From Cliona cf. orientalis (lineage: Eukaryota > Porifera > Demospongiae > Clionaida > Clionaidae), in contig OZ005690.1 in assembly GCA_963930775.1 (NCBI GenBank), forward strand, positions 7,362,225-7,426,224: DNA of 64,000 nucleotides, given 5' to 3'. Positions 1-64,000 of this stretch are shown here, piece by piece; the stretch's first letter is position 1; each line of letters begins with the position of its first letter. Below the pieces are notes generated by a model. The model was not told the DNA's origin and did no database searches. It was given only the letters and a program-made list of their open reading frames with translations. The position numbers and the translations under genes were made by a program.

Positions 1-263
1 CCTTGCATACATGATATTAGTAAAATATTTTTGCAGGACTGTGAATAGAGTCATTTTTGTCCTAGGATTCTTCATGAATGCCAATTTGTATTGTAGGTGA
101 AATTATGCTCGTATTAGCTTGCTCAAGGCCACGCCCACGACTAACTATTGGCCCTCGTTGCTCCATTTTTTATTTGACTTTCCAAAAATATCTTATATAG
201 AGCATATACATGTATATAGTGTATTCTTCACTTTGCACTCCTTATGTTTACTCTTGGTATTAC

Positions 264-3200
264 CTTAGCCTTATCTGTGTCCAGTTTGGATCCAACAGTG
301 GTCATGATATGACAGAGACACTCAATACTTTGGCTTACATCTTCCACAGACTGGCCTTTCTTCCGTTCAAGCAGCTGTGCAAATTAGATTGCATGTGCTG
401 GATCTACATAGTACATGTACATGTACATGTACGAACGTGTACATACCTCCTTTATGCAGCTATGAATGATGGCTTCATGGAGAATACCAAGTTTAAAGAG
501 CTCACCTATGTATTATTTAGCATAAAGTACCATAGCAAGGGTTAATTTCATAATGTGTATCATACTATGCAAGGGAATACATGCGATGTGACAAGGTACA
601 AAATCATGTAATTATTATAAAAACTCTAGCGAATATGCCATAGGGGTACCCCATGTCGCTGGCTATAGAGTGCATGGTGTCTCCATTCATGTGATACAGG
701 GATCAATTACATTATTTGCAATAGCTAGCAGGGATCCTTCAGTACTGAAGACACCCACCCCTAGGCTAGCTAGCGAAATGGGGGTCAGATCTAGTACCTA
801 TTTCAGGAGCCATTTGGAGAGGGGGATAGTCTGGTGTGGCTGGAACGGCAGGTGCCAATATCTATACCGGCAAAGGCTAGCCTACATATGAAGCCCAAAG
901 AGGTACAATCTGGCCCATGGAAAAGGCAATGCACCAAATAATTCTTGCACAAAGCACCGAAATACATACAGCATGAGGTTAACATTCAATGTTGGAAGCT
1001 GAAAGACCCATTTTGTGCCCATAATTATCTATTTTCTCCTGCATCAGTTTGTGCTCGTCCTTCTTTTAATTACTGCCACTGGCTAGCCATAATTCGATCG
1101 AGAAGAGAAGATCTGCGTGTCTTGGGCACTGAATAATAATATTATTATAATAGGTACAGGTCGTCACAAAACACACTCGGTGGGGGTGGTCATCATTCCA
1201 TTCCATTCCACCGTTTCGTTCCATTCCGCTGAATAAAGACACCCCATAAATGCGCTGAGGGTTTTGGGCTCTAGGGAGCTCTAGTTTAACATGTCTTTCG
1301 CTGAAAACGCTTCATTCAAGAGTTTGGCATCATTTGCTGGTGACCACTACATTTCTTGTTCACTAGCGGGCTTCAATGGACAAAAGAGACAGCAATGGCT
1401 TCTTTTCAATTACGTACATGTATGACTACTAGGCCGTAGATGCAACAACACAACTAGTTCATCACTGATTGATTGTAGCATACTATCTATAAACTGCTGA
1501 CACAGCACTGCTGTATGGCACATGTGATACAGCTGGACATTATAAGCACAGTATGCATTCTTATCATCATTTCTTTTTGATTCTCAGGCTAAGCTTGTGT
1601 ATATATTTACCATGTGTGCATGCACAAGGCACCTGAGCGACTCGTAAACATCTCGAATCAGTTGAACTTGGCAAAAAATGGTTTCAGTATACATGTATTT
1701 CAAATCGAGGGACATGATCCATGAGTATCAAATAGTGCCTTTTCATAGCCATAATATTAATAGCCAACCCTATGAATAATGCATACAGGTACGTGCTTTC
1801 TGCTCATGCATAAATAGCCTAGTATACAAACAGGTCAAGATGATCACTATGTTTTAAATTATGCCCGTGACACTGTTTTGGCTTCCATCCAAATGTGAAG
1901 CCCTAAGTAACTCTTATATACATGTATCTATGATGGAACCAAATCTGACTGTGAAATAGCTATATCATTACATGTAATGCAACAAAATATAGGTAGTAGC
2001 AGTTTACATGTACATGTATATCCTCTGGTGCAGAGAGAGAATCAGTGGTGTTTTTGGCTGACATCACTGGGGCTCCTACAACCAAGCCTACCTTTTTTTA
2101 ACCATGCACATAAAAGTAGATCTACAGATTGCACAATGTGCGCACAGGGTATGTGCTCTACAGAGCTCCAGTGTTATGATGCATTTCGACAACCGTCAAT
2201 GCAATGCAACGCATTGTGTAGAATCATATTGTGAACCAGCTTTTATACTGCTCAGTGCACTTTTGCATCATAGCTCTTCATTGTACTTGTAATTACCCCG
2301 CGCGCATGCGCAAGGGGTAAAGCAATCGGTTTGTCCGTCTGTTGTCATCGTCGGCACGAAAATCGCCAGATTTTGAGTTCCGAGGCGTCTGTGCGTACTG
2401 TAAGCACAACCAATCGGTAGATATCGGTGAAAAACTGGTTTGTACGGGCTTCGAATTGCTCAAAAAGGCTTACTAGTGCTACAAATCTTGCTTTTTCTGT
2501 TCAACATGCCTGTGGTTTATTGACCACACCTACTCTTTTAGCATGCTGATACGACTGCGCATGCTCAAGCTCAGTGTTGGAAAGGGTCGTCAGGTCATAA
2601 AACAGCTATGCTGCAGAGTACTACACTACATGTGCCTACAGAGTGCGCAGGGTATGTGCTCTACAGAGCTCTAGTTGTGGACAGTTTTGAAATGGGTACA
2701 TAATACAACTTACCAACAAATTTGATATTCCCAAGCATTTTTCGCTTGGCAATGGCCTTCTGCTCCACCTCCTCTGCAGTGAGGCCATCACGCTTCTCAA
2801 ATGCTGTGTAGTATGTCAAATTTTATCTTCTAAATCCACATGCTAACACTTGGCACTAATTGTATATCTTGGCTGTGTGCTTGGCTAAGTGTACATACAT
2901 TGTACCTGCACTTGCTTGCCGTCTCCGTTCAAATTCCTCTTGACACTTGTGCAGTAAAAGTTTACAAAATGTCTAGAAAAAGATACGTATGTATGGGTTA
3001 TATACCAAGGTACAGGTCTCTACACTATTTACACAACCAAGGGCCGAAGGCCCGAGGCTATGTAAATCGCGTAGAGACCGAACTGAGGTGTATAATGGAC
3101 TTGTACCATGGCCTACAATCTATGTGGCCCTGATGATGCATCCTCATGGTAGCAACAACAGCGCTGGCTATAAAAGTCGGCTTGAGCAGCACCCAGCAAC

Positions 3201-6200
3201 ACAGCAAAATAAAAAAAACTTTCGAATCATCATGACCGTGAAAGCCATCTAGTATTTAGTATACCTACCATCAGCTCATGGCCAGGCCTTCAAGAAGGCG
3301 AACTTTCATAGCGATGGCTTTCTTGTTGCCCAGTACAGTACTAAAAATTTCACAAAATATGCCTTCCTAGCCAGTATCTTCCTCGAGCTCCAAGATTCAC
3401 CGACTCGGCATCCAATTACTCCGCCCACTTATGGCAATTAACCTTCAACCTCACCATATAGTTCTATAGTACATACGCATAGTACTATTGCAACGCAATT
3501 GTGTAGTAGCAGTACAGTGAATACAGTCCTACTAGTGTGCCCTGAGGTAGTTATCAGACCTTGTATATAAATACAAGGTTTGATAAGTGATTAACCCTCG
3601 GCGCACGCGCGACGGTTACTGTAGTTGGTTTGTCTGTCTGTCTGTTACATGTACCACGCTAGCTGCTACATACCTCATATACGGTATGTACATGTACGTC
3701 TATTAACTCTCAGCGCATGCGCGGTTGCATCATCTGTCGAGCTTCTGACGATCGTGGGATGACAGTGGCTTCTTTTCAACTCTAAGGCTTAGCTGCCTGT
3801 TACCCTTTGACTCTCTGGCTTGTATGCATGAATGGCATTACAGTGCTTAAACCCAAGCGAGTTGCGATAATATTGGACATATACATGTAATATTGCTTAG
3901 TGTACTTCAGTCTTGTGCCAAGGCTTTGCATCACAGTCCTTCAAGTTGAGATGTAGCTAGCTAAGTCCCCAAGAATTGGAAGTTAGGCTACAGTGAGGGA
4001 AGTTGAGTTGATGTCGACACCACAGTGTGGATACAACACACTAGGGTTGTTGCTGCTACATGTACATGTATAAGCCGTTGAACCTTGAATATATAACACT
4101 GCTGTGCAAGTATAACATTAGCCACATCCCTGTCTCGCCCCGGCCCCAGCCCTTTAGCTACCCCCTTTTCTGCATGCAACTGTTGAAGCATGTAGCTAAT
4201 TCCATGCAACGTGCCGAGGGTTTTGTGCTCGAGAGAGCTCTAGTTTATGGAGAAATCTGATTGGTCAGAATTTACAACCATCGTACAAGATCAAATACAT
4301 GTACAAGCATGCCAGTTATGTGGATACCATACATGTATATGTACATGTATATACACACAGTGGTACAGTGGAACTCAAAATTAATATGGTACGTACTGTA
4401 TGTACATACATGTATCTGCATACCGTAAATCGTGAATATTTCATTGTTAAAATATCTTCAGACAGCCTGGCTTGGACGAAAATTAAACACACAAAAATAT
4501 ATGTGCATTATTAATGATAATGTGGTATAGGGTCATTTGTCCGAAAATTATTCAACGTGAAAGTTTATTGCATGAAATATTTTAGACACGAAATATTCGC
4601 AATTTACGGTAGTACATGTCCATGTGTATACAAAACTCACAGTTTTCTGACTAGCTGATTCCTCAAAGTTGGGGGCAAATTTATTTAGTGTGAGACATAA
4701 CTCTGCGTACATAGAACTATACTTGGGTTCATCCAGTGCCTTATCAAATACCTAAATTAACAAGAAAAATAGTCAAATTTAGCTCCATACTAACAGCATA
4801 AAGTGACAAGTATCTTTGCTCCAAAACACTTGAAAAGGATAGCAGTGGCTATCACGTATCACTCTAGTATCCTCTCCTCCTACCGTCGTCACGTCACCGC
4901 CGTCCGTAACGCTGATGTCCATACCGTTCAATCTCCGTACCGTCGCCATTCCAGTACACATGCCAATAACACGACCATGTACCAGTCCTAGCTAGGGGTG
5001 TGGTTATCGACGCTCACCGCCACACCCCCATGGCTCAGTAGGGTACGATACGCGCGTAGCCTGAAGAAGCAGAGTGTAGCCTCGTCCCCATTCTTGAGTA
5101 TATTGATACCTCAGTGTGTTGTTGCTCTTTCAATCATTTATAGCATAGATATAAATATACTTGTATATTATCTATATTTACAGTCAAGATATAGCTATAG
5201 TATTAAAATACGGGTTTTCGCCATCCTTAGTAAATATGGCACCATAGAAGTTTCCAGGGTGACCTATTCTTGGATATAGGGTCAAAACGTAACAAGATGA
5301 CGGAGTGTGTGGATTACACGGTGGTACGTCCATACTATCATCTATCATTGGTACTGATGGTACTATCAGTTCAAGTAATAAACTCATTATCAACTTCTGG
5401 GTCATCCCTTGAGAGAACAAATTATAACACACTGGTATCTATCATTGACAATAAGAACACAGCAACAGATCAAGAGTCACATACTAGTTGATTTTATCAT
5501 AAAATAATTTTATTTGTTGATCTGAGCTACGCTCACATCGCACCCTATATTAAATACTCGGAAGGGGGAGTGTGGCGGTGAACACTTAATAGCCACACCC
5601 CTAGGACTGGTCGTCATGTGTACTATACTGGAATGGCGACGGTACGGAGTTTGAACGGTACGGACATCAGCGTTACGGACTGGAATGGCGACGGTACGGA
5701 GACTGAACGGTACGGACATCAGTGTTTAATACGGACGGCGGTGACGTGACGACGGTAGGAGGAGAGGATACTGGAGTAATACGTGATAGCCACTGGAGTG
5801 ATGTGTGACCTCCAGGGCCACAGTATAAAACATAGAGACATAGTTCATGCATAAACAGTATCCTGCCTGGGCAAGAGAGTACCGTGTGCATGTGCAGATT
5901 GAATCGGTTGCGGAGGCCACACCCCTCATAGCAAGCAACTGCTCTGGCTCCTGCAATGCCATGGCGACGTTTTCACTCTGCTCGAATGTTGTATGACAAA
6001 GAACAGACCTCGCCTCTCACTTCGCTCGAGGCTCGGTGGCTAGCACCAGTGCCTGCTTAGCAGGCCTCTCGAAACGCGTGGCGGTTTCACGCTGATCGTT
6101 CAACAATGCGTCTCTATGGCCCGAGGCATTAAGGCCAGTGGCGTAGGCAGAGGGGGGGGGGGCTTTGGGGGCTCAAGCCCCCCCCCTTTGTCATCAGCTA

Positions 6201-7441
6201 TAGTGGGTGTGGCAACAGTTAACTTCAGCTTTTTTGCAGTAAGTGCTCATTGTACTGCTCTAACTTACATCTTAACAATCCATTTCAGCTGTAGAATTCC
6301 ATACCTTTCAGCACTTAAGCACGGCGGTGTATAAGAACTTGCGCAAGCTTAGTACACTATAATTTAGCTTAGAGTTCAAAGTTCAATAGTCAATAGTGGA
6401 ATCACGTGATCCTAATTAATGGGCATGGCCAAGGCGCAAATTTTTGTGCGCAATGTCAAGCCCCTCCATACTCAGAATCCTGGCTACGCCGCTGAAGACC
6501 ACTCTTCTTTGTGCACACGGCCTTAGAGTTCTGACCAATCCTAAGCCTTATAGTGCGGACTTTTCTCCACCCATGCCACGTGTTCATAGCAACCGGGCGC
6601 ATCTAAGACGCATATCCATGCCCTCATATAATGACACAGACTATAATATTATAAGAAAAATGATCGTCTGAAAAATATTTTTTGTTGTATATACATGTAT
6701 GTATAACTAAGCAATAGCATGCTCAAGTCTAAACAAGTTAGATACTTCAGCCAATGGGATCTGCAGTCTTTAGAATACTTCAGATACTTATACAACCCTC
6801 AGGCTTCGCCTTCGGGATTCTGTATCAGTGTCTTCAGTATTCTAAATCCTGTAGATCCCTTGGCTCCAGTGTCTAACTTATATTTAGAAGTGTAGAGTAG
6901 TGACAACAAATCAATTACATGTATATGTACCTTACTATAATGCATGTCCATAGGGTAAATGAACGTAGTACTTATAGGTACATGTATGCAATTCTTTAAT
7001 ACGTACATGTAGTTAAAGGACAATTTTGAAGACACGTCTGCTCACATTGCATACTACTGCTAATCATTGTAAAAAGGTCATAATGTCACTGCACAAGCAA
7101 CACTTACAAGTAATATTGCTCCTTTAAGGATCTCCTTATTATTAATCCCAGCATGGCGGGCAAGCTCAAAGCTCAGTTTTTCAAAGTTGTCTGGTGTTAG
7201 CTTATTCAGTATTCTGCATAGTGGAACAAAAGAATACATGCATGTATCACAATCCCTTATTACACATACATGTACTTACCCTCTAATTTTTCTGAAGACT
7301 ATTTCAGTTGGGTCAGTATTCTCTCTAACATTAGGAGGTACCCATCGCTGGCTGCTCGGTGCCCTCTGCACTACAGCTGCCTGCTCTGAAGTACCATCAA
7401 AAATTTCACTGCCTAGCACCAAGTCCGCCACTTTGGTTACT
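264..7441 (-). CDS. EIF4G2: eIF4G2 / DAP5 (NAT1) translation factor, partial, 7 exons
   Basis: Minus-strand exons at 7441-7280, 7213-7108, 4751-4641, 2972-2906, 2803-2714, 505-447 and 374-264 join in frame with canonical GT-AG sites and give about 235 residues. The order of motifs matches DAP5: QRWVPP, IFRKIRGILNKLTP, ILKGAILLVFDKALDEPKYS, FAPNF, IAKRKMLGNIKFVGELFKLG, then LLERKK and ECLCHIMTTVG. These form the MIF4G HEAT-repeat domain that binds eIF4A and eIF3 in cap-independent translation in the cytosol. The wording RKIRGILNKLTP and DKALDEPKYSS is closer to DAP5 than to eIF4G1. The first listed exon begins in phase 2, so a 5' exon with the start codon lies upstream and was not found. The MA3 and W2 domains must lie left of the window. 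Introns hold repeats R-A, R-B, R-C and several MITEs. Confidence 0.9.
2294..2660 (+). repeat. Repeat R-A, copy 1
   Basis: Begins with an ATTACCCCGCGCGCATGCGC-type end and finishes with CTCTACAGAGCTCTAG. A reverse-oriented, interrupted copy lies at about 8,490-9,312 and a partial copy at about 7,640-7,870. It lies in an intron of the eIF4G2 gene. No protein is encoded. Class unknown. Confidence 0.6.
2995..3240 (+). repeat. Repeat R-B, copy 1 (hairpin repeat)
   Basis: Contains CTCTACACTATTTACACA, a short inverted segment around GGGCCGAAGGCCCGAGGC, then GTAGAGACCGAACTGAG and TTGTACCATGG. The second copy at 33,180-33,430 shares the order of these words. It looks like a short non-coding mobile repeat. 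Class unknown. Confidence 0.55.
3590..4230 (+). repeat. Repeat R-C, copy 1
   Basis: Starts with AACCCTCGGCGCACGCGCG and runs through GGGATGACAGTGGCTTCTTT and TCCCCAAGAATTGGAAG. The second copy at 26,578-27,345 is in the same orientation and keeps the order of blocks with many substitutions and indels. Non-coding. Confidence 0.6.
4421..4611. mobile_element. TACCGTA-MITE (TACCGTAAATCG family)
   Basis: Terminal inverted repeats TACCGTAAATCGTGAATATT and (reverse complement of the right end) TACCGTAAATTGCGAATATT, with TA at both outer edges. It is 191 bp with no coding capacity. A related copy lies at 30,278-30,451 in OPLAH intron 16. Confidence 0.8.
4845..5805. mobile_element. Element with about 190-bp terminal inverted repeats
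   Basis: The left arm (about 4,845-5,035) and right arm (about 5,569-5,805) are reverse complements, sharing CCTACCGTCGTCACGTCACC and GGGGTGTGGTTATCG-type ends. The right arm carries a duplication of about 51 bp, with two copies of TGGAATGGCGACGGTACGGA at 5,630 and 5,681. The spacer of about 530 bp is AT-rich and shows no gene. It is probably a non-autonomous DNA transposon or foldback element. Confidence 0.65.
5830..6670. repeat. Repeat R-D, copy 1, split by a MITE
   Basis: Aligns by eye to 21,105-21,640 across AACATAGAGACATAGTTCAT, CTCGAGGCTCGGTGGCTAGC, CTGCTTAGCAGGCCTC, and ACTATAAT followed by AAAAATGATCGTCTGA. The only large difference is the insertion at 6,136-6,494; the other copy therefore supplies the empty site. 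Non-coding. Confidence 0.7.
6136..6494. mobile_element. MITE with CAGTGGCGTAG ends and G/C runs
   Basis: The left end CAGTGGCGTAGGCAG and the reverse complement of the right end CAGCGGCGTAGCCAG are inverted repeats. It is flanked by AAGGC and AAGAC, consistent with a slightly diverged 5-bp target-site duplication. The uninterrupted R-D copy near 21,466 reads GCATTAAGGCCACTCTTC, the expected empty site. A G run is followed by a C run just inside the left end. No ORF of note. Confidence 0.75.
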
Positions 7442-7639
7442 CTGTATTATGAAATCCATGACAAACATGAATGCATCAAAATACCGGTACATACATACAT
7501 ACACATTTCTAAAGTCAAAACCATGCATCATAATAATTATAGCAGGAGATATCCAAGGATTCAGTTTTCGTGGATAGGTGATCATTATTCTATTTTGCTG
7601 ATGTGTGTGATTATGCCTATTATGCATTGTACAATCATG

Positions 7640-7870
7640 CTTATTACCCTGTGCGTATGCGCAAGGGGTAAAGCAATCAGTCATGTCGTCGTTGTTAGCA
7701 CAAGAATCGAGATGCAGGCATCCAAGGGACTCGAAAGCACATTTTTGTTGGTCACCGTAGCCACACCTATCGACAGTGCCTACTCAATACATAATGCATG
7801 CCATTGTGCTTTGTGCTCGTGCACAATTATGTAAGTGTCAAGTACGTATAGTATGACTGGTAAAGATCGT
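7640..7870 (+). repeat. Repeat R-A, partial copy 2
   Basis: TTACCCTGTGCGTATGCGCA followed by AGGGGTAAAGCAATCAGT matches the start of the 2,294 copy, then decays towards GGTAAAGATCGTCAA. Non-coding. A 215-codon open frame over 7,187-7,834 crosses it and the opposite-strand eIF4G2 exon, so it is not taken as a gene. Confidence 0.5.
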
Positions 7871-8489
7871 CAAAATTAAATGCTCATGACATCTGTGGTG
7901 TAGCTATATCTGGATCCTGGCTGAAATCTCAGAAGCCCTACGGAACCAAATCATAATGTACTACAACAAAATATTGGTAGTATCAGTTCATATCTTCCTA
8001 GTCTAAGTCTGGTGCACTGAGAGTGCTTTTAATTTTGTACATCAGGACCCCACAACAGTAAAAGCAAGCAGCATTTCTACTGTATTAGTCTGCATGAAGT
8101 TCACGAAATTACAGCCAAAGTAAATCTATAGATTGCGCAATGTGCGTGTGGGGTATGCGCTCTATAGAGATCTAGTTATATTTATTGTCATTTATCAATT
8201 ATCCATGAAAACTATGAGAATTAGATCCCATAAAAATTTCCCATCGTACAATAATAATGCACATGGATGCTGATAATCTTACAACTATAATGAGCTCGAG
8301 ACTCCACAGTGAATATAAATATCCTGAACATTTTAACCTACATCTACCGTAGAATCCCACAATTACGCCCCCCCTCCTCACGCATACATGTAAGTCCCCC
8401 TGTACTTTTTAGCTTAAGTTCCTGCATAGGTAGTTTTGTCTTGCGCATAAGCCCCCTCCCTTTACTATAGAAATGTGCATGTAGATCCT

Positions 8490-9312
8490 AGAGCTCATAA
8501 GCTAACTAGAGCTCTGTAGAGCACATAGTAAGTGCGCATAGCACTGTAACACTCCAGCAGAGCTGTTTTATGACTTGACGACCCTTTCCCTTGCATATTG
8601 CATGCAGAAAGCACACGTTCAGCTGACTTGATGACCCTTTCCTACATGCATGCTGAGCTCCAGCATGCGCAGTTGTATCAGCTTATGCCAGTGGAGTGGG
8701 TGTGGTCGATAAACCACAAGCATACTAAACAGAAAATGCACGATTTATAGCGCTAGTAAGCCATTTCTAGCAATTCGAAGAGTGTAGAAACCAATTTTTC
8801 ACCGATACCTACTGATTGGTTATACACAGGGTTTCATTTAGGGGGGTGGGGGGGTACTCGCCCCCCCTTGAGAATTGCCACAAACCATATACGCAAGTGT
8901 CCAAATAGGTAAATTTTTGCTCCTTTTTAATTTCAGCTTCGCGCTCCGCGCGGGAGGAAACATACTGTAGGGAGGGGAACCAGTAGATATCACTGACAAG
9001 ACAGGTCTCAGAAAGCCACCAGAAACAGTCTCAGCAGTTAAAAAATGAAAAATTTCAGACCCTCCTAGTTAATGACCACAATGTTATTCTTGGCTGATAA
9101 AAAAACACTAGTACAATCCTTGCCCCCCCTTAACTCTGTGATTATCGCGTTTGCCCCCCCCCCCCCCTTGATGAAAATCCTGAATGAAACCCTGTATTAC
9201 CTATAGCACACAGATACCTAGAACTCAAAATGTGGCAATCTTCATGCCAATAATGACCACAGATAGGTAAACCAATTGCTTTACCACTTGCGCATGTGCG
9301 CAGGGTAATAAA
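8490..9312 (-). repeat. Repeat R-A, reverse copy, interrupted
   Basis: Read on the minus strand it follows the 2,294 copy: CGCGCACATGCGCAAGTGGT at 9,305 down to CTCTACAGAGCTCTAG near 8,505. The match breaks at 9,194 and resumes at 8,826, where another element is inserted. Confidence 0.6.
8827..9194. mobile_element. MITE with CAGGGTTTCATT ends inside R-A
   Basis: CAGGGTTTCATTTAGGGGGG at the left and, as reverse complement, CAGGGTTTCATTCAGGATTT at the right. Long G and C runs lie inside both ends, like the elements at 6,136 and 34,937. No clear flanking duplication was found, so the exact edges are approximate. Confidence 0.65.
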
Positions 9313-9859
9313 AACAGTAGCTACAATGTACAGCTAGCAAACAAGAGAAAGTACAGAGATCGGACGCCCACGTGGCATTCAACAGTCAGTATCAAATGGT
9401 CGTCTCACGGAAATATAATGATCCCACGTATAAGCTTGCTCCCCACTTTTGCCCAAATGTTAGCATGCACAAAGGGGGGCGTAGTCACGGGATTCTATGG
9501 TACATGTACATGAAAATATTCTAAAAAGGTATATGTAGCACTGTTATTATAATTACATGTAATGTACATATACACGTACATGTAAGTATATGACAGAGGA
9601 GGTACAAAGTGACAAATTAACTTTTGCACATACCAATTCACGTCATCATGGGAGTGTTCCCGTATAGTTGCTATGCTAAAAGCTAAAAACAGCGGGATCA
9701 TCAAGGGTTCGCTAGCTCAACCGTTGTAGTTTCAATCGCTTCTCCCATTCACATTGGATTGGAACAGGGACCCTGAAAGTTCACTCTTAAAAATCGCCAT
9801 CCAAGTCTACTACGTAAAGTCTATGGGGATAAAAGCGATGACTCAGTACACTTTCATAC

Positions 9860-9962
9860 CTCCTCTGAGTATGTGATTGTGCCTTTGATCACTTCTAATT
9901 TTGCCTTGATGCTTTCTCTAAGCTGATGGTAAATGCTTTCAGCAATCTTGTAATGACAACTT
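9860..9962 (-). pseudogene. Isolated cullin-like exon (possible CUL4 fragment)
   Basis: On the minus strand one frame reads about 34 residues, SCHYKIAESIYHQLRESIKA and onward, and ends at a donor-like GTATGA. The spacing of CxYK and LYxQLR resembles the first cullin repeat of CUL4 (remembered pattern, not searched). No neighbouring exon with the next cullin segment was found and the acceptor has a poor pyrimidine tract. It may be a gene fragment, a captured exon, or chance. Confidence 0.3.
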
Positions 9963-10274
9963 CTCACTTTTCAACTTGCTTTACCATCCAAAGTCAAAGA
10001 GAACGACAGTCCTCAAACTCGTGTTAGATATGACAAAGAACACAATCAGGCAACAGGTACATGTACATGTATACACATATTATAGCATTGAAACCATGTA
10101 GATTCCTGTGCTTATTTATGGGTACACTATTACCTGGTAGTGACCCTTTTGATGCTGTCTACCGCCTCTGTGCAAGTAGAGGTAACGTTACACAATGGAA
10201 AACACTGCATACAGTGCAGTGTAGGCGACTACTCTCATCCGCGATCGGGGTCGAAGTGAGGTTAGGCCACATAA

Positions 10275-10487
10275 AATAACTTACTTGATTCTCATCCACC
10301 TTTTTCCAAAAATAGGGGCAGGAGGAGGCATTTTATTTTTATTTTTTACTCATCAGGACACTAGAAAGAGCATATTTACAAGATATTTGGTAAAGGGTCG
10401 CTACTGCACACGTGCAATAGCAATAAAATTCATAGAGGCGGCCTGTAAAAATTGGGACGGGCGGGGATGAGAATCGAGTAAGTTATT
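10275..10487. mobile_element. MITE with AATAACTTACTTGATTCTCA ends
   Basis: Left end AATAACTTACTTGATTCTCA; reverse complement of the right end AATAACTTACTCGATTCTCA. It is 213 bp with no coding capacity. It sits beside a second short inverted-repeat element at 10,498-10,726. Confidence 0.7.
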
Positions 10488-10497
10488 TAAGGTCACA

Positions 10498-10726
10498 CAA
10501 ACTTGATTGTTAGTTTCTCGTCACCGCCCGCATCTATTTCAACCTATCGCTTCTGCCTTCATTATTGCCTTGAAACACCAGCCACACCTCTTTTTTGCTA
10601 ATTATTTGGGCGGTTGCAGGAAACCACACCTTCAAAATGCCATAATATTGAGCAATGAATAATGACCGTCCGCCTGCATAGAAATATAAAAACGGGTGGA
10701 CGAGAAACAACAATGTAGTTTGATTG
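10498..10726. mobile_element. Short inverted-repeat element (CAAACTTGATTG ends)
   Basis: The left part CAAACTTGATTGTTAGTTTC and the reverse complement of the right part CAATCAAACTACATTGTTGT are imperfect inverted repeats, each followed by GTTTCTCGTC. Together with the preceding element it lies between TTAGGCCAC and GGCCTAA, so the pair may be parts of one larger nested element. Confidence 0.5.
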
Positions 10727-11214
10727 GCCTAATATGGCCTTAAGCAGCTATGGCGAAATTTAGAAGCTGGTCAAACAATGAAGGAGGGAGCTGTAGTAGC
10801 TTAGAAACGGTCAAAGCCTCTCCAGGCACTAGATGGGCACAGATAGTTGAGATTGAGTCATGACCAATTTTTTTGTTGTGGTCAAGGGGTCAAGCGGACA
10901 CAGCAGTATGTGTACGCCTACATGTACGTAGGGTCTACCCTTGTTAATACAGTCTTGTGTATTAACAGGTCATGACACACACTGAGGACTTGGCCCAAAA
11001 TCATCAAATCATTTTCCTCGCGAAAAGTTGGGTAAGAGGTACTTCAATCTATACTGCTATATCCATATCTATTTAAAGCACACTGCCTATACAAAATTTA
11101 ATACCGAACAATCAACCCTAATTTCAGGACCGAAAATGCAATTAAATTCACCTTCACACTAAATTTATCGAACACTTACTAGATCATAGGATACCCACTC
11201 AACTTCACTATGAC

Positions 11215-11512
11215 CAAGTAGTGCTGATGAATGAGTGCGTACTCGCACGCGTCTCGTCTGATCTAGATCTGGTAAACGTAGCTCAAGCTCACCGGCACCA
11301 AGTGCGGCGCTGGAGCGGAGGCAGGGCGCATAGACCGTACTGTATGGTCAAGTGACTTCCGGTTCCACGAAGTGCTACGGCGCGGCGCCGCCTGGCCTGA
11401 TCTGATCTGACGTACGTACGTACGTACATGAGCTCGAGTGACACGTGGATCCATGGAATGATATTATGATACCATAAAGTGTGTCGCACATGCACACGGA
11501 CTTATCAGCACA
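11215..11512. promoter_or_regulatory. GC-rich candidate promoter upstream of OPLAH
   Basis: A clear jump in G+C and CpG content is seen against AT-rich surroundings (for example GGCGCGGCGCCGCC near 11,382). It contains GACTTCCGGTT (ETS-like core, 11,351), CACGTG (11,442) and a (GTAC)n tract at 11,413. It ends at the OPLAH start codon. Because eIF4G2 is divergent and its first exon is missing, the region could also serve that gene; this is inference. Confidence 0.45.
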
Positions 11513-11665
11513 ATGTTTCGCTTTGCTATAGACAGAGGTGGAACATTCACAGATGTCTACGCAGAATGTCCCGATGGCAGCACAAGAGTAATGAAGTTAC
11601 TTTCAGAAGATCCTGAGAACTATCAAGATGCTCCTCGAGAAGCCATCAGGAGAATCCTGCAGGAG
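11513..11665 (+). CDS. OPLAH: OPLAH exon 1 (residues 1-51)
   Basis: Encodes the start methionine, the nucleotide-binding-like [10 protein letters not shown] segment and [14 protein letters not shown], both strongly conserved in 5-oxoprolinases. The donor is GAG|GTTAGT. Intron 1 (11,666-23,112) is 11.4 kb and holds the Crypton-like and helicase transposons. Confidence 0.95.
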
Positions 11666-14600
11666 GTTAGTCTGAGTGGCACCCAGACTAGCCTAGCAGG
11701 AGGTTTGACAGTTAATTTTGTGGCACTCATTGCTTTTCCCTCAAATTATTTGCACACATCCGAAAATCATACGTGTATTTATATAGGAGTCGTGACCCAT
11801 GTATATACATGACATGAAATTTAGCCTCGTACCCAGGCCCTTTGAGGAGGAGAAGGGCCTGGTACACACTGTACGCGCATGCGCAAAGTTTACGGAGCAT
11901 TTTCTAGTAAAATTCGCCGGATATTGTCGCTACCACGCGGTCTATGGAGTGGTATTAGTGTCAAAAATAAAATTTGATATGCATAGTAACATGCTCTGCA
12001 AAGCGATTGGCAAAATGTGGAATCATTCTGCAAGTTGCGCTGACTCAGCAAATCTATCTGCAAGTTGTGCTGACTCAGCAAATCGATTTGTATTTTGATC
12101 TGCAAGTTGGTTCTGTAAATTGATCTGCAGGTTGATTTTAAGTTATAGTTATAGCGCGGGGCCAGGGATTTATGGCAGTAAACGAACCGAGTCCGAGGGC
12201 GCAGCCCGAGGATAAGGTTTGTTTACGTTGCCATAAATCCCTGGCAACCCGCGCTATAACTGTTATATATCCCACCCGATTGGTCAGAGTTCCCGGTATC
12301 TATGGTGACACGCTATTTAAATTATTGTTAGCAACTGACAGTGTAACATTGCTCACTTCGACTATGGATGCTCAGGCTTGTCCCTACGATCCACTCTGCC
12401 TTGGCCTCTGTGAATGGACCGACTGTCCAGGTGCGCTTCAACTAGACAACACGCCACGCCCAACTAACCTGCTCGTTTCAGCCCCGCCTTCTCAATCTCC
12501 TCCAGTAGCGAGCCACTCCTCTCTCTCCGTCCAGCCCGAATCTACGCGGTTTAAATTCGCTACAGAAGAAGAGCTGTCCACTTTCGCTAAGGGACTAGTT
12601 CCTGAAAATACTACCAGGAGCACCAAATGGGCCTTGAACACATTCAGTGCTTGGATAAGGGAAAGAAATACTAGATATCCAGCCGATCCAGTCCCAGATG
12701 ACATTCTGGTGTGTAGCGAGCCTGAAATCATAAATCTCCATCTCTCCAGATTCATTGTGGAGACAAGAAAGTCAAATGGAGAGATTTACCCTCCATCTAC
12801 ACTTCATCAGTTACTTTGTGGAATTTTGAGACGTATGCGAGAACTCAATCCGAATTGTCCAAACTTTTTGGACAAAAATGACAACAGATTCCGGAGTCTT
12901 CAAGGCACTCTTGACTCGTATTTTCACAAGCTGCACTCTGAAGGTATAGGGAGGAAAGTGAAGCATGCAGAGGTGATAACAACAGACGAAGAAGACCAGC
13001 TATGGGAGAGTGGTGTATTGAATGTAACTACACCTAGAGGATTGCAGAATGCAGTATTCTTCACTATTGGAAAGCTCTTTTGTCTTCGTGGTGGAAAGGA
13101 GCATAGGGCTTTGAAACTGTCCCAGCTAAAGCGAGATAGCAACGTCGACAAGTACATATACCACGAGAATGTATCAAAGAACAGAAATGGCAGTTTTAAG
13201 CAGCTTCATGTTCGCAGCAAGGTGGTACCTGTCTATTCATGTCCGGAGGCTGGCATACGGTGTCCTGTGTACTTGCTAGATCTCTATATCAGCAAGCTTC
13301 CAGAAGAAGCAAAGGAAAAGGATCTAGTATATGTGCGACCGTTGGAAAAACAGCCTAATGATGCAAGCAAGCCATGGTACAGTGCAGTACCGATTGGAAA
13401 CCACACATTACAACAAATGGTAAAGAAGATGTGTGCGGATGCTGGCATTGGTGGCCACAAAACTAACCATAGCCTGAGGGCTACTGGTGCAACTGAACTT
13501 TTCAAGAGAGGTGCTCCAGAGAAACTGATCCAAGAACGAACCGGACACCGCTCCCTCGAAGCTCTCAGAACCTATGAAAGATCGAGTGAGGAACAACACA
13601 AAGCAGCTTCTGCACTACTGTCCGCACCAAACCATTTACCTCATTATAGTCATATAGCCAACACAAGTACATCTACCAAAACACAAGCAATCGAAATACA
13701 TCAAGCCGCACCATCAACACAAGGAATAAGCAGTATGCCAGTATCATTTCAAAATTTACAGGGCTGCACTATCAACATCATTGGGTCTCCAAACCTCAAG
13801 TGATTGCATATTATTTACAGTATGCTAGCAGACTAAGTATGTGATCATAACTTCTTATTTTATCACTATTGACTGATAGATTAACTTCATTCATGTTAGC
13901 TATTTGTGCAAAGTTATTATGTAAAATATCCATGTCTTGAGGACACAAAATATGAACCATATCGGCCTTGTAGCCCTCAAGGCCCAAATTATGAGATTTA
14001 TTGTCCAGTCAATTGTATTGCAAAGGTATAGGAGGTGGGATATATTTACAATTATCTGCCTAATAGTATGGCAGTTATCAGATTGACAAATTCAATATCA
14101 GGTCACTAGTGACAATAATATATACAAATACACTGTAACCAAGGGCTTATCGACCGCCAAAGCTGTAACTGTGTAGTATACACATAATATGCAATTAAGA
14201 GCAAGTCCTAGATGGTTGAATACTCAACTGAAAGTAGCTATTATAGCTATTATACCATAATAATTATATGGAGTGCTTATGGCATTTAGCTATACTTTCT
14301 TCACTTACTAGTTAGACAACCAATGCCAGTGTGGGCTAAATTAGAGTATGCATGTGTACTTAAAAATACTAGTCTTAATTATACTGGGACGCATTCACTG
14401 CATACCGTATAGCCGGAAATATTGACGTGCATTAAATTTGGCGGTTGAGCCCAAAATCGCTATTGAAAGAATATTGGCGGATTTAAATTTGGCAGTTCGG
14501 TACGGGATCGCCATACGTATATATGCGAGTAGGAAATTTTGGCGGATTTTAATTTGGCGGTTGTAACAATAGACCGCCAAACTGCCAAATTTAATTCCCC

Positions 14601-17600
14601 GCCAAATTTTCCGGCTATACGGTAATTATCTGCTAATATTAATGACTGTATGAACAGCTTAACCCGCAGAGCGAATTGACTTGCAAATTGAAATGCAGAA
14701 CAAGTATATACATGTACGTTTTGAGCAAGAACAGGACCCTGGGCATGCACTCATGTCAGACTAGAACAAATCACAGATCGAAATGCAAATCAAAATGCAG
14801 ATCGATTTGCTGAGTCAGTGCAACTTGCAGATCGATATGCTGAGTCAGTAGATCAAAATGCAGATTGATTTGCTGAGTCAGTGCAACTTGCAGATTGAAT
14901 TGCAGAACAATTTCACATTTTGCCAATCCCTTTGCAGAGCATGTTACTATGCATATCAAATTTTATTTTTGACACTAATACCACTCCATAGCGGTCGGAC
15001 GCATATGGACAACGTATACTAAGCATCCCATGGCATCCGAAGTCGGTGAAGCCTAGCCTCGTCCCCAGGCGCCCCGACCTTTTCAACTGCACGCGAGAAA
15101 AGAGGGGGAGCCTGGTAAAACTTATCACGTGCGTGACGTCAGGTGGAACCAACTTCCATATATGGCACAACAGCGAGTTGGCCAAGATCAAGCCGAGAGT
15201 TCGAGTTCTTCAATCAATACGTTACAATCGGCTATGAATCAGCAAGAGGAGATGCTTCAGCATCTTCGCTATGTGTCAAAAACTGCGATTTGCATGGAAA
15301 CTCGATCGTGTCCACGCTCAGGTGGAACCGACTTGGACGTTGGCATGATCGACTTTACCATGCAAATCGCGGCTTTTGACACCCAGCGAAGGGATTGAAG
15401 GGCCCTGGCTTGCTGATTCATAGCTGATTGTAACGTTCAGATCGAAAAGCTCGAACTTTCGGTGAGAAATTCTGTGCCTCAAGCCGGCCAACTTGCTGTT
15501 GTGCCATATATGGAAGTTGGTTCCACCTCACATCATGCACGTGATAAGTTTTACCAGGTTCCCCCTCTTTTCTCGCGTGCAGTTGAAAAGGTCGGGGCGC
15601 CTGGGGACGAGGCTAGGTGAAGCCTACAGACTGGATATTTCTAAAGAATATCGTACGGAAGACTTTCTTCACTCTCATTTGACTTTAAACAAACCTTCTT
15701 GAGCTTCAGAGATCTGATAAAGTCCCTTCGCTGCCGTTGAACAACTGCCTCAGTGTCGAAACTTCCGATTTATGCACCTATCAATATGAAGCCCCACCTC
15801 CCCCCTCCCGGGACACATACATGTAGGGGAAGAGGTGGGGATTTGACTTCAATTTCTCCACCTATGGGGCAAGCCCCTATAATCAAATCCCCAGATTGAC
15901 ATGAGGAGACCCGGGTGGATAAGAGGGGATTTGATCATCTCCTGCTCAGTGACATTAATCTTTACTTTTCAAACCTCGACTCGCTATATCAATGTTTATT
16001 CATCAATATGAATTGTGTATTGAGCACTTACATTCTGTGTTATGACATGGTGCTATAATAGTAATAATAATAGGATACATTAACAACATTTTTTACAAAA
16101 ATAATAATCAGTAGTAGGTTGACTCTGCAAGTTCTCACATTCCCCACAGCACCACTGATTACAAAGATCACAGCAGATCCTGATTTCGACTTCTTCTGTC
16201 TCTTCCACATAAGGCTTCCCACATCCTCCACAGTAAGTTGTGGCTTGTGAGGTAACACATACGGGCTCCTGTACAGACTTCTTGGCACGCCGAGTTGCTG
16301 CGGCTTTTGCTGCTCCTCGTTTACGATTAAGTAGCACAGTGTTAAGGTGATCCATCCAGATTTTTGTGTCATCAGGTGCCTTTTCTGCTTCCTCTTTCAC
16401 AAAAGTCTCAGATGGGGGGTACGTTGATAGTCTTGAAAAGTGACTCTTCAATATCAGAGAAGGAGGAGGTGCCAATGACTTCATAGCTGACTGGTCAGTG
16501 GTATCAACCATCTCCACCCGATAGGGACCGGCACAAAAGCCTTTACAAGTGCTGCAACTTGTGTTTCCCCATGGTCTGTCAACATCAACCATAGGAAGTG
16601 GAAGGTGAGTGATTGCAGGTCCATTTTTGTACCATCTGGGCATTTCACTAGGTATTCCTTTCTGGCAGACAGGATGTGGGCATTCTTCATCAAAGCAGCA
16701 GGTGAGCATAAAGATGTACTGAGAAGGCAATCCCTTAACCATATGTTTTTGGCGGACATTCCACACAGACTGGAACCTAGCATACAGCTGTGGCTTCTCT
16801 CGACGTAAAGTATCCTTTGCTGCTTTGGACCCTTTCAAAAAGGTTAACAAGCTGTCACGAACTTTACGATGATCACCAGCATCTGCTCCTCTATAGAGAT
16901 GAATACAAGTATCACCACAAGAACGCTAGTTGACTCTGCTTATGTAGGCTTCAATTGCTAGATCCATGTTCCTACGAAGTTTTTCATCATCAATCTCTCC
17001 TGTTTGTTGATTTTAGCACGAGCCACCAAGTGTGGAAGGAATGAATGTATGGGCATGACCCAGACTTACTTAGACACCCATTCTGTAGCTCCACACGGTT
17101 CAAATACGAACATCCACTACTTCGTGTTGTGACTAATGTTGCTACTCTCTCCTTTAGGATATGGCGTTCCGTCCACCAGTACTGCACTTCTTCATGTGAT
17201 GGACCCTCATCAGAAGCTCCGTCCACCCTAATACACTCCACTGACTTTGGCATTCCAGTTTGCATATTCACAAATGCTGGTATCAGTTCACTTTGATTTT
17301 CTAGCTTGCATAGATCTGCCATGTGCTGAGCAGGATTCTTCTCATGTACCTTGGGTGCCTTAACCACCCCTACACACAACTCTCTAGTGGTTGCTGAAGT
17401 TGTTCGAGGTAGTCTGCAAAATTGATGGGTACTTGTTCACATAATCAGTTCGGGTGGAAAGTACTTCACTTCCTTGAATAGCTGGAGTGGAATACTGTTT
17501 ACATATGGTCAAAGTGTTGAGTTGAAATCCTGTAGCATCATCACGATTGATATTTACCATATCTGCTTCATCTGTGTACTGCAATTTGTTCAGTCCTCTT

Positions 17601-20600
17601 GTAAAATGCTCCACTCCAGTGTTCATCCGGATTGAAGCCTTTTCGGGCCCTCCTGCTAGTCACCTTGGCAACTGACTTGTACATGTATCTTTTTGATGAC
17701 TGTCTCCTCTTGTTTCTAGGAACACAAAGCTGTATTACGGTACCATATGAAAAGATATTCATTTTGGAGATGTTGTCGAATTTTCTCATACGTAACCTTC
17801 TCCTTTATCTTTGTGTTGCCATCAAATGTGAGGACGCCGGTGCGTCTCCAAGCATCAGCTCCTACTTGGTGTTCTCTAACATAGGCTTCTATAGTTTCAC
17901 CAATGTCGGGACAGTCCTTCAAGATTTTACTAACCCGCTTGGATCCTTTCCGTGATAGGAAATGTTTCTCAGCTATAGCTTTCTCCTGCTTTCTTTTACT
18001 CCTTCTTTGAATAGCTCTCCGCTTTTTTGCTATCAGAGCCTTTCCTGACTCATCCAGGGTTGAGATACGCCAACATATGCTTCTGGGTCATCTGACTCCG
18101 ATTCTGAGACAATCTCTCCATTAATAACCCTAGCAGTACAATTTTGCTCATATTGGTGCTCTTCAGTCACAGAATAAGCAGCAAAAGACTGACGTACAAG
18201 TTCCATATCATCTGGATTACAATGAGTTGCTATAGCATCAAAGAGAGCTTTTGAAACAGGTGAAACATCTTTGTGTAGCAGTTTCTCTACGGCTACTAGA
18301 AACTCAAACCAGTTAGAGTTGCACTTTTTGAGCAGTCCCTGAAGGTCATCAACAGATTCAAAAATCTCTCTTACTGTGACATGTTCAAGCTGTGATATTC
18401 TTTATCTTCTTCTGGATCACTTTCTGATTCGCTTGAGGTAGAGCTAGTTTCCACATCGATGCCAAAGGACTGCAACAAAACTGTATCTTCAACACTGGCT
18501 AAATCTGCGATAGCTTCACGAATGTACTGAATTTCAGCCAAAGCATCTTCTACTTCCTTGGCATTACGTTTCATATGCTGAAAACCATACCTACATGTAC
18601 GACGAGCTTCTGTCGGAGTGATGCCAGAGGCACTGCAAATGGCGTATCGTAAGCTCTTGCGTTCACGGTCTGACTGAGCAATGCTAAGCAGCATCTTCAC
18701 TACTGATTTCTGGAGGGTACCACTATTACCAGCTGAGCATTGTGTCAATACAAGTCCGTTGATAATCCCTCCTAGCTTGGAGTAGTCTGTTCCAGGGAAT
18801 TTCTCCATCAGTATAGAGAAGGATTGTCCCTTCTGGGGTTCACCAATGCGAATGCAAATGAGAGGCATCTGAAGTAATTTTCTCCTTGCATGCTCAGCGG
18901 TATACCTTACCATAGGAGATACTAACTTGAATGCTTCTGATAAGGTACAGTACCCTTGCTGAAGTATGATATTGGCGACTTTTAACATCCCTGGACAACT
19001 GTTGCATAGATCTGTATGGGTGTCGTGACAAAATGCTGCTCAGGCAGAAACATACTCGAAAAGTGTTAGATCAGTAACGGATGAGACATAGACACAGTCA
19101 TTGACATGGGAGATATCATGTGCTACATTGCTCTGTTCGACATAACATTGTACTATTTCATGTAATGGCCTCCCCAGAGAGCTTGACTGGGAAGGCCGGA
19201 CTAAAAAGAATGAGATGATTCTTTGGGAGTAGTAGACATTTCGGTTGAAGCAGGAAGAGAAGATCCAGACCCCAGTAAGGAACCTTGTTGGACATCCTCC
19301 TCCGATGACAGAATAATTGCATCTGTATCTTCGGCTTCTCAACGTCTTCTGGAACTCCCCAGTGTATTATCTGCCGCACGTCGGGACAATCAATACCAAT
19401 ACCAAATGCTATGGTTGCGATTATGACACGTGGTAAGGCAGATGAGGATGTAAATTGTGTAAGTACCTTATCCTTCACTGATTGGTCTGTTAGGTGAAAT
19501 TGAGTCAAATCAGATGCTCCTGGTGGATCAGTAAATCCAATGCCTAATTGTTGCTTAAAGAAATAATAAATGTCTGTGACTTCATCATAAGTCCAACAAA
19601 AAATGATAGTTCTCCCCATATCTGTCCTTTGGTGAGCAAGCCTATCGCAAACTGGACCAAGAGAGAATGTGATTTTGAACTTGCTGGATATGCTATAAAA
19701 TATGTAGTCCTTGATTGGTGGAATAGATACAATGACGGGTCTCTGCATATCCAGCGACTTAATTGTTTCAGCTCTCATGCTTTTAGTAGCAATTGCGGTC
19801 AGAGCCATAACATGTACGTTTTTTGGGATGATGCTGCGCACCTCTCCCAGCCTGGAGAACTCACGACGAAAGCAGTCACCCCTATTGTACATTCAGAAAA
19901 GTAATTACCGTATAGCCGGAAATATTGGCGGGAATTAAATTTGGCGGTTGAGCCCAAAATCGCTATTGGAAGAATATTGGCGGATTTAAATTTGGCGGTT
20001 CGGTACGGGATCGCCATACGTATATATGCGAGTAGGAAATTTTGGCGGATGTAGGTATCATGAAGCTACACAAATTATGTCATGATTTGCTAACTAAGTT
20101 GAAATAATCAAGCTTACCATTTCCTCACACAGTGTTCCTCATCCACAATGAAGCCAACAAGATTCTCTCTATAATGATCTCTTGAAAGCATCCTCCTCCA
20201 CTCAGTGGACAAAAATGCCTCCAGGCTTATATACATAATTAAGCTGGCATTCACCCTTTACAATCTTTCGTTTTGTTTCTTTATCACTGACATATCCCGA
20301 AACGATACCCTTCTCTGTGAAAGATGATGACTGAACTTTCATCAAAGCTATTAACGGTGATACTATCATAGCGATGGAAATCTTTTCAGCAAGTCGTCTC
20401 TTCTTGTCAAAAACGGATGGCAGCAGAGCATAACATAAGGATTTTCCATACCCTGTTGGTAGTGAAACGAATACGTCATTCCTATCAACAAATGCTTTTA
20501 AAGCCTTCTTTTGCTCTTCTTTAGACAGGTGTATCCAAGGGAAGCGGCAGGTTCGACAACAATTCTCTCGATCTTGGCCATTTTGTGATATGCATGCACG

Positions 20601-23600
20601 TGCGCGATCATCACAAATATAATAATTGCCACTACTGTTTTACGCGTCCTTGTTCATTTGCACGTGCGCAGATGATGATGTAATGACAAAAGATTCAAAT
20701 CTTGAATCTGATTGAACGTGACCAGTTTTGGTCGCTAGAACAACTCGTTATATGCATGGTCACCAGACCCCTCTTTCCCTCGGATTGGCGGTGTGGCTTG
20801 CGAGACTAGTGGTGTACCCTGTTCTATGATACCGTTAGGCCATGACTTGTAATGTGCTTGTTTCCTGTCCCCTGATTTTCCATCAACCCATGTGGGCGGG
20901 CCGATATTTTTTAATAATAATATTATTCTGCCTCTAGAAGTATGTTTAATGTCACAATCATGGGATAATGTGGCTAGTATGCATGATCATCTATTAACAG
21001 TATACACATGCTTAGTCTCGAACCCAGACCCGCGTGCTAGTGATGCAATACATCCAGCGCTGCAGAAAAAGGAGGGGTCTGGATTCGAGACTAACACATG
21101 CTCACAAAACATAGAGACGTAGTTCATGCACAAGCAGTATCCTATCTGTGCAAGATTGCCCGTTAGTACCGTGCGCATGCAGCAGCATGAACTTTGAATC
21201 TATACCAATTATTGCAGAGGCGACACCGCTCATAGCAAGCAGCAGCTTGCTCTGGCTCCAACTAAGTGTGCAATGGCAACGTTCTCGCTCTGCTCGAACG
21301 TTGCTACCGGACTACTGATAGGTATGACAAATAACAGACCTCACCTCTTGTTTTGCTCGAGGCTCGGTGGCTAGCGCCAGCACCTGCTTAGCAGGCCTCT
21401 TGAAATGTGCAGTGCTTTCGCACCAATCGTTCAACAATGCATCCCTATTGCCTGAGATGCTAGGCATTAAGGCCACTCTTCATTGTGTACGTACACAGCC
21501 CTACAGTTCTGACCGATCCTGAGCCTTCTAGTGTGCACTTTCTCCGCCTGCACTGCCCATTCATGGCAATCGGACGCATCCAAGACGCGTATCCATGCCC
21601 TCATGTAATGACATGGACTATAATAGGAAAAATGATCGTCTGAAGAAATTAATATTTTTCTTTGTTTAATAATATAGTTAGCTTGCATACAGTTCAGTAA
21701 CTTTGAGCATGATCTTGTATGCAAGAATCTGACCACACCCTCAACCCACCTCGAATTAAGGGGTGTGGCCAATGAAACTGCCAGTGATAAGTGAGGATGC
21801 AGGTGCCAAAATAGCATGTGGGCGGGGGACGGGAAACTATTTTGTGATGGCCAGTTCTAATTATAGTGCCGCTCTAACGTTTAATAGCGCCACTTGGCAT
21901 TGGATAATATTATCGTTCTACATAATAGTGTAATAATAGTGCAAAGTACAGTCAGAGATATGAAAACTGGCGTAATTTTTGAACGTTCTAGTGGGAGTGC
22001 CAAGTGTGATTCTGAATTATCATTTTTTTGGCGCTGTAATTAGAACTTTTATGGTAGTGTCGGGAGCTTTGACCCTAGTGTGGCCACAAGAATATAGCTT
22101 GAGCAAACTACAATGTAAATGAGGTACAGTGCTATAGAATAAGTGGAAGATTCTCTATGAACAATTTAACTGTTAGGTTGTCTTGTCACCTACTAGATGC
22201 TCTAGTCATCCTCAGGAGAATTCTTTGTTTCTGTGCATATCTACATGTAGGTACAGGTAGCACCTGAGAATGATGTCACTTCAATTGTGGCCTTGTACTT
22301 TTTGTTGCTATAGATAACACTATTCTTGAGTAGTCATCTACATTCTATCGTCTGGAACTGAGTTTGGGTTTGGGTACACTGGGTGCATGCAAGGAAAGGG
22401 TCTGGGGACATTGCAGGCATTTTCTTGGTCTTGTGCACCATCACGTGACTGCACATGCTCCAATACAAACCTATGCGAATAATTGCTGAGCTTGCAGAAC
22501 CAAGAATCAGTGCCAATATCCCCAGACCTTTTCCTCCTTTTGGGGGTGGGGTCTAAGGATGAGACTAGTGCAGGTGTAAGCCCATTTATAGCCCATGCAT
22601 TCTTCAATGTAAAACAGAATGGCCTGGTCACATGACAAAATTTCACAATTAATGATGCAATAAGCATGCAGCAGCTTTGAAAAGCCACCTGCTGTAGGTT
22701 ACCTGCATGCACAATGCAGGTGGGAGATCTGCAGGGGTGGATTCAGAGAGGAGCACAGGGTGCACGTGCACCCTCCCCCCACGTGGCGGATTTGTTAGTC
22801 TTGCTAAATTTTTCAAAGTTTTATTGTATCTTCAACTTACTCTTTCATAAAAAACATACCAAGCTTTGCTCAGAAGTTCGAAATTTTGTCGAAAAGGAGC
22901 ATTTTGCTGCCAGAACAAAGTAGCCAATTGTGGCACATTAGGTGGCATGGATATGGATTATCAATTTGGGGGCGTGGCCAAAAGGTTTGCGCACGCTCTC
23001 ATCTTTGTGCTCCCCCTTCCTCAACTCCTGGATCCGCCCCTGAGATTCTGGATGTGGCTGATTCAATTCTTTACTGATTACACATGACTGTTTGGTTGGT
23101 TTATGCTTGTAGGAACTTCAGATTTCTATTCCAAAGGCTGAGCTGATAGATGGGTCTAGAATTGAATGGATCCGAATGGGAACAACTGTTGCAACGAATG
23201 CTTTACTGGAACGAAAGGGTGAGAGGATGGCATTGGTGATCACAAAAGGTTTCAAGGATCTACTGCATATTGGAAACCAATCCAGACCTAGGATATTTGA
23301 TCTGGTGAATTCCAATTACTTGCATCTACTATATTATGCTAAAGTATTACTATTGTGTCAGTGCAGAAAATTGTTATGCCTGAGGTGTTATATGAAGACG
23401 TTATTGAAGTTGAGGAGAGAGTAATCTTGCATCAAAAGGACTGTCAGCTGAGCCTCATTGGTGACATCGTGCAGGGGAGAACAGGAGAACAGGTGCATGG
23501 ATAGTGTTGAATAGTTTTGGTCGTCATCTACAATGTATGAGCTGTTTTATCCTTTAGCTTCATATTCTGACGGAACTGAACAAGGACCAACTCATACATG

Positions 23601-26600
23601 ACTTGAAGCCAGTGTTATCCAAGGGTATCAAAAGTCTTGCTGTTGTGCTCTTGCATTCATACACGTGAATAATTACATTATTGTGCGTGCATACTGTGTA
23701 TCAAAATCCTCTTGCTAGTGTAGATATCCTGATCATGAGCAGAGTGTTGGAAAAATCGCCAAGGAAATGGGTTTTAATCATGTTTCTTTGTCATCTCTCG
23801 TCATGCCAATGGTCCGTGTTGTGCCCAGAGGTTTTACAGGTACATGTACATGCATGGCATGCATTAGGTGTATAGACTTGTAATGGCTGTAGTGACTTAT
23901 TTTGAACATTTTGCAGCATGTGCTGATGCATATCTTACCCCTTGCATTGAGAGATATGTTAGAGGATTTGCTTCCGGATTCAAGGATCCTGTATGCACTA
24001 TGTAATGTAATATAATGATATAAAATGGTTTATTGTTGCTGCATGTCCCAATAGTCAAGTCTCAAGGTGCTGTTCATGCAATCTGATGGAGGATTGACTA
24101 CCATGAATAGGTATTTGACACCTATGAAGCTGTGTTTAATTTTATGTTGCAATTTTTGCTCGCTGCAGTTTCACTGGATCACATGCCATTCTATCTGGTC
24201 CTGCTGGAGGTGTTGTGAGTGGTCCCTAGCATAGCACACAAGTGTAGATTGTTACCAACTTTTATGTACAATCTGCATACATGTAGGTGGGTTATGCAGC
24301 CACCACGTACCATGAAGACCATGTTGACAGTGTGCCTGTGATTGGATTTGACATGGGTGGCACTTCAACTGATGTATCACGATATGCTGGAGAGTATGAA
24401 CATGTCTTTGAGAGTACCACTGGTGGTGTCACCATACAAGCACCACAGGTACTCTAGCCAAGTTGGTAATTTACCAAATAGCAGCAGGTTTAGCTTGTGC
24501 TTCAAGTACAATGCAGCTCTGTCAAAATTAATAGATAGCAGAACTTCTTTCACTGACATTTACATGTACATGATGGTGGGATGACAACTAGGGCAGAACT
24601 GACGTACACGTACATTGTACAATGTGACAAATGGGACGTACACCAATGAGATTTAGAGGACGACGTACAATTGACAATCAATAATTTGATATTTCTAATA
24701 TGAACTTACGCTATCTTCAAGTCAGTCTTAAATGTGGACATTTCCACGTACTACACGGCCCTGATGATGGGGTGACATGGCAGGGGCTCTTTACTTGTAT
24801 ACATGTATGTGCATGTCTGTGCCATCCCTACTTGAGCCTACTGAATACTGTAGGGTATTTTGCCTTAAATATAATTTTTTTTACAGCTGGATATCAATAC
24901 AGTAGCAGCTGGAGGAGGATCGGTACTTACTTTCCGTGCTGGACTGTTCGTTGTAGGACCAGAATCAGCCGGGGCCAGCCCTGGCCCAGCATGCTACAGC
25001 AAGAGTAATGCTGCATGTACAATAATATTGTATGCAAGCAAAATAATACATGTACATCTGCACGATATATTATTCTATATGTAGGTGGTCCTCCAACTGT
25101 GACTGATGCTAATCTCTGTTTAGGCCGGCTCATACCCAAGTATATACATACATGACATTGTATAGTATAACAAGTATAAAACAATTGAATAAAATTGAAG
25201 GATGAAGTAGGGATGGCAGGATCAAAAAGTACACAAACAAGATTTGTAAGGGATAACCGCATCTACTATACATCCCTACGCTTGCTTTTCTTTATTATTA
25301 CGCACCTATTAATGTCAACATACTTATCGAGTGAAGTACATGTAAGCGGAAGACATTCAGGTTAAGTTATTCCTAGTTGTCACGATGGTGGGATGGTCAG
25401 TTTGATTCAGTCACATGCATTATTACTGGACCAGGTTATTTTTGCATCCCTCAACTTGAAAGCAAGCGTAGGGATGTATAGTAGATGCGATTATCCCTTA
25501 CAAATCTTGTTTGTATACTTTTTGATCCTGCCATCCCTACTTCATCCTTAAATTTTATTCAATTGTTTTTATACTTGTTCCTATTCTTTTTTTATTGCAC
25601 ATAGTGTATTTTATCAATGCCATCTTACATGGCTTACTGTCCAGTGTAATTAAGTAGACGATGGGAGGTGCCTAAGTTTCTTAGCCACGCCTCTCGTTAA
25701 CTTGCGTTCATATGCCTATGTGATGAAACAGGCTGATAGAAAAGGCTGTTTTAGGCGGCCCAAGTAGTGATGAGACTCTTCCATTTAAGGAGAAAACCAA
25801 GTTCTAAAGTTTATTGTTAGCAGCATCTACTCGGCATAATTCTATGATCTGTATGTTACCGCTCCTCGAGCCTTGCGCCTTCGTATGATATCTATGATCG
25901 TTCCAGCGGAGCATTAGCGCTGCACGCGATAGCGAGTAGCTCACCTATGCCTAGCGCCTTACCGCTCCCCGAGCCTTTGCGCCTTCTTATCCATGATCGA
26001 TCCAGCGCGCTGCTGCATGCGCTAGCGAGTAGCTAGCTTGCCTCGGCCTAGCGCCTCGGCTCGAGCGCTCGAGGGGCAGGGGGCGCTGTCACATGACTTC
26101 ACCATGGCAACACATTCCGAGCATGCGCATTATATCATAAAATGGCGTATCAGACACACCCAATTATCAATGCGCCGTACACACCCACTATCACGTAACT
26201 GTCGAGATAATGCCACACTTGCGTGCCACTGCACTGCGTGCTACAAAATGGAGTGGATTCATACTCAAACTAAGATAAGCGATTAAGGCAGTCTTGAGCT
26301 AGCCCTGATAATGAAAATGAAAAAGAAAGAAAGAAAGAAAGAAAGAAAGATTGTGAAATGGCCATTTTTTTTGAACATCTGGTTCTGGCATATACAATTG
26401 ATTTGATGAATGATCTTGGTCTTGTTAGATAGATAATTTGCTGGAGATTCTGATTTTCACACTTAGAAATTTCACAAAATTACCAATTTTGAGATATTTG
26501 GATATTTGTAATGTATTACATATATGGTATATCCGGGCCATCCCTACTTATAGAGTCTACCGACTCTATGATAATTATTAACCCTCGGCGCATGTGCTGC

Positions 26601-29600
26601 AGGGTTATGGTAGTCATTCTGTGTGTGTGTCTGTCTGTTACCGAGCTAACTGCTACATACCTCGTTTGCAAGTTGAAAGTATGGCGTTATAAGGTTCCTT
26701 ATACATGGCATTCCAAACGTACAGTATGATTTATGTGAATTTTTGTCAAAATCACTTTATTTGCCAGTTTTGGCGTCATTTGCTGATTCTATGCTTCTTG
26801 ACTTCTCCCGAGCTAGTGAGAGCATGACTTTACATATAAATAGAATGTTGTGTGTCCCGAGCTATCTACAGTATGGACGTATTATTAACGCTTGGCGCAT
26901 GCACTATATGCGTGGCAGTCCATGCTGGTCACTGCCGCCTCCCTCACTCAATCCATGATCCACTGGCAAATTTGAATTTGACGATCATGGGATGACAGTG
27001 GCTTCTTTTCAATATGCATGTTTAGCTGCCGTGCTATGTGCATGCATTCTTGTGGTGCCCTTTGATTCTCTGGGTAGCTAAGCTTGTATGCATTGCAGTG
27101 CTTGGACCCAAGTGAGCAACTTGCAGCAATAACAATATTGGAAATGCAGTACTGTTCAGTATACTTCAATTTGCGCCAAGGTTTTGCATCATCCTTCAAG
27201 ATATTTGAAGAAGCTAGATAATCATCAACATAGTCCCCAAGAATCGGAGGCTGTACTGTGACTTGATGTCAGCACTGCAGTGCAGACAACACACCAGGGT
27301 TATTGCTGTGAGCTGTTGAACCTTAAATAACACTGATATGCAAGTTAACCTTAGTCCCTAGCCCAGCCTCAAAGTCCCTCCCCGCAGGCTTGTCCCCAGG
27401 CCTTCTGAGGGGGAGGGAGGGAAAGCCTGGTATCCACTGCATGTGCATGCGCTACATTTTCTGTATAATTTACCGTAAAAGTGTTCGTACACTAATTCCT
27501 ACCGCGTGCTGACAAATGAAATGGTCCAAAGAATACAGGATGATCTCCTGACCTTTGTATTAGCAATCGCGCTAAACACATGCCCACGCTGTTTAGAGGC
27601 CTTCATCGAGCATGGTAAATTAAGGTCAAAGGGCAAGTGTACTAGGCAGTGTCCGTACGCAATCGGATTATTCAAAATCTGAATAATAACAACGCATGCA
27701 CATGCAGTAGATACCAGGCCTTCTCTCCCCTCCTCCCTCAGAAGGCCTGGGGATGAGGCTACCCCCCCTGCAAACCCTTTTCTATGTTTAACTCTGAAAC
27801 ATGTAGCTATATATATACACCATGTACATGTACATAGGTACTTTCCCAAAATATTTGGACCAAAAGAGAATGAACCTTTGAACAAGAAAGCATCAGTGGA
27901 TGCCCTTGAAGGATTAACTACGGAGGTAAATACATTGCAGTTGTTGTACATGTACATGTAGCTTAATTGGTGACAACTGAGTGTGTGGACCATAGTTTTT
28001 GCATATTATATGACAAGTACATGTATAAAAAACAATGAAATTGAAGGATGAAGTAGGGATGGGAGGGCCAGAAAGTATACAAACAAGATTTGTAGGGATA
28101 ATCATGTCCACTATGCATCCCAACGCTTGTTTTTCTCTATTATAGCTATCACTATGCCTGTTGACAATGATTTGTTGGTGCTATCCTTAACCAAGAGAAA
28201 TTAATGTTATCCCCTAGCTATTGTTATGGCTCGTAGGGGTGGGGGGATTGACTGTCGCATTAATTACCACCTGATTAGTTTATTCCTCAAAAAGCAAGCG
28301 TAGGGATGTATTATTATCCCTACAAATCTTGTTTGTTTGCTTTTTGGCCCTCCCATCCCTACTTCACCCTTCAATTTCATTTTTTATACTTGTTTCTGTT
28401 CTTTTTTTGTGTTCTTCTTGAGCATAATTCATCAATATTATCTATTATGATGTTCTCATTAACTCTTAACTTCATTTTCAATAATGCAGTGGTATAATAA
28501 TAGTATACGTATCCAGGATGACAAGCCGAAAATTGCTTGCGTGCGAGTCGTAGCCACACCCCTCACTAAGTCATCGTTACCGTACCGCGGCCACTGCCGC
28601 ACTCTGCATAGGCGAGCTCTAGATCTCGGCACATAAACAGTTAGCTCAGTGACTAGCCTCGTTTCCAGATCCAGAGAAGCTGCTACCAACATTAAACTTA
28701 CTAGTTTTTAAGGTTTGCTCCCTAAATAGAAGTTTTTCACGGCCCCAGCACTTAACTCCTGTCACATGACTTCACCATGGTAACACAGTACATTATGAGC
28801 ATGCACATTATTATGACAAAATGGTGTATAAGATACACCCAATTGTACAATGCGCTGACCAAACCCACCATTAGGTAACTGTCATGATAATACAAAACTA
28901 GTGTGATACTTCACTGCACACTACAAAATAGAGTGGATTTATATGAGAACTAAGGTGAGCAGTCCAGAGAGTCTTAAGTTAGCCCTGGTAATGAAAAAGA
29001 AAGAAAGAATGACAATTGGCTATTTTTTACACAGCTGGTTCAGGCATACCTGATCGTTTCCATGGATGTGTGGGGACTTGATAGATAGGTATTCTGGCGT
29101 AGATCATGAATATATGAGAGTTAAAAATCCTAAAATTTAAGTTTCTCTGAGTTATTCAAGTTTTTGCAATGTATTTCATACATGTATATGGCAATATCCG
29201 GGCCATCTCTACTTATAGAGTCTACTGACTCTGATACCAATAGTAAATTTTGCATACAATTGTGACTTTGGTAATGTATTTAATTGGGCAATTTAGTGAA
29301 TTCGGTGTACATGTAGATATTAAAAACTCACCACCTACACTTAATACACGTGCGTCTATGGCAGTGATTGGAGTTTAGCTCATCCTGACTGATTTATTGA
29401 TTTCTACATGTAGGTGAATCGTTTCCTTCTTGAAGTTGGGGATGAAGCTGGTAAAGCAATGTCAAATTTGGAGGTTGCATTGGGCTTCATAGATGTTGCC
29501 AATGAAGCTATGTGCAGACCAATTCGAGCTCTAACTCAGGTTGGTTGTTGAACAGTCAAGCTTTGACACTTTGCATATAAATGTTTTGTAGGCCAAAGGG

Positions 29601-32600
29601 TACGACACAAGCAGGCATGTGCTAGCCTGCTTTGGTGGAGCTGGAGGACAGCACGCTTGTGCGATTGCTAGGAATTTGGGAATGTCTCAAGTGTTTATTC
29701 ATCGATACAGTGGAATTCTATCAGCATATGGACTTGCATTAGCAGATGTGGTTCATGAAGCTCAAGAACCTTGTGCCAAGGAATATGGAGGTTTGATCTT
29801 ATACTCACTGGTACCTTATGTATCTAGATGGTAGCTCTATTATTACGTACAGCCACAACATTTGACTATATTGATGCTAGACTTGATGCTTTAACAGAGC
29901 AGTGCATTGATGTTTTAGAGAAGCAAGGATTTAAGAGGTTTTACTATAGTGATGGGATAGACTGCAAGGTATTAACTTCTTCTTTGACTGCAGAACTGAT
30001 ATTGTAACAACTCCTTTTCTTCACCTACGCTATCATAAAACTGACTGTGCTCTTATGTGTACCGCTGAAGTAGACAGTATGTGCTCCAATCAGTGTCGCC
30101 ATGGTGACTTCCTTGCTGCGTTCACCCAGCGGTAAGGTGATAGTGTGGGTTCACCTCCCATGTATACATGTACATGTACACAGGTAATGATTGCCTCATT
30201 TGTTGTTATGTGTATAGTAATTTAATATGTACCAGTGTCATTGGCTTGTGGACAAAACCATGAGCTCAGTAACCTACTACCGTAAATCGCTAATATTTCG
30301 TGTCTAAAATATTTCATGTGATAAATTTTCGGAAAAACGACCCTGTACCGCATTATTGTTAATATTGTGCATGTATTTCGTGCCTTTAATTTTTGCACAA
30401 GCCAGGCTGTCCGAAAATATTTTAACAACGAAATATTCGCAATTTATAGTATATAAGGAGGGAAGATTCTTTGTAATGGTGAGCATTCACTGCCTTATGT
30501 AGACCGTATAATATTATGTGAAATTTAAGATTTCACTAAGCCCAGCTACCCAGTTACCTTTGTATTGCAGAAACAGTTTGCGGAAACTTTTTCGCAAATT
30601 CAATACCTACATATGCATGATAGTTCAGGCTTAGCCTACTATAATACGGCCTTCACATTCATTCATGTCTGTGTTGCAAAAGAAATAGTATGACATTATT
30701 CTATATACCTCGGGTGGGCTCCAACAAACTGGCAAGAGAGCATTCTTTGGACAAAAAATTTCACTTGGCAAAAATTTCTATGTATGCGGTACATGTACAC
30801 ATGTACATGTATAACCCATTCCGATTGTACCGTAGAATCCCACGATTACCCCCCCCCCTCGCGCATAAGCCCCCCTGCATTTTTAGCTCAAGCTCCTGCA
30901 TAGGTAGTTTTGTCTCGCATATAAGCCCCCCCTCCCTGACTGTAAAATGGAGACCATAAGTCAAAAACAGTAGCTACAGCTAGCAAACTAGCTATTTGTG
31001 TCACACTGTGCCTAACTTTGTTGTTTTTCTCGAGTTTTACCCACCAAACAGCCAGAGAAAGTACAGAGATCGCGCGCCCACGTGGCATTCAACGGTCGGT
31101 AATGGTCGTCACACGGAAAGGTAAGGATCCCGCGTATAAGCCCCCTCCCCACTTTTGCCCAATCCTAGCATGCACAAAGGAGGGGCGTAATTGCGGGATT
31201 CTAAGATATACCGTATTTTCCCGCTATTAAGCGCATGCGCTTGTATCTCCACAGGAAGAAACCTGCACTAAATAGTGAAGTACGCCTAATTGTGAAATGC
31301 GCCTAACAAAGAATAACTGCATCCAAGAACACGTAATCGCGGGATTCTACAGTATACCATATTTTCCCGCTATTAAGCACATGCACTTCATGCACTTATA
31401 TCTCCACAGGAAAAAAACCTGCACTTAATAGCAAAGTGCACCTAGTTGCGAGATGCGCCTAACAAAGAATAGCTACATCCAAGAATGCGCGTTCGTGGTG
31501 TCATTTAGGGGCGTGGCCAATCAATCGATTGCACAATCATTCGTGTTGCTGCATTCCGCCCAGCTCGAAATGGCGCTCATAGCTCGAAGAACCTGAGAAT
31601 CGATAGTAGCCATCACAGGGATTCCCCCAGAACAGAATCCAAACAGGGTGCTTAATGATATTCATAGGATTTTAATTAAGTTGTGGCTTTAAACTCCACC
31701 CATTTCTTTGATGTTTATCCAATTAGCCCAAAGTCAAACCTGGTGGCCCACCCTGATTCAGGTATGCTGGGGGAAACACTGCATCATAATTTCGAGTAAC
31801 TTGAAATTGCTGGAACCTTGGGCTAGCAAGAAAGCATGCAGATATCGAGGTCAAGAGTCACATATGCGCTTATACGAAAAATGCGCCTAACAACGAGTAC
31901 TTAGGTCAGGAAAATGGCATGCGCTTAGTAACGAATATGCGCTTATAAGCGAGATGCGCCTAATAACGAGAAAATACAGTATGTACCTGTGTGTGTACAT
32001 GTACAGATATATTGACATTACACAGGTACAAACGTGAATTTGGATTTACTATACCAGAGCGTTCTGTGATTGTAGATGATATCCGTGTCAGAGGCACTGC
32101 TAAGGCTTTCTCTCATCAGCCACACAAACTGCCTGCAGCTTCTACAGCTCCAAATGTGGCATCGGTAAGCTGTTGTATGAATATTCATACAGATCTGATG
32201 TTGCAACCAACATTCACTTGTGCATGCACGTGCACTGTACCACGTCACAGTACATGTACGTTACATATAATGGGCTCATGTGAATATTCAACTCAAAATT
32301 GTCACTTATTGTACGTTCTCTATTTGGTTGCAGTCCACAAAATGCTTCTTTAAGGAGGGGTTATTGGAGACTAGTGTATACCTACTGAAAGATATGACAA
32401 ACGGTCACTGTGTTTCAGGACCTGCCATCATCATAGAGAAGAATAGGTACTTGTGTCTGCATTCAGTGTGATGCTGATTGAAGCTTTTTATTCTTGCACA
32501 GCACCATTGTGGTTGAGCCAGGTTGTACAGCAACAGTAACAGAGTATGGGGATATAAAAATTATGGTATATCTATGTCATAATGCATAATATGTGTTGAG

Positions 32601-35600
32601 AAAGGAGAACAACAATTATGTGAAAGCTGCATACCATTGTCATCAATCTCATGGCCAGTATATAGGGTATCCTTCCATTCATATCAGGTTGCACATCAAA
32701 ATCAGCGATGGTATAATATTTGCAAATTAAGTAACGAGTAACCACTTTGATATTTCTATAGCTTCTCTAAGGAGGATAGCTTTTGTCTCGCTGCAGGTTG
32801 GAAAGGAATCTTCCAAGGTGGTTGGTACTGAATTGGACGCTATACAACTGTCGATCTTCTCCCATCGATTCATGAGTACTGCTGAACAGATGGGAAGGTA
32901 AGACTGACCAGTGTAATGGTTTAGGGAGTGTAGCCAATTTTTTCTATGCAGAGTGCTTCAACGAACAGCTATATCAACCAATATCAAAGTGAGATACGTA
33001 TATATACATTGTTGTTGTTATAGCTGTGATTCAAAGGTATACATAATAGTTAGAGGCTGTTTAGGAGGTTTCTACAGGATTTAGAAGGAAGGGCTGTATG
33101 TAGAATCCTGAGCAAAGCAAGGGTTCTACAGAGCCCTGAGGTCTTCTAAATCACATAGAAAACCGACTAAACATTGTCTATGTATAGGTTACATCACGAG
33201 GTGGAGGTCTCTACGGGATTTACACACCGAGGGCCGGAGGCCTGAGGCTGTATAAATCGCATAGAGACCGAACCGAGTGATGTAACCAACTTGTACCATG
33301 GGCTACGTGGTCCTTACAACGTATCTACGGCCTAGCAACTACAGCGCCGGCCATAAAAAGTTCGAGCGCATACCTAGCAACAGTTCAAACCATCGTCGTC
33401 GATAGAGGACACTGGACATCGATGCATAGTGAGCCGACGCCGTTTTCTCTCCAACTCAAGCTTCTTCCTTGACATTCAGAACCACAATACTATCGTCGCT
33501 GCGTACAAAACACTGGCCATGTCATCACTGTCTTGATTTCAACTCGAGGTAGTCAGAGTGCAGCTCAGTTTTACTACCGCTGACTTGGCAATCATTCCCT
33601 CCACCCATTCAATTAACGCAGTAAGACCTGCCCACTAATCATCTGCATACAGTACTCTGGTACTCTGCATAGCACTAGAGCTCTGTACTTTATCTCTTTC
33701 ACTAACCAATCACTAACAAAAGATGCTGTAACTACCCTAGCAGGTATGATCATGTAAAATTTCATAGCCTCAGAGGGAGGTGTCTATCTAGATAGACACC
33801 TCCTATAAATCAATCTGATTGGTCAGAATGTTACAACCATGGTACAACTACATTTAGACTATGGTATGCATAATATGCTTTGATCTTTTGAATTTAATAA
33901 GGTATTTAAAATAGTGTAGATACTCAGAATGGAGTAGTTAAATTTTGTTAGAAGACCTGTTATGAATTTGAATTGTATTAAACAAAATGCAACAAATAGG
34001 CAGAAATTGAGTTTAATTATTGTCTGCATGATTGATTTTCGGATTGATGGTAAAATTTGTAGCTCTATCAAGGTTTAAATTAGCAAAAACCTTGCTTTCT
34101 GGAAAAATTTAAATGGGGACTGAGCTGAGCCCACTGACACGCGGCACGAGTGCTAGTACTGGTGGCTCTTTTGAGTGCCATGTAGTCTCTCTCCTTCACT
34201 ACCACTAAAAACTGTTATGAGACGAGTCTCACACGTGTAGAAGCGGGTGTCGCATGAGACCCAGCTGAGACAGTTGCTCCTCAGCTGCTTGAAGCATAGA
34301 ATCACCTTCATTCACAGCACAGTCCAGATCTCATGGTCAAAAGGTCCTAGAAAAAATTTTCCTCTGGCTTTATAGCCAAGCTCTGGGTGTCTCAAACAGC
34401 TTTAGTAGCAAATAGGAGACCATACGTGGCGGTAAATAGATCTACAGAGCCACCAGCACTAGCACTACGTTACACAGGCATTGCTTAATACTGAACAACG
34501 CACGTGGCTGGCTTGTTAGCTTATATTATAATATTATTATACGTGAAGGAAGTGTGACTTCGTTGCTGCATACTTCCTGCATGCTCTGCAACATGAATCT
34601 GATTGGTCACTTTTCAATGCGGTATGGTTACTAAGCAACTACCCACAAAACCACACTCACACAGCTGATTGGTAACCTAGCAACAGGATGCACTATAGCA
34701 GACCACAAATGCACAGTGCCGCGTGCCCCATAGTCTAAGCCAGTTATCACCCACGCCTCGGCTCTACGGCTTCGGGTGGCTCATATATGCTCCTGCCTAT
34801 ACGTACATTAGATCCTAGTACCAATAATAATTAAGCTTTACATATATAACAACTGCCTATCAACAAATTGTCCATAGGCAATCAAAATTTACCGGCTGTT
34901 TATGGGCATACAAGGTTTTTACGGAGGATAGATACTCATGGGCGTAGACACAGTTTATAATGTGGGGGGGGGGGGGGGGGGGGGCTTAATGATCATTGCG
35001 CGCAAAGCACGCGAAATTTTTCTACCCTGTTATTGAAAATGTCATAAAAATGCGCTTTTGAGGAGGAATTCTCATGAATTTGGTAGTGTAAAATTACAAT
35101 TTTGGAGGTTTTAGATTGATAAAAGCCAATATTTGATACAAGTCAACAATTGTTCCCAATAAAGTATAATGTAAAGCTGAAAATCTGGGGGGGGGGGGGG
35201 CTTCAGCCCCCAAAGCCCCCCCCCCCCCCCCCCCCCCGTGTCTACACCCTTGATACTACAGTTGAACCAATCAGATCACTGTATATATTTGTTACTAAGT
35301 TAGTAATGGGCGGTACTGGAACTAGCAACTTATAGTATGTTGTGCAGAAAATATTGCAGTATCACAGTATCCGCAGTGTGTGCATGGGATATGGTAATGT
35401 ATACTCGTATCATAAAATTAGACAATCGAGCATCAAGGGCTACGACATCTGTACTTTTCAAGTCTGATGATACAAATTTATAGGGTAATTTGTAGCTTAT
35501 ACTCTAAAATTTCAGCTACATGTACATATGTAACAAGAGTACAAGACATAACAGTAGTTCATAGACATGAGAACAATTATTGATTACTACTTATTGCTTT

Positions 35601-38600
35601 GCCTGTTCTAGACTAGCCCTGATTTTGTGCTCATTGCTTTCTATAAGTAGCTAGTCTCATTCTCTCTATTTGCATCTCTAAATCCTTAACCAATATTGTT
35701 ACATTGGTGGCAGTAGTGGCCGGGATCCTGCTGTGCGGGATCAGAATTTCAAGATGTCCTCAATGCATATATGACGAGTATATATCTGGATGCCTAAACG
35801 TTACACAGTATCGGAAGATTCTGATTTGTGGATAAGTAGGTTTGAGTCCTACTTCCGGGCCGCTAAAGTAGCCGATGCAGCGAAGTGTGATGTCCTCCTT
35901 GCAGCACTGGATGATGATGCTTTCAAGGCTGTGGATTCGCTCGTGCTATTGGATGCAGTGTTAGCCGACTACGATAAAGAATCAGTTTTCACCGACAACG
36001 AGCTCCTTTGAATTGCATTTTAACCTTCGGCACCGCCGTCAGAGGGATGGAGAAGATTTTGATAACTTTGCTGAAGAGCTCTCTCGGCTAGCAACTAAAG
36101 CATATCCAGAATTAGCTGCAAAGACTAGGCTTGAGATTGTATGTGATCAATTTATTGAAGGTCTACATGATGAATATATTCAGGAACAGCTTTTGCAAGA
36201 AGCCCCAAAAGACGTTGAGGTAGCATCAAAGACAAGAATTGTTGAATCTGCTTGGAGATTTTGAGAGCATTTTTTCTCGATCACCCCAAGGAAAGTTCCT
36301 CATGTCTTGCATAAAGAGATTGACAAGCAAGTTGATTCCATGCTGGAGAACGGCATTATTCAGCCCAGCAAGAGCCCATAGTCCTCTCCGATTGTGGCAG
36401 TGATGGGAGGGATCAGACTTTGCGTAGACTACAGGAAGTTATATGCAGTCACAATCAAGGATGTGTATCCTGTACCCCGAATCTCTGACACACTGGAGGC
36501 TCTTGCTGGATTGAGTTACTTTTCTGCCATTGACTTATCATCAGGATATTGGCAAGTGCGAGTTCACCCTGACAATCGACACAATAGCATTCACAAGCCA
36601 TCGAGGCCTGTTTGAATTCCACGTGCTGCCATTTGGCCTCTGCAATGCACCAGCAACTTTTGAACGACGCGTGCACTTTGTTTTAGCCAGTCTCATTGGT
36701 AACTCGTGCTTGGTTTACCTGGATGATATTGTGATATTTTAATTCGCACACATTTGAAGATCACCTTGCTTGCCTCAATGAAGTGTTCTCCAGACTTAAA
36801 CAAGCAAGTCTGAAGCTAAATCCTTCCAAGTGCTTCCTTCTCAGGGATGAAATTGCTTACCTTGGGCATCAAGTATCGAAGAATGGAATTGCGACTGATC
36901 CAAACAAGACAGAAGCAATTGGAAAATATCCACCTCTCACGAATGCCCAGGAGGTCAAGCAGTTCATTGGGTTTGCGTCTTACTATAGGTGCTTCATCCC
37001 ACGATTTGCAGAAATTGCATCACCGTTGCATCGCCTTACACGGAAGTCTTCTCCATTCAGATGGACCCCCAAGTGTCAAAAGTCCTTCGAAGAACTCTAA
37101 CAGAGATTTGTGCAGGCACCGGTGTTAGCCTTCCCAAACTTTGAACTCCCATTCCATTTATACAGATGCCTCTGACTATGCAACAGGCGCTGTACTGTCG
37201 CAGGAGCAGGATGGAGCAGAATGTGTAATACCCTATGCCAGCCGCCAGCTCTCTAAAATGGAGAGAAAAGGTTCCACTACAGAAAAAGAGGGTATGGTCT
37301 GTCAAGCAATTCAGACAGTATCTCTTAGGCCACAGGTTTACCCTCATTACAGGCCATCAACCCTTGAAATGGCTAAAAACAATCAAGGACCCTGCACCAA
37401 AATTTGCTAGGTGGGTGATGACTCTACAAGAGTACAACTGATGCTGAATATAGGGTGGGCAAACATCACCAAAATGCTGATGCTATGTCCAGGATTCGCT
37501 GTGATCAGGTGTCTGTGGTCTCCACATTTCTTAATGCTGCTGTTAATTTAGCTGAAGCACGTACAGCAAGAAGACCCAAACATTTCGCAGCTCATTGGAT
37601 GGAAATGGCACAAAGCAAACCTTGTCAAAGTGGATAGATCATGCATTGACAAGGAAATAAAGTGCCTATTGAATCAGTGGGATAGACAAATTACTGACAA
37701 TTTGTTGGTTCGTCGATGGAAACCTACCAACCAATCGCAATCCTCATACCATATTTTCCTGCTATTAAGTGCATGCGCTTATGTCTCCACAGGAAGAAAA
37801 CCTAGCTGCTCTTAATAGCGACGTGCACCTACAATGTAACGGTGAGATGAGCCTAACAAAAATACCTACATCCAAGTACACATTTCATCAGCGGGCATAT
37901 TAATTTTAAGGGGCGTGGCCAGTCACTCGATCGATTGCACAATCGTTCATGCTGCACATTACTACACTCCGACGTGCTCGAAACAGACCTAGCATTGCTT
38001 TAAAAAACCCGAGAATCAATTGTAGCCATCATAATTTCGACTAACTCGAAAGACTGGAACCCTGGGCTACCAAGGAAGCATGCAGATATCGAGGTTAAGG
38101 GTCACATGTGCTTATAGGCGAAATGCGTCTAATATTGAGTGAATAGGACAGCAAAATAACAAGCGAAATATGCCTAATAGCAAGAGAATATAGCTGGTAG
38201 TCCAAAGCTTCTTAGCACGTTTCCAGAGTGGCAAGTTCCTGCATACATGTGAATATTTTGCTTTTGATCTACATATAGGTGCCATTATGGTGCACTTGTT
38301 AGAGAGGCACCTTAATAGATTGTGTATGATAATAGTGTATGAATTGTTTTCAACTTGAGAATTATTGTTACATACATGTATTATACGAGTACAAATGTAC
38401 TTATAGTCTCTATAAAGTTGTGTCCAAGAAGAGATATGACATGTTTATAGGAGCGGCTTGATTTCTCATGTGCACTGTTTGGTCCTGATGGTGGACTAGT
38501 TGCAAATGCCCCGCACATCCCAGTCCATCTTGGTGCAATGCAGGAAACTGTACAGTGGCAGGTGTATTCAAGTTCATTGTATGTGTTAGCTAATTATCGT

Positions 38601-41600
38601 GATACATTCATTGTTTAGATGAGATACCTGGGTGATGACTTGCATGAAGGAGACGTTATCTTGAGTAACCATCCAGCTGCTGGTGGTAGTCACCTTCCTG
38701 ATCTGACAGTTATTACTCCTGTGAGTACTGCAGTATGATCATACCCAAGAGTACATATTATTACTGCATGTCAGTTGTGTGCATGCAGCAGCACTCCACT
38801 GAGGGATTGCATTTTATAGTGCTGCAGTTGTGTAATGTAGATTGTTCATGCTAAGGTTATTTCATGATTTTGTTTTATAGCTGATGATCCTTGCCATAAC
38901 TATGTTTGTATAGATAAAATTTAATTTTGTGATTCATGCTAACAATAAAAGTTATTTAACAGCAAAAATTTAATACATGCATGTACATGTATGTAATTTT
39001 ATTCTGCAGGTATTCTATGCTGGTGAAGATAAACCAATCTTTTTCGTTGCAAGCAGAGGGCATCATGCAGACATTGGTGGGATCACACCTGGTTATTTAT
39101 TTATTTACTTATGCATGTATGTACAGCATGTGTACGTGACCTCAATATGCAGGTTCTATGCCACCTCACTCAAAGTATCTGTGGGAAGAAGGCATGTGCA
39201 CAAAGTCCTTCAAGTTGGTTGAAATGGGCATATTTCAAGAAGAAGGTTCGATTGCATCTCCAGTAGTAATTTGCTTTTCTTCCAATTATGAGAAAATTTA
39301 GGGCCTTGACGGAGCTTTTCCGCAACTTGAAAAATAACAAATTAATATGTAGGACAGAGCTACAGCACACATAATATATCCAGAAAGTACCTTACAAGCT
39401 GCGTATTGCTTTCTCAGACAAGTATGGCTGATCAAAATTAATATCAAGCATTCCCTTGGCTTATGCAATCCTACATGGTATGCTTATGACATGCCATGAC
39501 TGATGCATACTGTGCTGTTGAATTTATATCTGTGATTGAAGCATCAAGACTTGTTTTGTCTACTAGGGTCGATCTACACTCTATTTAGTTCATCTCTGCA
39601 ATATTGAGGCATCAAATATAATTATATTATATGGACAATCTTTTATTGTTCAGTTACTGGGGTTTATTATGGAAATTAATCCAAATGCAAACTCTTGGTT
39701 TACTGAATGTGTTACTGACTAGACCAACGAAACAACATTGTCAATATACCCACTATCAAAAATTAACTATTAGCAGAGTAAAGGTTCTTTGTCTTTAGAT
39801 GATTTATACACCATCCATTTCAGCTAGAGTACGTGTACATAATTATGCACTCTTGTTTCCACACATGCGTCTTGTTTGTGAAAACATGTACTAACCTTTA
39901 GGATACTGTTGTTATATATGCTATTAGTTACTACCGTACTCGCTCTAATTATCCGAACGGCCAAAAATAATTATTAATATCGCCGTTAACCCGCGTTCGG
40001 TGTTAGATAGTAAGTAAATAAATTCGGGCAATGGTTTTTTCGAGAGTAAATAGAACGGATCCGGTGCAAATGGAGAAAGCACTGTTATAGCGACGAAGAA
40101 ATAGCAGTCGATGTCCCAACTATAGGTTTATCGTTATCAGCTCTAGAGTTCTCAGTATCGCTGTGCTCTCAGGAGCGATCGTAAAATGATCGCCGTCTGT
40201 CTGTGTTACCTTTCCGCTCTTATATGCTGTCCAAGATGTGGTAGCCACACTCTTCGATGAACGTGGAAGAGTTGTCTCGAGCTCCTAGCTGCCATGCCGT
40301 ACCGCATGGCCGTTCGGTTGATTTAGAGCGGATGAGAAAACTTGAAATTCAATATGTTCGACGAATTAGGAAGGAAATAAATTACCTAAACTTGCCGTTC
40401 GGGCTATTAGAATGTTTGAATAATTAGAGCAAGTACGGTATACTTTTATATTCTTTATTATAAGATATCTTATAATGGTGTGACTATGATATTATGTAGG
40501 GCTGACTGAGCTGCTGATGGCACCTGGTAAATACCCTGGTAGTAGTGGGACTAGAAATCTTCATGACAATCTCAGTGATCTCAGAGCTCAAGTTGCTGCA
40601 AATCAAAAGGTACACATATGTATGTACACCTGTATTATTGCATGTAGTACCTTAGGGCTACGATTATTTGTGGGTACAAATTTTAGCAGATTTCTGAAAT
40701 AATGCGTTTAGCAGGTACTCATTTTAGCAATTTTTCAAAATTAGCATTCTATTTATTCGAAAACGTTAAAAAAATAATATTCGTGGGTACAATTTTTAGC
40801 AAAAAGTGGGCAAATAGCTAATTTCGCTAATTTTAGTACCCGCAAACAAACGTTAGTGTCCTTAAGGTATATCGAGTTGTGTGTTTTCTATAAATGAAAT
40901 TTTTATTACTTGCAGGGTGTTAATTTGGTTCAAGAATTAATATCCGATTATGGTCTAAATGTTGTCCAGGCCTACATGAATCATATACAAGTATGTATAT
41001 ATATATATACATGAATTATATTGCTTTGTAGGGAAGGTGTTACCATGAAACTACTGCAGGAAAATGCTGAACTTGGTGTTAGAGAAATGCTCATGGAAAT
41101 CGGTTCCAAAACAAAGGTAACAGTGAATGAAACAAATCAATGCTCTAACTATGTCGCTGCCTTCTGACATTCCATACCAAAGAAACTTACTGGTTCTAGT
41201 ATTCTATATGCTGAAGATTTTATGGATGATGGGACTGTTATAAAGCTGAAAATTACTATTGCAGATGATGTAAGTAGACCCTAATCCCAGTTATGCATAC
41301 AGATTCTCTGGTGGAGCTACATGTACATGTACATGTATATGATATGTTTCTTTTGTAGGGTAGTGCTGTGTTTGACTTCCATGGCACTGGTCCTCAACAG
41401 AAGAGTGGTAATTGCAATGCACCTCGAGCCGTTACACTATCAGCTCTCATTTACTGTTTGCGGTGTATGGTGGGATATGATGTGCCTCTTAATCAGGTAT
41501 TATACCATGCATATAATATTATGCAAAGGATAAAGTAATTGGTTGTGTCCTCCAGAGAACTCTAGTTGCTACTATAGTTATTTAACTATATGTATGCTTA

Positions 41601-44600
41601 GCAGCTACAGCCTAGCTATGTTGTAATGTCAAGACATTGCACTTGAAGATGCTTCCTGCTTTATAATAATTATGATGCCTTTTAGTCCATGACACATTGT
41701 TTAGCTGATTAAGGTAGCACACGCACTGACCAGTGAATTGTAGATCTTGTTCACAGTGTCATATCATTATACTAAGATTATAGTTGTCCGTGCGAGCGTG
41801 CGTGCGTGCGTACGTGCGTCTGTACGAGCGGGAGGTGACAGGAAGCGATTTGACTCGAGCTAAATGCCATTATTTCTAGCGGCATCGCTGGATTGGGGCG
41901 ATACAACAGATAGCCCACACTACTAGACAGTATTCTCATGAAATGTTAATGAAAGGTATAGGAAAACCCTATGAACTCATAAAATGATACCATGAAACTC
42001 GCGTCATAGCCAAATCCTAGGATATTCATGGGACATGAAAATCCCATGAAATAATTTCATGGGATATGAAATACCTATAATTTTACCAAAAACCTATGAA
42101 AATAGAAATCATAGGTTTCAACAAACCTATGAAATAGTACAAAAGTTATGAAATTAATTTCATGGGATTATATAAGATATGAAAATGCCACGAAATAATT
42201 TTCATGGGATATGAAATATCCATGAAAATAAAAATCATAGGTTTTTAACGAACCTATGATAAAGATTTCATGGGATTTTCATGGAGACGACTGTGCACAT
42301 GCATCGCATGTGACATAGGTGCAGTGGCAGCTGCTTCTATTTTAAATCCTAGCTCACAATAGTTTGTTTAAGATGGCAGTTCAGTAGAACAGCTAGACCA
42401 AGTTGTTAGAGCCTAGCTCTCTTAGCTTAGTTGGCTGTGTGGTGAACCATCTATCTGGATATCCCTATCTAAAGTACACTATTGAACAGCTGCTAGAAAG
42501 AAAGAAGAAACTCCAAGTCTTCAGATGCTAAGGGAATTTCCTTGTAAGAATTAGCATGCAATGTGGAAACAATAATTATTAGGTCTAAGAGGTGGTTGTG
42601 AGCAAGCCTATTAGTGAGTATTGGGTTGTCAAGTCAATAACCTATTTAAACTCCTTTATCAGTGTGTATTAATTTTGATCATAGCTGTAACATACTACTA
42701 TTGTGATTCAATTGGTCTGGAGGAGGTGTTTATTTCTCAAAGATATGTGTACTTATAAAATTCATAGCTTGAAGCTTGATACCAAGCTTAGTTCTTATAC
42801 TATAATATCTTGCATGTCAATAGTCTGGTGGTAGATTTGACATTTAAACCAGTCGCCATTATGCTAGCTATAGCTTAGTGGCAGCTGCTGTCGGTCAGCT
42901 GCAGTGAGGAGTGTGGGTTAAAGTTTGTGCCATATCACACTGTACTGACGGGACATGTTGTTTGGGAGATAATACGGTTTACATTTTATCTGAGCATTTA
43001 TTCTTGGTATCAGCCACATTATGCCATACTTGTGCCTTGTATCCATGGATACAAGAAAGATAGCCTAGTTGATCGATGCACCTATATCCAAGTACCTGTG
43101 GTTGAACACGCAACCACGAACTACGCAACCAATTTAGACAGGTTGAGTCCATTTGGTGCCTGCTGTAGAGCTATAATATTTATAGCAAGTTCACCTAAGA
43201 AGCAAAGGCAACAGTGACTTACCAGCATTAACTTGTCTGTTAATTAACTAAACTATATATATTTGTAGTATTACTAATAGCAAAATTTCATAGGTAAATC
43301 ATAGGTATATCATGACAATATATATACCATGAAGACTGCATGAAAATCCTAGCATTTTCATTGGTAAATATGCTATGAAAACCCCATCAAATTACCCATG
43401 GTTTCATAGGTTGGAGTTTCATGGGGATTTCATGGCTTTTGGTAGGTCAAAATTTTCATAGGTATTTCATTGGTCTATGTTTCATGGTAAAATCCTAGTA
43501 TGTTCATGGTATATTCATGAGTAAGTGACCCCATGAAATGTTAACGTTTCCTAGGGTTGATGGTCATGAAAATGACATGATATGAACATGAAATTATTCA
43601 TGTGAATTTCATAGGGATTTCATACAAATACGAGTAAAGTGAGCTGCTTCAAAAAACTGCCAGGGCAAAATTAGACTGAACTGTACCACTTACAATGGGG
43701 GCCTGGAGAATGCAAAGGGATGATACTTTGGAGCTGATGTTACCCATAGGTGCTTTCCACAAGGAGGCGATTCTATTCTAAGCCCTTGCGAGTGAAGCTG
43801 CAAGACAAGTAACGAATTTCTTGAGCTAGCTGATTGCAAAGTCACGTGATCAACCAGGATGTACACATGCGCTAGCTTGCTCATGCGCATGCGCACAATT
43901 ATGTAGGTAAAGGTCGTCAACATCACATGCACAATAATATGCAGCACAGAGATAAAGGAGTGAGCGAGCGAAGCAAGCTCACTCCTTGTATGTAATAGTT
44001 ATCACGGGCGCGAGGGATGTATGGCATTTATTGCACCGAAGCCCGAGGGCCTTGTGCCTGAGGGTTGAGGGCAATATTAAAATGCCATGCATCCCGAGTA
44101 CGCATGATATAACTAGTTTATATCCCATGGCATAGCTACCATAGATACGCATAGAACACAAAAAAAAGAAAAAATGGCAAGCTTATCTTACTTGAAACGG
44201 ACACACAAAGCCGCTCTCTGAGTCAAGTTCTCAAATGACAATTGAACTTCTGAACGTCTCGTGATCGAGGGGTGTGGTCAAATCCACACAGCTACAGCCA
44301 TCGATCCGACGCTTGACGATGAACGTTAGCTTGACCTGCAACGTCGAGCTCAGAAGTCAAGAAATGAAGCTCAAGCTGCTGACTATCCTAAAAAAACAAG
44401 TATACGTGCCTACACAGTAAGCCTACCTTGATACGCCTATACTGTGTTGACTCGAGATCGATCGATCAACGATTCCGCCCATCGCTTCGAATCGGCAATC
44501 TCCCGCTACCTTTCCCGGCCCGCCATACGCTCCATTGATAGTTTTACTTTTGTTGCTACCAACATGTTTATTGTTCAAGGCCTGCAGTATTCAATATTGC

Positions 44601-47600
44601 ACTTTGACTTCCCTTGAGCCACTAATATTGCACTGTGGGTTTCCTGGATCTACCGTATGGCCGGAAATTTTCGAGGGAGCCAATTTTCGCGGTTTTCGCG
44701 GTTGACTGGCGATCCACGAAAATAAATCCGCGAAATAAAATGCCTAAACGCACGCGCGATAACAGCGGGCGTGGCCATCGTGGTGCATGCCGCTGCTCAG
44801 CTGGATTGATCTAATAGCTGGTTTACTTCACACCAGTTCATTATTGTTGAGCTTCTTCTGCATAAATGTCTGTAGCCTCGATCATTATTGTGCTACTCTC
44901 GTGCCATTTCTCGATCTCTGCTAAGTACAAGTACAATCGATCGATCGCTTGCTGTTTTTTCGGCCGGTTCCAACGAGATTTAAGCCGTGGCGCGTGTGCA
45001 ATAAGAGGTGGAGCCGGACGGATATTGTGGGTGGAGCAACCCTGGAACATCCATCCGTGAAAATTAGATCGCGAAATCTTTGAAGAAGGGCCTTCCGCGA
45101 AAATTGGATCCCTCGAAAATTTCCGGCCATACGGTATTCATATTGCACTGTGGCTTACCTGAGGGTGTTCATATTGCACTGCTTGTCTCTAGAAAGTGCA
45201 TTATGGTGTATATTTTATTTAGCAACAACATAGTAACGGGATATAATATTAATTATTATTATTAATTATTATGTGCAATACTTCAGCCTGCTGTGAAGGG
45301 GCTTACCCATCCTTTAGGCTACTATGAACCTATACATTGTACGTATACAATGGTGATTTACATTGTATGTATGCAGGGTTGCTTGAAGCCAATTCAAGCT
45401 GTGATTCCTGATGATTGCTTGTTGAGCCCTGATGATCAAGCAGCTGTTGTTGGAGGAAATGTACTAACTTGTCAACGGATAGTGGATGTTGTCTTTAAGG
45501 CCTTCAAAACGTGTGCAGGATCACAAGGCTGCATGAACAATGTCACATTTGGTGATGAGAGTGTGGGATATTATGAAACTGTTGCAGGAGGGGCTGGAGC
45601 TGTAAGAGCACATCTGCCATAGTATCATGATTGTACACTGTGCAATTACACTATACAGGGTCCTGGGTGGAATGGAAGAGGTGGTATTCATACACATATG
45701 ACTAATACACGGATAACTGATCCAGAAATTTTAGAGCGAAGGTGCATGTAATACTTGCTTAGCATAATTTAATTTTAATGATGGAAAATATGCTCAGGTA
45801 CCCAGTTTTTCTTCACTGTTTCAATTTGAACAATGGAACTGGTGGTGATGGAAAGTACAAAGGAGGAGATGGAATAAAGAGGGAACTTGTATTTCGAAGG
45901 CAGCTGACACTCTCTGTATTAACTGAGAGAAGAGTTTATCATCCATATGGGCTCCAAGGTATACAGTCAAAATGTGCTTAGTCCTAATAAATAAGCACTG
46001 AATATACATGTACAGGAGGATGTGATGGATGCAGGGGAAGAAATACCCTAATTAGAACGGATGGCAGTGAAAGAGATTTAGGAGGAAAAGCAGCTGTTCT
46101 TGTAAAATCTGGGGTAAGTACGTGTATATTGGCATAGATATTATAAGACTATGTATGTAAACTATAAAATCTGACAATTATTGGTAGCTGGGGATGCTGT
46201 GGACATGCATGTTTCATAAAGTAAGTAGTCTAGATAACTGAAGTGCCTACTTTTGTCACCTGATTAGTGGTGCATGACCAACCTCCTCTGAACGTAGTAT
46301 GGGACAGTCATCGGCTAAAATCCAACCAATACGGCACTACGGCCATCCGAACTGCTTCTGGTCGGACATCTTCTAATTAGAGTGTGTTTGCCATAGTCAG
46401 TGATACACATGTGCACCCACACAACCCCAGACAGAGTCAGCAAAATAATACATAGGTAATTACCCGGTAAATGTGCATTCCACAAAAATCGTGACCAACC
46501 TCCTCTGGCATTATGCCATATTATGCCCTTTGATCATTACACCCCTGGTCAGATGTTCTTGTTATGCCATGCCTTTTATCTGTTATCAGAGGTTATTATA
46601 ATGTACATGCATGTATTAGTAACAGTTCAGATCAGCCTGTGCACAGGTCAGATATCCATTAGACGGAGGTGTGCACTATTTGGAGTGTTTGTTAGTATAG
46701 GTAATAGTGAGGTTGTACATGTATATTGTATTTGGGTAAAATAGTACTGTGAAATAGGTATTAAATTTGATGCCTGTTTCAGATTGCTATTTACCCAAAT
46801 TTTAATATCATATTATACATTCTCACTATCACAGACTAATAGTATACAAAAAGTCAAGGAATTTCAAACTTAATACTTGTAATTATTGGTATACAAGATA
46901 TTACAAATAATATACTATTATAATACTATAGATCTGGAAATTTACATGATATAAAACCTATTATACAAACTAATTTTTTTGTGTTGAAAAAATTCGATCA
47001 GTACAGTGTAGTCCACCTAATTCGAATCCGCATACCACGAATTTTTTTTCTAATTCGAAGTCTTTCCAATTCCCCACATAGAGCTAATACATAAATTCGA
47101 AATGTCACTTTCGCTTAATTAGAAGAAGCACAAGGTCTAGTATACGGACATGTGCATATAGTATACGGAACATAGATCACGTGGGCACCACATGGCTGCA
47201 GCAGAGTGCAGCTGCACTAGCCAGAAGTAGCTATATCTAGCAGTATCAGGCTCTAAACCGTTGCACGTTGAAAGAAAGCTAGAAATAGTAGATAAAGTGG
47301 ACAGTCTGCCTCCAGAGAAGAAGAAAAAGGTGGTTGCATCTGAATACCGTAAATCTGGAAATTTTCGTGTAATAAAACTTTCGTAATAAAAAATTTCGTG
47401 TTTAAAAATTTTCGTAGGACGACTCAGCCTACGAAAATAATTTTACATCGAAATTTTATTAGCAATGCTTTTACTTACAAAGAAGATCACGAAAAGGCCT
47501 ACAATCTAGTGAGCAGCCGTCGACAACAAAACTGAGATAGGTAGGCAGCAAGGTTGATCGACTCTTGAACACGCGGACCGCCCCGTACTGCACTGCTGGC

Positions 47601-49186
47601 TGTAGCTGTACGTACGTACGTTCGCGCATGCGCACACGCTCTAATATTTCGCTGCTTTAAAATTTCAACGTAGAAAATATTTCGTGATATTTAATTTCGT
47701 AGTCGACAGGGACTACGAAAATATTTCAACAACGAAATTTTCCAGATTTACGGTATATAAAGATTATTATTATGTGTGGTAGCTATTATCCCTTTAAGGT
47801 TACGGGTGACAGTTTGCATCTGGAAATTTTCGCGAGTAACAAGCTATTTGTATCTCCACAAGGGAAGCAGCTATGAAGCTGAAACAAAAACGAAATTATA
47901 GCTAACATGATGATAGAGACAGCTGTCACAACATTGAAGCGACCTTCCCATCGTGAAAGTCAGGCAATGGCCGCCATTGTTACGAACTATTGTGTCAAGT
48001 TTTACCTAGACAAAGGAGTCTAGTCTACTATCTACAGCTTATTTATGAAGTACTTAACTTACTCCAGTGCTGGAGTTGGTTCCCAGGTTCATAGAGCCTC
48101 CACAAAAGGAAAGCTACACAAAAGAAGGTAATTTACGCCAAGCGTAATGGCGGACCAGGTCGTCAACACGGCTGTCTAGCTGCTTTCCAACAGGTGGCCT
48201 TCAAATTTACACCAACTCCAGCCCTGCCCACATGTCTGAGTAATAAGATAAACACTTCCTTACGGTCAAAAGAGAAGCCATCTACATGAAACTTGACGCA
48301 GAGTTTTCATTTGTGGTTCGCCTTGGTATGCTCCATTACTCACTATGGGAAATGTCCGTGCGTGGGCGAACTGTCACCCGTAACCTTAATTAATTCAAAA
48401 TTATCATTCATATGAGCAAAATTCGATTTAAGTTGGATATTGCTGTAATTCAAATTAATTAATTATTTGGGTGGATTTGTAAATTCGAATTAAGTGGACT
48501 ACACTGTACTATGTTAACATTGATAGTGTGCATGCATATCTTTTGTTTTCATAGCTGCCGTAGACTTCATTATATTTTACAATCAGTGGTTCTCCACGCG
48601 GTCTATTTCTTATTGATTAGGCCACTCCAATATGATTAGTTGTTTCCCATTTCCCGCCCGCATCCTTTCCACAATTTCCAGATTTTGTTCATTATAGTGT
48701 ATTAGTATACCCGCTCTTATCTCGTCTAACGGCAGCTTTGGCAAAGGTCGTCAATGCTGCTGGCGCTCTAATACGTATAGTGATAATGAATAATGAATAA
48801 TGAACCGCCCGCCCGCATGCCCCAGGCTTTCTGATGAAAGGGGAAACAGTGAATCATATTGGAGTGGCCTTATACATAGTGTTCTAATTAACATATCCAT
48901 AAGTTTAGAGTACATAATCGGCTAGAGTTAAATAATCAACACTGTTACACGATGAAAATTTCCAGATTTACAATATGTACATATGCATGTGCAGCCTGTT
49001 TCTATCAGATACAAGTATACATCACGCTTTTTATAATAGGACGTATTTCGACTTGAAACACCTGGTGGTGGTGGGTTTGGTGATCCTGATGTGAACATAG
49101 AATCTATTCCTCCAGTAAAGAAAATGAAAAGTTTTGAGCCAACTGGCAGCATAGCCAACTACAAGTTAATGCAAGAGTCAGTATAA
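11513..49186 (+). CDS. OPLAH: 5-oxoprolinase (ATP-hydrolysing), complete gene with 35 exons
   Basis: The cytosolic enzyme opens 5-oxo-L-proline to L-glutamate using ATP, closing the gamma-glutamyl cycle of glutathione turnover. Thirty-five exons located by conserved motifs and GT-AG sites sum to 3,864 nt, with compatible phases throughout: 1,287 codons plus a stop. This is essentially the length of the human enzyme (1,288). Order: hydantoinase A N-terminal part (exons 1-9), hydantoinase A (exons 8-19), hydantoinase B (exons 20-35). Signature stretches include [69 protein letters not shown] and [10 protein letters not shown]. The ATG at 11,513 fits because the RGGTFTD motif follows within seven codons, as in the family. 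No inactivating change was seen, so it is probably functional despite 11.4-kb and 5.5-kb transposon-filled introns. Exon coordinates follow in separate entries. Confidence 0.96.
11822..12135 (+). repeat. TAG-MITE left end followed by a TGACTCA-bearing minisatellite
   Basis: TAGCCTCGTACCCAGGCCCT starts a TAG-MITE whose homologue in reverse orientation ends at 61,063. It runs into CTATGGAGTGGTATTAGTGT, which is the reverse complement of 14,960-14,992, and then into repeated CTGCAAGTTG-GCTGACTCAGCAAATC units. Ends are not fully resolved and no coding region is seen. Confidence 0.55.
12147..12260. repeat. Large hairpin at the left edge of the Crypton-like element
   Basis: The arms GTTATAGCGCGGGG-CCAGGGATTTATGGCA (12,147-12,177) and TGCCATAAATCCCTGG-CAACCCGCGCTATAAC (12,229-12,260) pair to form a stem of about 30 bp. 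The loop contains ACCGAGTCCGAGGGC. The same layout recurs at 43,995-44,110 and, inverted, at 53,935-54,050, with ACCGAAGCCCGAGGGC in the loop. Confidence 0.7.
12364..13803 (+). CDS. Crypton-like tyrosine recombinase (DUF3504 type), intact ORF
   Basis: A single uninterrupted ORF of 479 residues; the frame stays open back to 12,172, but that ATG lies in the hairpin. The methionine at 12,364 ([14 protein letters not shown]) follows an inverted CCAAT motif near 12,279 and is preferred. Tyrosine recombinase residues are visible: R242 (CLRGGKEH), H369-x-x-R372 (NHSLRATG), H395 (TGHRS) and Y404 (RTYERS). An N-terminal SAM-like core-binding segment ([16 protein letters not shown]) precedes them. Crypton elements use such an enzyme to move as circular DNA without terminal inverted repeats. 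It is close to the DUF3504 regions of animal proteins derived from Cryptons. The gene lies in OPLAH intron 1, same strand. The intact catalytic set suggests recent activity or a young copy. Confidence 0.85.
   Translation: MDAQACPYDPLCLGLCEWTDCPGALQLDNTPRPTNLLVSAPPSQSPPVASHSSLSVQPESTRFKFATEEELSTFAKGLVPENTTRSTKWALNTFSAWIRERNTRYPADPVPDDILVCSEPEIINLHLSRFIVETRKSNGEIYPPSTLHQLLCGILRRMRELNPNCPNFLDKNDNRFRSLQGTLDSYFHKLHSEGIGRKVKHAEVITTDEEDQLWESGVLNVTTPRGLQNAVFFTIGKLFCLRGGKEHRALKLSQLKRDSNVDKYIYHENVSKNRNGSFKQLHVRSKVVPVYSCPEAGIRCPVYLLDLYISKLPEEAKEKDLVYVRPLEKQPNDASKPWYSAVPIGNHTLQQMVKKMCADAGIGGHKTNHSLRATGATELFKRGAPEKLIQERTGHRSLEALRTYERSSEEQHKAASALLSAPNHLPHYSHIANTSTSTKTQAIEIHQAAPSTQGISSMPVSFQNLQGCTINIIGSPNLK
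14403..14624. mobile_element. TACCGTA-MITE (TACCGTATAGCCGG family), complete
   Basis: Ends TACCGTATAGCCGGAAATAT and (reverse complement of the right end) TACCGTATAGCCGGAAAATT, TA at both edges, 222 bp. The interior repeats AATTTGGCGG in both orientations. A copy lacking the right 75 bp or so lies at 19,906-20,050. Confidence 0.85.
14660..14995 (-). repeat. TGAGTCAG minisatellite plus flank, inverted copy of 11,943-12,135
   Basis: Repeated units of about 35-36 bp contain GATTTGCTGAGTCAGTGCAA and CTTGCAGAT. The right side ATTTTTGACACTAATACCAC is the reverse complement of the sequence near 11,950. The two inverted copies bracket the Crypton-like element. Confidence 0.7.
15054..15615. mobile_element. 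TAG-MITE with about 130-bp inverted arms and 9-bp duplication
   Basis: Ends TAGCCTCGTCCCCAGGCGCC at left and its exact reverse complement at right. The arms remain paired through GCCATATATGGAAGTTGG to about 15,180 and 15,487. It is flanked by perfect direct repeats GGTGAAGCC (15,045-15,053 and 15,616-15,624). The middle repeats GATTGTAACGTT-type words in inverted order and has no plausible gene. Confidence 0.88.
16080..18990 (-). pseudogene. Decayed DDE-type transposase with C-terminal PHD finger
   Basis: Minus-strand blocks read in order. First comes [20 protein letters not shown] (18,988 down) with an acidic tail. Next are a [19 protein letters not shown] block and a lysine/arginine-rich stretch near 18,000. 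Then [10 protein letters not shown] (about 17,545), [20 protein letters not shown] (about 17,215) and [18 protein letters not shown] (about 17,110). The last block (16,850-16,080) ends in a PHD-like finger, CGGCGKPY then [13 protein letters not shown]. The acidic residues in the D, D and E blocks are candidate catalytic residues. At least five frame changes or stops separate the blocks, so it is dead. With the helicase upstream it resembles helicase-encoding Academ-like transposons; that family assignment is tentative. Confidence 0.6.
19150..20590 (-). pseudogene. RecQ-type SF2 helicase of the same transposon, lacking motif VI
   Basis: Minus strand: [16 protein letters not shown] (Walker A, about 20,440), [11 protein letters not shown] (motif Ia), [12 protein letters not shown] (motif II, about 20,130), ALTAIATKS (motif III), [10 protein letters not shown] (motif IV) and [20 protein letters not shown] (motif V). 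A canonical intron (20,117-19,882) interrupts it after the W of motif II and contains a truncated TACCGTA-MITE. After VPEDVE the frame jumps to [14 protein letters not shown] and the expected GRxGRDG motif VI is absent, so the arginine-finger segment seems deleted. A frame break also lies between motif Ia and motif II (stop near 20,210). Dead copy. Confidence 0.75.
19906..20050. mobile_element. Truncated TACCGTA-MITE inside the helicase intron
   Basis: Matches the left 145 bp or so of the 14,403 element almost base for base (TACCGTATAGCCGGAAATAT onward), then stops at TTTTGGCGGAT. The right terminus is missing. It lies wholly within the 236-bp intron of the helicase gene. Confidence 0.8.
21013..21093. 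mobile_element. 81-bp TAG-MITE with perfect 9-bp duplication
   Basis: Starts TAGTCTCGAACCCAGACCCG and ends GGGTCTGGATTCGAGACTA. It is flanked by ACACATGCT at 21,004-21,012 and 21,094-21,102. It folds into a hairpin and has no coding capacity. Confidence 0.88.
21105..21640. repeat. Repeat R-D, copy 2 (uninterrupted)
   Basis: Aligns with 5,830-6,670 minus its MITE. Shared words include CTCGAGGCTCGGTGGCTAGC and CTGCTTAGCAGGCCTC. The uninterrupted site GCATTAAGGCCACTCTTC is at about 21,463-21,482. Non-coding. Confidence 0.7.
22732..23042. mobile_element. MITE with CAGGGGYGGATYCAG ends (hAT-like)
   Basis: Left CAGGGGTGGATTCAGAGAGG; reverse complement of the right end CAGGGGCGGATCCAGGAGTT. CAGGGGCGG ends are typical of hAT elements. 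Flanks GAGATCTG and AGATTCTG are only similar, so the expected 8-bp duplication is not exact. It ends 70 bp before OPLAH exon 2. Confidence 0.7.
23113..25139 (+). CDS. OPLAH: OPLAH exons 2-11 (residues 52-401)
   Basis: Exons: 23113-23304, 23367-23492, 23558-23664, 23724-23839, 23917-23990, 24055-24110, 24169-24214, 24287-24448, 24887-25004, 25085-25139. They encode [67 protein letters not shown], and [20 protein letters not shown] with [14 protein letters not shown]. These are core hydantoinase A motifs. Most introns here are only 50-80 bp, so compact splicing is the norm and the long introns are expansions. Confidence 0.93.
25166..26575 (+). repeat. Compound repeat in OPLAH intron 11, copy 1
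   Basis: Begins with an inverted repeat of about 125 bp (25,166-25,290 against 25,460-25,590) containing AAGTAGGGATGGCAGGATCA. It continues through CACATGACTTCACCATGGCA and ends at GGGCCATCCCTACTTATAGA, whose reverse complement resembles the start. The second copy at 28,014-29,240 has the same order and orientation. Confidence 0.7.
26316..26350 (+). repeat. (GAAA)n microsatellite
   Basis: About eight consecutive GAAA units lie inside copy 1 of the intron 11 repeat. The second copy has a shorter tract near 28,998-29,008. Confidence 0.9.
26578..27345 (+). repeat. Repeat R-C, copy 2
   Basis: AACCCTCGGCGCATGTGCTG at the start, then CATGGGATGACAGTGGCTTC and CATAGTCCCCAAGAATCGGA, the order seen in 3,590-4,230. 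It abuts the compound repeat of intron 11. Confidence 0.6.
27388..27761. mobile_element. TAG-MITE-like element with inverted arms, left end altered
   Basis: Left arm TTGTCCCCAGGCCTTCTGAG and right arm CTCAGAAGGCCTGGGGATGA followed by GGCTA pair as inverted repeats, as do GTATCCACTGCATGTGCATG and CATGCACATGCAGTAGATAC. The TAGCCTCG end is intact only on the right, and no duplication was recognised. It ends 77 bp before OPLAH exon 12. Confidence 0.6.
27838..30131 (+). CDS. OPLAH: OPLAH exons 12-16 (residues 402-613)
   Basis: Exons: 27838-27925, 29414-29539, 29592-29790, 29853-29937, 29994-30131. They encode [47 protein letters not shown] and [14 protein letters not shown]. Exon 15 needs the donor AG|GTTTTA at 29,938 to keep frame into exon 16, giving a 56-bp intron; the better-looking GTATTA at 29,969 would put a stop just after the junction. 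Exon 12 (88 nt) is flanked on both sides by copies of the same repeat. Confidence 0.9.
28014..29240 (+). repeat. Compound repeat in OPLAH intron 12, copy 2
   Basis: Starts with the AAGTAGGGATGGGAGGGCCA inverted repeat (28,040-28,140 against 28,290-28,400) and ends GGGCCATCTCTACTTATAGA, in the same order and orientation as 25,166-26,575. Together the copies bracket exon 12. Confidence 0.7.
30278..30451. mobile_element. TACCGTA-MITE (TACCGTAAATCG family), copy 2
   Basis: Left TACCGTAAATCGCTAATATT; the reverse complement of the right end TACTATAAATTGCGAATATT has one decayed terminal base. The interior matches the 4,421 copy in reverse (ATTTTTGCACAAGCCAGGCT against AGCCTGGCTTGGACGAAAAT). Confidence 0.75.
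30828..31208. mobile_element. TACCGTA-MITE (TACCGTAGAATCCC family), uninterrupted copy
   Basis: Left TACCGTAGAATCCCACGATT; right end GGGCGTAATTGCGGGATTCT then AAGATA. The interior contains CTACAGCTAGCAAACTAGCT and CGCCCACGTGGCATTCAACG, shared with 8,345-9,502 and 52,607-52,877. It directly abuts the next element at 31,209. Confidence 0.75.
31209..31981. mobile_element. TACCGTA-MITE (TACCGTATTTTCCCGC family), internally duplicated
   Basis: Left TACCGTATTTTCCCGCTATT; reverse complement of the right end TACTGTATTTTCTCGTTATT. A second left-end-like block starts at 31,355, giving a tandem repeat of about 145 bp. The interior is rich in ATGCGCCTAA and its complement. A related element at 37,747-38,191 cuts the gypsy remnant. 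Confidence 0.75.
32026..32988 (+). CDS. OPLAH: OPLAH exons 17-21 (residues 614-765)
   Basis: Exons: 32026-32164, 32334-32446, 32502-32565, 32797-32897, 32952-32988. They encode [20 protein letters not shown], the linker [32 protein letters not shown], and then the start of hydantoinase [21 protein letters not shown] with RTAISTNIK. Intron 21 (32,989-38,450) contains the gypsy remnant. Confidence 0.92.
33040..33850 (+). repeat. Repeat R-B, copy 2, with flanking hairpins
   Basis: GAGGTCTCTACGGGATTTAC, CGGAGGCCTGAGGC, CATAGAGACCGAACCGAG and TTGTACCATGG match 2,995-3,240. On its left is TTTAGGAGGTTTCTACAGGA and its inverse TGATTTAGAAGACCTC-like partner; on its right is GAGGTGTCTATCTAGATAGACACCTC, a 26-bp perfect palindrome at 33,778-33,803. 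Non-coding. Confidence 0.55.
34937..35252. mobile_element. MITE with CATGGGCGTAGACAC ends and 5-bp duplication
   Basis: Left CATGGGCGTAGACACAG; reverse complement of the right end CAAGGGTGTAGACACGG. It is flanked by ATACT at 34,932-34,936 and 35,253-35,257. Homopolymer G and C runs lie just inside the ends, the same design as the 6,136 element. Confidence 0.8.
35700..37746 (+). pseudogene. Ty3/gypsy LTR retrotransposon remnant (gag, RT, RNase H)
   Basis: A primer-binding-site-like TTGGTGGCAGTAGTGGC lies at 35,704. Gag-like frames follow at 35,790-36,264 ([20 protein letters not shown]). The reading then passes straight to reverse transcriptase: DYRKL near 36,427, [26 protein letters not shown] and the catalytic VYLDDIVIF at about 36,713-36,741. 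RNase H follows ([16 protein letters not shown], 37,157). [13 protein letters not shown] linker lies at 37,455. Protease and integrase are not found and several stops and shifts are present, so it is inactive. No LTR pair was recognised. The 3' side is cut by a MITE at 37,747. Confidence 0.85.
37747..38191. mobile_element. TACCGTA-MITE relative (TACCATATTTTCCTGC end) inserted in the gypsy remnant
   Basis: TACCATATTTTCCTGCTATT at the left, then AAGTGCATGCGCTTATGTCT as in the 31,209 element. The right side ends near GCAAGAGAATATAGCTGGTA, a decayed form of the partner end. Confidence 0.65.
38451..41496 (+). CDS. OPLAH: OPLAH exons 22-30 (residues 766-1050)
   Basis: Exons: 38451-38561, 38619-38720, 39010-39091, 39153-39245, 40500-40609, 40916-40990, 41060-41116, 41183-41269, 41359-41496. 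They encode [87 protein letters not shown] and [20 protein letters not shown]. The acceptor of exon 29 (CCAAAG|AAA) is weak but is the only one that preserves the frame. Confidence 0.91.
39932..40440. mobile_element. TACCGTA-MITE (TACCGTACTCGCTC family)
   Basis: Left TACCGTACTCGCTCTAATTA; reverse complement of the right end TACCGTACTTGCTCTAATTA, TA edges, 509 bp. The TCTAATTATCCGAAC subterminal word resembles pogo-type ends. It lies in OPLAH intron 25. Confidence 0.85.
40648..40869. mobile_element. MITE with TACCTTA ends
   Basis: Left TACCTTAGGGCTACGATTAT; reverse complement of the right end TACCTTAAGGACACTAACGT. Subterminal GTGGGTAC-AAATTTTAGC recurs inverted. It is 222 bp in OPLAH intron 26. 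Confidence 0.75.
41930..43640. mobile_element. Element with subterminal CATGAAAT arrays
   Basis: The left block (41,936-42,285) carries many copies of ATGAAAT, CATGGGATATGAAAT and their complements. The right block (43,290-43,620) carries the same words in the opposite sense (TTTCATGGGGATTTCATGG). The outer edges TATTCTCATGAAATG and CTCGTATTTGTATGAAATC (reverse complement of the right edge) are similar. The 1-kb centre has no convincing ORF. It is probably a non-autonomous DNA transposon. Confidence 0.55.
43985..44340 (+). repeat. Hairpin repeat related to the Crypton left end, copy 2
   Basis: GGGCGCGAGGGATGTATGGC, then ACCGAAGCCCGAGGGC, then ATGCCATGCATCCCGAGTAC form a hairpin. This is followed by GATACGCATAGAACAC and CACACAAAGCCGCTCTC. 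The whole stretch is repeated in inverted orientation at 53,720-54,060. Confidence 0.75.
44651..45136. mobile_element. TACCGTA-MITE (TACCGTATGGCCGG family)
   Basis: Left TACCGTATGGCCGGAAATTT; the reverse complement of the right end is the same 20 bases. It is 486 bp. The subterminal TTCGAGGGANCCAATTTTCG is shared by both ends. It lies between blocks of CATATTGCACTGTG repeats also seen at 53,408-53,460. Confidence 0.85.
45377..49186 (+). CDS. OPLAH: OPLAH exons 31-35 (residues 1051-1287 and stop)
   Basis: Exons: 45377-45601, 45659-45741, 45798-45958, 46016-46113, 49040-49186. They encode [85 protein letters not shown] and the terminal [13 protein letters not shown], ending [11 protein letters not shown] and TAA at 49,184. 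Intron 34 (46,114-49,039) contains a three-element nest plus a further MITE. Confidence 0.93.
47345..47755. mobile_element. TACCGTA-MITE (TACCGTAAATCTGG family), nested
   Basis: Left TACCGTAAATCTGGAAATTT; reverse complement of the right end TACCGTAAATCTGGAAAATT. It is 411 bp, with repeated AAATTTCGT and TTTTCGTA words inside. Confidence 0.85.
47794..48389. mobile_element. TTAA-type MITE, nested
   Basis: Left TTAAGGTTACGGGTGACAGT; the reverse complement of the right end is the same 20 bases. TTAA at both edges suggests a piggyBac- or Kolobok-type target. It is 596 bp with no ORF of note. Confidence 0.85.
48618..48872. mobile_element. MITE with TAGGCCACTCCAATATGATT ends
   Basis: Left TAGGCCACTCCAATATGATT; reverse complement of the right end TAAGGCCACTCCAATATGAT. 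Both ends continue into TGTTTCCC. It is 255 bp and ends 167 bp before OPLAH exon 35. Confidence 0.8.
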
Positions 49187-49866
49187 ACTAATAATAATAT
49201 TATTATTGTAATTATCTTAAATATTTGTTGCATATTTATTATGAATGTAATATTAAACTATCTGCTGAAGTGATATCGTTCTCAGTTGCAATCTGCATGA
49301 ATAAAACGAAGATTCTTTTCGGACAACTTAACTGTTCGGTAAAACTTGCCAACATTTCCACTAGATGCTCTAGTCATCCTTGGGGCAAAAGTGAAGCGAG
49401 GTGCGAAAAGGCGTGGCTACTGCGCTCGCGCGCCCATGCGGCCGGGTACGGTGTAGAGGGTGGAGCGCCGGCGCGATTAGCGCTAGCGCGGTTGCTCCCG
49501 CCCGGCGCCCCCTAGTTTCTTCATTGTCGCGATCCAACAGCGTAGCCCCCATCTCGATTAAGCCTATTATTAGCGATTTCAGACCTCCAAATTTCACCGA
49601 TTTTTCCGCCGATTATTTTTAAGTGGAATATCAATGTTCGAGTATCGGAAGATAGCTCTCCACGAGCTCTATCCAACGGCCCTTGTAACGCGTCCGTACG
49701 TAAAACCGTTACGTAGCCACGCCCACCTAAACTTTCCCCATAGAAACTTAATACAAACAAAAACGAAGCTAGCGGCGGTTCCGCTGAACCAATTTGCACA
49801 GTTAAGGCATCAGTAGATAGCCCATTCAGTGAGCTACCTAGCGCAATTTTTTCTGTGAGTTTACTC

Positions 49867-51099
49867 CTAGCCAGAGCCGAGATATTTTCGATTTACTGGA
49901 GGTCTGATATCGCTACTGTTATTTGCCAGGGTCTTCTCGATGTGTAAGCCTTCCTTTACCTTTAACTGGACAGGTCTGGCGGCCCTGTCCAGCACCCTGG
50001 TTGCGTCCCAATCCACTTGGTGTTGCTGGTCCCACTGGTGCTTGGCTATGGCAGACTTCCACGTGTCCCCCTTGTTGCATGCATCCCGATGCTCTTTGAC
50101 TCGCGTCTCTAGGCGCCTCTGCGTTTCCCCAACGTACACCTTACCACAGGGGAGGGGATCTGGTAGACCACACCTGCCAGTTTCTCCTTGGGGAGGGGGT
50201 CCTTCACTTTGGTGAGCAGTGAGCAGAGAGTTGCATGGGCCCAATTTGAAGACAACCCGTAGGTCGAACTTCTTACAGGCCTTCCTGATCCGCTCACTCA
50301 CACCGCTTACGTATGGGATGACTGCCAGTGGTGGTTTCCTCTCATCCTCCTGGGATCCTTCATCGTCTGGTTCCTCATCCTCCTCCTCCAGTGGCGTTGA
50401 TGGTTCCTGTATGGAAGAGGAGATGGCACAGATGTGTTCTTCCTCTCGCAGGTTCTCCTTCCGTAGAGTGACATTCCTGGCCCTGTCGAAGAGACTCCTG
50501 ACGGCTGCCCTCTTTGCACTTGCTGGGTGGTGGGAGCTGAAGTGCAGGTACCTGTCTGTGTGCATAGGTTTCCTGAAGACAGTCACGTCCAGAGCGCCCC
50601 CCCCTCCCTTCATATTAGCTTGGTGTTGAATAAGGGAAGGGAACCGTCCCTCTCCAGCTCCATGGTGAACTTGGTGGGGCGTACACTGTTGAGATGGTCG
50701 AGTAAAGGCTCAACCTCATCCTCTCCATTATGCAGCATGTGTCATCCACGTATCGCTTCCAGAACCTTTGTCTCGAGGGAGCCAACTGTAGTGCCAGCTC
50801 CTCGAAGAACTCCATGTACAGGTTGGCAACTACTGCAGAGACGAGGGGGAGCCCATGGCTGCGCCCTGCCTCTGCTCATAGAACTCACCATTGTAGCTGA
50901 AGTAGGTTGACTTCAGACAGAGCTGAAGGAGCTCTGCGATCCTCTCTGCTGGTAACGGGGTCCGTTCCACCAAGTCCTCCTCCTCCATGAGTTTCCTGTG
51001 GATGACATGTACTGCTTCATCAATGGGGACGTTGGTGAAGAGTGAGTTGACATCAAAACTGACGAGAGCCTCCTCCGCCTCTACACGCACATCCTTCAT
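49867..51099 (-). pseudogene. PLE reverse transcriptase plus GIY-YIG endonuclease, 5'-truncated
   Basis: Minus-strand frames in order: VSFDVNSLFTNVPIDEAV (motif A region), FYEQRQGAAMGSPSS (motif B), RFWKRYVDDTCCIM (motif C with YVDD, near 50,740), RKPMHTDRYLHFSSHHP (thumb side), FDLRVVFK, and GKVYVGETQRRLETRVKEHR (GIY-YIG class nuclease, near 50,120). The fingers region and start are missing, because the copy is cut at about 51,100. Frames shift between 51,099-50,830, 50,815-50,615 and 50,613-49,867, so it is not expected to be active. Confidence 0.85.
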
Positions 51100-51108
51100 A
51101 CCTACAAA

Positions 51109-51600
51109 ATGCTTGAATTCAAAACGTGTGAACTGACGGATGAGGAACCAGACAACAAAGGATCCCAGGAGGATGAGAGGAAACCACTGGCAGTCACCCC
51201 ATACGTAAGCAGTGTGAGTGAGCGGATCAGGAAGGCCTGTGAGAAGTTCGACCTACGGGTTGTCTTCAAATCGGGCCCAACTCTCCGCTCACTGCTCACC
51301 AAAGTGAAGGACCCCCTCCCCAAGGAGAAACCGGCAGGTGTGGTCTACCAGATCCCCTGCCAGTGTGGTAAGGTGTACGTTGGGGAAACACAGAGGCGCC
51401 TAGAGACACGAGTCAGAGCATCGGGATGCATGCAACAAGGGGGACACGTGGAAGTCTGCCATAGCCGAGCACCAGTGGAACCAGCAACACCAAGTGGATT
51501 GGGACGCAACCAGAGTGCTGGACAGGGCCACCAGACCTGTCCAGCTAAAGGTAAAGGAAGCCTTACACATTGAGAAGACCCTAGCAAATAACAGGCTTAA
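51109..51600 (+). pseudogene. Second, inverted PLE 3' fragment with GIY-YIG part
   Basis: PYVSSVSERIRKACEKFDLR, VVYQIPCQCGKVYVGETQRR, LETRV then a one-base shift disrupting the EHRDACNKGDTWKSAIAEHQ-type continuation, and LKVKEALHIEKTLANNRLNR downstream. It keeps the CQCGKVYVGET form where the left copy has PLPCGKVYVGET. It covers only the linker and nuclease. Confidence 0.8.
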
Positions 51601-51945
51601 TCGAGACGGGGGGCTACGAGCTACCAGGCTGTTGGATTGCGACGATGAAGAAACTAGGGGGTGGGGGCAACCGCGCTAGCGCTAATCGCGCTGGCGCTCC
51701 ACCCTTTGCTCCCTGCCACATGGGCACGCGAGCGCAGTAGCCACGCCTATAAGAGCACCACCTTTTTGCACCTCGCTTCACATTTGCCCTGAGGATGACT
51801 AGAGCATCTAGTGGAAACGTTGGCAAGTTTTACCGAACAGTTAGTTGTCCGAAAAGAATCTTGGTTTTATTCAAACTATCTGCTGACTGAATGTGAAACC
51901 GTGTGGGACCTAATCAGAATGTAAGATAGACAACATAGTTATTTG

Positions 51946-51980
51946 TAGCCTCGAACCAAGTGAGCCTGGGTTCGAGGCTA
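51946..51980. mobile_element. 35-bp minimal TAG-MITE with perfect 9-bp duplication
   Basis: TAGCCTCGAACCAAGTGAGC running to CCTGGGTTCGAGGCTA is little more than two ends. It is flanked by AGTTATTTG at 51,937-51,945 and 51,981-51,989. Confidence 0.85.
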
Positions 51981-52606
51981 AGTTATTTGTAGTCCATGTC
52001 TTCCTATTATTATTATTATGACTAACATCACCGCACCAGGATCCCTACAACTATGCCTCAGCATTTCCTCTTTTTCTACGAAATTTTAACCATCCACACA
52101 AAATTGAAATTTCCAGAATTGTGGTGCAGATTGCACAATGTGCACGTGGGGTACAGTGAAGTAATTATGTAGAATTGCAAATAGTACTCAACTAGCCACT
52201 TTACATATAGAGCGGCAACTGTAAACGTTAAAGTGCTCGATCGATCGTACCGTTTTGGATCCCGATTATGCAATATGTACGTGACGTCACGCGTTGGGGT
52301 CCGCCCATACGATGTCAAGAGCCTGCCAGTAACGCTCTTTTTTTGCTGTTAAGCAAACTAAAAGCCTTCTCTACGATCGAATTAGCCTTCGAAAGGTATC
52401 CAGAGGTACTAAATTCAAAGAGAAAAGTCGATCTGGTGGTTCAAGATTTCAAACGTGTGACGTCACTCGCGTTCTGCAATCTGATTGGCCCGCCAAGATC
52501 TGTGCGCGCGGATCTAAAATGGTATAGGCAGTCTCCCAGACCCTCCCTCCGCGTGTTTATCCTGAAAGAACTAAACGCTGCGGTGGGAGCGGTCTGGTTT
52601 CGAGAC

Positions 52607-52877
52607 TAGGTAGAATCCATAAGCTATAAATAAAAACAAGTAGCTACAGCTAGCAAACTAGCTATTTGTGTCATATTATGCCTTACTTTGTCGTTTTTCT
52701 AGAGTTTTGCCCACCAAGTTGAGAGAGAACAGATTGCGCGCCCACGTTGTATTCGACGGTCGGTAATGGTCGTCACACGGAAATGATATGATCCCGAGTA
52801 TAAGCCCCCTCCCCGCTTTTGCCCAATCCTAGCATGCACAAAGGGGGGGGGGCGTAATGGAGGGATTCTACGGTACA
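52607..52877. mobile_element. TACCGTAGAATCCC-family MITE, 5'-shortened copy
   Basis: Shares CTACAGCTAGCAAACTAGCT and the GGGCGTAATGGAGGGATTCT then ACGGTA right end with 30,828-31,208. The left C-rich part is absent. A TAG-MITE right end (TTTCGAGACTAG, 52,597-52,608) lies immediately to its left. Confidence 0.65.
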
Positions 52878-53075
52878 GTGTAGTCCACTTAATTCAAATC
52901 TGCTTAAGACGGATTTGGGGGGGGGGGGGGGGGCGTAATGGAGGGATTCTACGGTACAGTGTAGTCCACTTAATTCAAATCTGCTTAAGACGGATTTTGG
53001 GGGGGGGGGGCGTAATAGAGGGATTCTACGGTACAGTGTAGTCCACTAATTCAAATCCGCTTAATTAAGACGAAT
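52843..53075 (+). repeat. Three tandem copies of a MITE-MITE junction
   Basis: Unit of about 80 bp: a G run, CGTAATGGAGGGATTCTACG, GTACAGTGTAGTCCACTTAA, then TTCAAATCTGCTTAAGACGG. Copies start at 52,851, 52,932 and 53,010 (counted at GGCGTAAT). Each joins the right end of one MITE family to the left end of another. Confidence 0.85.
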
Positions 53076-54985
53076 TTTCGTCTAATTCAAATTCTTTCAG
53101 ATTGGTCTTTTCTCTTAATTTGGCTGCTTTAGCATACAAAAGTACACTATATAAATATTGAACCTTTAGAAGCCAAGAAACAAAGCTCGAGCTGTTGCTT
53201 ATCCTAGAAACAAGTCTACGCATTTCCATGCTATTTAAAGTGGCTACGCAGTAAGCGTACCTTTCAATCCATCGACGACTCCTCGAGCTGGACTCCGCCC
53301 TTCGCACCAAACCACTCAGTACTTCGATATCCTGCCGCCATACGCTCCTTTGAAACAGTTTACAGAGCACTGAGTCGCTGATCCTGGGACCGTTTTGCCT
53401 AGAGTACTTCATATTGCACTGTGGTTGCCCAAAGCTACTCATATTGCACTGTGGTTGCCTGTAGCTATTCTATATGGATTTTAATGCACATAGCAACAAT
53501 GTAGTAACGGGATATAATGTACGTACCGGGGGGGTATATGGACTTCCGGTGGTCTTAGTGTAGACTGTGAATTAAAAGAAAACTTGAATTACAGAGATCC
53601 ATATAAACCACTGTATTGCGATGTAATGCTTATTAGTGGAGCATTCAGCCATATATGAAGCTTTAGAATTGTGCTGAGAGTGATTTAGGTAATAGACACT
53701 TATAGTTTCATATCTCAAGGAGGATTGTAGTGCACACTTCGATGGTCGTGTCGATTTGACCACACCCTCGGTCACGAGACCATCAGAAGTTAGACTGGCG
53801 TTCGAGCTGAACCCCACTCGGAGAGCGGCTTTGTGTGTCTGTTTCGAGTAAGAGACGAGCCTGTTTTTCTTTATTTTCTAGTGTTCTATGCGTATCCAAG
53901 GTAGCTATGCCCACGGGATATAAAATAATTATATCACGCGCACTCGGGATGCATGGCATTTATTGCCCTCAACCCTCGGGCACAAGGCCCTCGGGCTTCG
54001 GTGCAATAAATGCCATACATCCCTCGCGCCCGTGATATAACTATTACATACATTTTAATGTCAACGCGCGGTTTGCACGGCGCCTATGGGGGTTAATGAT
54101 ATGCATGCCATGCATGTGGGGTCAAAAATAGTGCATGTCTATGTACAACCGTATCTTCTAGTGTGAGGTAGCTATCGTTCTATTTCAAGTACCATTGAAA
54201 AGAGGAAGAGCTGAGCTTCACTTTGATACCAAGAACAAGAGTAAGCGTGCCGAGATGACCGATGTAGAGATGACAAAGATTTCGGCTGCGTATTGCTGAG
54301 GGCATCTTTGAATTGGGGGCAAATCAGTAACTATCAAACCAGAGCTAGGGGACTTGGTCCACAAGTAGGTAAGTACCAGAGCAGTTATTTCGCTGAATTC
54401 CGAGTCTTCCACCATGAGCGCTCTTTGAAGATCGAAAATAATTTATCACTTTAGTCTGTTCTATTTTCTTAGTAGTAGTTAACTAGACTGTCAACCAAAG
54501 AAAATACTAAACTTTAGCTACTAAACTAGCTAGGTTATAGCTACCAACTCTTCGTCTTGAGTTCTTTCTTCGTGATACTTCAACTCGCTCGTCCATTTTT
54601 CGATCTTTTCTTGCTGAATGGAACTTTGAATTGGGGGCAAATCAGTAACTTTCGTTCCAGAACCAAAAACGAGGCATCCTCGATGTCTATACCATAGTGG
54701 CAGTGTATAGCAGTAGTGTGGAACAGAACCGCTCGAGGCGCTTCGAGAAACGAGCCTTCAAAAACGAGAAAAATTCATTCTGTCCTGGGTAGGGCGCGGT
54801 ACACGGATAGATATGCGGATGTATACGAGATTATTGCGTGTACCTGCGTAATACGTACGCGCGCGTGCGTAATCATACGCAGTAAAACATCATTTCCGGT
54901 TTGCCATTAAACGGGTGGTCTTAGTGTAGACTGTTCAAATATTTTTCATGGATTTTGAGATTCGATTTAAGTGGACTACACTGTA
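53032..54985. mobile_element. Pogo-like element (TACAGTGTAGTCCAC ends), long copy
   Basis: Left TACAGTGTAGTCCACTAATT at 53,032; reverse complement of the right end TACAGTGTAGTCCACTTAAA at 54,985. The minus-strand ORF over 53,442-53,065 is AT-rich and not recognised. The interior contains an inverted copy of the 43,985 hairpin repeat. No transposase motif (DDE) was seen. Confidence 0.65.
53720..54060 (-). repeat. Hairpin repeat related to the Crypton left end, copy 3 (inverted)
   Basis: Reverse complement of 43,985-44,340: GGGCGCGAGGGATGTATGGC, GCACCGAAGCCCGAGGGCCT, ATGCCATGCATCCCGAGTGC, then GATACGCATAGAACACTAG. Stem arms are nearly perfect. Confidence 0.75.
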
Positions 54986-56030
54986 TTATCTTATTACCGA
55001 TAACATTGTTGGTTATAAAACAATACTGTTGAAGAACATTAACTGTATAATTAGTGGGTGTGGTTGATTTTTTGCAATTCCGCTATTATTATAGTACCAG
55101 CAAAATGTGAGGGGTAGCCAAATTGAAAAATTAAGTACTCATAATTAAACCTGTCCTTAAGGTATTGTAAAGGGTAACCATGTATAAGTAGCATCCTTAA
55201 GAGTTATTCAATGTTACGTAATCATCAAATGCTTAAAGTGGCGTAACTTGAAAATGAAAACAGATGGCAAACATTAAAATATTTTTATAGAACCATCTTC
55301 CATATGCACCTATATCTGTGCCAAATTCACAATTTGATACGTTTACATGCACACCCCCTGTAGCTGCAATGGTGCATGTTGTAAACTGTCATCAATATAC
55401 ACATCGATGGCAGTGTCACAGCGGATTTGTTCTGGGGGAATTTGAATATACGCTAGCAAAATTGTTCTGGTTTTCTATGAAATCAGCGGAGTTGTTCCAT
55501 AGTATTCTGCTTTGATAAATACAGCATAGAACATTGGCGATGCAGAATGTTCTGAATAAGCCTATGTCCAGCTATGTACTTTCTGCTTTTAGATTACATA
55601 TGCATAGAAGTCAAGTGAAATAGATTTGGCAGTTATTGAGGCACATTTACTCACTGGTAAATGTTTAGAAGTCTGTCTTGTATTAAACAATACTGGGCTG
55701 GAGATGCTCTGCCCCCCCCCCCTTCCCAGAATACTTGGGGGGGGGGGGGGGGGGGATGCTACAACAAAATTAATTTGCATGCATTAATTAGTGCGCGTCG
55801 ATAAATTTCATTAGCCACGCCCATTTCCGTGATGCATGCACAGCAACAAAAAGGGGAAGGGGGAGTCTTAGCTCATAGTATTATCTTAGTTGTGTCAGGA
55901 GTGCTCCTACTGACTGCCCCGACAATCCATCAATGTGCTGAGTAGTTGACGATCACTTACCACAATCGTTCTGGGAAAGTTGATAGCCTGCCTGCAAGCT
56001 GGCCAGTCTTCTATACCATTAATTTTACTA
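54986..56030. other. No gene seen; C/G hairpin
   Basis: No ORF or conserved motif. A run of C at 55,711-55,720, the spacer TTCCCAGAATACTTG and a run of G at 55,736-55,755 form a potential hairpin. GGTATAGAAGACTGGCCAGC (minus strand, near 56,018) and AGAACGATTGTGGTAAGTGA (near 55,972) resemble 61,412-61,470 on the plus strand. Confidence 0.4.
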
Positions 56031-58460
56031 AAGGTTCCCATATGTTTGTAATAGTATAGCTAGGAAGCCATGCATTTGCAATAATTATTAAAATTTTTCC
56101 CATAAAAAAATTACCGTACTTCATCTAATACTATGTACGGAAAAAATTTTCAATTTTGAAAAACGTGCGCTTTTCTGGTAAAGATTGTCACTCCAAGTAT
56201 AATAATACATTATTATTCTCATAATGCTAATTTCTTAGGTTAAATTGGATCATAATAATAATGATTAACTACGGTAAGGGTGCGTGGAGTAAGTCGGCAA
56301 CCCTTTACCGAACATGGTTTATATTGCTTATGCTTGTGTTACATGGCTCCACTCTTGCATTATAAGAGTTTCAAGGCGCTCCTATGCATTCCACCAGTAC
56401 TTTGTGGTGTTTTCCGGGCAACTGTTTTTTTTTTTCTGCTTAGTGTATTGGCTTGCTCGTTACACACTAGGTAGTTATACACTATGTATTTAGAACACAC
56501 TAAGTACAAAACACCTTTCATGGAGGATTTGGGAGCACTTGGGGACAATTTTTACATGGGCACGCAGAATGGGTCGAAATAATATGTTTGACCAGTTGGA
56601 ATTTTGATTCACACCTTAAAATTAAAGTTATGGCTCCCCATGTTTGTATAGGAAGCCATACATTTCCATGTTTCCTGATGAAAATTACAGGTGCGTGGGG
56701 TACGTTGACGACCCTTTACCGAAGGTTGTTTATATTGTTCCTATGGCTCTGAGTTTTCTTGCATTATAAGGTTCTCTACTAAGAGTTTTCTTGCATTTTG
56801 TGGCTCTCCTATGCATTCCATCAGTACTTCGTGGTGTTTTCTGGACAACTGTGTTTTTCTGCTTAGTGGGGGAATTGGGAGTACCGTATTGCCTCTAATT
56901 TAATGCGGACATCTCTAATTATCCGGACACCATTTCGAATTACTTTTTACCTCTAATTACACCGGACAGTCAAGGAAGTTTCAATTTTTGTTCTAATTCT
57001 CCAGACATCGTTGGACAGCTCGCGCTAGCATGGTATTGATCGAGCAAAATTTGCAATGGACAGCTGCTTCTTTGGTGGTACTGAAAGAGGTGATCGAGTT
57101 GTTCTCTTTCCCACCATGAACAGGGAGCTCCAGGTACTGTCTCATTTTCTCAATCTCTGCAGCATGTCCATTTGACCGAATGCGCATACGTGAAAGCGTG
57201 TTCTAATTCATCGGACACTTTGAACGCTGACTATTTTTGTGTTCTAATTATAGCGGACATTGGCCAAAATAATTATTTTTCTGGTGTCCGTTAAATTAGA
57301 GGTAATACGGTAGTTGGGGGCATAATTTTTATACAGGCACACACAAACACAGAATTTGATGGTGTAGAAATTTTGATTCATGCCTTAGAATTAGTTATGG
57401 CACTTTCCCCGTTATAGGAAAGCCATGCATTTGCAATGTTTCCGCCCACGTGCTACGTGAGGGGCGGGGCTACGCGCTCATATAAACGTGACGACCTTTA
57501 CCCACTTTGCCGTTTAAGCTGCCTGCTTGCATTGTATGGCTGCATCCAGCTGTTGGATCACTTCACTTCAGGCCATAATTATTATATGGGCATGCAGAAT
57601 GAGTCAAACTAGAAAGATGCTAAAGCCGGAATTTTTAATCTTCATTTTCGGTATCAAGATACAGCACCCTTTATATTGGTATAGCAAGCCATGCATTTGC
57701 AATCTTTAAAATTGCCCATAAAAAATTACTGGCGCACCAGGTACGTTGACGACCCTTTATGCATTTGGATGCCTGCTTCCATTGTATGGCGCATTCCTGC
57801 TTAGTGTGTGGGCTCCTTGAAAAAACAAGGGACCACACACTAAGCAGAAAAAGAATTATCCAGAAATTAATAGTCAAACTGGATGCATAGTAGAGGCAAG
57901 CAGGCAGGCTATACTCCAATTTGACCAAATTTGGTAAAGGTCGACAGGTCAGTGTGTGCGCGAGGCCCCGCCTCTCACGTAGCACACAGTCAGGAAACAT
58001 CGTAAATGCATGGCTTCCCTGTATGAACATAGGAATGCTTCTAATTGCCGTAACTTTTAATTCTAAGGTGTGAATCAATATTCCTGCCGTCATATCACGT
58101 TTTGACCCATTCTGCGTTCCCATGTAAAAGTTATGTTCCCAAGTGCACCCAATTGCCCCACGAATTAGTTCTTTCAATGGAGGGTTTGGGAGCACTTGGG
58201 GAGATAATTTTACATGGGCACGCAGAATGGGTCGAAACAAAAAATTGATGGATGGAAATTTTGATCCACGACTTTGAATTAGAGAAATGGCACTTTAAAG
58301 TTTTCCATATGTTTGTATAGGAAGCCATGCATTTGCAATGTTTACCCATAAAAAAATTACAGGTGCGCGGGGTACGTTGACGACCCTTTACCGAACATTG
58401 TGCTATTTTAGATGGTTCTATGTAGCCGAACATTGTGCTATTTTAGATGGTTCTATGTAG
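56030..58460. repeat. Cluster of copies of a GACCCTTTACCGAA repeat
   Basis: GTTGACGACCCTTTACCGAA-type words occur at 56,305, 56,712, 57,748 and 58,376. AAGTGCTCCCAAAT or its complement GGGAGCACTTGGGG, and the phrase GACCCATTCTGCGT (or complement), occur at several places, some inverted (57,960-58,170). The cluster holds the MITE at 56,882-57,312 and ends in a 35-bp perfect tandem duplication (58,391-58,425 and 58,426-58,460). A related copy is at 62,040-62,210. Long open frames here run through repeats and are not taken as genes. Confidence 0.6.
56882..57312. mobile_element. TACCGTA-MITE (TACCGTATTGCCTC family)
   Basis: Left TACCGTATTGCCTCTAATTT; reverse complement of the right end TACCGTATTACCTCTAATTT. 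It is 431 bp with TCTAATT and CCGGACA words repeated inside. Confidence 0.85.
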
Positions 58461-58548
58461 CCTGGTGAATAACCAGTAAGGTGTTGATACTAACACAGGC
58501 CGGAAAGAACCGGGAAGCCTGGAATGTGGAAGGGACTGATGGCCGTGG

Positions 58549-58948
58549 GTGGTCGTAGCTCAGTGGTTAGAGCACTGGTGGCTCAAGCCAGCGACCTAGT
58601 CTCGCGGAGCCAGACCCTTACGCATGGGGAGAGGGTCTGATGACTTGCTATACACTGAGTTGTTGTGCTGGAATGCAATAATTAGCCATTTTACGTGACG
58701 TCACGTTAAGAGTTTATATTGCGCGGTGCACGCTTGCCTATCATTTCAAACGCGCGTGATGTTTAATGACAATGCGCGATTATTGTGTGGCGCATTACTA
58801 TGGTAACGCAGTGAAGCTGCAATCTGATTGGTGCCGCCCTGTACAGGGTGCCGGAACAACTCCGTGTATAGCAAGTCACCAGGCCCTCTCCCCGTGCGTA
58901 AGGGTCTGGACTACCAGCGACCTGGGTTCGATTCCCGGCGGCTCCCCG
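58549..58948 (+). other. tRNA-like sequence split by a MITE
   Basis: A-box-like TAGCTCAGTGGTTAGAGCA (58,556-58,574), an anticodon-arm-like CTGGT-GGCTCAA-GCCAG, then after the insertion the B-box GGTTCGATTCC (58,925-58,935) and CCGGCGGCTCC. Rejoined across the MITE the D, anticodon and T arms are recognisable. The acceptor arms do not pair well and the base before the anticodon is not T, so it is a tRNA-derived (SINE-like) head or pseudogene, not a working tRNA. Confidence 0.65.
58597..58913. mobile_element. TAG-MITE inside the tRNA-like sequence, 9-bp duplication
   Basis: Left TAGTCTCGCGGAGCCAGACC; reverse complement of the right end TAGTCCAGACCCTTACGCAC. The arms share CCAGACCCTTACGCA and GACTTGCTATACAC. 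It is flanked by CCAGCGACC at 58,588-58,596 and 58,914-58,922. Confidence 0.87.
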
Positions 58949-59319
58949 GTTCTTTTCCGCATTCCTCTTTTCAGCCTGTGTTAGTATCGACACCTTACTG
59001 ATTGCATGTGCTATGTGGATGCCTGCTTGCATTATATGGCTCTACTATGCATCCAGCTCGACTGTATGGTGGTCTTCGGACTTCTGCTTAGTTGCACACT
59101 AAGTAGTTATACACTAAGAAGTAAAAAAAAAAGACAGAATATATTAATTCATTAATATAGGAATACCTGTTAAGCACGCGCACTTATGACGTTTATTTGA
59201 TTTGATCAAAATGGGAGTATGGGCTGCCTGCTTGCATTTTATGGCTCTATCTATAGCTATGCTTCCACTACGTAGAGGTTTCCGGACATTTTTTTCTGCT
59301 TAGTGTACAAAACAGCTAA

Positions 59320-59770
59320 TTAGGCGTGCAGGTGTGTGCTGGGGCATTGGGGCGTAGGACCAGGCCGCATCATGCAATAGGTGGGCGTGTTCCGGATTCG
59401 GTGGATGTGATCGCGATGACGTGGTGCTACCCCACCCACACAGGAAATGAGGTGAGCTCTTATGTGGGCGATGTGGTACAACAGCCCTGAAGGATTTGGC
59501 CTTGAGGAAGCTGTGTGTTTTAACTGGGCTTCGGGTGGACATCCGGTGGCCAGTTAACACTTGATTGGTTGTTGAGACACAGGGTGAGGCTGTTTTGGGT
59601 GTGGCCAGGTTCCAGCTCAGCTTCCGGTCCATTGAGAACATTAAATGAACACTTCCGGCTCTAGCAGCACACCCCTGAGACTTAATTGGGCAATTGAAAG
59701 GGAGTGGCCATACAATGTACTTCACTTATGACTGATGTGGCTTAGGTGTCATATGATCCCCACCTCACGC
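59320..59770 (+). repeat. Long direct repeat, copy 1
   Basis: From GATGACGTGGTGCTACCCC through ATTAAATGAACACTTCCGGC to CCCCACCTCACGCCCAC it matches 62,213-62,640 in order and orientation. Open frames on the minus strand exist in both copies but are not conserved as protein. Non-coding repeat, class unknown. Confidence 0.65.
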
Positions 59771-60930
59771 CCACACACTTTGGTGATACCTAGCTAAGAG
59801 AATTAACACACGAAGTTCAGCCAGTAGCACTCAGCTTTTAATGTATTCGCTGGATATGTAATCTGATTCTGTGGATTTTCAGGTCTCAGAAGTGTTCTGT
59901 AAAGGCTCTGAATTTTAGTGTTATGACGACATAGGTTACATCATAATTACATCAAAATTACTTAATAACTGCCATAATTCTAATTAGGACACTCGACAGT
60001 GTGTATGCAGCATTGCTCCGTATATGTGTGTATTGGGGCGCACAGCTTGACCAGTTGACCGGACGTGCCTCTACACCTGCCAGATACTGAATATAGGGAA
60101 ATCCCCCCAGAGTGCGAATTTGCCAAAGAAAGCAAACTGAGAGTAGGGATTATGGACCTCCAAGGGCCTCCAGTAGATTAAATATCTCTGCTCTGGCTTT
60201 CATGAATGAAACAAGATAGCTCAATGAAAATTTATAATTAGTTAAGGCTATCTATCGAGTCCTTAAATAATTCAAAATATTATCATCAAAATGGCAAGAA
60301 TCACTTACTTAGCTGATTTGTTGACAATGATATTATCATTACCAATGTTCAAGCAAAATTATAATTGATGGAACCATAATTTGCATGAATGGCATTTGAC
60401 CAGTGGACCCATACTTTTTCCATGGTAGCCTGCACACAAGCAGGTACTCTCTTGGTAGAGAGTACCCTGCAGTACATGTGCAAGCCTTCTGGGACGACCA
60501 GGGGCAGGAAAGGTGGATAATTGAGCACTCTCAGAACGTGTTAAGAGATGGCTACGCATCTCTGCTTGCTTAATGCTACAAGTAAATGGATCAATACAAC
60601 GCAGTTGCGAATGCTACTGCAAACAAGCCACGATCCGACCCCCCTACCCTGACACTGAACATCTACATTATATATATCTCGGCTCAAACTCTGCATGCCT
60701 GGGGGTGGGGGGAGGGGGGGGTGGTTGCAGTACAGTTGCAACTTGCTTCATTGATATTTGAATAGATAATTGAACTTTTTGTTAAAGGTTAATAGAAATG
60801 CGCAGCTGGGCAAGCGGCAGATTGCTTGCGTGCAGATTGGTATGGGTATGGGGCGGGGGGCTGCATATCCGGGGGGACCCGTGGCTCTAGTGCACAGTGT
60901 CTGGGGGACACTGTGTACGGGGGGATAGGC
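59771..60930. other. No gene seen
   Basis: AT-rich with short frames only. It contains a G-rich tract (60,701-60,722) and a palindrome, TACTCTCTTGGTAGAGAGTA, at 60,444. Nothing recognised. Confidence 0.35.
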
Positions 60931-60939
60931 AATACTCCC

Positions 60940-61063
60940 TCCGACAGCGACAATATCCGGTGAATTATACTAGAAAATACTCCATAAATTTCGCACATGC
61001 GCGTACAGTCAGTGTATACCAGGCCCATTCTCCTCCTCCTCAAAGGGCCTGGGTACAAGGCTA
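60940..61063 (-). mobile_element. TAG-MITE end, inverse of 11,822 copy
   Basis: The right end CCTGGGTACAAGGCTA and GTATACCAGGCCCATTCTCC are the reverse complement of the 11,822 copy. The match continues through GCACATGCGCG to ACAGCGACAATATCCGG. The other terminus was not found. Confidence 0.65.
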
Positions 61064-61742
61064 AGTGAGAATGTGATAACATTGCCCGTCATTTTCTCAG
61101 TTTCTCACCTGCACAATTACTCCTGTCGGTCATGATCATTACATTGGGCATAAGTATCAGATAACATACTTTCAAGATGTCACATGTGCTGACTTTGTAA
61201 GATTTAAGACTTTAATCTACTGCAAGTGACATGGATGTGGAGCCCATATGATCTACACTATCTGCTGTGATTAACTGTAATTTCTATTCTTTTAAAATTT
61301 AACTACTATTTCTTGTACACCTTAAATGGTGTGTTCACCAAAATTATTATTATTATTGAACCGTTGTAGGATGACAGAACTCAAGGACGTGCCAATGATA
61401 GTGTAGTCAGTGGTATAGAAGATTCGCTAGCAGCTAGCTTGATATTCATAGAACGATTGTGGTAAGTGATCATCATTGACAACTACCCAGGAACAGCACG
61501 TTCATGATTGAGCATGCAATGCACACAACCATTAAAGATAATATTATCCAAGCTATAAATAACCTCCCTCTTTTTGTCGACAACTAGGCACTGTGCGTGC
61601 ACCACGGAAAATGGGCGTGGTAAGTGAGTCGCTGCTCACTTATGTACGCAAATTTGTCACCTTTTTTCTTGTGCCCATGCAGCCTCCGTACCCCGTATCA
61701 TGAAAAAAAATATATAGCAACAAGCGGAGGCGCTCCTGCGCG

Positions 61743-62035
61743 TCGGAAGTGCGCGGACTGGAGCGGCAATGAGCGGACGTACGGACCTGGCCGGCAATGC
61801 GCGGAAACAAGTGGATTTGAGCGGAAATAAGCGGATTAATTCGGAAAGTTGCGGATATGTGCGGCTTTGAGCGGATTATATCGGAGACGCGCGGCAAAGG
61901 GCGGGTCGATGCGGAAAAGAGCGGTCATTGGTGGATTCCAGTGGCGGCTCTCGGAGCGGTGCGGCAATGGGCGGAGTAAGGCGGATTCAAGCGGTTGATT
62001 GCGGAAAAGAGCGGCCACACGTGGCGCGTGGGTGG
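61743..62035 (+). repeat. Array with CGG every 10 bp
   Basis: From 61,743 to 62,035 a CGG (sometimes TGG) starts about every 10 bases, exactly so from 61,801 onward. Examples are CGGAAACAAG, TGGATTTGAG, CGGAAATAAG, CGGATTAATT, CGGAAAGTTG, CGGATATGTG and CGGCTTTGAG. About 28 units are present. The other seven positions vary, apart from a frequent G at the last. A period of 10 is not a multiple of three, so this is not protein coding. A short piece in reverse orientation lies at 62,731-62,762. Confidence 0.9.
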
Positions 62036-62039
62036 AAAA

Positions 62040-62640
62040 CATTGCAAATGCATGGCTTCCTATACAAACATATGGGAAAGCTCCAAAGGGCCATAACCTT
62101 TAATTGTAAGGTGTGAATAAAAAATCTGTCTGATCAAATCTCTAGTTTCGACCCATTCTGCGTGCTCATGTAAAAATTATCCCCCCAAGTGCTCCCAAAT
62201 CCCCCATGAATTAGATTGCGGATGTGGTTGTGATGACGTGTTGTTACCCCGCCCACACAGGAAATGAGGTGAGCTCTTGTGTGGGCGGTGTGGCAGAACG
62301 GCCTTGAAGTGTTTGTGTGTGTTTTGGCCTTGAGGAAGCTGTGTGTTTTAATTGGGATTGATTGTGGGCTTCCGGTGGACATCCAGTGGCCAGTCGGCAC
62401 TTGATTGAGAATGGTGGTCCTTGAGGCACAGGGTGGTGCTGTTTTGGGCGTGGCCTGGCCCCTCCCTTCCGGTTCGGCTTCCAGTCCATTGAGGATATTA
62501 AATGAACACTTCCGGCTCTAGCAGCCACACCCCTGAGACCTGGGCAATTAAAAGGGCCTGGTCACACAACATGCACCTCACTAATGACTCTTTGATGTGG
62601 TTTAGGTGTCATATTCCCCACCTCACGCCCACGCAATTTG
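62040..62640 (+). repeat. Repeat cluster member and long direct repeat, copy 2
   Basis: 62,040-62,212 matches members of the 56-58 kb cluster (GCATGGCTTCCTATACAAAC, TTCGACCCATTCTGCGTGC). 62,213-62,640 matches 59,398-59,770 (GATGACGTGTTGTTACCCC to CCCCACCTCACGCCCAC). It separates the CGG array from its inverted fragment. Confidence 0.65.
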
Positions 62641-62929
62641 ATGGTACCTTAATTATTATTATACCTAGCATTAGCCTCGTCCCCAGGCCACTCCCAATGT
62701 TGCACGCACGCATAAATTAGCGAGTTTCTGGATCAATCCGCTCAAAGCCGCACTTATCCGCTAGTAATCCAACCTATACTCCTAACAAATATAGACTAAT
62801 AGTACATAGTAGAAATGTTACCGTTATTGACGATACATCTATATAGGCGTGTACATCATTATAGATGAATGATATATAGTAGTAGAGCTAACGCGATGCG
62901 GCGCATTCAGCATCGTCAAGCGTTCCACT

Positions 62930-63047
62930 TGAAGAAAAGTAGGAGTGGCTTGGGGGCGGGGCTACTCTGTATTCCAGATCTCCCTAGCTGCTGCAGTCAG
63001 TGGGTCGATTCTTGCTTCTTCTGGCACTCAATTCAGTGGGCACTGAA
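62930..63047 (+). promoter_or_regulatory. Candidate promoter of the KDZ gene
   Basis: TGGGGGCGGGGC at 62,950-62,961 is an Sp1-type GC box about 90 bp before the preferred ATG. No TATA box was seen. Position and composition only. Confidence 0.35.
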
Positions 63048-64000
63048 ATGGATCATCTAGAGGCTGAAGTGTCAAAGTTGAAACAGCAAAGAAAAAGGCG
63101 TAAGCAAGAAGAGGACAGTGTAGCCCTCGGAAATGACCTGGATTGTGAATTGCTGCTGCTCAGACCCAACAAGAGAGTAACTCAGACTAATAGAGAATAT
63201 ACCCACGACACTAGTGTGAGAACAATGAGCAATGTATCCAACGTTAATACTAAAGCTGGAGCTAAAAAGAAGCGTGGGAGAGCACCACTGTGTCGAGACA
63301 CAGTGCCCCTTCACACTTCACAGGCTGCTGGTTGCCACGGTATTGAGCTCACACTGTTTGTTAATACATATTTTTGTGTTGTTTTACATTGTATGTAGAA
63401 GACCAGTGTTTGGACCCTGGTTTTGAGTTTGCGCATGATCAGCTACCAGAGAGAGATGATGCAGGTCAGTGTTGTCTTACTTTGGTATCATAATAATATA
63501 CTGTCAATCTATTGTCAGATTATAAAGTCAGTATGCAGATGTAGCTGATGTGTACTTATGATATAGTTGAATCATCTCTTGTATAGCATCACATAATCAG
63601 ATGATGTTAGATGACCTTCTCCGGAGTATTGATGTGTCCATAACAGATAACCAGCCAAAAACTGAGTGGCGAAAGCGTATGGACACTTGTGATGAGAACT
63701 GGGAAACCTTTCGCAGCAAATTGTTTGAAGAAGTAATCATGTACTCATCAATGCCAGCTGATTCTGTAAGTGATAACCGAGTGCACCAGTACAAGTCATG
63801 TATATAATATTATAAAGGAATTGCTTAATTCCCTTACACGTCTATAGGCTTGTTTCATGTGTGGTGACGAAACGCCTAAAATTCGATGTCACCAGTGTGG
63901 CGCTTCTCAGTACATGTGCCATACATGTGATGCAGCAATTCATAAACACCAGCCTTTACATGATCGTGAAATGTGGTGTGATGGTACATTTCGGGCTATA
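63048..64000 (+). CDS. KDZ-type transposase, 5' exons with zinc-binding module (runs off the window)
   Basis: Exons 63048-63330, 63399-63464, 63587-63765 and 63848 onward join in phase to 227 codons and stay open at the window edge. The N-terminus is a coiled, basic segment (MDHLEAEVSKLKQQRKRRKQ) with a KKKRGR nuclear-signal-like stretch near residue 75. Exon 4 carries C178-x2-C181, C190-x2-C193, C200-x2-C203, H208-x-H210 and H214 followed by EMW, a treble-clef or B-box-like cluster. KDZ (Kyakuja-Dileera-Zisupton) transposases carry such cysteine clusters ahead of the catalytic domain, with the H-x2-P-LH-x4-W pattern seen here. The catalytic part would lie beyond 64,000. An in-frame ATG at 63,000 is an alternative start. 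No inactivating change so far. Confidence 0.65.

Follow-up and report, generated by a model that had tools for sequence, protein, structure and literature searches.

The phased CGG array in the window (the whole 64,000-nt stretch of DNA that was analysed, C2:7362225-7426224) belongs to an old DNA transposon, of which it forms one arm. We think it fairly probable that the array represents the left subterminal region of an IS3EU-type element, now decayed and probably non-autonomous, and that it acted as a multivalent docking platform for transposition proteins. The IS3EU superfamily is pointed to by the tips, by 6-bp target duplications in sister families and by one transposase remnant, and from these we infer the superfamily of the window copy itself. 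Relatives were searched within the same genome, which comprises 217 Mb in 149 contigs.

Register and core of the array

The chain of GG dinucleotides that runs from 61744 to 62014 has 28 members, 25 of them as CGG and three as TGG, and 26 of the 27 steps from one GG to the next are exactly 10 bp, the remaining one being 8 bp. The sequence-only reading had described about 28 CGG or TGG units held in a 10-bp register, and this description is confirmed. In its best 28-unit frame the array has 21 CGG, against at most four in the best 28-unit frame of 40 Markov-1 windows; upon 2000 Markov-1 shuffles of the array itself, CGG did not exceed seven and the longest GG run was 6, against 24 observed. The autocorrelation check proposed at lag 10 gave the expected peaks, with values of 0.44-0.47 at lags of 10, 20, 30 and 40, against 0.20-0.31 elsewhere up to lag 40.

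It had also been claimed that the CGG phase alone is kept while the spacers are free. The second half stands within one array, where spacers vary between units: at phases 4-8 of the 24 units of 61782-62021, pair identity is 0.24-0.33, near random. The claim needs correction in two respects, since the real core is GCGG (G in 20/24, C in 21/24, G in 24/24 and G in 24/24 of these units) with A favoured next (15/24), and since spacers at the same place are largely conserved across the other genomic copies. Identity between neighbouring spacers of the window array was 0.26, compared with 0.304 (sd 0.035) after reordering of the units, and it was 0.41 at a unit distance of 7. Tandem Repeats Finder reported nothing at the array when it was run on the window, because the core alone repeats. 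A plain 10-bp satellite or minisatellite was therefore rejected on the basis of this result and of the neighbour identity of 0.26; full units are not near-identical, and the array is no ordinary minisatellite, in agreement with the sequence-only reading. Elsewhere in the window, an ACGG-rich tandem repeat with a unit of 52 bp and 1.9 copies lies at 5627-5726.

The array does not continue past 62014. The TGG-like units found there belong to a different interspersed repeat that begins at about 62015, and the first 46 bases after the array (62015-62060) have 34 other matches in the genome. Further to the right, 62218-62652 matches DNA close to the array copy on C19 at 95% identity. The features of this region are collected in Table 1.

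Table 1. Features at and beside the array, in window positions
Feature	Positions	Strand	Remarks
Left subterminal array of IS3EU-like transposon (superfamily inferred), tips lost	61718..62014	+	core GCGG every 10 bp
Other interspersed repeats interrupting the array	62015..62652	.	genome matches
Inner-array fragment in opposite orientation, beside the KDZ insertion	62731..62769	-	
AGTAATC, probable 7-bp target duplication made by the KDZ insertion	62763..62769	.	
Left part of nested 8.6-kb KDZ transposon, outside the array element	62770..64000	+	continues to C2:7433622

Copies, mirror arms and a nested KDZ transposon

Searching the genome with 61700-62060 returned an inverted array at C2:7433666-7433896 (minus strand, 86% identity), two arrays each on C17 and C19, and arrays at C2:5.947 Mb and on C5; a further copy on C7, whose tip is a variant, was found by tip search. 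Five CGG in register, searched as an exact pattern, have 39 matches in the genome, compared with eight for the reversed control, and these 39 lie in the window array and its right partner, at C2:5.947 Mb, and on C5, C17 and C19. The genome-wide search for CGG arrays in register, which the earlier reading had put forward as a check, did find arrays elsewhere.

The C17 copy is complete. It is 1,653 bp long with mirror arrays at both ends, its arms are 81% identical over 436 bp, and a block found 210 bp apart at 80% identity is a segmental duplication. The C19 copy measures 4,555 bp and has other repeats inside. The C17 and C19 copies finish on both sides in TATGGTGGCCCAGAAGGGTCATTTCC or a near variant, and at one end each on C2 (5.947 Mb) and C5 the array likewise begins with TATGGTGGCCCAGAAGGGTCATTTCC or a near variant. 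The tips of the window copy have been lost: a search of both strands of the window, with up to 2 mismatches allowed, found no IS3EU-like tip. On C10 a tip stands without a following array, and at C1:14.43 and 14.58 Mb (L045 and L046) two facing tips lie 32 bp apart with almost no interior, that is, as a minimal or collapsed element; both of these places look like duplicates.

The sequence-only reading took the array to be possibly the subterminal part of a mobile element and to have a probable inverted partner at 62.73 kb. The kind of structure was guessed correctly, but a different array, which lies outside the window, is the partner. The underlying observation was accurate: the reverse complement of 62731-62762 does contain GTGCGGCTTTGAGCGGATT, which is also present at 61859-61877. 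Nevertheless, we rejected the 62.73-kb fragment as the opposite arm, as it is inner-array sequence that adjoins a nested KDZ transposon. The true opposite arm is the inverted array on C2 given above, about 9.4 kb downstream, and the two mirror arrays are 85.6% identical over 243 bp. In a search for short direct repeats flanking the window arrays, two 7-mers were obtained, neither of them convincing.

We read this arrangement as an insertion of the KDZ (Kyakuja-Dileera-Zisupton) transposon into the inner array of the window element, followed by an inversion, which explains the inverted orientation of the 62.73-kb fragment. In the rearranged right flank outside the window, AAGTTG-AGTAATCC resembles a KDZ right end with the 7 bases AGTAATC after it, and just beyond the window end the nested element matches KDZ transposase (E 2.8e-13) and CxC3 (E 1.4e-16). 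The KDZ ends occur six times, which corresponds to three copies. Pieces on C16 are 97-99.9% identical (99.7-99.9% for the long ones), and the long pieces in the fetched parts of the C1 copy are 97-99% identical. The C1 copy has a 7-bp duplication, TCTCAAC, and is not in a CG-rich array of this kind, while the C16 copy sits in a CG-rich array and has no clear duplication. Two of the three KDZ copies thus lie in CG-rich subterminal arrays of other elements and the third in a CpG-rich site, beside a frame that we take to be piggyBac-like; with three copies only, a KDZ target preference is possible. The KDZ frame beyond the window (L039:6463-7278, minus strand) ends in a Cys cluster that resembles the CXXC zinc finger of TET3. 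A PDB sequence search gave E 0.013 to TET3 CXXC for this cluster, there was no CXXC match in Pfam or NCBIfam at E 1, and the C16 copy is without this stretch.

Tips, target duplications and sister families

In the accessible text of the two papers used here, TA..TA termini are given for complete IS3EU families, together with target duplications that are usually of 6 bp (Kojima 2023, PMC10045372), and IS3EU of rust fungi has TAYGG..CCRTA with 6 bp (Kojima 2025, PMC12730594). Termini as described there are seen in our system, where the CGG-family copies on C17 and C19 and the sister families have TA..TA termini (TAYGG..CCRTA), which the window copy lacks; the 6-bp duplications are found in the sister families. 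Inverted repeats at the ends are present in the C17 arms and in the window arrays. The tip, allowing up to 3 mismatches, has 120 matches (56+64) in the genome and one (0+1) for the reversed control, and among the tip matches listed, most belong to a sister family with GGGCCATGTCC. A shorter tip core (G/A/T at one place, 1 mismatch) gave 635 matches against 21 for the control; these are matches and not ends, because some sister arrays hold internal tip copies. Such a second, internal tip copy (TATGGTGGCCGAGACGG) lies within the subterminal array of a sister family at L089, L090, L095, L096 and L105.

Target duplications were scored with TA taken as part of the element. In the sister families, exact 6-bp duplications were found in 12 of 17 pairs, while in the mispaired control 2 of 272 agreed, and both of these came from a pair of loci with a common flank, probably a single locus that was duplicated. 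Seven GGGCCATGTCC copies comprised four with an exact 6-bp duplication, one off by 1 and two without a match. For the CGG family the flanks agree at five of the six duplication bases on C17 and at four of six on C19, exactly in neither. A TA target duplication as in Tc1/mariner was rejected, given that the bases outside TA are 6-bp duplications.

A 9.2-kb element on C4 (L076, C4:4593300-4602800) has the same tips and an exact 6-bp duplication, and recognisable rva_4 pieces are present in its raw frames, including a transposase remnant with E 8.8e-5 over 36 profile positions and 1 stop. With 137 rva_4 matches in 217 Mb, the chance odds of one falling in 9.2 kb are about 0.006, and rva_4 is presumably the IS3EU transposase domain. 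The same element also carries a protein-kinase frame (Pkinase E 1.7e-12). No transposase was found in any CGG-family copy, and the 7-kb stretch around an open rva_4 frame (L081) has no tip pair and one 3-mismatch match only.

What distinguishes the elements described here is the long phased subterminal array, which is not mentioned in the accessible text of PMC10045372 or PMC12730594, both of which also lack the word ‘subterminal’. The literature searched contained no paper combining IS3EU and subterminal, and no precedent for the array was recognised there.

Arrays that differ from the CGG array in motif and spacing are found in at least three further families whose tips are related. At 16 of 20 left ends chosen by tip, a lag exceeded the 95% null of the largest z; the remaining four did not exceed it (L084, L098 and L099, and L100, which equals it). 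The GGGCCATGTCC family has lags of 22, 29, 7 and 15 in all 14 ends examined, for which the shuffle test covered lag 10 only. In a GGACACTATCC-type family CCGACG is spaced at 14-15, 20 and 34, and in the GAGAGG family CCGGA recurs at 7 and 22, as seen at two ends of which one was tested. Less secure are a borderline spacing of GCCGCC at 10-11 and 21, from a single end, and, on C16 with a less similar tip, the palindromes CCGCNNGCGG every 20-21 or 42 bp. The helical repeat of DNA is 10.5 bp, and the 10.0-bp step of the CGG array is near this value but drifts against such a helix. Moreover, with sister spacings of 7/15/22/29 and 14/20/34, the contacts on one DNA face that were proposed earlier cannot hold for all of the families. 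A protein with a family-specific motif and spacing would be the simplest common rule.

Proposed role of the arrays and competing explanations

In the docking model, which is our best guess, each 10-bp unit would offer one short GCGG(A) contact, with about 28-35 units per end mirrored at the two ends. Numerous molecules of transposase, or else of an accessory protein, would dock cooperatively on the arrays, and the docked arrays would let both ends be recognised and paired, the near-universal tip only being cut. Since the families share a near-constant tip but differ in the motif and spacing of their arrays, family specificity would come from the array; binding, cooperativity and specificity are all predictions of this model.

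IS3EU is already known, and so are subterminal repeats in hAT elements, which have 8-bp duplications. In Ac/Ds, a hAT system, the terminal 200 bp hold many short CGG-bearing sites, and the AAACGG subterminal repeats bind Ac transposase cooperatively; the accessible text of that source does not speak of a strict 10-bp phasing of these sites, and the likeness is one of working only (PMC3260210). In Hermes, BED domains bind subterminal repeats, and Tol2 needs cis sequence beyond the tips according to a title cited in the same accessible text (PMC10368747). Hermes and Tol2 resemble our elements in their requirement for cis sequence beyond the tips, but their repeats are few and irregular and they belong to a different superfamily. 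If the docking model is true, the tip would serve for cutting and the array for recognition, as two separate jobs, the co-evolution of transposase and DNA address would become testable, and there would be a concrete cis-element model for IS3EU, on whose end requirements the literature searched gave nothing. A broader version, tentative and rather doubtful, is that IS3EU here uses one tip and a per-family phased array as a fast-changing address code for its own transposition proteins, and that KDZ, with a putative CXXC-like CpG reader, lands in such CpG arrays (two of three copies).

Whether CGG resists mutation was a preset check, for which nine arrays were aligned with 20 or 21 consensus units in the chain; the main count uses eight, C7 being left out. 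In the eight arrays, 37 of 403 cells in the motif (CGG) columns were off consensus versus 64 of 929 in the spacers (p 0.18), and all nine arrays gave 53/486 and 118/1121. CpG cells were changed in 28/239 cases in the motif and 10/63 in the spacers (p 0.39), with C>T accounting for 15 of the 28 motif changes. The last G changed less than non-CpG spacer cells (2/134 versus 54/866), with p 0.025 in one of several comparisons, uncorrected, and it was changed in 6/161 cells with C7 included. CGG columns therefore show no resistance to change among copies, as neutral decay after insertion would give, and the sequence-only reading, which had named CGG mutating as fast as the spacers as a refutation, does not pass this test in the form in which it was set. 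Due to the fact that copies may have decayed unconstrained after insertion, this test says little on constraint in an active family. Past constraint while the family was active is suggested by the comparison of units within one array, where spacers are near random and GCGG is kept. Selection for a protein contact, as the sequence-only reading proposed, is thus plausible from the sequence as a past constraint, but it is not reflected in a slower CGG rate among copies.

These counts also bear on a neutral tandem array, in which whole-unit duplication and drift would leave CGG as a functionless relic of history or mutation bias. Such an array is consistent with the unslowed change of CGG among copies, with the C17 block duplication and with length differences between copies. 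These differences are divisible by 10 in 80 of 150 pairwise comparisons (94/197 with C7), which are not independent counts, and they agree equally with whole-unit turnover and with selection for phase. We nevertheless regard a neutral array as unlikely, given that spacers are near random and yet a C-to-T-prone CpG core has been kept (CGG in 21/24 and GG in 24/24 units), and that other families with related tips also have arrays. Nucleosome positioning or curved DNA would dispense with a specific reader, the 10-bp alternation of G/C and A/T easing wrapping or bending. Artificial nucleosome-positioning sequences, (A/T)3NN(G/C)3NN, have this alternation, and so do the pooled units of the array, with G/C at positions -1 to 2 and A+T of 0.73, 0.79 and 0.79 at positions 3 to 5. 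However, the array keeps a specific G, C, G and G and not mere G/C, and sister families have other periods, whose spacings (7/15/22/29 and 14/20/34) give no 10-bp alternation, which makes this explanation quite unlikely.

The location of the window KDZ between two mirror arrays, and of the C16 copy in a CG-rich array, could suggest that the arrays are simply the ends of the KDZ transposon between them. We rejected this explanation as highly improbable. KDZ bodies that are 99.7% identical lie in wholly different flanks (another array on C16, none such on C1), KDZ has its own inverted ends of 104 bp and its own 7-bp duplication on C1, and the C17 copy carries CGG arrays without KDZ.
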